From NCBI GenBank assembly GCA_030832185.1, contig JAURJQ010000015.1, positions 1-47,869 of the forward strand: a stretch of 47,869 nt of DNA. The letters are read 5' to 3'. Shown here piece after piece: positions 1-47,869 of the stretch (its first letter is position 1; the number at the start of each line of letters is the position of its first letter). The position numbers and the translations under genes were made by a program. The stretch comes from Chitinophagales bacterium. GTDB taxonomy: Bacteria; Bacteroidota; Bacteroidia; Chitinophagales; JADJOU01. The notes under the pieces are model-generated. The model saw only the letters and a program-made list of their open reading frames with translations. It did no database searches and was not told the DNA's origin.

Positions 1-108
<108 letters not shown>

Positions 109-134
109 ATTTTATTTTGTGGTTTCACAAATTG

Positions 135-168
135 AAAAGCCTCATTCGAAAGATTGGGGCTTTTTTTT
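135..168 (+). terminator. intrinsic terminator of the rRNA operon
   Basis: A-rich stem arm 135-144 (AAAAGCCTCA) pairs with 155-164 (including GGGGC followed by T), and is followed by an eight-base T run (161-168). It lies directly downstream of 5S rRNA, so it most likely ends the rRNA transcript. Confidence 0.85.
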
Positions 169-412
169 GTCAATAATGAAACGATATGTATTTTATAGCT
201 GGTGTATCAATGGAACACCGATTCGCTCGGTTCTAAGAGGTATATAACTTCTTGAATTATAGTTTTATGGATTTACTACATTTTTTATAAGTACCGGGAA
301 GATTTTCATTTAATATTTTTAACAATATATTTTCAATCAATGAGAAACTAAAGTAAAAACAATATCGTTAATTTAACTATATAACAATAAAATTAATTTT
401 AAACCAAACAAT
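169..412. other. intergenic gap, no gene seen
   Basis: About 240 bases between the rRNA terminator and the response regulator. I see no open frame. Two short overlapping hairpins are possible: GGTGT (201-205) with ACACC (214-218), and ACCGA (216-220) with TCGGT (226-230), coordinates accurate to about one base. The rest is AT-rich and probably holds the promoter of the next gene, but no clear TAnnTTTG motif was found. Confidence 0.5.
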
Positions 413-1111
413 ATGGCAACTAAAAAACACTTAATGCTCGTAGAAGACGATGTGAATCTAGGTAACATGATTTATGATAGTCTTGAAATTAACGATTACA
501 CCGTAACACTATATCGTAATGGTGAAGAAGCATGGAATAATTTTGAAAAGGGCAAATATGATATGCTTTTACTAGATATCATGATGCCAAAAAGAGATGG
601 TATATCTCTGGCACGTGAAGTCAGAAAGGTAGATCCTATGATTCCTATCATTTTTTTGACAGCTAAAGGCTTGAAAGAAGATAAAATTCTTGGCTTCAAA
701 GTAGGAGCAGACGATTATATGACGAAGCCTTTTGAGATAGACGAATTAGTAGCCAGAATAGAAGCTATATTCAGGCGTTCACAGAAAGGTATCAACCTAG
801 AAGGTAAGACAGAATTCATTATTGGTAAATATACGTTCAATCTGAATACTAGAACCTTGTCATTTGAAGGTGTACCACAAAAGCTAACAACTAAAGAAGC
901 GGGTCTTCTTGAACAACTTTGTATCCAACAAAATGGTGTATTAACAAGAGAAATCGCATTAAAAGCCGTTTGGGGTTCCGATAATTATTTCACAGGAAGA
1001 AGTATGGATGTTTATATCACTAAAATTAGAAAATATCTCAATAGAGATTCTAACATAGAGATTCAAAATATACACGGTGAAGGCTACAAACTAGTTGTAA
1101 CTCAAAGCTAG
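413..1111 (+). CDS. OmpR/PhoB-family response regulator (RprY-like)
   Basis: DNA-binding response regulator of 232 residues. The receiver domain spans about 1-122, with the acidic pair D12-D13, the phosphoacceptor D55 in the strand LLLDIMMP, T83 and K105 (TKPF). A winged-helix output domain follows (about 132-230), ending with the typical TKIRKYL and HGEGYKL segments. The overall pattern resembles RprY of Bacteroides, but I leave the symbol blank because orthology cannot be proved here. No sensor histidine kinase is adjacent, so it is an orphan locally. It is flanked by terminators on both sides and should be monocistronic. Its targets are unknown; the neighbouring adhesin gene is one possibility on position alone. 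Confidence 0.93.
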   Translation: MATKKHLMLVEDDVNLGNMIYDSLEINDYTVTLYRNGEEAWNNFEKGKYDMLLLDIMMPKRDGISLAREVRKVDPMIPIIFLTAKGLKEDKILGFKVGADDYMTKPFEIDELVARIEAIFRRSQKGINLEGKTEFIIGKYTFNLNTRTLSFEGVPQKLTTKEAGLLEQLCIQQNGVLTREIALKAVWGSDNYFTGRSMDVYITKIRKYLNRDSNIEIQNIHGEGYKLVVTQS

Positions 1112-1140
1112 TTTTTTTCATAATTAATTTTTGGTTGAGA

Positions 1141-1173
1141 GGCAGTCTAGTGATAGACTGCCTTTTTATTTTT
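1141..1173 (+). terminator. intrinsic terminator after the response regulator
   Basis: A perfect 9-bp stem, GGCAGTCTA (1141-1149) with TAGACTGCC (1154-1162), has a four-base loop and is followed by a T-rich tract. It separates the response regulator from the downstream adhesin gene. Confidence 0.9.
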
Positions 1174-1198
1174 ATTATATTTTGAGCAAAATATACGT

Positions 1199-1206
1199 TA
1201 CCTTTG
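1199..1206 (+). promoter_or_regulatory. TAnnTTTG -7 promoter element for the SprB-repeat gene
   Basis: TACCTTTG matches the Bacteroidota -7 consensus TAnnTTTG. With the usual seven-base offset, transcription would start near 1213, giving a leader of about 18 bases before the TTG start at 1231. No convincing -33 element was identified. Confidence 0.6.
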
Positions 1207-1230
1207 TAGTATAAACCTATAGTTACTAGC

Positions 1231-4200
1231 TTGAATAATTCCCTTTTTATTGGAATTTTACTACTTATCTTGCCGATAGAAAAAATAATTGGTCAGGGTT
1301 GTAGTGATGTATCGGTAAAGGTTTCACCTAGTCCTAGCTCTCCACCTAAGAGAGACACAACTGTCTGTAAAGGCTCAGCTCTAGCTCTATCTGTTAGTGT
1401 TCCTACACTGCGCGCTACTACCTCATACACTGTTAATACTATACCATATATAGATCCTATCCCTTGTGAAAGTACAGGATCTTTGGTGGCAGGATCAGGA
1501 ATAAATATAGATGATGGCTATTCTTCTATACAGAACATCGGATTTGATTTCTGTTTTTTTGGAGTATCTCGCAATCAGTTGCAAATATGTGATAATGGCT
1601 TCCTCACATTTTCGGTCAACAAACCTGTTTTGAGCACCTTAACCGCTCCATTCCTGGTTCAATCTCTTCCATTGGCAGCCAATCCGAATCCAGCTGCTGC
1701 AGCTACTACACTGCCTCCAAACTCAATAATGGGGGCATGGATGGATGCTTATTTAGTCACTGGTGGTTCCAATCCAGGAGGAGGGACCATCACAACTCAG
1801 TTAGTAGGAACGGCCCCATTTCGAGCCTATATTGTCAAGTGGAATGATTGCAAATATTATAACTCTTCATGTAGACCTATTGCAGGTATGTTGTTGAGTA
1901 TGAAAATAGTCTTGTATGAAACTACAAATTTGATAGACATATATATAAAGACAAAACCAATATGCACGGTTGGCAGTACTTTTAGATATCTTACTACACA
2001 AGGCATACAAGGCGACTCTACCTTTAAATTTGCAGTGACTCCTGGTAGAAATAATTCTTTATGGGATGGCGTAAATTCTGCGGTAAGGTATACTCCGAAT
2101 GGAACAATAAATACTACCACCATTCAATGGACTAAAAATGGACTACCAATAAGTGCAACGTCTATTGCCAATATTACGCATTCTGATGATTCTGCTAATT
2201 ATGTAGCTAGCATTAATATCTCACAGCCTTGTCCCTCCGGCTCCTTAATAGCGCGAGATACGATTAAAGTAATCGGACAGAATAATACTGTAAATGTAAT
2301 TAATATATTTGATACGATAAGCTGTCTACCCTCTAAGCTATTCGATGCCACTAATGCCTCTGCATTGAGTTATATGTGGGACAATGGTTCTGTGGCTCCT
2401 ACTAGACTCATTAATACCTCTGGAAGATATTTTGTAGTGCGAAGATATAATGCACTAGGATGTAATAGGGATACTGTATTTTACAATATTAGGAAGTATG
2501 ATGCTATTAAAATAGATTCTGTAAAGCGCATAGGTTGCTTCAATAGTGCCAATTTAGGGCAATTGAGATTCAGTGTATCAGGGGATACATCTGGCTGGTT
2601 AGTAGGGACTAATTCTAATCCGGTGTTGAAAGTAAATCCTATTGCGAATCAGCGAAATGGCACGTTTAGTTATTGGGTGAGAAATGGCGGAAATTGTAGA
2701 GATTCTATTACATTGACTCATGATTCGCTTAGAGCAAATTATTTCAAACGAACTAATTTCTGCAATGGAGACTCAAGTGGTCTTATGCGTCTATCTCCTA
2801 TTGGAGGCTATACTCCATTTAGTTATGGATTGACAGGAAGAACCGATCAATCTATAGATTCATTTCAAAAAATCACCACAGGTATCTATACAATTAGTCT
2901 AACTGATATAAATGGTTGCTCTATTTCTAGAACGGATACCATTATTCCTTTTACCAATCTTTCGTTAAACATCGCTGGGGATAGTGCAAGGTGCTTCGGC
3001 GCGAATACTGGTAGAATAATAGCTAGTCTTTCTGGAGGAGTTCCATCGTATACATATTCTATAAACAATGGAGCCTTTGTCGCATCTGGATCCTTTATAA
3101 ATCTCTCGGCAGGTATCTATATAATTAAAACCAAAGATAGTAAAAATTGCTCCATTGATACTTCGATTACGATTCTTCAAAATACTCAAATTCAGCTTAA
3201 CCTATCCAAGCAAAGAAATTGCCCATTTAATGCAAATGGAGTCATAAGTGGACTAGCTTCTGGGGGCAAACCAAGTTATATGTATAGTCTAAATGGAGGT
3301 AGTTTTCAATCTTCCAATACATTTTCTGGTGTTCTAGGTGGACCGCTTGCCGTTTCCGTGAGAGACAATCTAAATTGTATTCGTACTTTTCAAGACACTC
3401 TGCTATCTCATCCTAAACCTAAATTAAATTTAATAGAAAAAAAGAATTTAAGTTGTTATGCTTCCAATGATGGTAAGATTAAGGTCAACACAAGTACCGG
3501 ATTACCTCCATATATGTATTCATGGAGTGTAACAGGCACTGCAGATTCACTTATAAGCCTTGGTATAGGGACTTATACGGCTTTTGTCCTCGATAATAAT
3601 GGGTGCAGGGACACCTTAATAACAGCAATAACTCAGCCAGATTCATTGACAGCTAGTTTTGTTTTGAAGAATCCTCTCTGCCATAACCAAGGTAGTGGTA
3701 GTATCAAAGTCATAGGTATAGGTGGCACGCCTGGTTATAGATTTTCTATCAACTCAGGGGCGTTTAATTCTATCGATTCCTTTACTAATCTTGCGGCTGT
3801 ATCATATACGATTCATATACGAGATAGCAATCTCTGTCTAAAAACCTATTCCAGAACATTGACGAATCCCAGTGCACTTAATATGCTAATAGGAATAGAT
3901 AGTGTATTATGTTTTGGTGGTAATAGCGGAAATATCAATCTATTAGCTACAGGAGGTACACCAGGATTTACCTATCGTATTAATTCAGGAGCTTATGCGA
4001 GTCCGAATCTATTTTCAGGATTGGTCGCGGGTATGTATACCGCTTCTGTGCGCGATACCAATGGTTGCGTTAAAGACTCTAATGTGATGGTACGTTCTTA
4101 CTCAAAAATAAATAGCTCGATAACGATCTTAGATACCATTCGCTGCAAGAATGAAAGTAATGGGAGAATTTCCATAACCGCTAGTGGAGGAAAGTCGCCG

Positions 4201-7200
4201 TATACCTATTCCATAAATGGTGGTAGTTTCCAGACATCGAATGTCTTCTCTGGTCTAGATAAAGGAATGAAATATATTCGAGTGAAGGATGTCTATAATT
4301 GTGAAATCATAGATTCTATCTATATGATAAATCCTGCAGGTATGATCTCTACAATTAATGTTATTCGTAATGTGAGCTGTTACGGACTTTCTAATGCAAA
4401 AACTAAGGTTATAGTGACAGGCGGTGCGGCACCTTATACCTATTTATGGTCTAATGGAATCACCCTAGACTCTAATTCAACACTCAATAAAGGGTTTCAT
4501 TATGTAAAAATATTGGACAACATAAATTGTCGTGATTCAGTCAACGTTTCTATTTCAGAACCTGACTCATTGCATGCTACACTTTCCATTTATAACCCAA
4601 GATGCCATAATACTCTAGGCTCTATAAAAATTAATCCAATAGGCGGGACCAGTCCATATCAATATTCACTTAATGGTGGCGCATACATTGCTGTAGATTC
4701 CTTTGCAAATCTGACAGGTCAGAGCTATTCTATTACCATACGTGATACCAATGCATGCTCTAAAACTTTGACAGCGGTGCTCATAACCCCTAGCCAGCTT
4801 CTAGCTGGCTTTAAGATGGATTCGGCTAAATGTTTTGGAGACAATACAGGCAAGATTACAGTGAACAAAAGTGGTGGAACTGGGACTAAAATTATTCGGA
4901 GTAACTCTGTAGTTCAATCATCCGATACGATAAAAAATTTAACGGCTGGGTTCTATTACATAGAAGTGCTCGATGCTAATAATTGCAAGGTAGATTCAAA
5001 TATTTCTATTCTTCAGTATCCAGATATTAATATAGCTATAATCAAAGATACGGTGCTCTGCTATGGCGCATCTAATGCTGCGATAACCATCAATGGATCT
5101 GGTGGTGCGGGCGGTTTTCAATACGGAGTAAATAGTTCTGCGTTTGGGTCTTCCAATGTAGTTACAAATTTACCAGCGACTACTCATACAGTCAAGGTGC
5201 GCGATATGAATCTGTGCATTAAATCTCTACCTGTTGTGATATCACAGTTAGATTCTATGATCATAAATCTTCAATTAACACAAAATATTTGTTACAGAGA
5301 CAGTCTAGGTAAGGCTAAATTCAATGTAACTGGTGGTAGTTCTCCTTATACCTATTCATTTAATAATGCCGCTTTTTCAAGTTTTGATTCGTTTATTAAT
5401 TTGCCAGCAGGTAATTATCCTTACAGTGTTCGAGATAAAAATAATTGTTTAAAAACTGGCAGCGTAGTTATCACGCAACCTCCGCCCTTAAATAGTAGTG
5501 CCATCATTGATAGTGTGAAATGTTTTAAGCAGACTACAGGCAGTATTCAAGTGAATCCTTCAGGTGGCACGCCTGGTTATTCGATTTCATTTAATGGACA
5601 AGCCTATGCTAGCACTAGTTTATTTGCATCCTTAGCCGCAGGAAATTATAATATTAAAATTCGGGATGCGAATCAATGTATAAAAGATACGAATGTCATT
5701 GTCAGATCGAGTGATTCTTTTTATTATTTATTTACAGTAGATAGTCTCGACTGTTTTAATGCGAATAATGGCCGCGTGACTCTAACCCCTGTGGGTGGGA
5801 AATCTCCATACCAGTATAGTCTTAATGCAGGAGCATTCAATTCAAATAATGTCATCTCCAATTTGACACCAAACGCTCATTCGATAAAGATTAAAGATGT
5901 TTATAATTGTACATTAAGCTTAAATATGACACTTCAAAATCCAAGCCCTATTTTAATTCAAACCGATAGTAATATATCAAATCCATGTTTTGGTGATGCC
6001 AAAGGGCGACTGCAGATTTCGAGCAGCGGGGCTAAATTACCTCATACCTATCTTTGGTCAAATGGGTTGATTACTACTAGAATTACAGGCCTCCTCGCTG
6101 GGACATACACCGTCACCGTTCGTGATGCAAGAAATTGTGCCAAAACACAAACGGAGATTATTAACCAGCCCCCAGACTTTAGCATTGCTCCCATACAACA
6201 AAATTTAAAGTGTTTTGGGGATACAGATGGTAGCATCAGTATAGCTGTGACAGGAGCTAGTCCAGGATATACTTATCTATGGTCAAATGGAAATTCAACC
6301 ACTTCTATTGTAAATCTAATCAAAGGTATATACTCTGTCACTGTGACGGATGCCAATTCTTGTATTACGACTCGAAACTATAATCTGACGCAGCCCGATT
6401 CGATTTCATTTAATCTAGCTAAGACCAATAGTCATTGTGCGGCATCAAAAGATGGTACGATATCAGTCGCTAACTATTCTGGAGGTACCGGTAACCCTTC
6501 CTTTGCATGGAGTCATGGCCCTACTACTATGAACCTTGGGTCTCTAGAACCATTTAAGACTTATACCGTTACAATTACTGATGTCAATAATTGTCAAAGA
6601 CAAAAATCCATCTATATTGATACCATGTATTTACTGAGGATTAAGCTGGATACTCTGGGTATACCTCGCTGTCCATATAGTCTTCTAAATTTAAAACTGA
6701 CACCTTTATCCGGATCGATTCCTTTTGAATTTAATTTAGGGGGATTGAAAAATAGTACGGGAGATTTCCTAAATCAGAAAAATCAAAAATATGTCTATAG
6801 TGTGCAGGATAAATACAATTGCAGCTTTACTGATTCGATAGATTTAGTGCCGAGAGACACTATGAATCTTAATATAATACTTTATTCACCTCCATGCGAG
6901 TCTGCCAATATTTTCCCTGTCAAAGCGAACGTATCAGGAAGTAAAAAGCCATATACCTTCGATTGGCCTCGATCATTTCTAGCTATAGGCGATTCCGCTA
7001 GATATAATGAATCTGGCTACTACGAAGTCGAGGTGAGAGATAATTATAATTGCTTAGTGAAAACTGGTTTCAATCTAACCTTGCCAGAGGGGGCACTGGA
7101 AGGGGTCTTTACAGAAAGAAAGAACTTAAGCTGCTTCAAATTTAATGATGGGATGCTGAAAATTGAAGGTAGAGGAGGAGTCCCGCCTTATAAATATTTA

Positions 7201-8088
7201 TGGAGTACAGGGGAAACATCCGAAAGAATATTCAACCTAGAGGCGAATAAAATCTATCAAGTGACTATCTTCGATTCCGATACCTGCAGATACGTGATGG
7301 ACGGCAAACTATCTCAGCCAGATTCACTAGAGATTGATATTAATAAAACGGATAAAACATGCCTAGAAAGTTCGAACGCGATTATATCTCTTATAGCTAC
7401 AGGAGGTAATCCAAGTTACAGGTATTCTATTGATACGAGTCAAGGCTATCAAAAAGATTCTATTTTTTATGCTGTAAAAGAAGGCAATTATTTGGCTGTG
7501 GTGAGAGATGATAGTTCTTGTACTGCTGCGCAACCGGTGTCCATCGGTATTAAATATGTATTGAATTTAACCTTAGATTCCATTTATCAAATTAAATCTG
7601 GGGCTACCATTTTTATTAATCCCAGTTTAAGTTTAATGCCAAGCTCAGCTTTTTATATCCCCACGTGGACTCCAAGCCTAGGACTGAGCTGCACGGACTG
7701 CCTCAGCACAGAGTTTAGCGGCTATCATACCACTCGTCTAAATTTAAATCTAAAATACGGCGAAGGATGTATCGCAGACTACACTACTCTGGTAAAGGTA
7801 GAGGATACAGAAAAAGACGAACTCTTCATTCCTAATGCTTTTTCACCTAAAGCAGAAAATGAAGAAAATCGAACCTTTAAAGCTTATGCTAACCGTGTAT
7901 TACGATTCGAAATGTCTGTCTATAACCGCTGGGGCGAGAAAGTCTTCGAGACGGATGACATTAGAATAGGCTGGGATGGAAACTATAAAGGCGAACCTGC
8001 TCCTGCAGGGGTATATACCTACACGCTTACGTTGACTAAATTAGATGGAATCAGGCTAATAAAGTCAGGGGAGGTTAGTTTGTTTTAG
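1231..8088 (+). CDS. giant SprB-repeat surface protein with T9SS type B C-terminal domain
   Basis: Secreted protein of 2285 residues. The start codon is TTG: an in-frame stop at 1207-1209 leaves no ATG or GTG before it, and the first residues form a signal peptide (hydrophobic SLFIGILLLILP). Residues about 20-330 form an N-terminal region with a FDFCFFG / NGFLTF segment seen in many Bacteroidota surface proteins. From about 427 to 2110 there are roughly 22 repeats of about 72-75 residues with the pattern C-F-G-N-x-G ... GGTPGYTYSINGGAF ... GxYTVxVRDxxxC, the SprB repeat. Residues about 2197-2285 form the gliding-motility-associated C-terminal domain (FIPNAFSP, YNRWGEKVFE, GWDG, PAGVYTYTL), which directs type IX secretion. 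SprB itself is a mobile gliding adhesin in Flavobacterium; whether this protein drives gliding or only adhesion cannot be told. Confidence 0.93.
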   Translation: MNNSLFIGILLLILPIEKIIGQGCSDVSVKVSPSPSSPPKRDTTVCKGSALALSVSVPTLRATTSYTVNTIPYIDPIPCESTGSLVAGSGINIDDGYSSIQNIGFDFCFFGVSRNQLQICDNGFLTFSVNKPVLSTLTAPFLVQSLPLAANPNPAAAATTLPPNSIMGAWMDAYLVTGGSNPGGGTITTQLVGTAPFRAYIVKWNDCKYYNSSCRPIAGMLLSMKIVLYETTNLIDIYIKTKPICTVGSTFRYLTTQGIQGDSTFKFAVTPGRNNSLWDGVNSAVRYTPNGTINTTTIQWTKNGLPISATSIANITHSDDSANYVASINISQPCPSGSLIARDTIKVIGQNNTVNVINIFDTISCLPSKLFDATNASALSYMWDNGSVAPTRLINTSGRYFVVRRYNALGCNRDTVFYNIRKYDAIKIDSVKRIGCFNSANLGQLRFSVSGDTSGWLVGTNSNPVLKVNPIANQRNGTFSYWVRNGGNCRDSITLTHDSLRANYFKRTNFCNGDSSGLMRLSPIGGYTPFSYGLTGRTDQSIDSFQKITTGIYTISLTDINGCSISRTDTIIPFTNLSLNIAGDSARCFGANTGRIIASLSGGVPSYTYSINNGAFVASGSFINLSAGIYIIKTKDSKNCSIDTSITILQNTQIQLNLSKQRNCPFNANGVISGLASGGKPSYMYSLNGGSFQSSNTFSGVLGGPLAVSVRDNLNCIRTFQDTLLSHPKPKLNLIEKKNLSCYASNDGKIKVNTSTGLPPYMYSWSVTGTADSLISLGIGTYTAFVLDNNGCRDTLITAITQPDSLTASFVLKNPLCHNQGSGSIKVIGIGGTPGYRFSINSGAFNSIDSFTNLAAVSYTIHIRDSNLCLKTYSRTLTNPSALNMLIGIDSVLCFGGNSGNINLLATGGTPGFTYRINSGAYASPNLFSGLVAGMYTASVRDTNGCVKDSNVMVRSYSKINSSITILDTIRCKNESNGRISITASGGKSPYTYSINGGSFQTSNVFSGLDKGMKYIRVKDVYNCEIIDSIYMINPAGMISTINVIRNVSCYGLSNAKTKVIVTGGAAPYTYLWSNGITLDSNSTLNKGFHYVKILDNINCRDSVNVSISEPDSLHATLSIYNPRCHNTLGSIKINPIGGTSPYQYSLNGGAYIAVDSFANLTGQSYSITIRDTNACSKTLTAVLITPSQLLAGFKMDSAKCFGDNTGKITVNKSGGTGTKIIRSNSVVQSSDTIKNLTAGFYYIEVLDANNCKVDSNISILQYPDINIAIIKDTVLCYGASNAAITINGSGGAGGFQYGVNSSAFGSSNVVTNLPATTHTVKVRDMNLCIKSLPVVISQLDSMIINLQLTQNICYRDSLGKAKFNVTGGSSPYTYSFNNAAFSSFDSFINLPAGNYPYSVRDKNNCLKTGSVVITQPPPLNSSAIIDSVKCFKQTTGSIQVNPSGGTPGYSISFNGQAYASTSLFASLAAGNYNIKIRDANQCIKDTNVIVRSSDSFYYLFTVDSLDCFNANNGRVTLTPVGGKSPYQYSLNAGAFNSNNVISNLTPNAHSIKIKDVYNCTLSLNMTLQNPSPILIQTDSNISNPCFGDAKGRLQISSSGAKLPHTYLWSNGLITTRITGLLAGTYTVTVRDARNCAKTQTEIINQPPDFSIAPIQQNLKCFGDTDGSISIAVTGASPGYTYLWSNGNSTTSIVNLIKGIYSVTVTDANSCITTRNYNLTQPDSISFNLAKTNSHCAASKDGTISVANYSGGTGNPSFAWSHGPTTMNLGSLEPFKTYTVTITDVNNCQRQKSIYIDTMYLLRIKLDTLGIPRCPYSLLNLKLTPLSGSIPFEFNLGGLKNSTGDFLNQKNQKYVYSVQDKYNCSFTDSIDLVPRDTMNLNIILYSPPCESANIFPVKANVSGSKKPYTFDWPRSFLAIGDSARYNESGYYEVEVRDNYNCLVKTGFNLTLPEGALEGVFTERKNLSCFKFNDGMLKIEGRGGVPPYKYLWSTGETSERIFNLEANKIYQVTIFDSDTCRYVMDGKLSQPDSLEIDINKTDKTCLESSNAIISLIATGGNPSYRYSIDTSQGYQKDSIFYAVKEGNYLAVVRDDSSCTAAQPVSIGIKYVLNLTLDSIYQIKSGATIFINPSLSLMPSSAFYIPTWTPSLGLSCTDCLSTEFSGYHTTRLNLNLKYGEGCIADYTTLVKVEDTEKDELFIPNAFSPKAENEENRTFKAYANRVLRFEMSVYNRWGEKVFETDDIRIGWDGNYKGEPAPAGVYTYTLTLTKLDGIRLIKSGEVSLF
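2509..7560 (+). repeat. about 22 tandem SprB-type protein repeats
   Basis: Degenerate tandem repeat encoded at roughly 216-225-bp spacing. Well-kept units include those beginning near 2985 (CFGANTG), 3900 (CFGGNSG), 4830 (CFGDNTG), 5510 (CFKQTTG) and 6210 (CFGDTDG). Two subtypes alternate: one with YSINGGAF-like centres and one with YLWSNG centres. The units near 6660-6930 are the most diverged. DNA identity between units is low, so the array looks old rather than freshly expanded. Confidence 0.85.
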
Positions 8089-8313
8089 CTTTTTGGTGCA
8101 GAATTATAAAGAGCCGTAGCTTTAATAATTGTCATCTTAATTATATAGAATGAGGATAAAATACCTAAAAGTCCTGAAATAAGCAAAGAACAATTGTTAT
8201 AAAAATAGTTACACAATATTCAGATTTTCAAATGTTTAGTTTATTTTCACTGCCCCACAACATTAAAAAATTGCTGATTTTCAAAAAACTGTAGATTTTT
8301 TAGAAATAAATAC

Positions 8314-8321
8314 TATCTTTG
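8314..8321 (+). promoter_or_regulatory. upstream TAnnTTTG element (P1) of the S10 operon
   Basis: TATCTTTG followed by CACTCCC matches the Bacteroidota -7 consensus. Transcription from here would begin near 8328 and give a leader of about 240 bases that includes the hairpin at 8358-8388. Confidence 0.55.
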
Positions 8322-8357
8322 CACTCCCTTAGAAAAACTGAGGAAAAAACAACAAAT

Positions 8358-8390
8358 AATCCGTTTTGAGGTGCTTGAGCCTAGGATTTT
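8358..8390 (+). promoter_or_regulatory. possible attenuator-like hairpin in the S10 leader
   Basis: AATCC (8358-8362) pairs with GGATT (8384-8388), and the inner AGG (8369-8371) pairs with CCT (8380-8382). A short T-rich stretch (TTTTGTTG) follows. It lies between the two promoter motifs, so only P1 transcripts would contain it. The stem is short and bulged, so this is tentative. Confidence 0.3.
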
Positions 8391-8466
8391 GTTGATTTGA
8401 ATTCGCTGATTTACAGCTATTTTAGATATTTGTCTAATTTTTTCATATCAATAAGATTTATCTAGT

Positions 8467-8474
8467 TATCTTTG
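8467..8474 (+). promoter_or_regulatory. proximal TAnnTTTG element (P2) of the S10 operon
   Basis: TATCTTTG followed by CACCCTC repeats the same motif as P1 (both read TATCTTTGCA). The predicted start is near 8481, giving an 86-base leader before rpsJ. Confidence 0.6.
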
Positions 8475-8566
8475 CACCCTCAAAAAATGTCAGGGAAGCG
8501 ATAGGAATTTATGTCAAACCCTCTGATATCAAGGACTAAAGAAAGAGAAAAACATAAAAAGACAAT

Positions 8567-8872
8567 ATGAGTCAAAGAATAAGAATTAAGTTGAAGTCGT
8601 ATGACCACAATCTAGTAGATAAATCTGCTGAGAAAATTGTAAAGTCTGTAAAGAGCACAGGTGCTGTAGTATCGGGTCCAATCCCTTTACCTACTCATAA
8701 GAATATCTTTACTATTCTTCGTTCTCCGCACGTAAATTCTAATTCTAAGGAGCAGTTTCAGTTATGTACATATAAGAGATTGTTGGACATTTATTCTTCT
8801 TCTTCCAAGACAGTAGATGCGCTTATGAAGTTAGAATTACCTTCTGGTGTAGACGTAGATATTAAAATATAA
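8567..8872 (+). CDS. rpsJ: 30S ribosomal protein S10
   Basis: 101 residues, the usual length for S10. It sits in the 30S head and, as NusE, also joins transcription antitermination complexes with NusB. Seen here: the N-terminal strand [11 protein letters not shown] (4-14), the SGPIPLPT segment (36-43) that precedes the extended loop, and the [13 protein letters not shown] segment (52-64). It is the first gene of the cluster, after an 86-base leader from P2. Confidence 0.98.
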
Positions 8873-8918
8873 TCATTAATCATAAAAAATAAGCTTAACC
8901 ATAGCCGCTATTAAAATC

Positions 8919-9539
8919 ATGAAAGGAATCATAGGAAAAAAACTAGGAATGATGAGTTACTTCGACGCTAACGGAAAGAGCGTAGGATGTACAGTCATAG
9001 AAGCTGGTCCGTGTGTAGTTACTCAAATTAAGACGAACGACACCGACGGCTACAGCGCAATGCAAATCGCATTTGAAGAGAAAAAAGAAAAGAATACTAC
9101 CGCCAGTTTGAAAGGTCATTTCGCTAAATCAAACACAACCCCTAAAAAGAAGCTTGTAGAAATAGCAGGTCACGAAGGTAAAAACCTAGGCGACACGATA
9201 GCTGCTGCAGACTTTGTAGAAGGTGATGTAGTAGAAATAGTAGGTATATCCAAAGGAAAAGGATTCCAAGGTGTAGTAAAAAGACACGGTTTCTCGGGTG
9301 TAGGTATGGGTTCTCATGGTCAACATGACAGACAGAGAGCACCAGGATCCATTGGTGCGTCTTCTTATCCATCTAGAGTATTTCCTGGTACTAGAATGGC
9401 AGGCAGAATGGGTGGCGATCAAGTAAAATTGAAAGGCATCAAAGTATTGAAAGTTATAGAAGATAAAAATATTCTAGTCGTAAAAGGTTCTGTACCTGGA
9501 TCGATTGGTTCATATGTAGTACTTCAAAATAAAAAATAA
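8919..9539 (+). CDS. rplC: 50S ribosomal protein L3
   Basis: 206 residues. L3 is an early assembly protein whose long central loop reaches the peptidyl transferase centre. Diagnostic features are the N-terminal [10 protein letters not shown], the [19 protein letters not shown] core, and the glycine-rich loop around [17 protein letters not shown] (about 129-145), which includes the glutamine that is methylated in E. coli. The next gene starts 8 bases after the stop. Confidence 0.98.
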
Positions 9540-9547
9540 GCTAAGTG

Positions 9548-10171
9548 ATGAAAATTGATATTTTAAGTATTGACGGAAAGTCTACAGGAAAGAGTATAGA
9601 ATTGGACGAAGCGGTATTTGCTATTGAGCCCAATGATCATGCTTTGTATCTAGCTGCTAAATTATATCTAGCTAATCAGAGACAAGGTACACACAAGACG
9701 AAAGAAAGAGGAGAGGTAGCAGGATCTACAAGAAAACTGCACAGACAGAAAGGAACAGGTGGATCTAGAAAAGGTTCTATCAAAAATCCTGTCTATGGAA
9801 ATGGTAGAGCTCATGGTCCTAGACCGAGAGATTATTCTTTCAAATTGAATAAAAAAGTAAAGACCTTAGCTACTAAATCAGCATTGTCTTATAAGACAAA
9901 GGAAAATAGTATTATCATAGTTGAAGATTTCAACTACAGTGAGCCTAAGACGAAGAGCTTCGTCAGCACACTTTCCAATTTAAATTTATCGAATAATAAG
10001 TCTATATTTGTATTATCTAGTTCAAGTGACAATGTTGCTTTAAGTTCTAGAAATATTCCAAATACATTGGCTGTGAGACCAAATGATCTCAATACATATG
10101 ATATAATGAATTGTGATAAATTGGTAATATGCGAGAGCAGTGTATCATTATTAACTGAAAGATTAAAATAA
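9548..10171 (+). CDS. rplD: 50S ribosomal protein L4
   Basis: 207 residues. L4 lines the exit tunnel with its long basic loop, visible here at about residues 43-95 (TKERGEVAGS, RQKGTGGSRKG, GNGRAHGPRPRDY). I place the start at the ATG of 9548; a GTG at 9545 is in frame one codon earlier but the ATG is the better candidate. In E. coli L4 represses this operon, but no matching leader structure can be claimed here. Confidence 0.97.
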   Translation: MKIDILSIDGKSTGKSIELDEAVFAIEPNDHALYLAAKLYLANQRQGTHKTKERGEVAGSTRKLHRQKGTGGSRKGSIKNPVYGNGRAHGPRPRDYSFKLNKKVKTLATKSALSYKTKENSIIIVEDFNYSEPKTKSFVSTLSNLNLSNNKSIFVLSSSSDNVALSSRNIPNTLAVRPNDLNTYDIMNCDKLVICESSVSLLTERLK

Positions 10172-10177
10172 GAAATC

Positions 10178-10474
10178 ATGCAAGGTACTAAAAGAGTTTT
10201 AATCAGACCACTCGTCACTGAGAAAAGTAATATGGTGACTGAGAAGCAAAACAAATATGTCTTTATCGTAGATAGAACTTCTACCAAGGCAGAAATCAAA
10301 AGTGCAGTAGAAACCTATTTCAATGTAGATGTGATAGCTGTAAATACTTCTATAACTCCAGGAAAATTAAAGTCTAAAATGACTAAGAAAGGAATGGTAG
10401 AAGGTAGAAAATCTGCAGCAAAGAAAGCATATATCACTATCAAAGAAGGAAGTACTATAGATATATATAGTTAA
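10178..10474 (+). CDS. rplW: 50S ribosomal protein L23
   Basis: 98 residues. L23 sits beside the exit tunnel and is the docking site for trigger factor and SRP. The family signature is visible in RPLVTEKSN near the N-terminus, in KYVFIVDRTSTKAEIKSAVE and in FNVDVIAVNT. The C-terminus is basic. It starts 6 bases after the L4 stop. Confidence 0.97.
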   Translation: MQGTKRVLIRPLVTEKSNMVTEKQNKYVFIVDRTSTKAEIKSAVETYFNVDVIAVNTSITPGKLKSKMTKKGMVEGRKSAAKKAYITIKEGSTIDIYS

Positions 10475-10512
10475 TAGATTCTCAAACATTAGAAGCAGAA
10501 AAATAGACAAAG

Positions 10513-11337
10513 ATGGCAATCAAGAAATATAAACCGATAACCCCAGGTATGAGACATAGAATAGGTAATACCTATTCTGAGATTACAACTAGTACTCCTG
10601 AAAAATCATTAGTGACCAAGCGCAGTTCTTCTGGTGGAAGAAATAACCAAGGTAGAATGACCATGAGATACCTAGGTGGTGGGAATAAAAAGCAGTACAG
10701 AATTATTGATTTCAAAAGAAATAATTTCGGTATAGAAGGTGAAGTAAAATCGATAGAATATGATCCGTTCAGAACGGCCTTCATTTGCCTAGTATATTTC
10801 ACCAACGGTGATAAAAGATATGTTTTAGCCCCAGCGGGTATCAAAGTAGGTCAGAAAATAGTTTCCGGAGCTGGTTCTTCACCAGATTTAGGTAACACAC
10901 TTCCATTGAGCGAGGTTCCTTTAGGTTCTGTGATTCACAATATTGAGTTACAACCGGGTAGAGGTGGTCAGATGGTAAGAAGTGCTGGAGCTAATGCACA
11001 GCTACTTTCAAGAGAAGGTAAATATGCCTTATTGAAATTGAGCTCAGGAGAGAATAGACTAGTATTAGCTAATTGTTTGGCTACTATGGGTACGGTATCT
11101 AATGCAGACCATTCTCTAGAGGTAAAAGGTAAGGCCGGTAAAAGTCGTCATTTAGGTAGAAGACCAAGAGTAAGAGGTGTAGCTATGAACCCAGTTGATC
11201 ACCCAATGGGTGGTGGTGAAGGTAGATCTACAGGTGGTCACCCAAGATCCAGAAATGGTCAAAAATCTAAAGGTCTTAAGACAAGAGATAAGAATAAAGC
11301 TAGTAGCAGACATATATTATCAAGAAAGAAAAAATAA
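10513..11337 (+). CDS. rplB: 50S ribosomal protein L2
   Basis: 274 residues, normal length. L2 is needed for subunit joining and peptidyl transferase activity. Typical segments are YKPITPGMRHR at the start, GRNNQGRMTMRYLGGGNKKQYR in the RNA-binding OB domain, and the C-terminal loop GVAMNPVDHPMGGGEGRS, which contains the conserved histidine near the catalytic centre. The tail is lysine/arginine rich. Confidence 0.98.
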   Translation: MAIKKYKPITPGMRHRIGNTYSEITTSTPEKSLVTKRSSSGGRNNQGRMTMRYLGGGNKKQYRIIDFKRNNFGIEGEVKSIEYDPFRTAFICLVYFTNGDKRYVLAPAGIKVGQKIVSGAGSSPDLGNTLPLSEVPLGSVIHNIELQPGRGGQMVRSAGANAQLLSREGKYALLKLSSGENRLVLANCLATMGTVSNADHSLEVKGKAGKSRHLGRRPRVRGVAMNPVDHPMGGGEGRSTGGHPRSRNGQKSKGLKTRDKNKASSRHILSRKKK

Positions 11338-11372
11338 TTTTCGAATAAACATATAACGAAAAAAGAAAGGAA

Positions 11373-11642
11373 ATGGCAAGATCACTCAAAAAAGGACCAT
11401 ATGTAGCGTTTAAACTACTAAAGAAAGTAGAAGCTGCTAATGAAGTAGAAAAAAAATCTACTATTAAGACATGGAGCAGAGCTAGCATGATTATACCAGA
11501 TATGGTAGGTCACACGATAGCAGTGCATAATGGTAATAAGTTTTTCCCTGTATATATTACAGAGAATATGGTGGGACATAAGCTAGGAGAATTCGCACCT
11601 ACGAGACAGTTCAAAGGTCATTCATCTAAGAAAATTAAATAA
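11373..11642 (+). CDS. rpsS: 30S ribosomal protein S19
   Basis: 89 residues. S19 is in the 30S head and contacts S13 and the A-site finger. The opening [18 protein letters not shown] and the segments [22 protein letters not shown] and [11 protein letters not shown] are diagnostic. Confidence 0.98.
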
Positions 11643-11712
11643 TATCAACTAAAAATCTAATCAACTCCTGCCTATTGGCAAAAAGTGAATAAACTGAAAA
11701 AACTGAAAAGTA

Positions 11713-12057
11713 ATGGAAGCTGTAGCAAAATTAAATAACTGCCCTACCTCCCCTCGCAAGATGAGATTGGTAGCAGATATCGTAAGAGGAAAAGAGGTGA
11801 ATGAGGCTTTGAATATTCTAAAGTATTCTAAAAAAGAGCCTGCCATTAAGTTGCACAAGCTACTTCTATCTGCAGTGAATAACTGGGAGCAAAAAAGTGG
11901 TGAAAGTGCAGATAGCGTGAGTTTATATGTAAAAACAATCATGGTCAACGAAGGTAAAATGCTCAAAAGATTCCAGCCTGCACCTCAGGGGCGAGCCTAT
12001 AGAATCAGAAAAAGAAGCAACCATGTATTAATCACTTTAGATAATAAAAACTCATAA
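11713..12057 (+). CDS. rplV: 50S ribosomal protein L22
   Basis: 114 residues. L22 extends a beta hairpin into the exit tunnel; the hairpin is seen here as [20 protein letters not shown] (about 84-103), the site of macrolide-resistance changes in other bacteria. The N-terminal [17 protein letters not shown] motif is typical. Two copies of an ACTGAAAA-type unit with 9-base spacing lie directly before the ATG. Confidence 0.98.
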
Positions 12058-12063
12058 ATAAAG

Positions 12064-12864
12064 ATGGGACAAAAGACGAATCCAATTGCAAATAGATTAG
12101 GTATTATCAGAGGATGGGAATCTAACTGGTATGGTGGAAAGGATGCTGCTAGTAAGATGGCAGAAGACGAGACAATTAGAAGACATGTAGAGAAAAAAAT
12201 AGCTAAAGCGGGTATCGCAAAAGTTATAATTGAAAGAACATTAAAAAGAGTTACTGTTACAATTCATACCTCCAAGCCAGGTATAGTGATAGGAAAAGGT
12301 GGACAAGATGTAGAGGCCCTAAAAAAGGAGTTAGACAAAATCACAGGAAAAGAAATCCAGATCAATATTATGGAAGTTAAAAATCCAGAACTTGATGCGA
12401 ACATAGTAGGAGAAAATATCTGTAAGCAAATAGAAGCGAGAGTAGCCTATAAAAGAGCTATTAAAATGGCACTAGCTGCAACGATGAGGGCTGGAGCTGA
12501 AGGTATCAAAGTAAGAGCTTCAGGAAGATTAGGTGGTGTTGAGATGGCTCGATCAGAAGAGTTCAAACTAGGAAGAACACCATTGCATACTTTCAGAGCT
12601 GATATTGACTATACATGGAAAGAAGCATTGACTATCTATGGTAAAATCGGTGTGAAAGTTTGGATATGTAGAGGTGAATTTTTAGGAAAAGCAGATTTGA
12701 CACCAAATCAAGAGCTAGCGAATGATAAAGGTGGAAAAATGACTTCGAATAGAGGTGAGACGAGAGACAATAATCGCAGAGGTAGCGGAGGAGATAGAGA
12801 TAATCGCAGAAGTGGCGGAGGAGATCGTGATAACTATAGGAGAGGCGGAGGAGATAGAAGATAA
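12064..12864 (+). CDS. rpsC: 30S ribosomal protein S3 with Arg/Gly-rich C-terminal tail
   Basis: 266 residues. S3 lies at the mRNA entry channel and contributes to helicase activity. The KH domain has its GKGG loop at 77-80, and the C-terminal S3 domain runs to about residue 215 ([10 protein letters not shown] at 196-205). From about 220 to the end there is an added low-complexity tail of GGDRDNRR-like repeats (242-249, 251-260, 261-266), rich in arginine, glycine and aspartate, like RGG RNA-binding tails. The tail is encoded by tandem DNA repeats. The start codon is 6 bases past the L22 stop. Confidence 0.97.
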
Positions 12865-12959
12865 TAAGTAAAGAAAGATAAAATATAGTAGAATAGTAAA
12901 TAAGTTTTTAGAAAAATTTCTGATCACTGAAAACGGTCCACTGATAAAACTAGAGAATT

Positions 12960-13382
12960 ATGTTATTGCCAAAAAGAACGAAATTTAGAAAGCAATTTAA
13001 AGGGAAGATCAAAGGAAATGCCACAAGAGGGTTTGAATTACTTCAAGGGTCTTTCGGTTTGAAAAGCTTAGACGAAGGATGGATTACCAACAGACAAATA
13101 GAGTCTGCACGTATCGCTTTGACTCGGTATATGAAGAGAGAAGGCCAGGTTTGGATTAAAATATTTCCAGACAAGCCTATCACTAGAAAACCTGCTGAGG
13201 TAAGAATGGGTAAAGGTAAGGGTAACCCAGAAGGCTGGGTGGCTGTAATAAAGCCAGGAACTATCTTATTTGAAATAGATGGCGTGCCGGCAGAAGTAGC
13301 GAATGAAGCATTGAGACTAGCTTCTCAGAAAATGCCTTGTAAGTGTAAAATTATCACAAGACACGATTACGTAGAGGCATAA
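12960..13382 (+). CDS. rplP: 50S ribosomal protein L16
   Basis: 140 residues. L16 binds near the A-site tRNA and the central protuberance. Diagnostic: [15 protein letters not shown] at the start, [23 protein letters not shown] (an arginine here is hydroxylated in some bacteria) and [14 protein letters not shown] 95-base gap separates it from S3. Confidence 0.98.
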
Positions 13383-13429
13383 GATTCAGTAAGAGATATT
13401 GAATATATAGAAAAATAAAAACAAAGAAA

Positions 13430-13624
13430 ATGGCAAATAAATCAAATAAGGTAAACTATAACGAAATGTCAAAAGAAGATTTGGCATTAGAAATAGTAAA
13501 GGAAAAGCAAAAATACTATAAGATGCAGTTCAACCATTCTGTATCCCCTCTAGCTAATCCTCTTGAACTTAGATACATTAGAAGAAGCATAGCTAGAATG
13601 TTAACTGCCTTCGCTAGCAAATAA
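13430..13624 (+). CDS. rpmC: 50S ribosomal protein L29
   Basis: 64 residues, two-helix protein next to the exit tunnel and L23. The family pattern is MSKEDLALEIVKEKQKYYKMQF followed by PLELRYIRRSIARMLTAF. It lies in its canonical position between rplP and rpsQ. Confidence 0.95.
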   Translation: MANKSNKVNYNEMSKEDLALEIVKEKQKYYKMQFNHSVSPLANPLELRYIRRSIARMLTAFASK

Positions 13625-13648
13625 TTTATTCATAAGACACATTAAGTC

Positions 13649-13903
13649 ATGGAAAGAAATAAAAGAAAAGAAATACAAGGTAAAGTAGTAAGTGATAAAA
13701 GAGATAAAACGATCTCTATCCTTGTCGAAAGAAAAATTAAGCATCCATTATATGGAAAGGTAATGAAGTCTTCTAAGAAGTTTCAAGCCCATGATGAAAA
13801 TAATGAGTGCAAGGTAGGTGATATTGTAAAGGTAATGGAGACAAGACCTTTGAGTAAAACTAAGCGTTGGAGATTGATAGAAATATTAGAAAAAGCTATC
13901 TAA
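13649..13903 (+). CDS. rpsQ: 30S ribosomal protein S17
   Basis: 84 residues, OB-fold primary binder of 16S rRNA. Recognised by [31 protein letters not shown] and the C-terminal [19 protein letters not shown]. It starts 24 bases after the L29 stop. Confidence 0.98.
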
Positions 13904-13983
13904 ATATTCAGAATAAAATAAAAAAGTAAAGTGGTAGTAGGTTAACATAACCTGAGCACTCTCAACTGAAAAAACTAAAAGAA

Positions 13984-14352
13984 ATGATACAACAAGAGTC
14001 TAGACTAAATGTAGCAGATAACAGCGGAGCTAAAGAAGTTCTTGTGATTAGAGTGCTAGGTGGTACTAAGAGAAGATATGCTACTATAGGTGATCAAGTC
14101 ATAGTATCCGTAAAGAAGGCTATGCCGCAAGCAGGTGTGAAAAAAGGTTCTGTATCTAGAGCTGTAGTCGTAAGAACAAAGAAACAAACAAGAAGAAAAG
14201 ATGGTTCTTATATCAAATTTGATGATAATGCCTGTGTGCTTCTCAATGCTTCTGATGAGCCAAGAGGTTCTCGTATCTTCGGCCCTGTAGCTAGAGAGCT
14301 CAGAGATGCTAATTTTATGAAAATTGTTTCATTAGCGCCAGAGGTACTATAA
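13984..14352 (+). CDS. rplN: 50S ribosomal protein L14
   Basis: 122 residues, the standard length. L14 forms an intersubunit bridge and binds the silencing factor RsfS. The opening [19 protein letters not shown] and the segments [18 protein letters not shown] and [14 protein letters not shown] are highly conserved. The upstream 80-base gap has a small GGTTA/TAACC hairpin (13941-13953) and an ACTGAAAAAACT-type run before the ATG. Confidence 0.98.
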
Positions 14353-14388
14353 ATTTAATTATCAAGCATAACGTAAAAGCTTAAGGAA

Positions 14389-14703
14389 ATGATAAAGTTA
14401 AAAGTTAAAAAAGGAGATACCGTCAAAGTGATAGCTGGCGATGACAAAGGGAAGTCAGGAGTAATTAAATCTGTAGATTTAAAGAAAATGAGAGTCCTAG
14501 TAGAAGGTGTCAACATGGTAAAAAGGCACACTAAGCCATCGGCGGCAAAACCAGAAGGCGGTATCCTAGAAAAAGAAGCACCAATGCATGTGAGCAATGT
14601 AATGCTAGTAGATGCTCAAAATAACGCTACAAGAGTAGCTAAGAGAAAAGAAGGCGACAGTTGGGTAAGAGTATCTAAAAAGTCTGGCGAAATAATTAAA
14701 TAA
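14389..14703 (+). CDS. rplX: 50S ribosomal protein L24
   Basis: 104 residues. L24 is an assembly initiator of the 50S subunit. The KOW motif is visible at about residues 5-31 ([18 protein letters not shown]), followed by [13 protein letters not shown] and the conserved [16 protein letters not shown] segment. Confidence 0.98.
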
Positions 14704-14746
14704 AATACGGAAGGTATAAATTATCTCTCTATAAAAAAATAGAATC

Positions 14747-15295
14747 ATGAGTAACACACCAAGATTACAAGAAAAATATAAAAGTGAAGTCATAAAGCAG
14801 ATGACAGAAAAATTCGGTTATAAATCTGTGATGCAGGTACCAAAATTACTTAAGATAGTTTTGAATCAAGGCGTTAAAGGGGCAGTTGCTGATAAGAAAT
14901 TGGTCAACAATGCAGTAGACGAAATGACTATTATCTCTGGACAGAAAGCTGTTGCTACATATTCTAAAAAGGATATTGCTAACTTCAAACTGAGAAGTGG
15001 TATGCCAATAGGTGCAAAAGTTACTTTGAGAAGCAATCAAATGTATGAATTTTTAGATAGATTCGTATCAGTTTCATTACCAAGGGTAAGAGACTTCAGA
15101 GGAATAAACAACAAAGGATTTGACGGTAGAGGAAACTACAACATGGGTATAACAGAGCAAATAATCTTTCCAGAAATTGATATTGATAAAATCAATAAGA
15201 TCTCAGGAATGGATATCACCTTTGTAACTTCTGCTAAGACGGATGCAGAGTGTTTTGAATTATTAAAATTAATGGGATTACCTTTTAAAGCATAA
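14747..15295 (+). CDS. rplE: 50S ribosomal protein L5
   Basis: 182 residues. L5 binds 5S rRNA and the P-site tRNA elbow. Typical segments are [19 protein letters not shown], the [22 protein letters not shown] loop and [19 protein letters not shown]. The next gene, rpsN, starts 6 bases after the stop. Confidence 0.98.
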
Positions 15296-15301
15296 AATAA
15301 T

Positions 15302-15571
15302 ATGGCAAGTAAATCAATCATTGCAAGAGAAGTAAAAAGAGCTAAACTAGTGGCAAAATTTGCCGAAAAAAGAAAAGCTCTAAAAGAAGAGGGCAATTGG
15401 ATGGAATTAGACAAATTGCCTAAAAACTCATCAAAAGTGCGTCTACATAATAGATGTCAATTAACTGGCCGTCCGAAGGGATATGTGAGATATTTTGGGA
15501 TTTCTCGTAATGTGTTTAGAGAATTGGCTTCTTATGGAAAACTACCTGGTGTCACAAAAGCTAGTTGGTAA
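15302..15571 (+). CDS. rpsN: 30S ribosomal protein S14 (zinc-independent form)
   Basis: 89 residues, the long form. The zinc-binding CxxC...CxxC arrangement of the short form is absent; only one cysteine remains (in [13 protein letters not shown]). S14 binds late to the 30S head. Conserved C-terminus: [26 protein letters not shown]. Confidence 0.97.
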
Positions 15572-15580
15572 AATTAATAT

Positions 15581-15615
15581 ATTAACAATAACGAATAACT
15601 AATAACTAATAACTC
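15581..15615 (+). repeat. heptanucleotide array before rpsH
   Basis: Five contiguous 7-base units in register: ATTAACA, ATAACGA, ATAACTA, ATAACTA, ATAACTC. The array ends three bases before the rpsH ATG. See the finding on heptamer arrays. Confidence 0.75.
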
Positions 15616-15618
15616 AGT

Positions 15619-16023
15619 ATGTATACAGATCCAATTTCAGATTATTTGACTCGGGTAAGAAATGCCCAAGCAGCAGGTCATAGAATTGTAGAAATACCAT
15701 CTTCTAATCTAAAAAAGAAAATTACTGAAATTTTATATGATCAAGGTTTTATATCTAAATATAAATTCGAAGCAGATGCATTCGGCGGACAGGGAGTGAT
15801 CAAAATGGCACTAAAGTATGATCCGGTAACCAAACAGCCTATCATTAGACAAATTAAGCGTTTGAGTAGACCAGGTCTTAGAGCATATGCTGGATCTAGC
15901 GAAATACCTAGAACAATGTCAGGTTTAGGGGTGACTATATTGAGTACTCCAAAGGGAGTTATCACAGACAAGGAAGCGAGAAGACTAAAAGTAGGCGGAG
16001 AATTGATTTGTTCTGTAAGCTAA
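15619..16023 (+). CDS. rpsH: 30S ribosomal protein S8
   Basis: 134 residues. S8 binds the 16S central domain and represses the spc operon in E. coli. Recognised by TDPISDYLTRVRNAQAAGH, the YAGSSEIPRTMSGLGVTILSTPKGVITDKEAR block and the C-terminal GGELICSV. Its ATG directly follows a heptamer repeat array. Confidence 0.98.
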   Translation: MYTDPISDYLTRVRNAQAAGHRIVEIPSSNLKKKITEILYDQGFISKYKFEADAFGGQGVIKMALKYDPVTKQPIIRQIKRLSRPGLRAYAGSSEIPRTMSGLGVTILSTPKGVITDKEARRLKVGGELICSVS

Positions 16024-16068
16024 ATATAGAAGTTAATACAAACTGTAAATCGATAAAAAGAAAAGAGT

Positions 16069-16623
16069 ATGTCACGAATTGGTAAAAATCCTATTACAAT
16101 CCCTGCAGGAGTAGAGGTAAAGTTTAATAATGGCTTAGTTACTGTAAAAGGTAAAAAAGGAGAGTTAGTTCAGCCGATAGATAAAGATATTAATGTAAAA
16201 ATTGATGGAGCGGAATTAACAGTAGAAAGGCCTACTGAGCAGAAAAGACACAAAGCAATGCACGGTCTTTATCGGTCATTGATTAATAATATGGTTGTTG
16301 GTGTATCAGAAGGGTATACTAAGAAAATGGAAATGATTGGTGTAGGTTTCAGATGTTCTAATCAAGGTCAACTTTTGGAATTAGCTGTTGGATTTTCTCA
16401 CCCAGTTGTATTCCTTATACCTTACGAGATAAAATTAACTACTGCTATGGAAAAAGGAACCCCTCCTACTATTACTTTAGAGTCACATGACCTTCAGTTA
16501 TTAGGACAGGTAGCAGCTAGAATACAGAAAATTAGAAAGCCTGAACCATACAAAGGAAAAGGTATCAAGTTCCAAGGTCAAATATTGAGAAAGAAGGCTG
16601 GTAAAGCTGGCGCTAAAAAATAA
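16069..16623 (+). CDS. rplF: 50S ribosomal protein L6
   Basis: 184 residues with two repeated domains. L6 lies near the factor-binding site. Start MSRIGKNPITIPAGV; C-terminal domain signature KIRKPEPYKGKGIKF followed by a basic tail (LRKKAGKAGAKK). Confidence 0.98.
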   Translation: MSRIGKNPITIPAGVEVKFNNGLVTVKGKKGELVQPIDKDINVKIDGAELTVERPTEQKRHKAMHGLYRSLINNMVVGVSEGYTKKMEMIGVGFRCSNQGQLLELAVGFSHPVVFLIPYEIKLTTAMEKGTPPTITLESHDLQLLGQVAARIQKIRKPEPYKGKGIKFQGQILRKKAGKAGAKK

Positions 16624-16638
16624 TATTGTAAAAAATAA

Positions 16639-16715
16639 CAGATAACAATTAGTAAAAAGTAAATAGTAAGAAGTACAAAAACTGACTACTGATAGCTGAT
16701 CACTGAAAAAACTGA
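16639..16715 (+). repeat. 77-base degenerate heptanucleotide array before rplR
   Basis: Eleven contiguous 7-base units can be laid out without gaps. Examples are TAAAAAG (16653), TAAATAG (16660), TAAGAAG (16667), ACTGACT (16681), ACTGATA (16688), GCTGATC (16695) and ACTGAAA (16702). It fills most of the gap between rplF and rplR and ends six bases before the ATG. It is the longest such array in the window. Confidence 0.75.
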
Positions 16716-16721
16716 ATTGAA

Positions 16722-17066
16722 ATGGTAAGCAAACAAGCAAGAAGAGTAAAAATTCACAAGAAGATTCGTTCTAAAATCACTGGAACTAGCGAAATGCCTA
16801 GAATGAGCGTTTTTAGAAGCAATAAGCAGATCTATGTGCAATTGATAGACGATATAAATGGTAGTACAATTGCATCTGCTAGCTCAAAAGAAATTAAAAA
16901 TAGTAGCTCTAAATCAGATGTATCGGTAATGGTAGGAAAAGCCATAGCTGAAAAAGCTAGTTCTAAAGGTATTGCCAATGTGGTATTTGATAGAGGTGGT
17001 TTTTTATATCATGGAAGAGTCAAGGCATTGGCTGATGCAGCGAGAGAAGCTGGTCTTAAATTTTAA
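16722..17066 (+). CDS. rplR: 50S ribosomal protein L18
   Basis: 114 residues. L18 helps deliver 5S rRNA to the 50S subunit. The basic N-terminus ([20 protein letters not shown]), the [18 protein letters not shown] strand and the C-terminal [26 protein letters not shown] are diagnostic. Confidence 0.98.
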
Positions 17067-17090
17067 TAAACGAATAGAAAATATATCAGT

Positions 17091-17606
17091 ATGACTAATA
17101 CAATCAATAGTTTAAAGGCAAGTGAGTTAGAGCTTAAGGAAAAAGTAGTAGCCTTAAGAAGAGTAGTAAAAGTAACCAAAGGTGGTCGTCACTTTAGTTT
17201 TTCAGCTACAGTAGTTATCGGAAATGGAAGCGGTGTGGTAGGTCATGGACTAGGTAAGGCTAAAGAAGTAACAGATGCCATCCAAAAAGGTATAGATGAT
17301 GCTAAAAAGAATTTGATAACTGTTCCGGTATTAAATGGAACAATACCTCATGAGCAGACTGGCAAATTTGGAGCTGGAAAAGTGCTAATAAAACCAGCGA
17401 CGAATGGTACCGGTGTCATTGCAGGTGGCGCTATGCGCACTGTGCTTGAGAGTGCTGGTATTCACAATGTATTAGCTAAGTCTCAAGGCACTTCAAATGC
17501 TAATAATGTGATCAAAGCAACATTTGATGCGTTGTCTAAATTGAGAACTCCTTCTACAGTAGCTTTCAATAGAAGTGTGAAAATGGAAAAAGTATTCAAC
17601 GGCTAA
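17091..17606 (+). CDS. rpsE: 30S ribosomal protein S5
   Basis: 171 residues. S5 is important for decoding accuracy and sits at the mRNA entry site with S3 and S4. The N-terminal double-stranded RNA-binding-like domain includes [25 protein letters not shown]. The C-terminal domain includes [39 protein letters not shown]. Confidence 0.98.
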
Positions 17607-17657
17607 TAACAAATTGTACTAGTTAAACCAATTGAACCAACTGAAAAAACTGAAGTA

Positions 17658-17837
17658 ATGAGTAAGGTAAAAATAACACAGGTAAAAAGTTCTATAGATA
17701 GAAGTAAAGATCAAAAAGCTACATTGATAGCGTTAGGTTTAAAGAAAATGAATCAATCTAGAGAAATCGAACTGAATCCAGCATTGGAAGGTATGATAAA
17801 TAAAGTGAAACATTTATTGACCGTAGTGTCAATTTAA
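17658..17837 (+). CDS. rpmD: 50S ribosomal protein L30
   Basis: A 59-residue product beginning MSKVKITQVKSSIDR and ending HLLTVVSI. The pattern KVKITQVKS - GRSxDQKATLxALGLKKMNQSREI matches the L30 family, and the position between rpsE and rplO is canonical. It is short enough to be missed by length-filtered gene calling. An ACTGAAAAAACTGA-type run lies directly before the ATG. Confidence 0.95.
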   Translation: MSKVKITQVKSSIDRSKDQKATLIALGLKKMNQSREIELNPALEGMINKVKHLLTVVSI

Positions 17838-17903
17838 TATTAATCTATAAAATTAAAAAGTCCGAAACAGCATTAGTGTATTTCGACCACAAAAAAAATT
17901 ATA

Positions 17904-18350
17904 ATGAAACTACATGAATTGAAGCCTGCCAAAGGCGCAGTAAAAAGTTCGAAAAGAATAGGTAGAGGTCAAGGATCTGGAAAAGGTGGCACTTCTACAA
18001 AAGGACATAAAGGTGCACAATCAAATTCTGGATATTCACAGAAGAGAGGCTTCGAAGGTGGTCAAATGCCATTACAAAGAAGAATACCTAAAAAAGGTTT
18101 CAAGTCTTTCAATAAAGTAGAATATGTACCATTTAACCTTTCTAAGATTAACGAACTGGTTGAAAAATATGCAATGACTGAATTTTCATTTGAATCTTTA
18201 AGGGAGCACAGAATTATTCAAAAATTTGATAAAGTAAAAGTTTTGGCTCATGGAGAATTATCAGTATCTGTGCCAGTAAAGGTGCATGCTATTAGTGCTA
18301 AAGCTAAAGAAGCAGCAGAGGCCAAAGGATGTAATGTCTCTCTTCTTTAA
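17904..18350 (+). CDS. rplO: 50S ribosomal protein L15
   Basis: 148 residues. L15 is an assembly protein with a long glycine/arginine-rich N-terminal arm (SSKRIGRGQGSGKGGTSTKGHKGAQS, about 15-40). The globular C-terminal domain includes the PLQRRIPKKGF motif and VKVHAISAKAKEAAEAKG. Confidence 0.97.
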   Translation: MKLHELKPAKGAVKSSKRIGRGQGSGKGGTSTKGHKGAQSNSGYSQKRGFEGGQMPLQRRIPKKGFKSFNKVEYVPFNLSKINELVEKYAMTEFSFESLREHRIIQKFDKVKVLAHGELSVSVPVKVHAISAKAKEAAEAKGCNVSLL

Positions 18351-18463
18351 CATAACGTATTGCTAAGCAGGTTAATCTTATCATTATACAATATAGTCAA
18401 TACAATACATACTGCTAGGTTCAACCTACTATGACCATAAAGAAATAAGAAAAAAAGTAACTG

Positions 18464-19864
18464 ATGAAAGGATTTATCGATACAATTAAAAGTATATGGA
18501 GTGTAAAGGAGCTTAGAAATAAGATTTATTATACTTTAATTTTATTATTTATTTATCGATTAGGTACGCACATAGTGCTTCCTGGTATCGATTTAGAATC
18601 TATAAAGAATATAAAGACTAGTACGGAAGGTGGCTTATTGGGGTTATTCAATATGTTCGCAGGTGGTGCATTTGCTCAGGCTTCTATTTTTGGTCTTGGT
18701 GTAATGCCATATATTTCAGCTTCTATCGCTATGCAGCTGTTAGGTTTTGTGATACCTTCTTTTAAAAAACTACAGATGGAGGGTGAAAGTGGAAGAAGAA
18801 CCATTAACCAATACACGAGATACCTTACAATTTTATTTACCTTATTCCAAGGTGCAGGATACATTACGTTCCTTCGCGGCTTAGGTATGACACCAGCAGC
18901 GGGCATCAATTTGACTTTCTTTACCGTTATGACTATGTTTGTTTTGACATCTGGTACATTATTCGTAGTATGGCTGGGTGAGCGTATCACCGAGAGAGGT
19001 CTTGGAAATGGGGTGTCAATTATAATTATGGCAGGTATCATAGCTCGTCTTCCTATCGCATTTATTAATGAGTTTCAAGCTAAGCAAGTTTCTACAGGTG
19101 GTTTAGTTCTTATCTTAATGGAGCTGTTGCTTTTTGTGGCTGTCATTATGGTGACAATACTTGTATTGCAGGCAACTAGAAAGGTAGCCGTGCAGTATGC
19201 GCGTAGAATAGTAGAGGGCGGAGGTATGAGCGTAATTCCAGGCAGAAGGCAAGCAGCAGGCTCTAGTGCTAAAGACGAAGCGTCTGAAGTGGCGGGTAGC
19301 GTACGTCAATATTTGCCTTTAAAGCTTAACACGGCTGGTGTCATGCCAATCATTTTTGCGCAAGCAGTCATGTTTTTGCCGTCATTACTAGCTCAGTTTA
19401 AAATTTTAGATCCCAATAGTAGTTTGATGATTAATTTGACCAATCCTTCAGGCTGGGTATATAATTTAGTGGTGTTTTTAATGGTGGTTGTTATGACCTT
19501 CCTCTATACCGCAATTGTTATGAGTCCTTCACAGATGGCAGATGATCTGAAGAGAAATAATGGCTTCATACCTGGTGTAAAACCTGGTAGTGAGACGGCA
19601 GATTATTTAGATATGATTATTTCTAGAATTACTTTGCCAGGTTCTATTTTCCTAGGGCTTATAGCTATTTTCCCATTCTTTGTTACTTTGTTTTTGAAAG
19701 TAGACCAGCAGTGGGCTAGCTTTTATGGTGGTACATCTCTACTAATTGCTATCGGAGTTATCCTTGATACGATCATGCAGGTAGATGGCCACTTGGCTAA
19801 TAAGAAATATGATGGTCTTACGGACTATAATAAGTTGCAAAGTCGTCAATTTTCCGAAGTTTAA
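18464..19864 (+). CDS. secY: preprotein translocase subunit SecY
   Basis: 466 residues, inner-membrane channel of the Sec translocon, which would export all signal-peptide proteins in this window. About ten membrane segments can be picked out, the first at 21-38 (IYYTLILLFIYRLGTHIV). The plug-region segment GLLGLFNMFAGGAFAQASIFGLGVMPYISASI is typical, as are the cytoplasmic ERGLGNGVSIIIM and NGFIPGVKPG segments. The 113-base leader contains a TAGG/CCTA hairpin (TAGGTTCAACCTA, near 18416-18428). Confidence 0.98.
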   Translation: MKGFIDTIKSIWSVKELRNKIYYTLILLFIYRLGTHIVLPGIDLESIKNIKTSTEGGLLGLFNMFAGGAFAQASIFGLGVMPYISASIAMQLLGFVIPSFKKLQMEGESGRRTINQYTRYLTILFTLFQGAGYITFLRGLGMTPAAGINLTFFTVMTMFVLTSGTLFVVWLGERITERGLGNGVSIIIMAGIIARLPIAFINEFQAKQVSTGGLVLILMELLLFVAVIMVTILVLQATRKVAVQYARRIVEGGGMSVIPGRRQAAGSSAKDEASEVAGSVRQYLPLKLNTAGVMPIIFAQAVMFLPSLLAQFKILDPNSSLMINLTNPSGWVYNLVVFLMVVVMTFLYTAIVMSPSQMADDLKRNNGFIPGVKPGSETADYLDMIISRITLPGSIFLGLIAIFPFFVTLFLKVDQQWASFYGGTSLLIAIGVILDTIMQVDGHLANKKYDGLTDYNKLQSRQFSEV

Positions 19865-19891
19865 TTCAGTGTCAATAAATAGAGAGGCATT

Positions 19892-20692
19892 TTGAAACGA
19901 CTTCAGATAAAAACGGATGAGGAAATAGAGATAATGCGTGAGAGTTGTGAACTAGTTTCAAGAGTTCACGAACTTATGGCCCAGAGTCTAAAGATAGGCA
20001 TAACAGGCTTAGAATTGGATAAGTTAGCAGAAGAATTTATAAGAGATCATAATGCTAGGCCTTCTTTTAAAGGGTATGGAGGTTTTCCATACACATTATG
20101 TATTTCACCGAATCATACCGTAGTGCACGGGTTTCCAAGTGCAGTCCGATTTACAGAGACAGATATAGTGTCTATAGATTGTGGAGTTTATTATAAAGGA
20201 TTTCATGGAGATTGTGCTTACACATATGCCTTTGGAAGAGTCGCAGCGGATGCGCTTAGCCTAATGGATATCACTAAAAAATCCTTGTATTTAGGAATAG
20301 ATTTTGTAAAAGCAGGAGTGAGAACTGGGGATTTAGGAAATGAAATTCAGACACTCTGCGAGAAGAATGGGTATTCAGTAGTGAGAGAATTGGTAGGTCA
20401 TGGGGTAGGAAGAGATTTACACGAAGCACCAGACGTGCCTAATTATGGCAAAAAAGGGAAAGGAGATATATTGAAAAAAAACACGGTTATCGCCATAGAA
20501 CCTATGATTAATATGGGGGTGAAGGATGTGTATACAGACAAAGATAAGTGGACAGTGAATACTAAGGATCACAAAATATCAGCTCATTATGAACATACTG
20601 TAAAGGTGGGATTGGATAAGTCAGAGTCATTAACAAGGCACGATTGGTGCGAAGAAGCAATAAAATTAAACAAAGAACTAATTTTTGTCTAA
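19892..20692 (+). CDS. map: methionine aminopeptidase, type I
   Basis: 266 residues; removes the initiator methionine from nascent proteins. All five metal ligands are visible: D96, D107, H170, E203 and E234, with H80 as the conserved substrate-side histidine. The start is TTG at 19892, preceded by AGAGAGG (about 19881-19887), one of the few clear Shine-Dalgarno-like sites in this region. Standard position between secY and infA. Confidence 0.96.
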   Translation: MKRLQIKTDEEIEIMRESCELVSRVHELMAQSLKIGITGLELDKLAEEFIRDHNARPSFKGYGGFPYTLCISPNHTVVHGFPSAVRFTETDIVSIDCGVYYKGFHGDCAYTYAFGRVAADALSLMDITKKSLYLGIDFVKAGVRTGDLGNEIQTLCEKNGYSVVRELVGHGVGRDLHEAPDVPNYGKKGKGDILKKNTVIAIEPMINMGVKDVYTDKDKWTVNTKDHKISAHYEHTVKVGLDKSESLTRHDWCEEAIKLNKELIFV

Positions 20693-20731
20693 AAAAACTA
20701 CAAAAAAATCAAATGGTTAGGTAAAAAGTCA

Positions 20732-20739
20732 TATCTTTG
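20732..20739 (+). promoter_or_regulatory. TAnnTTTG element before infA
   Basis: TATCTTTG followed by CCG. The predicted start near 20746 gives a leader of about 11 bases for infA. It is bracketed by a 6-bp inverted repeat, TTAGGT (20717-20722) and ACCTAA (20743-20748). It suggests an internal promoter for the infA-rpmJ-rpsM-rpsK-rpsD-rpoA segment. Confidence 0.55.
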
Positions 20740-20756
20740 CCGACCTAAAAAACTAA

Positions 20757-20975
20757 ATGGGTAAACAGGATTTAATAAAAATAGACGGAGTAATCACGGA
20801 AGCCCTCTCAAACGCTATGTTTCGGGTGAAATTGCAAAATGGACATGAAGTGATTTCTACTATTTCGGGAAAAATGAGGATGCATTACATCAAGATACTT
20901 CCTGGAGATAAGGTAGCAGTAGAGATGAGCCCATATGATTTGAATAGAGGAAGGATAACATTTAGATATAAATAG
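20757..20975 (+). CDS. infA: translation initiation factor IF-1
   Basis: 72 residues, a single OB-fold that binds the 30S A site with IF-2 and IF-3. The sequence [21 protein letters not shown], the segment [24 protein letters not shown] and the RGRITFRYK ending are the family signature. Confidence 0.98.
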
Positions 20976-21020
20976 AAAAAGAAAATAAACTAAGCTGAAT
21001 AACTGAAATAACTGATAAAA

Positions 21021-21137
21021 ATGAAAGTAAGAGCATCGATTAAGAAAAGAAGTGTAGACTGCAAAATTGTGCGCAGAAAGGGTAGATTGTATGTCATCAA
21101 CAAAAAGAACCCTAAATTCAAACAAAGACAGGGTTAA
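21021..21137 (+). CDS. rpmJ: 50S ribosomal protein L36 (zinc-ligand-poor form)
   Basis: 38 residues ([15 protein letters not shown] ... NPKFKQRQG). The start and end match L36 exactly in style, but of the usual zinc ligands C11, C14, C27 and H33 only C14 remains (S11, N27, F33 here), so it should not bind zinc. It is located between infA and rpsM as expected. It is too short for most length filters. Confidence 0.96.
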
Positions 21138-21181
21138 TAAAACTAACTATAATTTATAACAAAAAACTAATATCTAGTTAA

Positions 21182-21559
21182 ATGGCAAGAATAGCAGGAA
21201 TTGATTTACCAAAAAACAAGAGAGGAGAAATAGGATTGACCTATGTATTCGGTATAGGTAGATCTACAGCAGTAGAAATTTTAGAGAAATTGGCTCTAGA
21301 TAAAAATACCAAGGTAAACCAGTGGTCAGACGAGCAAATCGCTGAAATCAATAAATATATTGGAGATAACTACACAGTAGAAGGTGAGTTGCGTTCAGAA
21401 GTACAATTGAATATCAAGAGACTTCAAGACATCGCATGCTATAGAGGTATCAGACATAGAAAAGGTCTACCGCTTAGAGGGCAGTCTACCAAGAACAACG
21501 CTAGAACCAGAAAAGGCAAGAAGAAAACGGTAGCAAATAAAAAGAAAGTAACTAAATAA
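21182..21559 (+). CDS. rpsM: 30S ribosomal protein S13
   Basis: 125 residues. S13 forms intersubunit bridges and contacts P-site tRNA. Family markers are [26 protein letters not shown], the [22 protein letters not shown] block and [10 protein letters not shown]. The tail is basic. Confidence 0.98.
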
Positions 21560-21633
21560 TAATTAGATTTTAGGTGTGAGATATAAGATTTTCTTATTTC
21601 TCGTAGCCCTGAACTCTACACTAAAAATTAAAA

Positions 21634-22026
21634 ATGGCAAAGACGACTAAACAAAGTGCTAAAAAAAGAGTTGTAAAAGTAGAAAAAGAAGGACAAGTCC
21701 ATATCAATGCTACTTTTAATAACATCATTGTATCTTTCACCAACAACACTGGTCAAGTAATCTCTTGGGGTAGTGCTGGTAAGGCTGGATTCAGAGGTTC
21801 TAAAAAGAATACTCCATATGCTGCACAGATGGCATGCGATGATGCAGCTAAAGTAGCATACGAAGCTGGATTAAGAAAGGTAGATGTATTTGTTAAAGGT
21901 CCAGGTGCTGGTAGAGAAAGTGCTATCAGAACAGTGGTCTCCAATGGTATGGAAGTATCTGTAATCAAAGATATCACACCCATGCCGCACAATGGATGTC
22001 GTCCTCCAAAGAAGAGAAGAGTATAA
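21634..22026 (+). CDS. rpsK: 30S ribosomal protein S11
   Basis: 130 residues, 30S platform protein near the mRNA exit. Recognised by [40 protein letters not shown] and the C-terminal [18 protein letters not shown], the almost invariant end of S11. Confidence 0.98.
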
Positions 22027-22032
22027 TCGCAT

Positions 22033-22067
22033 AATAACTAAAAACTAATAACTAAAAACTAACAACT
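22033..22067 (+). repeat. heptanucleotide array before rpsD
   Basis: Five contiguous units in exact 7-base register: AATAACT, AAAAACT, AATAACT, AAAAACT, AACAACT. The array ends five bases before the rpsD ATG and occupies nearly the whole intergenic gap. Confidence 0.85.
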
Positions 22068-22072
22068 AGTTT

Positions 22073-22678
22073 ATGGCAAGATATAGAGGTCCAAGTACCA
22101 AGATAGCTAGAAAATTCGGAGAAGAAATCTTTGGGTACGACAAATACTTTCAAAGAAGAAAATATGCTCCAGGACAGCACGGTCAGTCTAGAAAGAGAAA
22201 AACTCAGAGCGAATATGCTATTCAGCTTAGAGAGAAGCAAAAGGCAAAGTATACCTATGGTCTTTTAGAACGACAATTTTACAAAACGTTTGAAAAAGCA
22301 CTAAGTAAGCATGGTGTGACAGGTGAGGTTTTACTTCAATTGTTAGAAGCTAGATTGGATAATACTGTATTTAGACTTGGCTTTGCAGCTACTAGAAGAC
22401 AGGCTAGACAAGTGGTTCTTCACAAGCATGTTACAGTAAATGATAAGGTAGTAAACATACCTTCATTTTCATTGCGACCAGGCGATGTGATTGCTATCAG
22501 AGAGAAATCAAAATCTTTAGAAGTCGTAAGCTCTGCTTTAGCTAATTCTGAGAGAAAATTCTCTTGGCTAGATGTTAATGACAATTTAAAAGAAGGGAAA
22601 TTTCTTAATTATCCATCGAGAGATGAGATACCAGAAAAGATCAATGAGCAACTAATTGTAGAATTGTATTCTAAGTAA
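22073..22678 (+). CDS. rpsD: 30S ribosomal protein S4
   Basis: 201 residues. S4 is a primary 16S binder and, in E. coli, the repressor of the alpha operon. Seen: [30 protein letters not shown], and the S4 RNA-binding domain [30 protein letters not shown] (about 94-124). No cysteine zinc cluster is present at the N-terminus. Confidence 0.98.
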
Positions 22679-22740
22679 AACGCATTAATCACGAAATATT
22701 TAACCATTAAGTTTTAAGAATCGGGTATAAGTTTAATCAA

Positions 22741-22775
22741 AACTGACAACTGACAACTGAAGACTGAAAAAACTA
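22741..22775 (+). repeat. heptanucleotide array before rpoA
   Basis: Units AACTGAC, AACTGAC, AACTGAA, GACTGAA, AAAACTA follow one another in 7-base register and end six bases before the rpoA ATG at 22782. Confidence 0.8.
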
Positions 22776-22781
22776 AGCAAT

Positions 22782-23780
22782 ATGTCTATATTACCATTTC
22801 AGAAACCCAATAAAATATTAATGAACAAGGCGACAGAATTTGAAGGAAACTTCGAGTTCAAGCCCTTAGAGCCAGGTTTTGGTGTAACTATAGGTAACTC
22901 TATTAGAAGAATACTTTTATCCTCTTTGAGCGGATATGCCATCACAGGAGTTAAAATCGATGGGGTTCAGCACGAATTTTCAACTATCCCAGGTATATTA
23001 GAAGACGTCACAGAAATGATTCTTAACCTGAAGCAGGTAAGATTGAAAAAGTCTGAAGACAACGAAACTACGCACGAAAAAATTAATATATCTATCAAAG
23101 GTAAAAACCAATTTACCGCTGGAGATATAGGAAAGGCGACTTCTTCATTTGAAGTAATCAATCCAGATTTAGTTATTTGCAATTTTGATGGTGCATCCGC
23201 ATTGAATTTAGAAATAGCTATTCAGAAAGGTCGTGGTTATGTATCTGCTGAGGAGAATATCATGCCTGAAATGCCAATAGGTTATATTCCAATTGACTCT
23301 ATTTTTTCACCGATCAGAAATGTTCAGTACGATATTGAAAATTTCCGTGTAGAGCAACGCACAGATTTTGAAAAATTGAATATCAATATAAAAACGGATG
23401 GGACTATTCACCCAGAATATGCAATTAAAGAGGCTTCTAAAATATTAGTACAGCATCTTTTGCTCCTTACAGATGAGAAAATATCACTCGATGTGCAGGA
23501 AGAGAAGAAGGAAGTGGTCGTGGATGAGCACTCTATGTATATGAAAAAACTTCTTAAAACTCCTTTAGAAGACCTGGATTTATCTGTAAGAGCATTCAAT
23601 TGTCTAAAAACAGCTAAAATCGAAACCCTAGAAGAGTTGGTTCAATTCGACACGAACGATTTATTGAAGTTTAGAAACTTCGGAAGAAAATCTTTAGTAG
23701 AAATCGAAGAGTTGTTGGTAGAGAAAGGTCTTTCATTTGGTATGGATATAGCTAAATATAGACTACACGAAGAAGATTAA
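22782..23780 (+). CDS. rpoA: DNA-directed RNA polymerase subunit alpha
   Basis: 332 residues. The N-terminal domain (about 1-235) for assembly with beta and beta-prime includes EPGFGVTIGNSIRRILLSSL. After a linker, the C-terminal domain (about 255-325) includes LEDLDLSVRAFNCLKTAKIETL and FRNFGRKSLVEIEELL, which contacts upstream DNA and activators. A strong hairpin terminator lies 15 bases past its stop. Confidence 0.98.
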   Translation: MSILPFQKPNKILMNKATEFEGNFEFKPLEPGFGVTIGNSIRRILLSSLSGYAITGVKIDGVQHEFSTIPGILEDVTEMILNLKQVRLKKSEDNETTHEKINISIKGKNQFTAGDIGKATSSFEVINPDLVICNFDGASALNLEIAIQKGRGYVSAEENIMPEMPIGYIPIDSIFSPIRNVQYDIENFRVEQRTDFEKLNINIKTDGTIHPEYAIKEASKILVQHLLLLTDEKISLDVQEEKKEVVVDEHSMYMKKLLKTPLEDLDLSVRAFNCLKTAKIETLEELVQFDTNDLLKFRNFGRKSLVEIEELLVEKGLSFGMDIAKYRLHEED

Positions 23781-23794
23781 CACGAGTATAAAGT

Positions 23795-23823
23795 AAAAAC
23801 CTTAAAGTAAATTTAAGGTTTTT
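23795..23823 (+). terminator. intrinsic terminator or attenuator between rpoA and rplQ
   Basis: A perfect 12-bp stem, AAAAACCTTAAA (23795-23806) with TTTAAGGTTTTT (23812-23823), has a five-base loop and ends in five T. It sits inside what is usually one transcription unit, so rplQ should be expressed by readthrough or from its own promoter in 23824-23937. No clear TAnnTTTG motif was found there. Confidence 0.75.
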
Positions 23824-23937
23824 GCTAACAACTATAATAAGGGTCCGTAGTCGCCTTCAAAGGCTGCGAAAAAAAAATTAATTAACTAATTTCTTCATGC
23901 ATACCTGATACGGTGCATTTAGTTTAAAAACAAAAAA

Positions 23938-24546
23938 ATGAGACACGGTAACAAAATCAATCATCTAGGTAGAAAGACAGCCCACAGAAAAGCGCTTCTA
24001 ATGAATCTCTCCAATGCACTTATTTTACATAAGCGCATCACTACTACAGTAGCTAAGGCGAAAGAACTTAGAAAGCATATCGAGCCATTGATCAATAAGA
24101 CTAAACTCGATACAACTCACAATAGACGTATTCTTTTCTCTTATCTTCAAGACAAAGAAAGTATAAAAGAATTGTTTGGCGTGATTGCTGATAAAGTAGC
24201 CAATAGACCAGGGGGATATACTCGTATTATCAAATTAGGATTTAGAAAAGGCGATGCTGCTGATATTGCTATGATCGAATTAGTAGATTTCAATGATGTA
24301 TATGTGAAAGAGACTAAAGAAACTACTACCAAAACTAGAAGAGGTAGAGCTAAAAAATCGGCTGTAGCAGCTGAAGAAATAGCTACAAGTAATGACTTAG
24401 TAGAAGATGTAGCAGAAATCGAAACTGCACCTGAAGAAGTGGCAGAAGAAGTTTCTACGGATGCAGTAGAAGAGGTTAGCTCTCCTGATGCAGAAACTCC
24501 AGCGACTGAAGATAACAATGCTGAGACTGCGGAAGAAACAAAATAG
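23938..24546 (+). CDS. rplQ: 50S ribosomal protein L17 with long acidic C-terminal tail
   Basis: 202 residues, against about 115-130 in most bacteria. The L17 fold covers 1-120 ([65 protein letters not shown]). Residues about 128-141 are basic ([10 protein letters not shown]). Residues about 142-202 form a Glu/Ala/Thr-rich, strongly acidic and probably disordered tail. The tail reads in frame to a stop just before a strong terminator, so it is not a frameshift artefact. Confidence 0.96.
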
Positions 24547-24563
24547 TTTTAATCAAAGAATTT

Positions 24564-24598
24564 AAAAAAAGACCCGTCAATATGGCGGGTCTTTTTTT
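24564..24598. terminator. bidirectional terminator between rplQ and fhs
   Basis: AAAAAAAGACCCG (24564-24576) pairs with CGGGTCTTTTTTT (24586-24598). A and T runs on both flanks allow it to work on both strands, ending the ribosomal cluster and the convergent fhs gene. Confidence 0.92.
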
Positions 24599-24631
24599 AT
24601 GTTTAGGAATGCGTCTAAAGTCAAATCCCTG

Positions 24632-26302
24632 CTAGGATAGTCCAATTATCTTCCCATTATCATCAATATCTATATTGACTGAATTTGGAATCTTAGGTAG
24701 CCCAGGCATGCGCATCACGTCACCTAATAACGCCACTATAAATCCTGCACCACTTGATATTTCAAATTCTCTTACATTGATGTCAAATCCAGTTGGACGA
24801 CCTATTTTTTTCTCATTGTCGCTAAAGCTAGCAGGTGTTTTAGTCATACAAACAGGCAGATGATATAGCCCTAGTTTTTGAATCAATTTTATTTGTGATT
24901 TTGCCTTAGCAGAGAAGGCCACATTCGCAGCACCATAGATTTCCTTAGCTATGATATTTATTTTCTCCTCTAGCGTATTACTTTCGTTATAGAGCGGCTT
25001 GAAATTATTCTTCCCACTTTCTATTTCTTCTATCACCATGTTGGCTAGCTCTGCAGATCCTTGGCCTCCATCTACAAATGCAGTACTCCTGGACACTTTC
25101 ACTCCCATAGCAGAGCACAGTTCTTTCAATTTATTGATTTCAGCATCGGTATCAAAAGGGAAGGCATTGATACAAACTATCGGTGTAATCCCAAATTTTT
25201 TCACATTTTCAATATGCTTTTCGAGATTGCAGAATCCCCTTTCTATATATAGAATATTTTCTTTCGTGAGATCATCTGCTATACAGCCACCATGATGTTT
25301 TATAGCTCTCACTGTTGCAACTATCACAGCTGCATCAGGTTTCAATCCATTCGGTGCACACTTTATATGCATGAACTTTTCAGCTCCTAGATCAGATCCA
25401 AATCCAGCCTCCGTTACTACATAGTCGGCTAATGATAGCCCCATTTTAGTGGCAATAATGGAATTGGTGCCTTGTGCTATACTAGCGAATGGTCCACCGT
25501 GCAGTATGGTAGGCGTACCTTCTAAGGTCTGCACTAAATTTGGTTTAATAGCGTCTTTCATTAAAACGGCCATGGCTCCAATACTCTTTAGGTCTTTGGC
25601 ATAAATGGCTTCTCCAGTATAGGTTTGACCTATATAGATATTAGATATTCTAGTTTTCAAATCATTCATGTCTTTTGCTAAGCAAAGGATAGCCATGATT
25701 TCAGAAGCAGGTGTGATATTAAATCCATCCTCTCTGACTACGCCATTCGCCTTTCCGCCTGTGCCTATTATGATTTGTCTAAGACTTCTATCATTCATAT
25801 CCATCACACGCTTCCATGCTACAGTCCTTGGGTCTATCTGTAAGGAGTCTTTTCCATTGTGAAGATCATTATCTATCAATGCCGATAGCAGATTATTTGT
25901 CTTCTCTATAGCTGCAAAATCACCTGTGAAATGTAGATTAATATCCTCCATAGGTACTACCTGAGAATAACCGCCACCGGCTGCTCCACCTTTTACACCA
26001 AATACTGGTCCCAGTGAAGGCTCGCGTAATACAGCCATCGATTTTTTTCCAACTTTTCTCAAGCCATCAGCTAGCCCAATAGTCATTGTTGTCTTACCCT
26101 CACCATACTTCGTAGGAGATAGGGCTGTAATGAGAATGAGCTTTGATTTCTTCACTTTATCCTCGTCTATTAATTTCAACGGGAGTTTAGATTTGTATTT
26201 CCCATAATATTCCAAATCATCTTCTGATACGGCTATCTTTTGCGCTATCTCCTTTATGTGCTCCATTTTCGCACTCTGCGCTATTTCTATGTCCGACTTC
26301 AT
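24632..26302 (-). CDS. fhs: formate--tetrahydrofolate ligase
   Basis: 556 residues. It makes 10-formyl-tetrahydrofolate from formate, tetrahydrofolate and ATP, feeding purine synthesis and initiator-tRNA formylation. The ATP-binding loop SPTKYGEGKTT lies at about 62-72. It is followed by VLREPSLGPVFGVKGGAAGGGYSQV and, near the C-terminus, PASFSDNEKKIGRPTGFDINVREFEISSGAGF, which are family hallmarks. Length is typical. It converges with rplQ and has its own TAnnTTTG element upstream on the minus strand. Confidence 0.97.
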   Translation of the reverse strand: MKSDIEIAQSAKMEHIKEIAQKIAVSEDDLEYYGKYKSKLPLKLIDEDKVKKSKLILITALSPTKYGEGKTTMTIGLADGLRKVGKKSMAVLREPSLGPVFGVKGGAAGGGYSQVVPMEDINLHFTGDFAAIEKTNNLLSALIDNDLHNGKDSLQIDPRTVAWKRVMDMNDRSLRQIIIGTGGKANGVVREDGFNITPASEIMAILCLAKDMNDLKTRISNIYIGQTYTGEAIYAKDLKSIGAMAVLMKDAIKPNLVQTLEGTPTILHGGPFASIAQGTNSIIATKMGLSLADYVVTEAGFGSDLGAEKFMHIKCAPNGLKPDAAVIVATVRAIKHHGGCIADDLTKENILYIERGFCNLEKHIENVKKFGITPIVCINAFPFDTDAEINKLKELCSAMGVKVSRSTAFVDGGQGSAELANMVIEEIESGKNNFKPLYNESNTLEEKINIIAKEIYGAANVAFSAKAKSQIKLIQKLGLYHLPVCMTKTPASFSDNEKKIGRPTGFDINVREFEISSGAGFIVALLGDVMRMPGLPKIPNSVNIDIDDNGKIIGLS

Positions 26303-26353
26303 GTTATTACTCTATTAAAAATTTAGTTATAAAAAAATATGCTAGTAGCGAAA

Positions 26354-26361
26354 CAAATGTA
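26354..26361 (-). promoter_or_regulatory. TAnnTTTG element for fhs
   Basis: CAAATGTA on the plus strand reads TACATTTG on the minus strand. The predicted start is near 26347, about 45 bases before the fhs start codon. Confidence 0.5.
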
Positions 26362-26474
26362 CATTAAAGTTTTTATTTTTCTGATATACTGAATACAAAG
26401 CTAACACCAAAATCAACTACGACTATTTCATTCCATTGATGTATCGCTCCCCGCCATTCCATGGTTATCTATTC

Positions 26475-26516
26475 TTACTGTTAGCTAATTACTGGTACTA
26501 AGAGCTAGTTACTATT
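26475..26516. repeat. degenerate heptanucleotide array in the fhs upstream region
   Basis: Six contiguous 7-base units can be laid out: TTACTGT, TAGCTAA, TTACTGG, TACTAAG, AGCTAGT, TACTATT. Unlike the others, it is not next to a start codon. Confidence 0.5.
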
Positions 26517-26729
26517 TATGTTACTCCCGTGTGGAAACCATAGTTAAAAATATATAAATAAAATACTCCTAATGGTTATTTTATTTTGTTTATTTATGAA
26601 ATAAAATAATGATATTCAATATTTTAATTTATATAATTTGAATCAAATGATGTAAAAAATGTAATTAATGAGACTCTAGCTTTGAGAAATTTATTCTTGT
26701 AAAAACTTTATTAATAATAAAATAACGAC

Positions 26730-26737
26730 TATATTTG
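26730..26737 (+). promoter_or_regulatory. TAnnTTTG element for the Omp28-like gene
   Basis: TATATTTG; predicted start near 26744, giving a leader of about 25 bases before the ATG at 26769. Confidence 0.6.
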
Positions 26738-26768
26738 TAATCATTAAAAATAAACTTTAAACTTTTAT

Positions 26769-29132
26769 ATGAAAAAGATTTCTATCCTTTTAATCGCAGT
26801 AGTTTCTACTATTGCATCACAAGCACAGCAATGGGTGAGTACATCACCTGCCAATAAAGTTGCGATACTAGAAGAATTTACAGGTAGAAACTGTACATGG
26901 TGTCCTGATGGTCATGAAATAAGTGACCAGTTAAAAAAAGACAACCCTGGAAAGTATTATGCGATTAACATTCACGCTGGTTCTTTTGCTCCTACTACTG
27001 CTCCTAACTACACGACTACTGTTGGAACAGCAATTGATGCTGCTTCCGGAGTTACAGGTTACCCAGCTGGTACAGTAAATAGAAATAGTTCCCCATGGGC
27101 TTCAGATAGAGGTACATGGACTGGAAAAGTAGCTACTGTGATTGGACAATCATCTCCTGTTAACGTTTTTGTAAAGTCTTCTGTAGATTATAATACAAGA
27201 GTATTGACTACAGAAGTTGAAGTTTATTATACCGCTAATGGTCCAGGAACATCAAATAAATTGACAGTAGCATTATTGCAAAATGGAATTCTTGGTCCAC
27301 AATCTGGTATGGATAAGTATCCTGCTAAAATTGTAGGTACTCAATACCAGCACGACCATATGCTAAGAATGCATTTGACTCCAGGTACTTGGGGAGAGGC
27401 AATTACTGATATTACAACCGGAAAATTTACAAAAAAGACATATAATACAGTTTTACCTGCCAATATAAATGGAGTTCCTTTGGATATTTACAGTTTAGAA
27501 GTAGTTGCATTTGTTTCTGAGGCTAACAACAATATATTAAGTGGCCATGGCACAGAGGTGACTCATAATAATCCAAATCTTATAGACTTAGATTTGAAAG
27601 ATTCTTCAATTTTGCCTGTAAGAGGATTTTTGGAGCCTGAAACCAAATGGTGTAATAACAAAGTGACGCCAAGAGTTGTAGTCACGAATAATTCTTCAGC
27701 TGTTACAGCAACGGCTTTCACTGTCACTGCTACAGTGAATGGGGTAGCAACTCCTAAAACGTTTACCGGCAGCCTTGCTCCAGGACAGAGGACAGTGCTT
27801 ACATGGAATGAAATTCCAGTGAATGCTTCTGGTGTTTTTGCATATAAAGTAGAAGGATTCACAAATATTAATGGTGGAACTGTTATCACGGACGTAAAAA
27901 CAGGAAATAACTCATATTCAACGAATTTAATAGGTATTAAGCCTAATGCTTTTACTACGTATAACCAAGATTTTGAAACAGCCCCATTTGTGAATTCATT
28001 TATAGATGCTTCTGATAATAATGCTTATGCTCTGGTTACTAGCACAACTGGCTTAGGAGCTGAAGCTTCTAAAAGTGCTTTAAGATTGGCTCTGCATAGT
28101 TCATGGCAAAAAAATGGACTCGGTCTACATTATATTATGGGTGAAGCTAATATGATAGGGGTTACTTCTCCTTCATTAACTTATTATTACGCATATTCAA
28201 ATTCAGGTGAAGAAAGTTCTTCTGCTCCTTCGGTAAAGGTTTCTTACTCTACGGACTGTGGAACTAACTGGATCGATGTAGATACGAAAGTTTGTGCAGT
28301 TACTGGTACTGCACCTGCCTCTCCTGCTGGTCAATGGTATGTTCCTACTTCAGCTCAATATCAGAAAGTAGATGTGGCCCTTACTGCATTAGTAGGTAAG
28401 AAATGCCTAATCAGAGTTTCTGGTGTACCAGGTGATGGTGGAAATGCATTATATATTGATCAAATATCCCTTAAGAGTTCTGGTGGCTCTGGCGGTGGCG
28501 GAGGAGGTACATCTAGTTTAGACACTTTCCAGCTTAAAGTATTTAAAGTAACAACTGCTACTAAAACAGCAGAAGATGTAGTAGGAGGAGTTTCTATGAC
28601 GAAAGATAGCATGTATACATGGAAAATAACAAATGTGAATATGCCTTCTGGTTGGACATTCTTGACTATCTGTGATGCAGAGAATTGTGTAAATTACCCA
28701 GCTTCGCAGAGAGGTACTTTTAAAGCAAAAGCTCTTGTATCTGATAATGTATACAAAATCACTATTGATCATGCCAAAATAGTGGGTTATGGCTCTGTAA
28801 CCTTGAAAGCATGGAGAGGTAAGGATAGTACAAGTGCTACATTGGCTAAAGATCTTAAATTCTCTATGTTGACATCTAATAGCTCTAGTATTTCTGTTGT
28901 TTCTGATTTAAATGACAAATTGTTATACTATTTCGACAACAAAGTATTTGTAGATAGAGAATTCGCTGGAACAGACTTAGAGGTATTTGATATCAAAGGA
29001 CAAATGGTTCTTAACACAAAAGTAAATTCAGACAATATCGATTTCACACCATTAACTGGCGGTATCTACATAGTTAGAATATCTAGAGATGGTGAGATTT
29101 TAAAATCACATAAGTTTACTACAGCTAAGTAG
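26769..29132 (+). CDS. secreted Omp28-like protein with CxxC motif and T9SS type A sorting domain
   Basis: 787 residues. The signal peptide is MKKISILLIAVVSTIASQAQ. The N-terminal part (about 22-270) resembles Omp28-related outer membrane proteins, with EEFTGRNCTWCPDGH (C42 and C45), a thioredoxin-like CxxC site, and NIHAGSFAP after it. A middle beta-rich region follows, with a cysteine-containing segment around 480-570. A glycine linker (GGSGGGGGG, near 573-581) separates a further domain. The last 70 or so residues (DLEVFDIKGQMVL, TPLTGGIYIVRI) are a T9SS type A C-terminal signal. It is therefore likely secreted or anchored on the surface. A redox role is possible but unproved. It ends before a strong terminator. 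Confidence 0.85.
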   Translation: MKKISILLIAVVSTIASQAQQWVSTSPANKVAILEEFTGRNCTWCPDGHEISDQLKKDNPGKYYAINIHAGSFAPTTAPNYTTTVGTAIDAASGVTGYPAGTVNRNSSPWASDRGTWTGKVATVIGQSSPVNVFVKSSVDYNTRVLTTEVEVYYTANGPGTSNKLTVALLQNGILGPQSGMDKYPAKIVGTQYQHDHMLRMHLTPGTWGEAITDITTGKFTKKTYNTVLPANINGVPLDIYSLEVVAFVSEANNNILSGHGTEVTHNNPNLIDLDLKDSSILPVRGFLEPETKWCNNKVTPRVVVTNNSSAVTATAFTVTATVNGVATPKTFTGSLAPGQRTVLTWNEIPVNASGVFAYKVEGFTNINGGTVITDVKTGNNSYSTNLIGIKPNAFTTYNQDFETAPFVNSFIDASDNNAYALVTSTTGLGAEASKSALRLALHSSWQKNGLGLHYIMGEANMIGVTSPSLTYYYAYSNSGEESSSAPSVKVSYSTDCGTNWIDVDTKVCAVTGTAPASPAGQWYVPTSAQYQKVDVALTALVGKKCLIRVSGVPGDGGNALYIDQISLKSSGGSGGGGGGTSSLDTFQLKVFKVTTATKTAEDVVGGVSMTKDSMYTWKITNVNMPSGWTFLTICDAENCVNYPASQRGTFKAKALVSDNVYKITIDHAKIVGYGSVTLKAWRGKDSTSATLAKDLKFSMLTSNSSSISVVSDLNDKLLYYFDNKVFVDREFAGTDLEVFDIKGQMVLNTKVNSDNIDFTPLTGGIYIVRISRDGEILKSHKFTTAK

Positions 29133-29154
29133 TTAAAAATTCAGTTATAAAATG

Positions 29155-29185
29155 AAAAGGCTACCCTCGGGTAGCCTTTTTTTTT
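29155..29185. terminator. intrinsic terminator after the Omp28-like gene
   Basis: AAAAGGCTACCC (29155-29166) pairs with GGGTAGCCTTTT (29169-29180), followed by T to 29185. The A run on the 5' arm would let it also stop lysC-side transcripts arriving on the minus strand. Confidence 0.92.
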
Positions 29186-29306
29186 AATTTTTGGTATTTA
29201 TCTCTAAAATAAAAAAAGTATAGTATGAATGCTGATTTCATGTCGCATGAGAAAAGGGTCGCAAATGAAAGCCCATTTTCAGATTAGTTCATAGTCCATC
29301 ATAATA

Positions 29307-30569
29307 TCATCTCATGAGATAGTGCACGGTATCTTCTCCTTTTTGAGTGAGGAAAACCGCTTTGTTTCTGCGTTGTTTCTCAAGGATATCCTCGGTATAA
29401 TGACGAATGGTGAGCAGCTTGAGTTGATTCTCTATTTTGATTTCAAAGTCATTTTTTAGGTCTTCTATTATCAGATCATTCTTACCTAGTTTTTCATCTG
29501 TTAAGACTATAAACTCAATGGATGAATTCTGCATCAGATTGATGCGAAGGCTGTATTTCCCGAAGGTAGCGATAATTTTACCTAGGTTGCTCTCGTTGAG
29601 AAAGGAGAAGTCTCTCACGGCAAAGGAGTACAATACCTGTTGTTCTTTTAAAACGGTCACAGGTGGGTATTGAATATTTTCAAATTGACCTATTTCTGTC
29701 CCCTTAGCGGCTTTATTTATGAATGATTTGACTCGAAGTATACAGTTGGAGTTTTGAATTGGTTTTATGGTCTTAGGGTGAATGATTTGAGCACCATAAA
29801 ACGTCATTTCGATCGCTTCTTTATAACTCAACTTATCTATAATCGTCGCTTCTGGAAATTTCTTTGGATCGCCGGTATAGACGCCATCTACGTCTTTCCA
29901 TATCGTCATTTCTTTAGTATCCGTGCATTTAGCAAGTATAGCAGCTGTATAGTCAGAGCCTTCGCGCCCTAGGGTAGTGTAGAGCATTTCTGAATTCGCA
30001 CCTATAAATCCTTGGGTAATAACAACAGCAGTTTTAGTTTCTTTCATACTGGCTTTTACTGCTTCCTCCGTTTCATTCCAGAGGATATTAGCATCCGTGT
30101 AGTTATTATCCGTCTTAATGAGATAGCGTGCATTGATAAAGGATACATCTACTTTCTGAGCTAGGAGATAATGAAATAAAACTGTTGTAGATAGCATTTC
30201 TCCTTTACTCACTATCTGATCGTAGATATAGTTATAATTATTTGATTCGTTTGCCGTGATGAATCCGAGTGTTATATCTTCTAAGTCTTGAAGAGCAATT
30301 AGGACAGCCTCCTTGTCCTGAAATTCTAATGCTTCGCATAGGTCTTTGTGCTCCTGTAATATTGATTTGAGCTCTGTTTTAGATTCCGTTTTTCTATTTT
30401 CAAATAAGCATTTCGCTACCAATTCGAGTTTATTGGTCGTCTTACCGATCGCCGAGACGACCACCAAGATAGGATTTTTATCTTCGATATAACTCTGAAT
30501 GATGGAAGTGACATTCTGAATAGCGGCTGCATCTTTTACGGAGGCTCCACCAAATTTGAATACGCGCAT
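29307..30569 (-). CDS. aspartate kinase
   Basis: 420 residues; phosphorylates aspartate in the first step toward lysine, threonine and methionine. The kinase domain has KFGGASV at 5-11, VVSAIGKTTNKL at 37-49 and GREGSDYTAA at 201-210, then WKDVDGVYTGDPK. The C-terminal part from about 305 is a short ACT-type regulatory region. It is a monofunctional enzyme: no homoserine dehydrogenase follows. Naming it lysC rather than thrA-like would need phylogeny. The upstream gap to aroC holds a promoter motif and heptamer arrays. Confidence 0.93.
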   Translation of the reverse strand: MRVFKFGGASVKDAAAIQNVTSIIQSYIEDKNPILVVVSAIGKTTNKLELVAKCLFENRKTESKTELKSILQEHKDLCEALEFQDKEAVLIALQDLEDITLGFITANESNNYNYIYDQIVSKGEMLSTTVLFHYLLAQKVDVSFINARYLIKTDNNYTDANILWNETEEAVKASMKETKTAVVITQGFIGANSEMLYTTLGREGSDYTAAILAKCTDTKEMTIWKDVDGVYTGDPKKFPEATIIDKLSYKEAIEMTFYGAQIIHPKTIKPIQNSNCILRVKSFINKAAKGTEIGQFENIQYPPVTVLKEQQVLYSFAVRDFSFLNESNLGKIIATFGKYSLRINLMQNSSIEFIVLTDEKLGKNDLIIEDLKNDFEIKIENQLKLLTIRHYTEDILEKQRRNKAVFLTQKGEDTVHYLMR

Positions 30570-30577
30570 ATTTTAGG

Positions 30578-30605
30578 TAATAATTAATAGTTAATAACGA
30601 ATGAC
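30578..30605. repeat. heptanucleotide array upstream of the aspartate kinase gene
   Basis: Units TAATAAT, TAATAGT, TAATAAC, GAATGAC in exact 7-base register on the plus strand, ending nine bases from the minus-strand start codon at 30569. Confidence 0.7.
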
Positions 30606-30610
30606 TGTTG

Positions 30611-30618
30611 CAAATTTA
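30611..30618 (-). promoter_or_regulatory. TAnnTTTG element for the aspartate kinase gene
   Basis: CAAATTTA on the plus strand reads TAAATTTG on the minus strand; predicted start near 30604, about 35 bases before the start codon. Confidence 0.5.
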
Positions 30619-30664
30619 AATTAATAAAACAATTATATAAATGATTATCTCTAGCAAAGCTTTT

Positions 30665-30692
30665 AACTATTCACTATTAGTTATTAGCTAAT
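30665..30692. repeat. heptanucleotide array overlapping the aroC stop codon
   Basis: Units AACTATT, CACTATT, AGTTATT, AGCTAAT in register on the plus strand. The last unit overlaps the end of aroC and supplies its stop codon. Confidence 0.65.
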
Positions 30693-31748
30693 CTTTCTTA
30701 TTTTCGAAAGTAAAAACATATCCGCCAATACAAAAGCAGCCAATGCATCAACGATAGGAACGGCACGAGGCAAGACGCAGGGGTCATGCCGACCTTTTCC
30801 TTCTAGAGTTATGGATTCATCTTTGGTATTAATCGTAGCTTGGTTTTGCATGATGGTAGAGGTAGGCTTGAAGGCCAATCGAAATAGGATATCCATCCCA
30901 TTACTAATACCTCCTTGAATACCACCACTATGGTTGGTCGCTGTTTTTCCTTTTTCTAGCCAAATATCATTATGCACACTGCCTCTCATGCTAGCTCCCG
31001 TAAATCCACTCCCTATTTCGAATCCTTTACAAGCATTGATGGTGAGCATGGCTTTCGCTAGTTCGGCTTCTAGTTTATGAAATATAGGTTCGCCTAGACC
31101 TATGGGCATATTTTTTATAACACAAGTGATCGTACCCCCTACAGAATCTCCATCGGCTTTCGCTTTTTCGATAGCAGCTATCATTTCCTTTGCTTTTTCG
31201 TTATCTGGGCATCGTACGCTATTCGAATCGATCTGAGTTAAGTCGGTAGAATGCGGATCATAATTATAAATCACCTGTTCTACAGAAGATACAAAACTGG
31301 ATATTTGAATATTGGGAATCAGCTGCTTAGCTAGGGTTCCGCCTATGACCCAATTAGTGGTCTCGCGGGCAGAGGCTCTGCCACCACCGCGTACGTCGCG
31401 AATTCCATATTTTTCCTGATAGGTAAAATCGGCATGCGAAGGTCTAAAAACATCTTCTAAATGGCTGTAATCATCTGATTTTTGATTTGTATTTCTCACT
31501 AGAAAACCTATGGAATGACCTGTACTTATACCATCTTTGATGCCAGATAATAATTCTACCTTATCTTCTTCCTGACGACTCGTAGTCAAAGAACTCTGAC
31601 CGGTTTTTCTCCTAGCCAATTGTTTCTCGACTTCATCAAAGTTTAATTCTACACCAGCTGGAAATCCATCCAATACCCCACCAATAGCGGCACCATGACT
31701 TTCACCAAAAGTTGTTAGGCGTAGTATATTACCTAGCGAATTGTACAT
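30684..31748 (-). CDS. aroC: chorismate synthase
   Basis: 354 residues; last step of the shikimate pathway, converting EPSP to chorismate with reduced FMN. Hallmarks: [16 protein letters not shown] (4-19), the [14 protein letters not shown] segment, [13 protein letters not shown], and near the C-terminus [18 protein letters not shown]. The length is normal. Its promoter motif lies only five bases upstream of the start codon, so the mRNA may be nearly leaderless. Confidence 0.98.
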
Positions 31749-31752
31749 AGGG

Positions 31753-31760
31753 CAAAGGTA
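31753..31760 (-). promoter_or_regulatory. TAnnTTTG element abutting the aroC start codon
   Basis: CAAAGGTA on the plus strand reads TACCTTTG on the minus strand. The standard offset puts the start at about 31746, within the ATG (31748-31746). Confidence 0.5.
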
Positions 31761-31861
31761 GTGGAAAAAATGTATCTAATAAGTTTTCCTAACTACATTA
31801 TTATAAAGTGAATCGCAGTGTATTTTTCAAGTCGGGGGAAGTGTTACTGGTGAGGTAAAAT

Positions 31862-34087
31862 TTACATCCTCACTCCAAAACTCACATACCATGTTCTCCC
31901 TTCACCCGGCATCAAGCCTGGTCCAGGGTAGCCTCCTGCTCGGCGCGTCGCATAGTTTTTGTCATTGAGATTATTGATGCCGAATCCTAGATTGTATTTC
32001 CCATTGATTTTATATTGAGCCGATAAATCTAAGACAGTATAGCCTTCAATTTTTCCAGTAGTAGCCGCAGCATTGGCCGCTTCAGTATTGTTAGCATCGG
32101 TGAAAAAGTCACTCGTCGTTCTACTTTGCACTTGGATACCAAATCGCTTATAGTGATAATTAATACCAGTGCTCACTATCCATCTGGGAGCATATTCCAC
32201 CTCATTTCCTTTGAGATTATTTTCCTGAATAATGACATTAGGGGCCGCTCCGGAGACAGTGTAGGTTTTAAAGTCTGTATAGTACGCATCGATATAAGCA
32301 GCACTCGTAAAAGCACTCAGGTGTCCAAAGCCCTTATCTTTTTTCAAAAATTTAGTCACATCGAATTCGATAAAACTCTCAATCCCTCGGTGAATAGCTT
32401 GACCTAGATTCGTTCTGTATTGGTAGCTGGCGAGTGCAGGATTGTCGTTGATAAATTTTCTGACCGTACCTATTTTGTCATTGTATATTAAATAGAAGCC
32501 ACTGATGTCATATTTGATCACGCCATCTACATTGCCTCTAAATCCTAGGTCTATATTCCATCCGCTATTGTCTTTGAGATTGGGGTCTATGATATCTGTC
32601 GTGGCTGGTGGTACTAATTCGCTGAATAAAACAGGTCTAAAAGCTTGGGTGGCGGAGCCATAAACACTCCACTTTTCATTGTGCTTATACTGAAAACTCA
32701 ATCCACCTAGTAAAATATTTCTCGTAATTTCTGTATTGGGGACAGTGGTTTCCGTAGTGGTCGTTTTATTCGTGCGTCCTGACATCGTGCTCTCTATCCA
32801 CTCATATCGAAGACCAGGTGTCACAGAAAATTTATCTGAAAAATGAAATGTATTTTCAGCAAAGGCTGCGAAATTTTTCGTATTAAAATCGAGAGCTAAA
32901 GGAAAATAGCCATTGAGCTCAGAGAGATCAAAATTCTTAGCTGTATTACCTCTACCTCGCTGATTTCTATCTGTGTGAGCAGTGTAGGCTCTCATTCCTA
33001 TGGATAAGTCTTGCGTGCGATGATTGATTTTGTATGAGACTCTATTGCGCCATTCTAGACCGAAGTTTCTATAAAAGTCGCGATCTACTTGTCTATTGGC
33101 TTGTAGCCCAGTAAGTGGGTTTATGGCATCCGCTACATTGGCTGCCGCTAGAAATCCCACGCTATTGCGCTCACCCCAGAGCCCAAAGGCTGAAATTTGC
33201 ATATTGTAGTTTTCGCTCAATTTGTTATTATAGGAAATATTAGCTATAGTCCAAGGTGTCCCAAACCAGTTTCGCTCTCTATTAGATTGCTTCCAGTTGT
33301 CGCGAAAAGCCGCATCTGTTAGTCCTCCTGCCATTTGATTCTGATAATTCATATTAGTCAGCTCGAATGAAATATTAGATTTTTCATTGAACTTGTATTG
33401 AAGAAAACCGTGAGTATTGCGAATGTCATAATACCCGTTGTCTCTCCATCCATCCCCTTTTCGCATATGGTTATAAAAATTATAATTCCATTTTTTATTT
33501 TGACCACTAATGGCGGTATAGAGACTTATCATACCATAACTGCCAGCGGTCACGCTTCCTTCAAAGGATAGAGGTTTGTTATTCGTATTTCTTTTTAGTA
33601 TATAATTGACCATGCCGCCAAACTGAGGTCCATATTGGAGTGAGCCACTACCTCTGATAATTTCTATTCGATCTACTGCTTCCAACGGTGGATTATAATA
33701 GGCTTCTGGATAGCCGAAAACATCAGACGAAATATCGTAGCCATTTTGACGGGTATTGAATTCCCAGCTTCTATTGGGGTTGAGACCTCTTGTGGATATT
33801 CCTATCTGGATTCCTGATCCATCTGTCTCCCAATAATTCAGTCCAGCAACTTTGGCCATGGCTTGTCTTATATTATTGGTGGCTTTATTTGAAATTACAT
33901 TTTCCAATAAAATGGTCTCATTTTTTTTACCTTCTAGAATCAGGAAATCCTGATTGCTCGACTGAAATACAACGGAATTTTTAGTCCCTGAGACTTTTAT
34001 TTCGGGTAATGTTTTGGTATCCTGTGCTAATACCGGAAAATATATTATGATGTTAATAGCTAGTGCTGTAAGATTTTTGGAATACAT
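31862..34087 (-). CDS. TonB-dependent outer-membrane receptor, FecA-like
   Basis: 741 residues. The signal peptide is about MYSKNLTALAINIIIYFPVLAQ. The plug domain is about 45-170, with IRQAMAKVAGLNYWE, GIQIGISTRGLNPNRS and VDRIEIIRGSGSLQYGPQFGGMVNYI. A 22-strand barrel follows, ending in GRTWYVSFGVRM with an aromatic-rich last strand. The overall plug pattern resembles ferric-dicitrate receptors (FecA), so an iron chelate is the likely substrate, but this cannot be settled by sequence. No carboxypeptidase-like N-terminal domain and no FecR/sigma pair are present nearby. Confidence 0.92.
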   Translation of the reverse strand: MYSKNLTALAINIIIYFPVLAQDTKTLPEIKVSGTKNSVVFQSSNQDFLILEGKKNETILLENVISNKATNNIRQAMAKVAGLNYWETDGSGIQIGISTRGLNPNRSWEFNTRQNGYDISSDVFGYPEAYYNPPLEAVDRIEIIRGSGSLQYGPQFGGMVNYILKRNTNNKPLSFEGSVTAGSYGMISLYTAISGQNKKWNYNFYNHMRKGDGWRDNGYYDIRNTHGFLQYKFNEKSNISFELTNMNYQNQMAGGLTDAAFRDNWKQSNRERNWFGTPWTIANISYNNKLSENYNMQISAFGLWGERNSVGFLAAANVADAINPLTGLQANRQVDRDFYRNFGLEWRNRVSYKINHRTQDLSIGMRAYTAHTDRNQRGRGNTAKNFDLSELNGYFPLALDFNTKNFAAFAENTFHFSDKFSVTPGLRYEWIESTMSGRTNKTTTTETTVPNTEITRNILLGGLSFQYKHNEKWSVYGSATQAFRPVLFSELVPPATTDIIDPNLKDNSGWNIDLGFRGNVDGVIKYDISGFYLIYNDKIGTVRKFINDNPALASYQYRTNLGQAIHRGIESFIEFDVTKFLKKDKGFGHLSAFTSAAYIDAYYTDFKTYTVSGAAPNVIIQENNLKGNEVEYAPRWIVSTGINYHYKRFGIQVQSRTTSDFFTDANNTEAANAAATTGKIEGYTVLDLSAQYKINGKYNLGFGINNLNDKNYATRRAGGYPGPGLMPGEGRTWYVSFGVRM

Positions 34088-34109
34088 CGATTTTTAAATG
34101 GAACGATAA

Positions 34110-34132
34110 CAAATATAATTTCGACAAATATA
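34110..34132 (-). promoter_or_regulatory. two tandem TAnnTTTG elements for the FecA-like gene
   Basis: CAAATATA occurs at 34110-34117 and 34125-34132, each reading TATATTTG on the minus strand. The proximal copy would start transcription near 34103, about 16 bases before the start codon. Confidence 0.5.
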
Positions 34133-34254
34133 TGCTTATTTAGAATAATTATAAATAGAAGTCAAGATAAATCTATCTTAATTCGGGATAAATTCAATAT
34201 ATTTACAAGAAAATCAATAACATAATTCTAATATTTTTTTTGTTAAAACTCAAT

Positions 34255-34262
34255 TACATTTG
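34255..34262 (+). promoter_or_regulatory. TAnnTTTG element for the oligopeptide-binding lipoprotein gene
   Basis: TACATTTG; predicted start near 34269, giving a leader of about 65 bases. Confidence 0.5.
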
Positions 34263-34335
34263 CTGGTAGAATTGTAGGTAATATAATTTGACTATAAATT
34301 AGGATCAAACATTAAAAAAACTGAAAAATTAAAGC

Positions 34336-36066
34336 ATGAATAAATTGTTTCAAATTAGCCTTCTCCTAATAATCGTTTTACTAGGATGTAAAGGAGGGAA
34401 ATCAACTAAAAACGAAGTCAGTGTCCATGAACTCTCCGATCCTGACAAGCTTTTGCCCTATGCGTCTACGTCTGCTAGTTCTACGGCTATCGAACGCTAT
34501 ATGTTTCAGAAATTAATAGACTGGGATTACGAGAAAGGAGATTTTATAGGTATGCTAGCCGTTGGAAAACCTGTGATTTCGGCCTATGGAAATGGTTTGA
34601 AATTGGACTATGAAATACGACCGGAAGCTACTTGGGACAATGGCACACCTGTCACAGCGTATGATGTTCTTTTTTCTTATAAAGCTGCACTGAATCCAAA
34701 AACGAATTGTGAACAAATTCGACCCTATCTAGATTTTCTAGCAGATGTAATTATAGATAGCAATAATCCAAAAAAATTCTCAGTTATATCTAATCAGAAA
34801 TATATTTTGGTAGAGGAATATAGTGGATATTGGGTATTGCCTGAGTACATTTACGATACGTTTAAAATCATGCGAAAGTTTTCTATTTCTGATTTTAGAG
34901 ATAAGAAAAAACAAGAATCACTCAAAGGGGATAAGGATATTCTTCGATTTGCGGATGAGTTCAATTCTCAAAAATTTTCTAGAGAGAAAGGCTTTGTCGT
35001 CGGCAGCGGACCTTATGAATTTAGTAATTGGATTACAGGCAGTAAAATTACCCTTAAAAAGAAGAAGGACTGGTGGGGAAGAAAGACCAACGATGAATTT
35101 CTTAAAAATTATGGACAAGTAGAGACGATAAAATTTAGGATTATCAATGATTGGAAGACCGCAACTACTGCCATAAAAGGTGGAGAATTAGATGTAGCTA
35201 GAGGAATAGAGTATAAAATTTTCACAGATTTGAGAAAGGATGAAAAATTTAATAAAAACTTTTATGCACATACTCCTACCTCTCCTCAATATTTATATAT
35301 CGGTCTCAACCTGACCAATCCAAAATTGAAGGAGTTAAAAGTTCGTCAAGCATTGGCACATGCTGTAGACAAGGAGCAAATTATTTCCACTCTATTATAC
35401 GGACTAGGCACGCCTACAGAGTCTATGGTTCAGCCAGATAAAAAATATTACAATAAAAATTTAAAGAAGTTTGAATATAACCTAGACTTGGCTTCTAAAA
35501 TCTTAGACGAAGCGGGCTGGAAAGATACCGATGGAGACGGCATTAGAGATAAAGTATTAGGTGGAAAAAAGACAACACTGGAGCTTCAATACAAATATAA
35601 TTCTGGTAATGATACTCGAAAGAATATCGGACTTATTTATAAAGAAAATTTAAAGAAAATAGGTGTAGATTTAAATATTGTAGCTAAGGAGTGGACAGTA
35701 TTCCTAGAGGATACCAAAAAGCATGATTTTGAAATCTATTGTGGCGCCTGGGTTGGGGATCCTAATGTAGAAGATCCAAAGCAAATATGGCATACAGAAT
35801 CAGCTACAGGTGGCTCTAACTATGTGTCCTATGGGGACGCTATCTCAGATAAGATGATAGACGCTATTCGTACTGAATTAGATGAAACTAAAAGAGATGC
35901 CATGTATCTAGCTTTTCAGGAGAAGGTACATAGTGATATTCCTTATATATTTCTTTTCGCACCATTAGAGCGTATAGCTATTTCGAAAAAGTATAATAAA
36001 GAGTCTGCCAAGACCTATTCCGTAAGACCTGGTTATGATTTAGGTTTGTGGAAGATGAAGGAGTAA
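34336..36066 (+). CDS. ABC-type oligopeptide-binding lipoprotein (SBP family 5)
   Basis: 576 residues. The lipobox LLGC (residues about 15-18) marks it as a lipoprotein. The fold is that of peptide/nickel-binding proteins: PEATWDNGTPVTAYDVLFSYKAAL near the N-terminus, VRQALAHAVDKEQII in the middle, and DGDGIRDK near the hinge. It would bind peptides or a similar ligand at the outer face of the inner membrane. No permease or ATPase genes are beside it, so partners must be encoded elsewhere. It is divergent from the FecA-like receptor gene and shares its 248-base control region. Confidence 0.92.
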   Translation: MNKLFQISLLLIIVLLGCKGGKSTKNEVSVHELSDPDKLLPYASTSASSTAIERYMFQKLIDWDYEKGDFIGMLAVGKPVISAYGNGLKLDYEIRPEATWDNGTPVTAYDVLFSYKAALNPKTNCEQIRPYLDFLADVIIDSNNPKKFSVISNQKYILVEEYSGYWVLPEYIYDTFKIMRKFSISDFRDKKKQESLKGDKDILRFADEFNSQKFSREKGFVVGSGPYEFSNWITGSKITLKKKKDWWGRKTNDEFLKNYGQVETIKFRIINDWKTATTAIKGGELDVARGIEYKIFTDLRKDEKFNKNFYAHTPTSPQYLYIGLNLTNPKLKELKVRQALAHAVDKEQIISTLLYGLGTPTESMVQPDKKYYNKNLKKFEYNLDLASKILDEAGWKDTDGDGIRDKVLGGKKTTLELQYKYNSGNDTRKNIGLIYKENLKKIGVDLNIVAKEWTVFLEDTKKHDFEIYCGAWVGDPNVEDPKQIWHTESATGGSNYVSYGDAISDKMIDAIRTELDETKRDAMYLAFQEKVHSDIPYIFLFAPLERIAISKKYNKESAKTYSVRPGYDLGLWKMKE

Positions 36067-36098
36067 ATTTTAAGTAGTAAGATAGAAGGAGTTTATAT

Positions 36099-36177
36099 CA
36101 CAAAGTTTCACAAAGTTTTTCAAAGGTTTTTTGTATTTTTTTTGTGTTTCTTTGTGACTTCTTTGTGTTTCTTTGTG
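36099..36177. repeat. imperfect inverted and direct repeat of CACAAAG / CTTTGTG
   Basis: CACAAAG occurs at 36099-36105 and 36109-36115. On the other side the 16-mer TTTGTGTTTCTTTGTG occurs at 36141-36156 and again at 36162-36177. The halves are complementary enough to form a long imperfect hairpin across about 80 bases between the lipoprotein gene and ruvB. This type of element may be a dispersed intergenic repeat. Confidence 0.6.
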
Positions 36178-36223
36178 GTATAGTTTAATATTTCGTGACA
36201 GTAAAAGAAAGTAAAATAATAAC

Positions 36224-37246
36224 GTGGAGATAAATCCGAAAAAAGAAATAGAACTAAACCTTGATGAAAAGGAAATAGACAAGGCCTTGCGACCAAAAAG
36301 GTTGCGAGATTTTTCTGGACAGGATACCTCTATTCAAAATTTAGAAATTTTCATAGAGGCGGCTAAGCGCAGAGGAGATGCCTTAGATCACGTATTACTT
36401 CATGGTCCTCCTGGATTAGGTAAGACTACGTTGAGCAATATCATTGCCCTAGAGTTAGGCGTGGGTATTAAAATCACCTCTGGTCCAGTATTAGAAAAGC
36501 CAGGTGATTTAGCTGGCCTACTCACTAATCTAGAAGATGGAGATGTGCTTTTCATAGACGAAATCCACCGCCTGAGTCCTGTGGTAGAAGAGTATCTTTA
36601 TTCTGCTATGGAAGATTATAAGATTGATATTATGATAGATACGGGCCCAAACGCCCGAAGTGTGCAGATAGCCTTAAATCCATTTACTTTGATAGGTGCT
36701 ACCACTCGGTCGGGATTGCTTACCTCTCCATTGAGAGCGCGTTTCGGTATTACCCTCCGCATGGAGTATTATACATTGGATGTACTGGCAGGGATTGTGC
36801 GTCGTTCTTCACAACTTTTGGAGACAGAAATAGATAAAAAAGCATCTATCGAAGTGGCACGAAGAAGCCGAGGGACTCCGCGAATAGCAAATCTACTACT
36901 CAAACGAGTTCGAGATTTTGCACAGATTAAAGGAAATGGAACTATTGACTACGATATATCTAAATTCGCCTTAGATGCACTCAAGGTAGATGAATACGGC
37001 CTCGATGAGATGGATAATCGAATTTTAACTACCTTAATCGATAAATTTAATGGTGGTCCCGTAGGCTTGAATACCATATCTACAGCTGTAGGGGAGGAGC
37101 CCGGTACTATCGAGGAAGTTTACGAACCATTTCTCATCCAAGAAGGCTTCCTCAATAGAACGGCGAGAGGGAGAGAAGCTACCGAGCGAGCCTATCTTCA
37201 CCTAGGCAAAATGCCGCCTAATAAAGCAAACACTCTTTTTGATTAG
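36224..37246 (+). CDS. ruvB: Holliday junction branch migration ATPase RuvB
   Basis: 340 residues, hexameric motor of RuvABC. Walker A is GPPGLGKTT (about 61-69), Walker B is LFIDEIHRL, and sensor 1 is [10 protein letters not shown]. The winged-helix C-terminal domain contains [10 protein letters not shown] and [22 protein letters not shown]. The start is GTG at 36224; no in-frame ATG lies nearby upstream. ruvA and ruvC are not in the window. No promoter motif was seen upstream. Confidence 0.97.
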
Positions 37247-37302
37247 CGGATAAACTGCCAACTGAAAAAATTGAACCATCTGTCAACTGAAAAGACTTAT
37301 TT

Positions 37303-38163
37303 ATGCTAGCTAACTCTGAACTTATCCTCAACCCCGATGGGTCTATTTATCACCTCAATTTATTGCCGGAAGATATTGCATCTAAAATAATCTTAGTCGG
37401 TGATCCAGATAGAGTCGAATCCGTTTCTAATCTGTTTGATTCGGTGAGAATCAAGAAACAAAAACGCGAATTTATAGCACATACGGGAGATATTAATGGG
37501 AAAGAAGTTACTGTAATTTCTACAGGCATAGGTACAGATAATATTGATATTGTATTGAACGAATTGGATGCATTGGTCAATATTGATTTAGCTAACCGGG
37601 AAGTGAAAAAAACTCTGACCACTCTAGAAATAGTGCGAGTAGGTACTTCTGGTAGTATTCAATCTAATATAGATGTAGATACATTTTTAGTTTCCGCATA
37701 TGGCATAGGTATGGATGGAACTATGAATGCATATGATTACGACAATAGAGCCGATGAACAAGAAATTAACCTAGATTTTTCCGACTTTTTATTCGAAGCA
37801 GAGATAGATTTATGTTTGCCTTATTGCTTTGGCGCGCATACAGATATGCTGACAAAATTTAGTGAATTGAATAAGGGCATCACTCTTACACACAATGGAT
37901 TCTATGCTCCGCAAGGCAGACAACTAAGAGCTGAGCGAGCCTATCCAGATTACATAGATACTATGGCAGGCTTTAAAACTAAGTATGGAAAAATCACTAA
38001 CTTCGAAATGGAAACTTCGACTATCTATGGATTGAGCTCTGTATTAGGACACAAGGCTATCTCACTTAATTTGATTTTAGCCAACCGCCCGAAGGGTCAA
38101 TTTAGTGTAAAATATAAAGAAAAAATGGAGGAGTTGATTCACATTGCTTTGGATAGAATATGA
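37303..38163 (+). CDS. nucleoside phosphorylase, uridine phosphorylase-like
   Basis: 286 residues. PNP/UDP family: VGDPDRVESVS near the N-terminus (phosphate binding), VISTGIGTDNIDIVLNEL, VRVGTSGSIQ, and NFEMETSTIYGLSSVLGHKA near the C-terminus, which holds the EMET nucleoside-binding motif. It would split uridine or a related nucleoside with phosphate for salvage. It starts 56 bases after ruvB and is probably cotranscribed. Confidence 0.9.
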   Translation: MLANSELILNPDGSIYHLNLLPEDIASKIILVGDPDRVESVSNLFDSVRIKKQKREFIAHTGDINGKEVTVISTGIGTDNIDIVLNELDALVNIDLANREVKKTLTTLEIVRVGTSGSIQSNIDVDTFLVSAYGIGMDGTMNAYDYDNRADEQEINLDFSDFLFEAEIDLCLPYCFGAHTDMLTKFSELNKGITLTHNGFYAPQGRQLRAERAYPDYIDTMAGFKTKYGKITNFEMETSTIYGLSSVLGHKAISLNLILANRPKGQFSVKYKEKMEELIHIALDRI

Positions 38164-38401
38164 ATTAGAGAGCGATTAATATTCACCAAAGGCAGTATAG
38201 AATCATGTGATTATAGTATAAATGTTCATTGTTAGCACACTTTTAAGTGCCTTGGTTAGGACTTTAACTTATGTATTGATAAACTGCTTAAGGTTTTGAT
38301 AATGAATGTTTAATACAATTTAAGTAAAGAAATCTTTAAATCTTCAATAAATGTTAACGTTTTGTTAATTAATTGTTAAAGAAAATGGACCCCATTTGTC
38401 T

Positions 38402-38409
38402 TACATTTG
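38402..38409 (+). promoter_or_regulatory. TAnnTTTG element for the Oar-like receptor gene
   Basis: TACATTTG; predicted start near 38416, 20 bases before the ATG at 38436. This position rules out the further upstream in-frame ATG. Confidence 0.6.
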
Positions 38410-38435
38410 CCGAAATAAATTTTAAATCACAAATA

Positions 38436-41400
38436 ATGAAAAAACAATTAATTCTCATTTTGAGTATGCTTTTTATCACTGGCTACATGATGTCACAGGT
38501 GACTTCTGGAGCTGTCTCTGGTAAAGTAGTTGATAGTAAAAAGCAGCCACTGCAGGGTGCAAAGATTAAAGTAACCCATGTACCTTCGGGTTCAGTCTAT
38601 GGTTCCTCTTCTCGTGCTAACGGTACGTATGAAGTGAGAGGACTAAGAGTTGGCGGTCCATATACAGTGGAAGTAAGTTATCTCGGTAAAGGAAAAGATC
38701 AAGTGAATAATGTTTATGTCACGCTTGGGGAGCCTATTTCCGTAGATCTTAAATTAGAAGAGTCGGCGACATTGATAAAAGAAGTCCTCGTAACCAGTGC
38801 CAGAAATAGTATTATTAATGAGAATAGAACGGGTGCTGCTACCAATATAAATTCCACTATGATTAACTCTATGCCTACAGGTAATCGAACCTTAAGCGAC
38901 ATGACGAGATTATCTCCTCAGAGTGGTGCAAGTTTTTCTTCAGGATTAAATAATGCAAATACTTTCGGTGGTCGTGATGGCAGATATAATAACCTTCAAG
39001 TAAATGGTGCTAATTTAAATAACGGGTTCGGTCTTTCTTCCAACCTAGCTCCAGGTGGTTCAGGTCAGCCTATATCCTTAGATGCTATTGAAGAAATTCA
39101 AGTAGGTGTGTCTCCATTTGATATCCGTCAGACAGGTTTCACAGGTGCCAACATCAATGCTGTTACAAGAAGTGGTACGAATGAGTGGCATGGTTCAGCT
39201 TACACTTTCCAAAAAACGAATGGACTAGTAGGAGATAAAGTAGATACAGTGAATCTAGATGTAAAGAAAAATACCAATGCTATATATGGATTTAGAATCG
39301 GAGGTCCAATTATAAAGAATAAACTCTTCTTCTTTGGTAACTTTGAAACAGAGAGAAATGCCTTCCCTGGAAATACTTGGGTTACTAAGACAGGTGGTCT
39401 ATCAGGTAACGTAAGTAATGTGAGTGCAGATAGTATGAGAAAATTTAGAACTCATTTAGGTACCTTAGGATATGATGCTGGTGAATTTGAAGGTTATGCC
39501 GACGAGTTTGTCAATAAAAACATGAAATTCTTAGGTAGAGTAGATTGGAACATCAATGAAAATAACAAATTCTATGTGAGTTATAGTCAGATGAATTCCT
39601 CAGAAGATAATTTGGTAAACGCTACTTCAGCTCCAAATGGATTGACAAGATTATCGAATGCACGAGTAGGAGCCAATGCGCTTTCATTCCAGAATTCAAA
39701 TTATTCATTTGATCATGTAGTCAGAACAATTTCTGCAGAATTGAACAGTACACTGAATCCAATTATGCACAATCAAATTTTGGGTACATACTCTTATATT
39801 AACGATATACGGTCTACACCAGGTAGTATTTTTCCTTTCATTGATATTACAAATGGTGGAACAAATAACTATATGTCTGCTGGATCAGAGTTATTCTCAT
39901 ACAAAAATGATTTGATTAACACCAATTTTATTGTTACTGATAACTTGAATATCGATTTAAAAGATAACCAATTAACCATTGGAGCTTCATTCGAAAATCA
40001 ATCGTTCGAAAATAGTTTTTTAGGTGGAGGAAATCTCTATTATAGATACAATAGTCTAGCAGATTTTATGAATAATGCAAGACCTACTGCATTTTCAGCA
40101 GCTTATCCTTTAGCTTCTCAAAATGGTAATACCTATGTTAGAGCTTCTTATTCTCAATTGAGTGCTTATATACAAGATAAGTATACTGTGTCTAAGCGAT
40201 TGACATTGACAGGAGGTATTCGTTTCGAGTTACCTTTTTATGATAATTCACTCTTAACAGCAAATCCTGCTGTAGATGCGTTGAAGTTTACAGCACCAAA
40301 TGGAACACAAACGAGCTTTACTTCTGGTCAATTCCCTTCACAGCAGTTGATGGTGTCTCCTAGATTAGCATTTAACTGGGATGCACTAGGGAATAGAAAT
40401 CTTCAAGTAAGAGGTGGTTTAGGTGTATTCACTGGTAGAGTCCCATTCGTTTGGTTAACGAACCAAGCAGGTGGTATCGGAACATTAGTAACTAACGTAG
40501 CTTATTCCTCTACAGCTCAGTTAAATCCAATTAAATTCTATACTTCTTTAGAAGATATGAAGGCCAAAAACCCTACGGAGTATGCTAAATTACCTCAAAC
40601 TACTTCAACTGCACCAAGTTCTGTAGTGGTAGTAGATCAGAATTTCAAGATGCCTCAAATATTAAGAGGAGATTTGGGTATAGACTATAAATTGCCTTGG
40701 TATGGATTGATAGCTACGGGAGAGTTGGTGGTTTCTAGAGATATCAATAATGTATATCAATATAACGCTAATTTACCTTCGGCTCAAACTTCACTATTTA
40801 CAGCTTCAGGTCAGGATACTAGACCAAGATGGACAAGCAATAGATTGAATTCTTCTATTAATCAAGCATTTGTTTTAACTAATACGAGTCAAGGTTATTC
40901 TACCATTTTATCTTTAGGGATAGCTCGTCAAGCTAGAAAAGGTCTTTACGGATCTTTCTTCTATACGAGAACCATTTCAGAGGATGTTTCGTCTAACCCA
41001 GGTTCACAAGCTTCTTCTGCATGGAATTCATTGCCAAATAATTCCTCACCGAACGTACCAGTAATGACAACTTCTCAGTACAATACTCCACATAGATTAG
41101 TTGGTTCATTAGCCTATAAATTTGAGTACGGTGCTAAAAAAAATGTAGCAACAACGGTTTCTTTATTCTTCGAAGGTGCTAATCCAGGAAGATACAGCTA
41201 TATGTTCAATAATGATGTTAATGGAGATGGCTCTGCTTCAGATTTGATTTATATTCCTAATAGCGCTTCTGAATTAAACTGGACGCCAATAGTAAGAACT
41301 GCTGCTCAAGGTGGAACGATTACTGTAGCTCAGCAGCAAGCTATATGGGATGCTTATGTCGCTCAGGATGAATATTTGAGTGCGAATAAAGGCAAATATG

Positions 41401-41750
41401 CATCAAGATATGGAGCTGTCTATCCTTGGTATACTCGTGTTGATATGAGAATTCTTCAGGATTTCAGCTTTAAAATTAAAGATAAAAAGCATACAATTCA
41501 GTTGAGCTGGGATATCATTAATTTACCAAACCTTCTCAACTCTGCATGGGGTGTTCAGAAACAGTTAGCTATTGGAGGTTTATCCAATAATAATAACGTA
41601 TTGAGAACATCTACGGGTACTAATAATCCAACATATACACTAAACTACGATAATAATCTGCAGTTATTAGACTACAATAGAACTTTTGTAAATAATAATT
41701 CAGTGTTTAGTACATGGTTTATGCAAGTAGGTGCTAGATATACCTTCTAG
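38436..41750 (+). CDS. Oar-like TonB-dependent outer-membrane protein
   Basis: 1104 residues from the chosen ATG. An in-frame ATG 63 bases earlier lies upstream of the promoter motif and lacks a signal peptide, whereas MKKQLILILSMLFITGYMMSQ is a good one. Residues about 25-110 form a carboxypeptidase-regulatory-like domain (GAVSGKVVDSKKQPLQGAKIKV). A plug region follows at about 120-250 (NGANLNNGFGLSS, ISLDAIEEIQVGVSPFDIRQTGFTGANINAVTRSGTNEWHG). The rest is a large beta barrel ending WFMQVGARYTF. The organisation matches Oar-type proteins common in Bacteroidota and myxobacteria. The substrate is unknown. An intrinsic terminator follows. Confidence 0.92.
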   Translation: MKKQLILILSMLFITGYMMSQVTSGAVSGKVVDSKKQPLQGAKIKVTHVPSGSVYGSSSRANGTYEVRGLRVGGPYTVEVSYLGKGKDQVNNVYVTLGEPISVDLKLEESATLIKEVLVTSARNSIINENRTGAATNINSTMINSMPTGNRTLSDMTRLSPQSGASFSSGLNNANTFGGRDGRYNNLQVNGANLNNGFGLSSNLAPGGSGQPISLDAIEEIQVGVSPFDIRQTGFTGANINAVTRSGTNEWHGSAYTFQKTNGLVGDKVDTVNLDVKKNTNAIYGFRIGGPIIKNKLFFFGNFETERNAFPGNTWVTKTGGLSGNVSNVSADSMRKFRTHLGTLGYDAGEFEGYADEFVNKNMKFLGRVDWNINENNKFYVSYSQMNSSEDNLVNATSAPNGLTRLSNARVGANALSFQNSNYSFDHVVRTISAELNSTLNPIMHNQILGTYSYINDIRSTPGSIFPFIDITNGGTNNYMSAGSELFSYKNDLINTNFIVTDNLNIDLKDNQLTIGASFENQSFENSFLGGGNLYYRYNSLADFMNNARPTAFSAAYPLASQNGNTYVRASYSQLSAYIQDKYTVSKRLTLTGGIRFELPFYDNSLLTANPAVDALKFTAPNGTQTSFTSGQFPSQQLMVSPRLAFNWDALGNRNLQVRGGLGVFTGRVPFVWLTNQAGGIGTLVTNVAYSSTAQLNPIKFYTSLEDMKAKNPTEYAKLPQTTSTAPSSVVVVDQNFKMPQILRGDLGIDYKLPWYGLIATGELVVSRDINNVYQYNANLPSAQTSLFTASGQDTRPRWTSNRLNSSINQAFVLTNTSQGYSTILSLGIARQARKGLYGSFFYTRTISEDVSSNPGSQASSAWNSLPNNSSPNVPVMTTSQYNTPHRLVGSLAYKFEYGAKKNVATTVSLFFEGANPGRYSYMFNNDVNGDGSASDLIYIPNSASELNWTPIVRTAAQGGTITVAQQQAIWDAYVAQDEYLSANKGKYASRYGAVYPWYTRVDMRILQDFSFKIKDKKHTIQLSWDIINLPNLLNSAWGVQKQLAIGGLSNNNNVLRTSTGTNNPTYTLNYDNNLQLLDYNRTFVNNNSVFSTWFMQVGARYTF

Positions 41751-41776
41751 TTAAGATTACTTGTGAGATATGATTT

Positions 41777-41803
41777 AAAACCGACTTCGGGCGGTTTTTT
41801 TTT
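41777..41803 (+). terminator. intrinsic terminator after the Oar-like gene
   Basis: Stem 41777-41785 (AAAACCGAC) with 41790-41798 (GGCGGTTTT), one A-G mismatch, TTCG tetraloop, then T to 41803. Confidence 0.9.
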
Positions 41804-42077
41804 GCCTAAAAATTTATCATCAATACTTCTTCAAAAAACTTTATTCACTTCTCGGCAAAAACACCTCAAATAGGCATAAATTAAAGAAATTTATCTTAGT
41901 TTAATCATAGAATACAGGGGGCGAAACAATGCTTTACGAAGTTGAAAATACAATTTAGTATATTTATAACAAAAAAATATTAATAATACTTGTTAAATCT
42001 ATTGATACTTTAACATAAAAATGCGAATTTTGGAGGTTAAAAAATATCAACATAATTTTTTAAATTACTACATTAAA
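41804..42077. other. intergenic gap before the giant adhesin-like gene
   Basis: 274 AT-rich bases with no gene. I looked for a TAnnTTTG element on the plus strand and found none, unlike most other genes here. A GGAGG-like run occurs near 42032 but is too far from the ATG at 42078 to be its ribosome binding site. Confidence 0.5.
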
Positions 42078-45000
42078 ATGAAAATAAAAATAACTGTCCT
42101 TTTGTTGATTATTGTGCCTTTTTGGATTCAATCACAGCATCTCACCATTTCCACCTCTGGGGAAACGGGCCCTACCAGCGGTACTAACTGGAGCATTACT
42201 GGAAATACCCTTAATGTTGCTTCTTCCGGAACAGCGAACATACACCCCAGTGTAATTACCAACCACCTGACCAATATTGGCAGTTTAACCATCAACTTGC
42301 CTTGGCAAAGTGGCACAACCCGTGATATATACATCAACAATACCATTGCATACACAGGTAGCAATGCTCGCACGCTGACGATCAATGCGGCAAATGATTT
42401 AATTGTAGCTAGCGGCGTCAGTATTACCTCGAGCAATGCATCCATGAACCTGGTGCTTAGATCTGTCATGGTTTCGGGTACACCTGACCATGGAAGAATT
42501 CAACTGAATGGCGCCACGATTACCACCAATGGAGGTCATTTTTGGGCAGGTGGTGGTGTAACCAATACTACATGGAATGGCCTTACGGTTGGCAATACCT
42601 ACTCCAGAACCTGGGCAGATGATATAGCAGGAATCACCTTTATAGGTTCCAGCCTAACCACCGGTGGTGGCAGTGTTTATATGGCGGGTATGTCACACAA
42701 TACCAGTGACGGTGATGGAGAAAATTATGGAATAAATATAAGAAACAGTACCATATCATCAGGAGTCGGACAAATAGACATTTTAGGGGAATTAAAGGGT
42801 ATGTATGGCACCGGCAGCGGACTCGGCATATTTGGCAACGAGGGGCCTGTGAGCATCAGCGCGACAACAGGAGCAATAAACCTCACCGGAACAGGAGTAG
42901 ACCAAGCAGGAACCAATACTGGTTGGAGGAGAGGTCTCTTATTGTATACCCTCTCTAGCTCTGGAATCTCTGTTACTACTAACTCGGGCAATATTACTAT
43001 CAGCGGATCAGCTGCTTTTCCGATCAATGCCAATGATGACATGATGGGAATCCAGCTGGGTAGCACTCAGGCCATCGCTGATGGTGTTAAAATAACTTCT
43101 CGAACAGGGAATATATTACTTATGGGCTCTAACTCTCGCGAGAATGCTGGTCAATACAGTAATGCGGTGCAGTTTATTGCGGCTAATGTTGCCAATTCTA
43201 TCAGAATTGGCCACGATGGAACCAATGCATACAGTGGTAATATCACCATCGAGGGCAATTCCATTATCCAAAACAATGTTAATACCGGCTCAGGCTCCAT
43301 TTCTGTTCAGTCAACCGGAACTTTGACCATCAGGCCTTCAGGCAGTGCATTTACCTACCTTCGCGCAGGAGCTTCCGGTACCCTTACCTTTGATAACGAC
43401 TGGAACTTTGGCACGACCCTGAGCGGTTTCACTTTTGGTAAATCTGGCAATAACCTGGCCATTTCATTTAGCAATGATATCACCCTGAATGGACCCTTTA
43501 CGGCATATGGAAGCAACATGGGCCTTAACGGAATTGCTGCCAATGGAGATGTTTACATTCGATCAACCGCTTACATTGACCAAAATGGTGCCAAAACAAC
43601 CTCCACCAATGGAGGTGACGTTGTTTACTGGGCCGGCGGTAGCGGCGAATCCTACATTCGTCCAGGAACCATAACTACCAATGGCGGACATGTATTCATG
43701 GGTGGTGATTTTGATGCTGTAAGTACACGCACATGGCAAGGTCTTACGGTAGGTGGTGGTTATGCTTTTTCAACCAGCTGGGCAGGAATTGCCCTCAGGG
43801 GAAACATAGACACACGGGTTACCAGCAATCAGAGTGTGGGTGGCGATGTATTATTGGCCGGAGAAAGCAACCAAGCCAACGGGGGAGATGTAGAGGCAGA
43901 GAGCACGAACCGCACCATATCAACCGGAAATGGAGATATTACGCTTATGCCTTACAGCGAAGTATTGCAGAATGGAGGTAATTCTCTGCAAATGGTACTG
44001 AGCACCACCGGTAGAGTGTCTGTAGCACCTGTTAGCGGAAAAACATTTTGGTCTGGGCAAACCCGCACCTACAATGGCTCCATGAGCAGCACCACTTTTA
44101 ATGGAAGCAGCGCTTTACTTGGGCTCCAAATTCTTAATTTTTCAAGTATTACGGGCCTGGAACTAGGTACCTACAGCGGCACAGGTGTTGTTGGTGATAA
44201 TGCATATACCAACAGCAATGTTAAAAACATGACGCTGAATGCTGCTTTCACGGTGGCAGGACCCATCTCGGTATGTGGTGGCAACCTAACCCTCAACAGT
44301 ACCTGTTCCACAACCGTTGCCACAGGCCATATCAACCTGCTTGCTTCCGGAGACATCATCCAATCTGGCGCCATTACCACCCAGGGAGGCTCTTTGGTGG
44401 CCTGGGCTGACAGAGATGGAACCGGCGGAGGCAGAATTCATTTCAACGCCAATATCACCACCAATGGCGGGCACATCTATGCCGGCGGAGGAACAGCTTC
44501 TGAAACACCGGCAGGCACTAGCTTAACGGTACCAACCGGATACGCATCTTCAACCAATGCGCTCTTTAGCGGGTTGATTGTGAATGGCAATACCATTAAC
44601 TCGAGTGGAGGTACTATCCGCATGAAGGGTTCATGCAGTGCTATAAACGGCGACAATGCTGGAGTAATGGTTTATAATACCTCTATCAGTTCAGGGGCCG
44701 GTGCCTTAACCCTCGACGGAAAACGTCTAGGCGACCCGTTCCGTTCTGGAGGGTTGTATATTGGCACAGAAATCTCCAGCGGAATTTCTACCGGCAGTGT
44801 GACTATTTCTTCTACCAGTGGCAATATATCTCTTGAAGGCACCACAGAGAGTATTACTGCAGGGCATTCGTGGACACACGGCTTGGCGATTGTAGAATAT
44901 GGAGGAGACGATGTTACCATTACCAGTACCACAGGTAATATTACACTATATGGAGACGCAACCAGTGCAGGGAACCAAGCTGGAGAAGCTGTAGGATTCG

Positions 45001-47869
45001 TAATTCAGTCAGACAATGTAGCAGGCCTTACCCGCATCAATACCGATGGAGGAACTATTTCCATTACCGGAATCAGCACAAATGTAAGTCCCGACTTCGG
45101 CTCAAGTTATCGTGGTGCTAATACTTCAGGAAACATTACCATCGGTGATGCCAATACCGGAAATATTACATTGCGTTTCGGTTCGCTTTCAGGCAATACC
45201 AATGCCGGCGCAGTTTCTCTTCAAAGCGCCGGAAATTATGTACTTGAAGGAATATCGGGTGGCGCATTTGCTGCTAGTATTGATATCAACGGATCTTATT
45301 CTTTCGGGTCAGCAGGTACAGGGCTGCGCGTAGGAAGCACTACCAACAACCAGGATGTGGTTATGCGGCCCAACACAACAATAGCAGGACCCATTACCAT
45401 TTATGCCAACCAATTTAGTTTTTTCAACAACCTTATCAGTTCAACAGCATCAGACATTGGCATTTATGCCAATACCCATGTGTGGACCAACAATGTAAGG
45501 CAAACCATACAAACCGCCGGTGGCAACATTTACCTGTATGCCGATGCCGATGCCAATGGATCCGGACAATTGGACATTGATTATTTAACCTTTAATCCCG
45601 GTGCCGGAAACACCGTCATTCGCGGTGAAACAGTCGCTTGGAACTCAGGAAGCGTCGCAGGTCCATTCATCAACGGTACCGGAGGTTTTACTTTTGAGTC
45701 GAGTGATGCCTCATTTGGCCAAGATATCTACACATCCTGGTTTGAAATCGATCAGGACGGCAATGGTATCAGCGCTTTAGCCTTCGGGAAATCGGGAAGC
45801 ACCCAAAATGTCTATCAAAATTCGAATCTAACCATTGCCGGTCCAGTAAATTATATCGGAGGCACCATTGGAATAACCGGAACATTAACAGCAACTAATG
45901 CTAATGTTAATTTACGGGCAACTACTGCTGTGACACAGTCCGCAGCCATATCTTCAGCAGGCCTGACATTGAATGGCACCGGAACTTTTACCCTCACCAA
46001 TACTTCCAATAATTTCACCACCCTGGCAGGCGGTGCGGTTGGGGCTTTAATTGGCGCCACACAGATTATTGATGCCTCCGGCGGGTTAACCATCGGAACG
46101 GTGGGCAGCAATACGGGATTGTTGGGATCCAGCACTATCCGTGTAGAAACTCTCGCGGGCAACCTCACCCTGGCAGGCTCCATCAGCACCACCAGCACCT
46201 CCACCGATGCCGTCATCTTAACGGCTGCTAAAAATACAGCCATCGGCGTGCCTACAGGCGGAGATATTTTGGTTTCGGGAAGCCCGACCATTACCATGGG
46301 CTCGGGTGCCATTGCCAAATTATTTAGTGGTTATGATCTTACCAGTACCGGACTTGCCGCATTGGCAGGGGGGGCTTCGAATGCACGATATAACTACGAT
46401 GAAACCACGACTACCTTCAATCCTACATTAAGTGCAAACAACACCTATGCAATTTACCGTGCTGCCCTGGGTTACGGAGATTTAACCATTGTAAGCTCGG
46501 GCGGAGATGCTGAAGGCACTACCTGGACCTATGCAAGCGGTGTGATAAGAACGACAAGCGGCACTGCCAATGTATTGAATACCGATGTTCAAACAAAATT
46601 AAATTCGGGGAATCTTTCCATAGAGGCGAATAAAGTAACATTCAGCGCCAATGTAACAGGCACCACCAGCAATTCATTCAGTATTCTTTCAAAGACACAC
46701 GTTTTAAATACAAACGCAACAACCATAACTACACAAGGAGGAAATGTACTGTTTGCTTCCAATGTAGATGATGCAGCGGATGGGGAATCGACTACCAATG
46801 GATACATACAACTGCGAGGTGGGATAACCATAAACTCCAATGGCGGTAATATCACATTTGGCGGGGGTAATACTTCTGGAAGTGATTATGCTTTTGGTTC
46901 TTCGGCTGAAGATTTAACTGAGGGTGTCCGTTTTGATGCCGTTATTGCATTGAACTCAGCAGGTGGGGATATAACAATTCGCGGAAAATCGTATGCCAGA
47001 GCTGTTCAATGGACTTGGGGAGCATCCGGTGTTGGTTTCTATTATTTTTCCGCCGCAACCGGCTCAATTAATAGTGGTTCAGGTAAAATAACCATTGATG
47101 GATTTAGTCAAACGAACACAAGTGATTACGCATCTGGAATTTACAGCATGCATAATATAACCATTACTTCTGCAAATACGACTGCAGATGCAATCCGTTT
47201 AATTGGCAAAGCGACCGGAGCCAGTGGCCACGCGTGGGGAATAGAAACAGAAAATGTCTTTTCTGTATTAGCCACTGCTGCCGGAGGAGGAATAACCATC
47301 AGCTCCTCGCAGCAAATTGCGAATAATTATGATGCCGTTTTCAGGGGCGAAACCAACATATTGGCCGTAAGTGGCCCTATTCAAATGTTAGGCAAACAAG
47401 ATGCTGGTGTGGCAAACGGAAGATGGTTTATTGGCAGTGATTTCTATTTGGGTTCTAAAGCTTCCAGTTCCGTTACCTCCAGCTCCAGTAACATAACAAT
47501 TCAATATGACTTGTATGATTTTAGTGCTCGAACCCCAAGATTGGCAACTTCCGGAACTATAGATTGGAAACCTGCTTCAACCAGTTTTGGACAATCTGTT
47601 TATACTACCTGGTTTCTTTGGAACCAAAATAGCCAGACCCCGAGTGGGCTAACAATTGGTAAAATAGGCAATGCAGCGGATGTTTTCTTTCATTCAGCCA
47701 TCACTGTAGCTGGACCGATTAACGTGTATGGCAATTATGTTGAAGTGGGCGGTGCTGGTTCTATTACAAGCTCTGGAACTGGTGATATATTGTTGAAGGG
47801 AATAGCCAATTCCAATGGAAGTGTCAATATCGGTGCAGTCAGTATTACTAAAACTGGTGGCACAGGAAC
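42078..47869 (+). CDS. giant beta-strand-repeat surface protein, 3' end outside the window
   Basis: The frame is open for 1930 codons from the ATG at 42078 to the window edge. The signal peptide is about MKIKITVLLLIIVPFWIQSQ. The rest is almost entirely Gly, Ser, Thr, Asn, Ile and Val in short strand-turn units (for example GSITLSGN-like, TNGGHxxxGGG, AGPIxVYG), the pattern of right-handed beta-helix proteins such as filamentous-haemagglutinin-like and other adhesins. Longer modules recur (see findings). Cysteine is very rare. The body has visibly higher GC than neighbours. The C-terminus is not available, so a T9SS sorting domain is expected but unseen. No specific ligand or function can be named. 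Confidence 0.88.
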   Translation, partial: MKIKITVLLLIIVPFWIQSQHLTISTSGETGPTSGTNWSITGNTLNVASSGTANIHPSVITNHLTNIGSLTINLPWQSGTTRDIYINNTIAYTGSNARTLTINAANDLIVASGVSITSSNASMNLVLRSVMVSGTPDHGRIQLNGATITTNGGHFWAGGGVTNTTWNGLTVGNTYSRTWADDIAGITFIGSSLTTGGGSVYMAGMSHNTSDGDGENYGINIRNSTISSGVGQIDILGELKGMYGTGSGLGIFGNEGPVSISATTGAINLTGTGVDQAGTNTGWRRGLLLYTLSSSGISVTTNSGNITISGSAAFPINANDDMMGIQLGSTQAIADGVKITSRTGNILLMGSNSRENAGQYSNAVQFIAANVANSIRIGHDGTNAYSGNITIEGNSIIQNNVNTGSGSISVQSTGTLTIRPSGSAFTYLRAGASGTLTFDNDWNFGTTLSGFTFGKSGNNLAISFSNDITLNGPFTAYGSNMGLNGIAANGDVYIRSTAYIDQNGAKTTSTNGGDVVYWAGGSGESYIRPGTITTNGGHVFMGGDFDAVSTRTWQGLTVGGGYAFSTSWAGIALRGNIDTRVTSNQSVGGDVLLAGESNQANGGDVEAESTNRTISTGNGDITLMPYSEVLQNGGNSLQMVLSTTGRVSVAPVSGKTFWSGQTRTYNGSMSSTTFNGSSALLGLQILNFSSITGLELGTYSGTGVVGDNAYTNSNVKNMTLNAAFTVAGPISVCGGNLTLNSTCSTTVATGHINLLASGDIIQSGAITTQGGSLVAWADRDGTGGGRIHFNANITTNGGHIYAGGGTASETPAGTSLTVPTGYASSTNALFSGLIVNGNTINSSGGTIRMKGSCSAINGDNAGVMVYNTSISSGAGALTLDGKRLGDPFRSGGLYIGTEISSGISTGSVTISSTSGNISLEGTTESITAGHSWTHGLAIVEYGGDDVTITSTTGNITLYGDATSAGNQAGEAVGFVIQSDNVAGLTRINTDGGTISITGISTNVSPDFGSSYRGANTSGNITIGDANTGNITLRFGSLSGNTNAGAVSLQSAGNYVLEGISGGAFAASIDINGSYSFGSAGTGLRVGSTTNNQDVVMRPNTTIAGPITIYANQFSFFNNLISSTASDIGIYANTHVWTNNVRQTIQTAGGNIYLYADADANGSGQLDIDYLTFNPGAGNTVIRGETVAWNSGSVAGPFINGTGGFTFESSDASFGQDIYTSWFEIDQDGNGISALAFGKSGSTQNVYQNSNLTIAGPVNYIGGTIGITGTLTATNANVNLRATTAVTQSAAISSAGLTLNGTGTFTLTNTSNNFTTLAGGAVGALIGATQIIDASGGLTIGTVGSNTGLLGSSTIRVETLAGNLTLAGSISTTSTSTDAVILTAAKNTAIGVPTGGDILVSGSPTITMGSGAIAKLFSGYDLTSTGLAALAGGASNARYNYDETTTTFNPTLSANNTYAIYRAALGYGDLTIVSSGGDAEGTTWTYASGVIRTTSGTANVLNTDVQTKLNSGNLSIEANKVTFSANVTGTTSNSFSILSKTHVLNTNATTITTQGGNVLFASNVDDAADGESTTNGYIQLRGGITINSNGGNITFGGGNTSGSDYAFGSSAEDLTEGVRFDAVIALNSAGGDITIRGKSYARAVQWTWGASGVGFYYFSAATGSINSGSGKITIDGFSQTNTSDYASGIYSMHNITITSANTTADAIRLIGKATGASGHAWGIETENVFSVLATAAGGGITISSSQQIANNYDAVFRGETNILAVSGPIQMLGKQDAGVANGRWFIGSDFYLGSKASSSVTSSSSNITIQYDLYDFSARTPRLATSGTIDWKPASTSFGQSVYTTWFLWNQNSQTPSGLTIGKIGNAADVFFHSAITVAGPINVYGNYVEVGGAGSITSSGTGDILLKGIANSNGSVNIGAVSITKTGGTG

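Follow-up and report, generated by a model that had tools for sequence, protein, structure and literature searches.

Locus and open reading frame

The window analyzed here is the whole of contig C9 (47869 bp) from a Chitinophagales genome bin of 2.2 Mb, 31 contigs and 99% completeness. At its right-hand end lies a frame on the + strand that, as the preliminary description had stated, runs for 1930 codons without a stop, from an ATG at 42078 to the final complete codon before the contig ends (42078 to 47867). Among 200 Markov shuffles of the region, read in six frames, open frames reached at most 213 codons, indicating that the giant frame is a real coding sequence. Starting instead at another ATG of this frame, at 42021, would lengthen the product by 19 residues. 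The product is dominated by glycine (15%), threonine (13%), serine (12%) and asparagine (9%), is also rich in isoleucine and contains three cysteines. The features of the locus are as follows.

38373 to 41750, + strand: upstream neighbor, an outer-membrane beta-barrel protein (OMP) with a carboxypeptidase-regulatory-like domain (PF25183, PF13620)
42078 to 47869, + strand: giant beta-helix protein, truncated coding sequence of 1930 residues, open at the contig end
42078 to 42134, + strand: likely Sec signal peptide, MKIKITVLLLIIVPFWIQS, residues 1 to 19, with typical n, h and c regions as judged by eye
42132 to 43583, + strand: head module, residues 19 to 502, an N-terminal cap plus beta-helix (profile A3, 702 bits)
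43662 to 44204, + strand: incomplete second occurrence of the head-type helix with a weak score, residues 529 to 709 (A3, 27 bits)
44397 to 45482, + strand: another, capless copy of the head-type helix, residues 774 to 1135 (A3, 123 bits)
45759 to 46466, + strand: second module type, residues 1228 to 1463 (profile A4, 312 bits)
46479 to 47807, + strand: one more, weakly scoring copy of the helix module, residues 1468 to 1910 (A3, 26 bits)

Since the window is a complete contig, the giant gene has been cut by the assembly and its 3' end falls in an assembly gap. The end of C9 showed no overlap with the ends of the 30 other contigs, so that the continuation is apparently not in the bin; other pairs of contig ends there have 141 bp in common, presumably the word length of the assembler. 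Four contig ends bearing type A/B sorting tails (start of C16, end of C23, end of C12 and start of C15) were considered as the missing C terminus and rejected, as none overlaps C9, their repeats are of other types and the start of C15 overlaps the end of C13 instead. At these four ends, too, the assembly stops within a repetitive gene for type IX cargo, and cargo of this kind may thus be under-counted in MAGs.

Modular architecture of the giant protein

The leader sequence proposed in the preliminary description looks like a signal peptide by eye, and the homologues too have a hydrophobic leader, immediately N-terminal of the motif (A/S)Q(H/N/D)LTI. The rest of the protein could be described with two profiles built in this study, A3 for the head (approximately 480 residues) and A4 for the second module (approximately 240 residues). 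Close to the end of the head module there is an invariant DWNFG. Comparison of the protein with itself revealed degenerate internal copies at offsets of approximately 385, 617 and 646 residues; the copy at residues 529 to 709 is 31 to 36% identical in this comparison, and the one at residues 774 to 1135 appears at an offset of approximately 645 residues. The second module is dispersed through most of the family, with 40 to 51% identity in relatives. The three motif types singled out beforehand recur at two or three positions each: TNGGH at residues 150, 534 and 795, FGQ(D/S)(I/V)YT(S/T)WF at residues 1213 and 1837, and AGPI..(Y/C)(G/A) at residues 727, 1103 and 1878.

No Pfam or NCBIfam model matched the 1930 residues, in agreement with the earlier remarks that the module types could not be named and that no enzymatic domain was recognised. 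A sequence search of the PDB with the window protein returned no relative, and a partial search of the literature found no paper describing the modules. The MBG, YDG and haemagglutinin-repeat domains that had been named as candidates gave no match in the window residues either. Some relatives resemble the TIGR02601/PF12951 proteins in having autotransporter-type beta strand repeats between their helix modules, unlike the window protein, in which, as in the rest of its genome, no such repeats were found. A further difference from autotransporters is that scans of complete relatives reported no autotransporter barrel.

Relatives in Bacteroidota and type IX export

A first search, covering 395 genomes of the class, returned two homologues, one of them the 3140-residue protein described below, and when the head profile was run against 84,980 species genomes it gave 30 named loci. 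Those in Bacteroidota belong to Crocinitomicaceae, Saprospiraceae, Haliscomenobacteraceae and Flavobacteriaceae and include the isolates Maribacter aquimaris and Flagellimonas marinaquae; no relative was found in the viral contigs searched. Complete relatives range from 1262 to 8062 residues, and all start with the same head of approximately 480 residues. The closest head (71% identical) belongs to a gene product of 6649 residues from the MAG LBMAG_Bacteroidetes_epi.bin3, and the 8062-residue relative, from Haliscomenobacteraceae (L106), is collinear with window residues 778 to 1930. Taken piecewise, homologous stretches cover the greater part of the window protein. The last 340 or so residues of the window protein (1589 to 1930) are 71% identical to L107, which runs on for approximately 1190 residues, over the rest of its frame and one more, before ending in a type A-like tail. 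On the L107 pattern the window protein would have about 3100 residues, and on that of the 8062-residue relative it would be far longer. The L107 homologue is spread over three overlapping frames (L107:3457-12795), reflecting either indel errors in the MAG or a decayed gene. A Crocinitomicaceae MAG has two paralogous head-bearing genes in tandem (L114:7776-14494).

The preliminary description had pointed to type A/B sorting domains of the type IX secretion system (T9SS), and such domains (type A, TIGR04183/PF18962; type B, TIGR04131/PF13585) were indeed found at the C termini of relatives, the window copy being cut before its own C terminus. Complete homologues L112, L111, L114 and L118 end in type A tails (Por_Secre_tail); the first of these, a complete protein of 3140 residues from a pond MAG, has autotransporter-type beta strand repeats as well. 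In L125, and in L107 with its separate last frame, the type A-like tail scores below the Pfam cut-off, and a type B tail (CHU_C) closes both the protein of M. aquimaris (L109) and the 8062-residue L106, with a PorP/SprF gene directly after each. The 6649-residue relative ends almost identically to L106: the C-terminal regions of these two giants (L149 and L150 in genome G784; L146 and L147 in G783) are nearly identical and their PorP/SprF partners similar, while the helix bodies differ more, so that tails and bodies seem to evolve separately.

The genome of the window carries a SprA_N domain (457 bits, E = 3.9e-137) and approximately 43 type A tails above the cut-off, from which we conclude that it most likely encodes a T9SS. 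Further type IX cargo is found in the window itself. The gene at 1231 to 8088, which has a response regulator gene on one side and the S10 ribosomal protein operon on the other, encodes 2285 residues with 17 SprB repeats and a CHU_C tail, and that at 26769 to 29132 encodes an Omp28-like protein whose type A sorting tail is weak.

Known systems offer a close parallel. The type B cargo of Flavobacterium johnsoniae, known or predicted to be adhesive, depends on PorP/SprF shuttles (PMC12618676), and SprB binds SprF (PMC9143113). The giant protein resembles these SprB-type adhesins in being very large and repetitive, with a likely Sec signal and predicted type IX export, and some of its relatives share with them the CHU_C end and the adjoining PorP/SprF gene. 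Unlike SprB, however, it has a body of unnamed beta-helix modules, the Pfam scan of the 1930 residues giving no match to SprB repeats (PF13573), and unlike the F. johnsoniae type B cargo, many of its relatives have type A tails.

Structural models of the two modules

The description of the product as a giant beta-helix surface protein gained support from AlphaFold2 models (built on alignments made here) of two of its parts, both beta-helices: residues 19 to 500 with a pLDDT of 91.2 and a pTM of 0.93, and the second module with a pLDDT of 91.6 and a pTM of 0.90. Foldseek alone gave a weak lead from the head to EtpA. With VIA-align, the head was closest to the secretion domains of EtpA (8cpk; Z 21.3, rmsd 3.0 over 285 aligned residues) and HMW1 (2odl; Z 21.0), followed by HxuA (Z 19.5), the autotransporter Vag8 (Z 18.9) and full EtpA (Z 18.2); other beta-helices scored approximately 16 or less. 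For the EtpA domain and for HxuA, the aligned region begins with the first residues of both chains. As modeled, the head would be a capped right-handed beta-helix like those of two-partner secretion (TPS) exoproteins such as EtpA, HMW1, FHA and HxuA, although fold alone does not confer membership in that class. For the second module, a resemblance to hexapeptide-repeat (left-handed helix) enzymes was discarded, since the rmsd of approximately 12 is not meaningful, and other beta-helices reached only Z 7 to 9, so that we name no structural relative for it. A beta-helix has roughly 20 to 25 residues per coil of 0.48 nm and, by this general geometry, 1930 residues would form a rod of approximately 40 nm.

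Tailspikes and polysaccharide lyases are right-handed beta-helices too (with Z of up to 16), and an enzymatic module is therefore possible in the unseen part. That the protein as a whole is a giant lyase or epimerase acting on extracellular polysaccharide nevertheless seems very unlikely to us. Enzymes of both kinds do appear in the VIA-align list at Z 13 to 15, but TPS adhesins stand clearly higher (Z 18 to 21), and catalytic Pfam or NCBIfam domains are missing from the window part, as they are from the complete relatives in a Pfam scan. In addition, most conserved positions are occupied by glycine or by aromatic or small residues, which is typical of coil turns.

Helix modules shared with two-partner exoproteins

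Three of the loci lie outside Bacteroidota, in the isolate Hydrogenophaga palleronii NBRC 102513, an Oxalobacteraceae MAG and a Nitrospira MAG. Their proteins contain the helix module at 42 to 44% identity, all three possess a true TPS domain (PF05860), and in each case a ShlB/FhaC gene lies directly upstream. The head module, lacking most of its cap, is placed behind the TPS domain (375 to 462 bits) and is present in two copies in the Nitrospira protein. The second module occurs in two of the three (approximately 180 bits) and YDG domains likewise in two (L117 and L119). The two MAG contigs could be misbinned, and it is the Hydrogenophaga isolate that carries the case for sharing. In the phylogenetic tree, the modules of the TPS proteins stand apart from the canonical type IX heads with support of 98/96; as the tree is midpoint rooted, it does not fix a direction of transfer.

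These relatives raise the question of whether the window protein is itself a two-partner (type Vb) exoprotein, that is, an FHA-like filament exported through an FhaC/ShlB partner. The head model is nearest to TPS-exoprotein structures, aligned from the mature N terminus, and sequence-related modules do occur in true TPS exoproteins next to ShlB. However, PF05860 did not match the window protein at E 0.01, nor any other head member even at E 5, a profile-profile comparison (hhalign) of the head with true TPS domains gave a probability of 0.4%, and the NPNG/NPNL motif is absent from the window protein. Because the head is thus not a TPS domain by sequence, its likeness to TPS proteins is one of fold only. 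ShlB (PF03865) was not detected in the window genome, a result to be read with the fact that the control genomes gave no match either. Where two-partner exoproteins have an N-terminal TPS domain and an FhaC/ShlB partner, the complete Bacteroidota relatives end in type IX tails. We therefore regard two-partner export of the window protein as highly improbable and favor type IX export.

A further reading, which we advance as tentative and would not place at even chances, is that filament bodies have moved between two unrelated outer-membrane export systems, type IX and two-partner secretion. Bacteroidota would then export the beta-helix module via type IX, behind a TPS-like N-terminal cap without a partner, and Pseudomonadota and Nitrospirota would export the same module by two-partner secretion.

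Insertion of the giant gene next to a tRNA gene

The upstream OMP gene marks the left edge of an insertion and is not part of the adhesin. Its orthologues in two sister species (G001 and G003) are 70 to 83% identical, and in both genomes the order is OMP, tRNA-Lys and a conserved block, with no giant gene in between. In the window genome the OMP gene is followed by the giant gene, and tRNA-Lys and the block lie at the end of C15, at most approximately 120 bp from its edge. As the sister junction is empty and the two flanks are found on C9 and C15, the giant gene is inserted between OMP and tRNA-Lys. The first 120 bases at the C15 edge contain a strong hairpin and no long frame, which places the stop of the giant gene either within the gap or right at its margin. 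Within the order, 5 of 398 genomes have the head, and all four genomes of the same genus lack it, a distribution that fits gain by transfer. From the empty sister site and the patchy family, the gene was probably gained by the lineage of the window.

A foreign origin of another sort, with the gene joined to this contig through misassembly or contamination, would agree with its absence from the four congeners, with a contig end inside the gene and with its third-position G+C of 0.42, against 0.23 to 0.40 in neighboring genes. We consider this, too, very improbable: the orthologous right flank with its tRNA-Lys lies at the edge of another contig of this bin, as insertion predicts, Gly/Ala/Thr-rich coding lifts G+C at the first two positions, and relatives of the gene exist in the same order.

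Two possible vehicles were examined and rejected. A mobile element integrated at tRNA-Lys was discarded because the sole match to the tRNA is 12 bp, too short to claim an att site; this stretch, ACTACATTAAAA at 42067 to 42078, has the first base of the giant gene's start codon as its last letter, is identical to 12 bases of the tRNA-Lys on the far side of the insertion and may be a chance match. A plasmid origin was dismissed after neither module matched in 72,556 plasmid records. At the same tRNA-Lys in G003, a short frame resembling a GIY-YIG endonuclease by eye (L161:8125-8519) is flanked on both sides by a 40-bp direct repeat, into which the last bases of the tRNA fall, and the site may be prone to insertions.

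A probable type IX filament with a shared body

Taken as a whole, we think it quite probable that the gene encodes a modular, rod-like beta-helix protein exported to the surface by the type IX system, most likely an adhesin, with adhesion suggested by analogy. The likely Sec signal peptide would bring it to the periplasm, a C-terminal sorting domain, predicted in the missing 3' part, would take it through the SprA translocon, and the result would be a stiff filament kept on the cell surface. For the window protein itself, we infer the type IX tail, the surface anchoring and the adhesive function. The idea of an undescribed surface system is not upheld, since export probably follows the known type IX route, known TPS adhesins have this fold, and adhesion, the probable role, is what such proteins usually do.

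The less ordinary part is the module common to type IX and two-partner proteins. Two modules without a Pfam or NCBIfam model recur in giant proteins of many Bacteroidota as well as in two-partner exoproteins, so that annotators could build two profiles for proteins as yet unnamed by any curated model. If the modules have indeed been transferred between the two systems, neither the filament nor the way it folds would depend on the route of export. The shared modules offer a natural experiment on whether beta-helix adhesins need an export partner to fold: surface folding is believed to contribute to driving export in two-partner secretion, whereas type IX cargo is believed to cross the membrane already folded.
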